From NCBI GenBank assembly GCA_023301405.1, contig JALZUX010000643.1, positions 1 through 9,035 on the forward strand: DNA of 9,035 nucleotides, given 5' to 3'. This document shows, in pieces, positions 1 through 9,035 of this stretch. The position numbers and the translations under genes were made by a program. The DNA comes from Granulosicoccaceae bacterium (GTDB taxonomy: Bacteria; Pseudomonadota; Gammaproteobacteria; Granulosicoccales; Granulosicoccaceae). Positions within the stretch are counted from its first letter, which is position 1. The number at the start of each line of letters is the position of its first letter. Below the pieces are notes generated by a model. It did no database searches, was not told where the DNA came from, and saw nothing but the letters and a program-made list of their open reading frames with translations.

Positions 1-300
1 GCCGATGTACTAGACGGCGTAGCACTACAGCTGCCAGATGAAAATGGTGATGGGCGCGAGGACGTTTATGATGCCGGCACTCTTGAAGCAGAACCGCTTT
101 TGCGTACCGGTGTTGGAGGCCTGGGTGGTGGATGTTCAATCCAACCGCTTCATGCACGTCAGGCTGAAGGCCCTATTGATTTTCTTTTTCTGTACCTTTT
201 AGTTCTAGCTTTCCTCGGCACACAAAGAATGAAAGTGATGCCTACAGGTGTTGCTAATAAAAAATTATTAACCAGCTTTAATATAAGGATTGAAGTATGA
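1..300 (+). CDS. C-terminal end of an exported Ca-binding (TSP3-like) protein with a JDVT-CTERM-like sorting tail (5' partial)
   Basis: The frame is open from the left edge to the TGA at 298-300, so only the last 99 residues are visible. Near the start is an Asp-rich loop, DENGDGREDVYD, of the DxDxDG type found in thrombospondin type-3-like calcium-binding repeats. A Gly-rich linker follows, then GGGC with Cys at visible residue 45. About 15 residues later comes a hydrophobic segment (FLFLYLLVLAFLG, residues 61-73) followed by Arg and Lys. Gly-Gly-Cys, spacer, Asp, hydrophobic helix and basic end match the Cys-containing C-terminal sorting signals (JDVT-CTERM type) that are thought to be removed by an intramembrane protease. 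Unusually, about 20 further residues follow the basic cluster, whereas such tails normally end there. The stop overlaps the next start (ATGA), suggesting an operon with translational coupling. The N-terminus and full function are out of view. Confidence 0.75.
   Translation, partial: ADVLDGVALQLPDENGDGREDVYDAGTLEAEPLLRTGVGGLGGGCSIQPLHARQAEGPIDFLFLYLLVLAFLGTQRMKVMPTGVANKKLLTSFNIRIEV
285..289 (+). promoter_or_regulatory. Shine-Dalgarno site for the TSP3-repeat gene
   Basis: AAGGA lies 7 nt before the ATG at 297-299. It supports that start and not the in-frame ATG 27 nt downstream, which has no such site. The site lies inside the 3' end of the preceding gene, consistent with coupled translation through the ATGA overlap. 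Confidence 0.7.
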
Positions 301-1577
301 ATTACTCTGAACCAGCAAAATCAATGTTGGCCTCTGAGGTAACCGGGGCAGCAAGTAAATTATGCCTTAAACCCAGTGCATTAATCATAGGATCTTTGTT
401 ATGGTTGAGCGTCTCTGGAAACGCTTTTGCGATGGTTGACACAGACTCCGATGGTGTGCCTGATGAAGTTGAAATAGCAGAGGGGACTAACCCTAATGCC
501 GCGGACAGCTTTCTGGATAGTGATGGTGACGGGCAACCTGATTACCTGGATATTGATTCCGATGGTGATGGGTTGTTGGATATATTCGAAGATGGCCTCT
601 ATCCTTACTATGACCGTGACAGTGACGGGATACCTGCCTATCTGGATGATGATGACTATGCCCACCAGGTTGGTAATGCGAACAATCTTGTGCAAGCTTT
701 GTTTGACCCTGATGATGACGGAGTCGCTTCTTTTCAGGATTCATCGCTTAATAAGCCATTCATTGACAGTGACGGGGACTTGGTACCTGATGCAGTGGAG
801 GTCGCGCAGAGTTCAGATCCGGCCGATGCAAGTAGCTTTAAAGATACTGACTTTGACGGCGTGCCGAATTACTTAGACCTCGATGACGACAACGATAATA
901 TTCCCGATGCCATTGAAGGTGATGGCGATTCAGATCAGGACGGACTATCAAACTTTCGAGATCCTGATAGTGATGGTGATGGTGCCAGTGATGAGTTGGA
1001 GGGCACCGGTGATGTTAACGGTGATTTCTTCCCGAACTTTCTTGACCCGACTACAACCAGTAGAGTGCCGACAGGCCCTGACTCAGATGCTGATGGGATT
1101 TCTGATGCAGTAGAGGGTTTGGATGACACTGACTCTGACGGTACGCAGGATTTTCTAGACATGGACAGTGATGGTGACCTGATCCCTGACAGTGTTGAAG
1201 GCAATGCTGATTTAGAGGGTGATTTTATTCCTAATTATTTAGATCTAGACAGCGATGGCGATGGTATTCTTGATCGAATCGAGCTGACAGGTGATCCAGA
1301 TGGAGATGGTTATCCTAACTACCTGGATGCTGACAGCGACGGAGATGGTGCACCTGATATGATAGAACTCCTTGCCGATGCTGATGGTGACGGCACGCCT
1401 GCCTTCCTTGATGTTAATGAAGTCACCGGTGGCGGGGCGCCGAGTACAGTGGTGACAGGGGTTGGTGGGTGTACGTTTGTCGGGGCGAGCATTAGTGGGC
1501 CTGTTGATCCTGGTTTACTGGCTTTGTTGGTGGCAGGATTTATTGGCGTATTTCGCACTCGTAAACTTCGTGGCTAG
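297..1577 (+). CDS. Exported TSP3-like calcium-binding repeat protein with JDVT-CTERM-like sorting tail
   Basis: This 426-residue protein is likely exported and then anchored at the cell surface. A Sec signal peptide is visible: Lys21, a hydrophobic stretch at about 28-41, and Ala-Phe-Ala with likely cleavage after residue 45. Its N-region is long, about 26 residues. Residues about 48-375 carry 19 DxDxDG-type acidic loops as in thrombospondin type-3 repeats, which bind calcium. They mostly alternate between a loop ending P-N/D-Y/F-L-D and a loop ending D-x-x-E. Some loops deviate at the Gly position (DSDGDLVPD, DVNGDFFPN, DLEGDFIPN). The C-terminus has VGGC (Cys392), a spacer, Asp404, a hydrophobic segment at about 406-419 and the basic end RTRKLRG, matching JDVT-CTERM-type tails. 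A plain GlyGly-CTERM would lack the Cys. The gene overlaps the upstream gene by ATGA, and that product has the same type of tail. No enzymatic domain is seen, so the role may be structural or adhesive; this is inference. Confidence 0.85.
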   Translation: MNYSEPAKSMLASEVTGAASKLCLKPSALIIGSLLWLSVSGNAFAMVDTDSDGVPDEVEIAEGTNPNAADSFLDSDGDGQPDYLDIDSDGDGLLDIFEDGLYPYYDRDSDGIPAYLDDDDYAHQVGNANNLVQALFDPDDDGVASFQDSSLNKPFIDSDGDLVPDAVEVAQSSDPADASSFKDTDFDGVPNYLDLDDDNDNIPDAIEGDGDSDQDGLSNFRDPDSDGDGASDELEGTGDVNGDFFPNFLDPTTTSRVPTGPDSDADGISDAVEGLDDTDSDGTQDFLDMDSDGDLIPDSVEGNADLEGDFIPNYLDLDSDGDGILDRIELTGDPDGDGYPNYLDADSDGDGAPDMIELLADADGDGTPAFLDVNEVTGGGAPSTVVTGVGGCTFVGASISGPVDPGLLALLVAGFIGVFRTRKLRG

Positions 1578-1602
1578 TTGCACTAGCTAATGCTTGAAGA
1601 AT

Positions 1603-1623
1603 AAAGGGCCTTGGTGGCCCTTT
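1603..1623. terminator. Intrinsic terminator, probably bidirectional
   Basis: A perfect 8-bp stem, AAAGGGCC / GGCCCTTT, encloses a 5-nt loop (TTGGT). It lies 25 nt after the TAG of the plus-strand gene and 12 nt beyond the stop of the convergent truC. The U-tract is short (TTT from the stem, then CGCATTT). On the minus strand the stem is followed by ATTCTTC. It could serve both converging genes. Confidence 0.75.
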
Positions 1624-1634
1624 CGCATTTCCTG

Positions 1635-2369
1635 TTAGTCCCACTGCCATGCAGGGTCCGCAAGAACAGTATTAAACTGACCATCGTCGACACCGATGAT
1701 TTGGCGTACATCTGCATTCAGTTCAATTTCGCGACCATCGGCGGGATGGCAAAAGATCAGTTTCTGTGCATGCAACAAGAGCCTTTGACTGTTGTAGTGA
1801 TCGGTGAAAAACCGGTTGTGTGATGCTTTTCCATAACTGGTGTCGCCGATCACTGGATGCTTGATATGTTTCATGTGCATCCTGATCTGGTGTCTTCTGC
1901 CGGTAGCGGGTTTTACATCTACCAGGCTGTAGCGGGTGGTGGGGTAGCGATCAATTTGATGCGGCAGTTCAATGCGAGCTAGCCGTTGATAAGCCGTACG
2001 TGCTGAATTGCGCTCTGGGTTTTTGGCATCGCGATCTTTGATTGCATAGTCGATGTTTCCTACGGCGTCTGTATAGCCCCTTACGACTGCTAAATAGTGT
2101 TTGCTAACCAGTTGACGCTCGAATTGTTGGGAAAGGGATCTTGCGCTGTCGCTGTCTAATGCAAACAGCAGTACTCCAGACGTTGGTTTGTCCAGCCGGT
2201 GAACCGGGTACAAAAATCGACCGCATTGCTCACGTAGTCGTCGTAAGACATTGTCTTGTTCATGGACATCGAGTTTACTGCGATGAACCAGCAATCCCGA
2301 AGGTTTTGCCACGGCAATCAGATGCTGATCCTGAAACAGTACTGTCAGGTCTTCTATGGGCAAGGCCAT
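1635..2369 (-). CDS. truC: tRNA pseudouridine synthase C (RluA/RluC/RluD family)
   Basis: The 244-residue product belongs to the RluA-type pseudouridine synthases. The catalytic motif HRLDKPTSG is intact with Asp60 as the nucleophile, and AVAKPSGLLVHRS lies near the N-terminus. The later segments RYPTTRYSLVDVKPATGRRHQIRMH and HPVIGDTSYGK match E. coli TruC (from memory) more closely than RluC or RluD. There is no N-terminal S4 domain, which also fits TruC. TruC makes pseudouridine 65 in the TΨC stem-loop region of certain tRNAs. The ATG at 2369-2367 is the natural start by alignment with TruC, although no convincing Shine-Dalgarno precedes it. The start is only 9 nt from the end of a MITE-like element that separates this gene from the co-oriented upstream TIM-barrel gene. 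A convergent terminator hairpin lies just beyond the 3' end. Confidence 0.88.
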   Translation of the reverse strand: MALPIEDLTVLFQDQHLIAVAKPSGLLVHRSKLDVHEQDNVLRRLREQCGRFLYPVHRLDKPTSGVLLFALDSDSARSLSQQFERQLVSKHYLAVVRGYTDAVGNIDYAIKDRDAKNPERNSARTAYQRLARIELPHQIDRYPTTRYSLVDVKPATGRRHQIRMHMKHIKHPVIGDTSYGKASHNRFFTDHYNSQRLLLHAQKLIFCHPADGREIELNADVRQIIGVDDGQFNTVLADPAWQWD

Positions 2370-2378
2370 CGTAAGCTG

Positions 2379-2544
2379 CTAGGTGGCTGTCGAAGAACCA
2401 GGAGCGACTACGGGCGAGTTGTTTTGGCCAGCTATTAAGATTAACCTCGCGACAGAAGAACAACTATTCTCCCTTACTGATCGAAATATCTGACTCAAAA
2501 TCTCACGCCCTTGCAGCGACCCTAGGTCTCTGACAGTCACCTAG
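2379..2544 (-). mobile_element. MITE-like element, copy A (166 bp, terminal inverted repeats)
   Basis: The ends are near-perfect inverted repeats: CTAGGTGGCTGTC at 2379-2391 and GACAGTCACCTAG at 2532-2544, 12 of 13 bp matching. Weaker symmetry continues to about 28 bp (about 20 of 28). Read on the minus strand, the element is homologous to 5835-6003. Shared blocks in the same order and almost the same spacing include ACTGTC, GAGTCAGATA, GAATAGT, TAATAGCTGGCC, GTTCT and CAGCCAC. By hand count about 108 of 145 aligned positions match, leaving out a poorly aligning 17-nt patch. There is no room for a transposase, so it would be non-autonomous. CTAG occurs at both ends and may be a 4-bp target duplication or part of the inverted repeat. 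The right-hand CTAG contains the stop codon of the 2541-3458 gene. Family assignment is not possible by eye. Confidence 0.8.
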
Positions 2545-3458
2545 CTGACATTTTCACTGGTTTTTTCTTCCTTGAGCTGTACCGTCTGGTCTACTTCTTC
2601 TTTTATTAGACGCGCCCATATGTCTTCGACCCAGCTTTTCATGATCAGGGATTCTTGCCATCGATCGGACATTTCCATGCCATCGGGGCCGGTCATGGCG
2701 TACTCGGGCGGGGCCAGCTCTGTTTGGAATATCAGTGTGTCGTTGCCACTGGCGCGTTTACGCCAGAGCCGAAATCCGGCTTCCCACCAGTCAAGAAATT
2801 GCACGACCCATTGCTGATGTTGTGGGAACTCAAGCTGCAACTGAATTTGTTGAGCTGATGCAACTCGTCCCTGGAAGGCATCGGCGCGCTGCAAAATTTT
2901 TCCGACCATCTCTTGGGCATCTTTCGAGAGGGGAAGTGCAAACTCACGTTCAACTACATAATGCGACAAATCTACGCTGAGTCGCATATCAGGTACCGCT
3001 TCCAGCAGTTGAGTGGTGTAGCTAAGATCGTTGGTGACCGAGTTTCGATGTGTTTCGAATTCGATGGTGACGCCTTCTTTCTCTGCCTCTTCCATCCAGT
3101 CTTGAACCATCAGTGAGGCTTCATCAACACTGCTGGGGATTGCTTGAGCAATTATATTGACGGCAACCGCATTGAACTCATGGGCCATTTGTAGAACCGG
3201 CAGCATATCTTCCATACTCGCCGGGAATGCATTGATTACACAACCGAGTTCGTATTGTTGGAACAAGGGCAGCGTTTTGTAGGCCGTTTCGGTATCTGCA
3301 GCGCCCAGATTGATGGCCATACCGGCATAGCCAGCATCGCGAACCAGGGCGAAAGCTTCTTCGGTAGTGACGGCTGGATGACTGCCTCTGCCGGCGTCCA
3401 TCGCCCAAAGCGATTGGTATAAGTCTAGTCTTGGCAAGCTGGTCTCCGATAGGGCCAT
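2541..3458 (-). CDS. Xylose-isomerase-like TIM-barrel protein (sugar phosphate isomerase/epimerase type)
   Basis: The 305-residue sequence has the layout of the AP-endonuclease-2/xylose-isomerase-like TIM-barrel superfamily, whose members use a divalent metal to isomerise or epimerise sugars or, more rarely, do other chemistry. Visible candidate metal or substrate residues are Glu135 (IEFETHRNS), Asp163 and His166 (SVDLSHYVVE) and Glu247 (FQTELAPPEY). The expected histidine on the seventh strand is not obvious, since the matching segment reads AFQGRVASAQQ. The start at 3458-3456 leaves about 12 residues before the first conserved segment (LYQSLWAMD), which is plausible, but no clear Shine-Dalgarno is present. 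The C-terminus ends in a Lys/Glu-rich tail. The TAG stop lies inside the terminal CTAG of the adjacent MITE-like element, and truC follows beyond the element. The substrate is unknown and the context does not reveal it. Confidence 0.75.
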   Translation of the reverse strand: MALSETSLPRLDLYQSLWAMDAGRGSHPAVTTEEAFALVRDAGYAGMAINLGAADTETAYKTLPLFQQYELGCVINAFPASMEDMLPVLQMAHEFNAVAVNIIAQAIPSSVDEASLMVQDWMEEAEKEGVTIEFETHRNSVTNDLSYTTQLLEAVPDMRLSVDLSHYVVEREFALPLSKDAQEMVGKILQRADAFQGRVASAQQIQLQLEFPQHQQWVVQFLDWWEAGFRLWRKRASGNDTLIFQTELAPPEYAMTGPDGMEMSDRWQESLIMKSWVEDIWARLIKEEVDQTVQLKEEKTSENVS

Positions 3459-3543
3459 AACACTGAGTATGGACCAATGGAGGTCCCGTTGCAGTGCCTA
3501 CTTTGAGAGTGATGTCCGCAGTGGCTTTAAAATGCGGTAGAAA

Positions 3544-3552
3544 AGTATACCA
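3544..3552 (-). promoter_or_regulatory. Candidate extended -10 promoter for the TIM-barrel gene
   Basis: On the minus strand TGG-TATACT matches an extended -10 (TGn followed by 5 of 6 bases of TATAAT). It lies about 86 nt before the ATG at 3458. No good -35 box is seen at 16-18 nt spacing, which extended -10 promoters can tolerate. Confidence 0.35.
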
Positions 3553-3615
3553 AAACGCTGCATTGCCGCAGTTGCTAATTTTTACAATTGAGTGGCTGAG
3601 CACTAATTGCTGGAT

Positions 3616-3644
3616 TCGACAGCGCTAAAATGCTGGCATATAAA
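3616..3644 (+). promoter_or_regulatory. Candidate distal sigma-70 promoter
   Basis: TCGACA (5 of 6 to TTGACA) at 3616-3621 and TATAAA (5 of 6 to TATAAT) at 3639-3644 are separated by exactly 17 nt. It points toward aqpZ, whose ATG is 234 nt after the -10, so a transcript from here would have a long, hairpin-containing leader. It could instead start a small RNA. No experimental support is available. Confidence 0.35.
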
Positions 3645-3832
3645 GTGAGATCATTAGGGCAGAGCGCCGTGGGTTTAGTATCATGGGGGCCCTTTAACAA
3701 AGGTTTACTGAACCGTACTGGTGTTCAGCGCTGGTCTGGCTATCATGCTGGCTGCGAAAGTCCGGGCGGTTGAGCCCTAGTCGCGTGTAAATGGGATGTT
3801 GCGAGTAGGTTCGTTCTCCCGCAAAAAAAATA

Positions 3833-3838
3833 TATAAT
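3833..3838 (+). promoter_or_regulatory. Candidate proximal -10 box for aqpZ
   Basis: A perfect TATAAT lies in an A/T tract (3823-3840), 40 nt before the aqpZ ATG. The segment 17 nt upstream (TTCGTT at 3810-3815) is a poor -35, so the promoter may be weak or activator-dependent, or the match may reflect the A/T-rich context. Confidence 0.4.
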
Positions 3839-3864
3839 ATTCTCAGATTTTCAATTCAACAACA

Positions 3865-3869
3865 AAGGA
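3865..3869 (+). promoter_or_regulatory. Shine-Dalgarno site fixing the aqpZ start
   Basis: AAGGA lies 8 nt before the ATG at 3878-3880. An in-frame TTG at 3872 is only 2 nt from it and therefore unlikely, so the ATG is preferred and the protein is 297 residues long. Confidence 0.75.
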
Positions 3870-3877
3870 AATTGTTT

Positions 3878-4771
3878 ATGCACTTTCATAATAAATACCT
3901 GGCCGAATTCTTCGGCACTTTCTGGCTGGTGCTAGGAGGATGCGGTAGCGCGATATTTGCAGCTACTTTCGCAGGTGATATTGGTATTAATATCGGCTTG
4001 GTCGGCGTTTCTTTGGCGTTTGGTCTAACCGTCATGACTATGGCCTATGCGGTCGGTCACGTGTCTGGTGGTCACTTTAACCCGGCTGTTTCAATTGGTC
4101 TTTGGGTTGGTGGTCGATTTGGGTTTGGGCACCTGATTCCCTACATTGTTTTTCAAGTATTGGGCGCGATTGCAGCCGCTTTCGTTCTGCAGTGGTTTGT
4201 CACTGATGCTGGTGGTGGAGCGGCCGCTGCCTCACTGAATGCTGGCGCAGCGCCATCCTTAGCTTCGAATGGATTCGGGGATCTGTCTCCGGGTAAATTC
4301 AGCATGGAATCAGTAATTTTGATGGAAGTCATAATGACTGCCTTCTTTCTTATCATCATCATGGGTTCAACTGACGAGCGCGCACCTGCCGGTTTCGCAC
4401 CAATTGCGATAGGCCTTGGTTTGACTCTGATCCACCTGATATCTATCCCTGTTTCAAATACCTCTGTTAACCCGGCTCGAAGTACTGGTCCAGCATTAGT
4501 TTCACATTTCTTTGGTGAGGGTGATGCCGCTCTTATTACACAGCTGCCAATCTTCTGGATTGCGCCAATTGTTGGTGCCGTACTGGGCGCTATTTTCTAT
4601 CGCTTGATCGTTTCTGGCGCTGCTCCTGCAGCCGCAGCGGCAGCACCTGAGCGTGTAGAAGTAAGAGAGCCTGAGTATCGCGATCGTGGTGAATATCGCA
4701 GTGAGCGAGTTGAGTACCGTGACCGTGATCGTGGCGACTATCGCGACGAGTACCGTGATGAGCGTTACTAG
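3878..4771 (+). CDS. aqpZ: Aquaporin Z-type water channel with a charged C-terminal extension
   Basis: This inner-membrane MIP-family channel allows rapid water flow under osmotic change. The core (about residues 5-245) follows E. coli AqpZ closely: [17 protein letters not shown] at the start, HFNPAVSIG (first NPA at 68-70), [31 protein letters not shown] (second NPA at 198-200). The selectivity-filter residues typical of AqpZ are in place: Phe48, His186, Thr195 and Arg201. These indicate a water channel, not a glycerol channel. After the last membrane helix come an Ala/Pro linker (248-257) and a 40-residue tail (258-297) in which 33 residues are Arg, Asp, Glu or Tyr, with 12 Arg, 15 acidic residues and 6 Tyr. 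E. coli AqpZ (about 231 residues) lacks this tail. By aquaporin topology the tail should be cytoplasmic. The start is set by a good Shine-Dalgarno, and the gene appears monocistronic with its own terminator. Confidence 0.95.
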
Positions 4772-4800
4772 TCACTAGTTAAGCGTGAAAAGTTGTACTG

Positions 4801-4830
4801 AAAAGCGGTGCTTCGGCACCGCTTTTTTTT
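4801..4830 (+). terminator. Strong intrinsic terminator after aqpZ
   Basis: A perfect 11-bp stem, AAAAGCGGTGC / GCACCGCTTTT (4801-4811 and 4816-4826), is closed by a stable UUCG tetraloop and followed by T residues to 4830 (eight T in a row from 4823). It lies 30 nt after the aqpZ stop. It probably also stops the convergent dehydrogenase gene, although the minus-strand T run is only the TTTT of the stem. Confidence 0.92.
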
Positions 4831-4839
4831 GCCTGCGAT

Positions 4840-5781
4840 TTAGTATCCTGAATTGTAATTGACCAAGCCGTTACTGAGATCGTCAGCACCGGTACCTGAA
4901 TCTAGCCGCTGTATAGCTTTGGCTATCTGATCTACCGATAAACCGATTTGTGTGGGGCCCGCAATGTGCGGGGTGAGTAAGATATCCGGGTGTGTCCAGA
5001 TGCGGTTATCGTGCGGCAGCGGTTCTGTGGCGCAAACATCCAGTAGTGCACCCGACAAGTGTTTTTCATCAAGCGCGGCGATTAGGTCTTTTTCCACAAC
5101 GTGAGCGCCACGCCCAACGTTAATGAAAGTTGCCCCCGCCGGCAGGTAATTTAGCAGTTGCTTGTCTATTAAGCCGCCGGTTTGCGGGGTTAAGGGCAGC
5201 ACACAGACCAGTGTATTTAACGGGTTCATAAATTCCTGAAGTTGATCATTGCCGTGGAATATCTTGCACGTACTCGCCTCTGATGCCGTTCGTTTCCAGC
5301 CGCTGACATGGTAGCCGGCAGATTGCAGTTTGGTGGCTATTCGGCTACCGATAATTCCCATGCCCATTATTCCGACGCGATAATCCGCCGCATTGATGTC
5401 GGCGAGTGGCAGCCACTGTGTTTGCGACTGTAGATTCTGGTACTGGTCGAAGTGCCGGTGCCAGCGTAAAACCCCGAAATGTACGTATTCGGCTATTTTG
5501 TCCGCCATTCCCGCATCGGTCAGCCGAATGATCGGTACAGCATCTGGAAGGCCCGGATGATCAAGTAAATGATCAACTCCCGCTGCCAATGAAAATATAG
5601 CTTGAAGGTTTTTAGCATTGTCGAAAAAATTGTCTGGCGCGCCCCAGCAAATTGCACAGTCGAGCTCTTCTGGGTTACCAACATCAGGCCACTGCCGTAA
5701 GGTGTGCCCGGGAAGTTTGTTGCGCAGCGTCTCCAGGGTTTGATCTGATGTGTCGTCGATTGAAAAAAAACTGATATTCAT
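4840..5781 (-). CDS. GhrA-like D-2-hydroxyacid dehydrogenase (glyoxylate/hydroxypyruvate reductase type)
   Basis: The 313-residue cytosolic enzyme is of the D-isomer-specific 2-hydroxyacid dehydrogenase family, which reduces 2-keto acids such as glyoxylate and hydroxypyruvate with NAD(P)H. Its length matches GhrA. The Rossmann motif is GMGIIG (residues 140-145), and the catalytic set is Arg224 (VGRGAHV), Glu253 (CATEPLP) and His272 (TPHIAGPT). The substrate loop SLAAGVDHLLD (64-74) is typical of the GhrA branch. After the second Rossmann strand, GWKRT carries Lys163-Arg164 where NADP-preferring enzymes place basic residues, so NADPH use is likely (inference). The ATG at 5781-5779 gives the family-like N-terminus but has no clear Shine-Dalgarno. 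A MITE-like element begins 54 bp upstream. No neighbouring gene points to a pathway, and the exact substrate is not shown by the sequence. Confidence 0.85.
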   Translation of the reverse strand: MNISFFSIDDTSDQTLETLRNKLPGHTLRQWPDVGNPEELDCAICWGAPDNFFDNAKNLQAIFSLAAGVDHLLDHPGLPDAVPIIRLTDAGMADKIAEYVHFGVLRWHRHFDQYQNLQSQTQWLPLADINAADYRVGIMGMGIIGSRIATKLQSAGYHVSGWKRTASEASTCKIFHGNDQLQEFMNPLNTLVCVLPLTPQTGGLIDKQLLNYLPAGATFINVGRGAHVVEKDLIAALDEKHLSGALLDVCATEPLPHDNRIWTHPDILLTPHIAGPTQIGLSVDQIAKAIQRLDSGTGADDLSNGLVNYNSGY

Positions 5782-5834
5782 GTCAGGTCGGCTTTTTTGT
5801 TGTGTGGCAGTTGGTTGCCAGTGGGTGGTGTTGT

Positions 5835-6003
5835 CTAGGTGGACTGTCCGAGAATTAGAGTCTTGAGCTCCGTTGTATTATTTCGAGTCAGATAATTCCG
5901 ATCGATTAAGGCGAATAGTCATTTTTCTTTAACGAAATCGTTCGTAATAGCTGGCCGAAAGACCGCGACCGCAGTAGATTCCAGTTCTCAGCCAGCCACT
6001 GTG
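5835..6003 (+). mobile_element. MITE-like element, copy B (about 169 bp, diverged)
   Basis: This segment is homologous to 2379-2544 read on the minus strand. The left end CTAGGTGGACTGTC (5835-5848) matches the copy A terminus with one inserted G. GAGTCAGATA (5885-5894), TAATAGCTGGCC (5945-5956) and CAGCCAC (5993-5999) are identical to copy A. The distance from TAATAGCTGGCC to CAGCCAC is exactly the same in both copies, and the 49 versus 50 nt between the first two blocks differ by one base. Inverted symmetry between its own ends persists in GAGAATTAGAGTC (5850-5862) against the complement of GATTCCAGTTCTC, 10 of 13. The right terminal CTAG is lost (TGTG). It looks older or more decayed than copy A. 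No reading frame is present. Confidence 0.75.
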
Positions 6004-6059
6004 GGTGCCGCGTAATAGTAGCGCGTTGTTTCTCTAGAAATAATAAACTGCACGAGCGG

Positions 6060-6090
6060 TTGACCATACGGAAAATAAGAAAACTATATG
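6060..6090 (+). promoter_or_regulatory. Weak promoter candidate for the ABC exporter
   Basis: TTGACC (5 of 6 to the -35 consensus) at 6060-6065 is followed after a long 19-nt spacer by TATATG at 6085-6090. Spacing and -10 match are both suboptimal. It would give a leader of about 100 nt. It is listed as the best candidate in the gap, not as a firm site. Confidence 0.25.
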
Positions 6091-6198
6091 TAGTGGAGCC
6101 TGCCCGATCTATGTTGCTTTGTAAAATTGGCGTTTCATTTGGTCAAAGTAGTTAGAAAATCACACGAACTTTATTGAGTCTGATGATGACAGTACACA

Positions 6199-8010
6199 AT
6201 GCGTAGTGCACCAAGGCAGGAAGGTCCGCACAAGGATCGAAACGATTTTGCCAATCTTGGCAAGCTATCCCCGTATGTGTGGCGGTATGGAAGGCGCGTA
6301 TCTGTCGCGCTTTGTTGCCTGTTATTGGCGAAGCTTGCAACGGTGTGCATACCGTTGATGCTGAAAGGCATTATTGATTCCCTTGATACGCAAACAGATG
6401 GCCTGTTAAGTAGTAACGATCAGCTGGTGGTCGTTGTGCCTATGGCGTTGCTGTTGAGTTATGGGGCTTTACGGTTAGCTAGTGGGTTATTTGGTGAGTT
6501 GCGCGATATCCTTTTTTCCCGGGTTCGTTACAGCGCTATGCATCAAATGGCAGTTGATGTACTGCAACATTTGCATAAGTTATCGTTGCGATTCCACCTT
6601 GAACGTAACACCGGTGGTATATCACGTGATCTTGAACGTGGCACCAGGAGCCTGGCGTCGGTGCTGAATTTATTGGTATTCAGTATTTTACCAACGATTG
6701 CGGAATTTTTACTGGTTGGTGGTATTTTGTTGTTTAACTATGACTGGGCGTTGATGGCAGCTATTCTTTTGACCGTTGCTTTTTATGTTGTGCTTACTTT
6801 ATCGATGAGTAAATGGCGAATGAACTTTCGCCATGAAATGAATAAGTATGATAGCGCCGCTAATGGCCGAGCCATTGATAGTCTGCTGAATTATGAAACG
6901 GTCAAGTATTTCAATAATGAAAAAGTAGAAACAGAAAACTATAACGAACAACTGGGCTTTTGGGGGGCGGCAGGGCAGAAAACGCAAATCAGTTTATCAG
7001 CGCTGAATTTCGGGCAAGGTGCCATCGTTACAATAGGCGTTACAACTATCATGATGCTTGCGGCAAAGGATGTAGCGTCTGGTGAGATCACTATCGGTGA
7101 TCTAGTACTGATCAATGCCCTTATGCTGCAGTTGTTTATACCGTTGAGTATCCTGGGCTCTGTGTATAGATCATTGCAATACTCATTGGCCGATATGGAT
7201 TTAGTGATCAAGTTACTTGAACAGGTGCCCGAAATACAGGACGTCGAGAATGCTAAGCCGCTTTTGGTAAAGCACGGCAAACTCGAGTTTGAAAATGTCA
7301 GCTTTCACTATGATGAAAGCCGCCCGATATTGCGCAATATTAATTTCACTATTGAGCCAGGGCAAAAGGTTGCTGTGGTGGGACCTTCAGGCTCTGGCAA
7401 GTCCACTTTGGTGCGGCTAATCTTTCGTTTTTATGATGTGTCAGATGGACTGATTAAAATTGACGGGCAATCAATTGCTGACTGCACGCAGGAAAGTCTG
7501 CGGCGTGTAATTGGTATAGTTCCGCAAGATACTGTGTTGTTTAACGATACAATTCGCTACAACATTGCTTATGCAAAGCTGGATGCGACAGACGAAGCGG
7601 TACTGAACGCTGCGGAAAAAGCCGATCTTGGCCGATTATTATCCCGGTTGCCAGATGGGATGGAAACAGTCGTGGGTGAGCGCGGCTTAAAATTATCTGG
7701 AGGTGAGAAGCAAAGATTGGCGATATCGCGAGTGATTTTAAAGTCTCCTGAAATTATTTTATTTGACGAGGCGACTTCAAGTCTTGATAGCCGTTCTGAA
7801 CAGGCTATTCTTGGTGCTTTACAAAAAGTGTCCAGTCAGGCTACCACGCTTGTCATTGCACACCGGCTATCAACCATCATTGATGCTGACAAAATTGTGG
7901 TGATGGAAGACGGTGTGGTTGTCGAAACCGGAGACCATGAAACTTTATTGAGGAGTGATGGCTTATATAGGCGGTTGTGGGATTTGCAAAGGAGCGAGCA
8001 GCCAAGTTAA
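6199..8010 (+). CDS. Atm1/HMT1-type ABC half-transporter (ABC transporter ATP-binding protein/permease)
   Basis: This 603-residue half-transporter has an N-terminal exporter membrane domain (about 25-335, with hydrophobic helices near 35-60, 77-97, 155-200 and 270-320) and a C-terminal ATPase domain. The ATPase motifs are complete: Walker A GPSGSGKST (395-403), Q-loop Gln443, signature LSGGEKQR (499-506), Walker B IILFDEATSSLD with Asp523 and Glu524, and H-loop His555. The membrane domain has Atm1/ABCB7-type signatures: DSLLNYETVKYFNNE, RSLQYSLADMD, and Arg207, Arg211, Asn270, Gln273 and Gly320, which fall where bacterial Atm1 contacts glutathione (from memory of that structure). The family works as an inner-membrane homodimer exporting glutathione-linked compounds or metal-glutathione conjugates. 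A TGA at 6187 limits the N-terminus, and the ATG at 6199 lacks a clear Shine-Dalgarno. No iron-sulfur assembly or metal-resistance genes are adjacent, so the cargo remains open. Confidence 0.9.
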   Translation: MRSAPRQEGPHKDRNDFANLGKLSPYVWRYGRRVSVALCCLLLAKLATVCIPLMLKGIIDSLDTQTDGLLSSNDQLVVVVPMALLLSYGALRLASGLFGELRDILFSRVRYSAMHQMAVDVLQHLHKLSLRFHLERNTGGISRDLERGTRSLASVLNLLVFSILPTIAEFLLVGGILLFNYDWALMAAILLTVAFYVVLTLSMSKWRMNFRHEMNKYDSAANGRAIDSLLNYETVKYFNNEKVETENYNEQLGFWGAAGQKTQISLSALNFGQGAIVTIGVTTIMMLAAKDVASGEITIGDLVLINALMLQLFIPLSILGSVYRSLQYSLADMDLVIKLLEQVPEIQDVENAKPLLVKHGKLEFENVSFHYDESRPILRNINFTIEPGQKVAVVGPSGSGKSTLVRLIFRFYDVSDGLIKIDGQSIADCTQESLRRVIGIVPQDTVLFNDTIRYNIAYAKLDATDEAVLNAAEKADLGRLLSRLPDGMETVVGERGLKLSGGEKQRLAISRVILKSPEIILFDEATSSLDSRSEQAILGALQKVSSQATTLVIAHRLSTIIDADKIVVMEDGVVVETGDHETLLRSDGLYRRLWDLQRSEQPS

Positions 8011-8015
8011 TCAAG

Positions 8016-8046
8016 CACTCATCGTTCTCTAGAAGAGTGACTTTTA
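8016..8046. terminator. Weak terminator-like hairpin between convergent genes
   Basis: CACTC (8016-8020) pairs with GAGTG (8035-8039), and TTCT (8025-8028) with AGAA (8031-8034), leaving a 4-nt bulge. ACTTTTA follows. It lies between the convergent exporter and DUF1501 genes, where a terminator is expected, but the stem is imperfect and the T run short. Confidence 0.3.
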
Positions 8047-9035
8047 CAGGTGCATGAATCCTAGATCACGAGTCTCAAAATTAGATAAAGACGGTAAAAG
8101 TGTGTTGATCTCTGATTCACTTAAGCCTAACCAGCGTAGCTGGGTAGCGGCGTATTGACTGACAGCAGTGGTCGGCACAATTCGGCCATTACGATAATCG
8201 TCTGGTCCGCTCACCGCTACACGCGGGATTTGACCATAGATGTCGCCACCATTTACTGACCCACCCATCATAATATGGTGATTGCCCCAGCCGTGATCTG
8301 TTCCATCGCCGTTGCCGGACACGCTGCGGCCGAAATCTGAAGTGGTAAAGCTGGTGACGTTGTTCAATTGATTTATTTCAATCAGTGATTGATGAAAAAA
8401 TGCCAACGCCTCTGCTACTTGTTTAAAGAGTTCGGGTTGGATTTCTAATTGATCATCGTGCGTATCAAATCCGGTCATGTTTACGTAAAACAATTGCCGT
8501 GTCATACGAAACTCATCTTTAATGGCGATTAATTTCGCCACCATAGCCAGTTGGCTGGCCAGTGCATTGTTTTTTGGTACCGGGGTTTGTAAGTCTCCCA
8601 GTTTGGCAAGTGCAGCGCCAACGTTGGTTGATAGCACCAGAGCTCTTGTTTGTAGTTCAGCGTATGAACGTTCAAATACGTTGTTGTATTGTTGGTGTAG
8701 CAATTCGATAAAAGCCTGACGTCGTGGCATTTGCCAGTTACCGGTTAGGTCATCCATACCGGCATACGATGACACGCCTTCGCTTTTTATGGTGAAAGCG
8801 GCTTGTTCGCCACCGGCCTGCCATTCGTTATTACCCACTAAGCTTATGGCAGCAAGGTTTGGGTTGGCTTGCTGGCCGGCGAGTATGTCGGTAGTTCGAG
8901 CACCCCATCCACTATTCCATTCATGGTAGTGATCAAGCTTCTGCCATTGGCGAGCCTGATCATGATGTGAAAACAATTGCTCTGGAAGTCGAACACTTCC
9001 ATTTCTTACGTCATCGGGCGTTGCAGGCTCGACTA
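8044..9035 (-). CDS. DUF1501 family protein, C-terminal part (5' end beyond the window)
   Basis: The frame is open from the TAA at 8046-8044 through the right edge, giving about 330 visible residues; the N-terminus is missing. A TTG at 8976 is sometimes picked as a start but lies within conserved sequence (LFSHHDQARQW), and in-frame residues continue upstream to the edge. The sequence fits the DUF1501 family (PF07394), related to sulfatase/alkaline-phosphatase folds and usually exported by the Tat pathway. Seen here are FDTHDDQ (8449-8469), SDFGRSVSGNGDGTDHGWGNHH and MMGGSVNGGDIYGQIP (within about 8230-8345), and a C-terminal ARTTDILAG to LGLSE layout typical of the family. Many bacteria place a DUF1800 gene next to DUF1501; whether that holds lies to the right of this window. 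The biochemical function of the family is not established. Confidence 0.88.
   Translation of the reverse strand, partial: VEPATPDDVRNGSVRLPEQLFSHHDQARQWQKLDHYHEWNSGWGARTTDILAGQQANPNLAAISLVGNNEWQAGGEQAAFTIKSEGVSSYAGMDDLTGNWQMPRRQAFIELLHQQYNNVFERSYAELQTRALVLSTNVGAALAKLGDLQTPVPKNNALASQLAMVAKLIAIKDEFRMTRQLFYVNMTGFDTHDDQLEIQPELFKQVAEALAFFHQSLIEINQLNNVTSFTTSDFGRSVSGNGDGTDHGWGNHHIMMGGSVNGGDIYGQIPRVAVSGPDDYRNGRIVPTTAVSQYAATQLRWLGLSESEINTLLPSLSNFETRDLGFMHL

Follow-up and report, generated by a model that had tools for sequence, protein, structure and literature searches.

Two stretches of the window (the whole 9,035-nucleotide sequence analysed here, from a Granulosicoccaceae bacterium) are very probably copies of one 166-bp non-autonomous element that was moved in trans into CTAG sites by an IS1182-family transposase. 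The data support the recognition of this element as a new IS1182-linked family of miniature inverted-repeat transposable elements (MITEs) with an unusually conserved, strand-biased predicted fold. Short non-autonomous elements and IS1182 are already known, while the breadth of the family and its covarying, strand-biased interior are unusual. An unnamed repeat family present in at least 13 families of Gammaproteobacteria is thus tied to a named transposase family, and a simple landing rule is suggested, according to which CTAG is entered, stop codons included, and the gene is left unharmed. Should selection act on the covarying interior, the family would represent a MITE with a function beyond its ends.

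Copies in the window and distribution of the family

Copy A (2379..2544, minus strand; locus L106) is a full-length 166-bp element that matches the family profile over its whole length (E = 1.1e-32). Its 5' terminal inverted repeat, CTAGGTGACTGTC, lies at 2532..2544 and its 3' repeat, the reverse complement CTAGGTGGCTGTC, at 2379..2391 (both minus strand); direct reading of these 13-bp repeats confirmed the identity at 12 of 13 positions given in an earlier note on this DNA. CTAG is found at both extremities (2541..2544 and 2379..2382, minus strand), as a putative target duplication. The TAG within 2541..2544 is also the stop codon of a 305-aa open frame (2541-3458), and copy A, described in that note as lying in intergenic DNA, is therefore not wholly intergenic. 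Neither this stop codon nor the covarying interior fold was mentioned in the earlier note. In the alignment, the left side of the basal loop region of copy A occupies 2510..2518 and the right side 2405..2412 (minus strand); the family consensus is CGTAGCGAG on the left, diverged in copy A, and CGCAGTAG on the right, here CGTAGTCG.

Copy B (5835..6003, plus strand; locus L120) matches positions 2-163 of the 167 positions of the profile (E = 5e-31). Sequence and alignment give it one base more than the consensus at its 5' end (CTAGGTGGACTGTC, 5835..5848, plus strand), and its right end is decayed, with TGTG in place of the expected CTAG. The similarity of the two copies, put at 74% by hand, proved to be real, with 69% identity over 165 bp in BLAST (E = 3e-16, among the fetched loci), and it is not due to chance, because the host genome holds about 50 matches. 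Neither copy contains a transposase, for which 166 and 169 bp are too short.

The search of the host genome (4.03 Mb, 704 contigs) revealed 52 matches to copy A and 50 to copy B, in overlapping sets. The end motif AGGWGSYTGTCCGRGAA occurs there 84 times with at most one mismatch, versus zero for the reversed control, and 183 times with at most three mismatches, versus 65. Counting the host in each case, copy A was matched in 12 of the 57 genomes searched, the end motif was present in 13 of the 14 genomes of the genus (in some with 1-3 occurrences only), and a wider search of 369 genomes of Gammaproteobacteria revealed it, with at most one mismatch, in 22. Apart from the host, 21 genomes thus bear the ends, and 15 of them, which belong to 12 families besides that of the host, contain copies of 165-169 bp, mostly with the same order of motifs. 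Thus, the assignment to the MITEs made from the sequence alone is upheld by dispersed copies, fixed inverted ends, the lack of a transposase and empty orthologous sites.

Moreover, a 167-bp copy is carried by the plasmid pMPC6-328K of Pseudomonas sp. MPC6, which is predicted to be conjugative; this copy is 78% identical to that at locus L174 and has a folding z of -10.6. Copy A itself had no match among the plasmids searched, and the L174 copy had none among the phages searched. Three viral contigs bearing the end motif were rejected, with no second end within three mismatches and no match to the element profile.

When the fetched loci were searched with the profile, 205 full-length matches were obtained, and 162 distinct full-length copies were retained after removal of identical sequences and of copies cut by a locus end; copies of one genome are related, so that the counts given below are not numbers of independent events. 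The copies also have a practical effect, which is that they break assemblies: among the host contigs fetched for the end motif, 12 of 20 end within or near a copy, so that the repeat contributes to the fragmentation of the host assembly.

CTAG flanks, insertion sites and IS1182-family elements with the same ends

The consensus end of the element is CTAG followed by GWGSCTGTCCGAGAA, and the termini of the other copies coincide with CTAGG, as they should if the ends had been correctly placed. For 94 copies, the genus loci had been chosen solely by similarity, and here CTAG is present at 44 left, 39 right and, for 21 copies, both ends. The corresponding values are 42, 37 and 31 for 48 copies whose loci were chosen by a pattern that includes CTAG or were retrieved subsequently, and 10, 5 and 3 for 20 other copies. 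In total, CTAG occupies 96 left and 81 right ends of the 162 copies, among them these 48, while only 3 of 322 tetramers immediately outside the flank read CTAG. The recurrent CTAG acts like a target duplication and may be one; this proposal is weakened by the presence of CTAG at both ends in only 21 of the 94 similarity-picked copies, a shortfall that decay would explain. No exact pre-insertion site was recovered among the orthologous loci compared.

Some copies stand in arrays: 41 of 162 adjoin another element end with one common tetramer, and size classes alternate within arrays (for example, 166-125-166 bp in L101). The cores of 125 and 146 bp are unrelated to that of the 166-bp element and have the same ends, which points to the ends as the part that is recognised.

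Comparison with orthologous loci revealed that the element is absent from site A in 13 of 13 loci, where 24-192 bp separate the neighbour matches, and from site B in all four loci with both neighbours, where the spacers are 122-217 bp versus 417 bp in the window. Two further loci without an intact second neighbour of site B also lack the element. At site A, the start of the element coincides with the stop codon of the upstream gene, and near this point the relatives carry CTAA (L108), CTGA (L112, L116) and, in one locus (L117), a CTAG with no element in it. With genes taken as crude open frames of at least 90 aa, 104 copies have an open frame on either side; for 28 of these, the stop codon of an adjacent gene lies within the flanking tetramer, which reads CTAG in 18 of the 28. 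By comparison, a stop codon is present in 70 of the 393 other CTAGs that lie in non-coding DNA of loci of at least 1500 bases. The orientation relative to the neighbouring genes is even, with 35 copies sense and 33 antisense to both, and 14 versus 14 at stop codons. An apparent bias for the sense orientation after a stop codon (7 versus 1 at exactly -4, 38 copies) was gone in the larger sample of 104 copies (14 versus 14). Most of these positions would be accounted for if the element inserts into CTAG and insertions that disrupt genes are lost.

The full-length transposon with the same ends that the earlier note had suggested looking for does exist, and it belongs to the IS1182 family. In genome G145, two ends 1.8 kb apart flank a 512-aa protein that scores 384 bits against the NCBIfam IS1182 model (cut-off 270). 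A scan of named genomes with this protein yielded five loci, four of which are complete insertion sequences (ISs) of ~ 1.8 kb with CTAG on both sides and both ends within one mismatch of the 17-bp motif. In these features they resemble the short element, which differs in having no transposase and only the ends in common with them. Their hosts are Acidiferrobacteraceae HyVt-429 (whose contig is evidently that of G145), a Bathymodiolus symbiont, a Ca. Aminicenantes bin and a Methylococcales bin; the fifth locus is truncated, and no motif end adjoins it. The Methylococcales genome (G404) contains eight more single ends of two types, all with CTAG and with differing flanks, two of which adjoin sequence 83-91% alike to the IS. 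An annotated IS1182 on the Pseudomonas putida plasmid pKF715A has related ends, CAGCCTGTCGGACTT, between two CTAGs, and the CTAG of the 167-bp copy on pMPC6-328K is common to the end of an IS1182-like stretch. An IS1182-type mover is likely because complete elements of this family have the same ends and CTAG flanks. Since the likeness to the four complete ISs was visible by eye only over about the first 20 bp, and the element profile has no match to them, none of the four could give rise to the element simply by losing its interior.

No intact transposase with matching ends was found in the host genome or elsewhere among the 14 genomes of the genus, and mobilisation there is therefore what we infer. 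Distant IS1182 matches occur in 5 of the 14 genomes (25-29% identity; 42% for a short fragment in the host's own genome), and these members were rejected as drivers, as those with visible ends have other ends; the own-genome match (C344) consists of a 54-aa open frame located where a contig stops. None of 17 copy-bearing genomes exceeds the IS1182 cut-off, and 7 of the 17 have weaker or partial matches. Over 71 residues, one fragment in G252 shows 62% identity to the putative driver, and at E = 1e-20 this transposase is matched in only 3 of the 21 end-bearing genomes, one of which is the IS itself. In G405, 213 end motifs and one full 166-bp copy accompany a truncated transposase gene with 91% identity across residues 9-97. 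It would be simplest to suppose that movers are gained and lost over time and that the short copies outlast them, although a few movers may also lie on contigs missing from the assemblies. No long element between two ends was present in the 20 G011 regions and 20 G000 contigs read for this purpose, which contained MITE copies, some of them decayed, along with contig ends and isolated matches that resemble an end. A single pair of ends 1.7 kb apart (L091) was dismissed: its second end has three mismatches and sits within ordinary genes.

In the mechanism that we propose, the IS1182-family transposase would bind to the inverted ends GWGSCTGTCCGRGAA, of about 17 bp, and excise the element, which would then be joined to the palindromic tetramer CTAG, so that one CTAG remains at either side. 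Because every insertion would leave two CTAGs, later elements could land alongside, and the observed arrays with one common CTAG may have grown in this order. Insertion at a stop codon, as presumably happened at the stop codon observed at copy A, could spare the gene, because CTAG includes TAG. As regards other members of the IS1182 family, ISPse1, a captured member, is entered in a table of PMC3281130 as IS1182, 1653, 16/16, 4, which we take as length, inverted repeats and duplication. According to passages of PMC5678879, palindromes are targets of some members (citing Siguier et al.), and IS1272 replaces inverted repeats without target duplication.

Predicted fold of the interior

To describe the interior, 52 copies were aligned, comprising 40 of 45 distant copies (150-180 bp) and 12 of 36 non-redundant genus copies, including both window copies. 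The distant copies left out were L186 (symmetrised), L228 and L249 (odd length), L234 (other core) and L185. A single hairpin is predicted to span the whole element, with 58 pairs, 41 of which have changes on both sides; 93.9% of the cells are paired, versus 80.9% in shuffles and 35-49% with the partners slid. Copies A and B each fold better than 200 of 200 shuffles (z -4.9 and -4.0). Near the predicted hairpin base, the consensus motifs of the basal loop stand opposite each other and are only partly paired. They are almost unaltered even in the most diverged group (L181, L266-L268), and the left side differs in window copy B and L012. The CGT and CGA columns of the basal loop and those of its right-hand motif are conserved at 90% or more. 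It is only such particular columns that stand out, as unpaired interior columns as a class are not more conserved than paired ones (p = 0.56).

One strand is predicted to fold better than the other in 44 of 45 distant copies, which were oriented by their loop motifs for this comparison, and in 55 of 56 genus copies, with mean gaps of ~ 20 and ~ 16 kcal/mol, respectively; with DNA parameters, the bias is found in 51 of 52 copies. At paired columns, G-T exceeds A-C by 305 to 54 when the structure is derived from the better-folding strand, and by 41 to 14 on a 19-pair structure built without G-U. The structure derived from the other strand reverses the sign (G-T 96, A-C 179), so that the wobble excess is partly due to the choice of structure. 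The 125-bp and 146-bp cores, represented by few and related copies, also fold lengthwise with one strand favoured. No Rfam 15 model matched the window at E up to 1, and none gave a match above the gathering score; in ten loci, two sub-gathering matches appeared, one of L186 to MIR529, a microRNA model (E = 1.8e-7), and the other a weak match of L181 to ncS54, outside the element.

Judging from these predictions, the interior appears not to be mere filler, and one strand seems to have kept its pairing, as RNA or single-stranded DNA. We tentatively suggest, as a possibility somewhat short of an even chance, that the cargo of the transposon is the folded strand itself, that is, a mobile structured nucleic acid riding on IS1182 ends across Gammaproteobacteria, whose conserved internal loops would act on one strand (RNA, or single-stranded DNA in transposition) independently of adjacent genes. 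Our guess is that such a folded strand, whether RNA or displaced DNA, might aid movement or host tolerance.

Alternative explanations and similar elements

These data can be read in other ways. The paired changes could reflect quasi-palindrome correction, in which repair copies one arm onto the other with no selection on the fold. The copies are near-palindromic, mixed left and right end types exist, the arms of L186 are symmetrised where its relatives carry an internal loop, and the unpaired columns, taken as a class, are no better conserved than the paired ones. However, correction would be expected to erase internal loops, yet the CGT, CGA and CGCAGTAG columns are kept, and to erase wobble pairs, yet G-T outnumbers A-C on two of the three structures compared, the other-strand structure giving the opposite; we therefore regard correction as a rather doubtful, though by no means negligible, account. 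Less likely still is that the element is chiefly a structured RNA useful to the host, for example, a hairpin at mRNA ends, with mobility secondary. The covarying stems, the loop regions conserved over 13 families, the better folding of one strand and the adjacent stop codons within the flanking tetramers, more often than not CTAG, would suit such a role. Against it, relatives have empty sites, arrays and decayed copies resemble the usual debris of transposons, CTAGs elsewhere contain stop codons regardless, and gene orientation is even, so that no role at mRNA ends is claimed for the fold.

As for the mover, CTAG is compatible with both YTAR and TA targets, and another transposase with the same ends and such a target (of the IS5, IS701 or IS630 type) might do the work, the IS1182 match being convergent. 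Such a mover would fit the absence of an intact IS1182 transposase from most copy-rich genomes examined, but the ends and the CTAG flanks occur together in four elements of the IS1182 family, the annotated member with related ends is likewise flanked by CTAG, and the 40 regions of G011 and G000 held no other transposon between such ends; we consider this explanation very improbable. It is hardly credible that the element is REP-like or attC-like and moved as a single strand by a Y1 transposase or an integron integrase: the whole-length hairpin, the conserved unpaired bases and the bias to a single strand recall such systems, whereas the inverted ends, their identity with those of IS1182 elements and the CTAG flanks do not. 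Mobilisation by an IS1182-family transposase thus remains the preferred reading.

REP palindromes with their RAYT transposases are repeated folded palindromes between genes, and the element resembles them in this respect; it differs in its length, inverted ends and CTAG flanks, and its mover looks like a DDE transposase. With the ERIC, Correia and QMITE elements it shares a short, gene-free and hairpin-forming sequence with inverted ends and a mostly intergenic location. Its occurrence in 13 families, its covarying interior and its CTAG flanks set it apart from these elements as they are described. In the open-licence literature, no publication linking a MITE to IS1182 and CTAG was found, nor, in titles and abstract openings among the matches listed, a description of the family; a term search of the main text of PMC4853749 gave no IS1182. 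The same type of search in the main text of a MITE review (PMC10969869) gave neither IS1182 nor CTAG, while passages of this review describe QMITE2 as a stable hairpin and report that Coxiella MITEs give rise to small RNAs.

Size classes sharing the same ends

The inverted, CTAG-flanked termini common to the 166-bp hairpin element and complete IS1182-family elements were also found around other cores. In genome G011, a 125-bp class (loci L088 and L098-L103) carries the ends of the 166-bp class around an unrelated, AT-rich core, and in places the two classes adjoin each other. Genome G267, in which 130 end motifs were found, contains a class of 135-146 bp (L172, L232, L233 and L235) with the same ends and yet another core.

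Enlarged and symmetrised copies

Copies of the element at loci L176, L225, L227, L255 and L256 are 214-287 bp long and contain additional inserted stretches; in L176, the insert was judged by eye to lie at the basal loop region, near the base of the hairpin. In the copy at L186 1501-1667, the GTAGCGAGGG side is present in both arms, which, judging from the sequence, look as if one arm might have been copied onto the other.

Neighbors of IS1182-type sequences

On a predicted conjugative Pseudomonas plasmid (L381 3001-3500), a hairpin copy and an IS1182-like stretch abut and have a single CTAG in common, an arrangement by which the element might pass from one species to another. At locus L192, the reading frame at 2123-3145 (minus strand), which adjoins the IS1182 element, resembles that of a Y1/REP-associated transposase, a likeness recognized by eye.

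Proteins encoded in the window

The 426-aa protein at 297-1577 contains repeated DSDGDG motifs, which we take to be calcium-binding-like. At its end, a Cys-bearing stretch is followed by a hydrophobic helix and then by basic residues, a layout that resembles a C-terminal sorting signal; a similar ending is seen in the partial frame that precedes this protein. The protein at 3872-4771, which we assume to be aquaporin-like, has a tail formed by an unusual charged repeat (12 residues, not shown).
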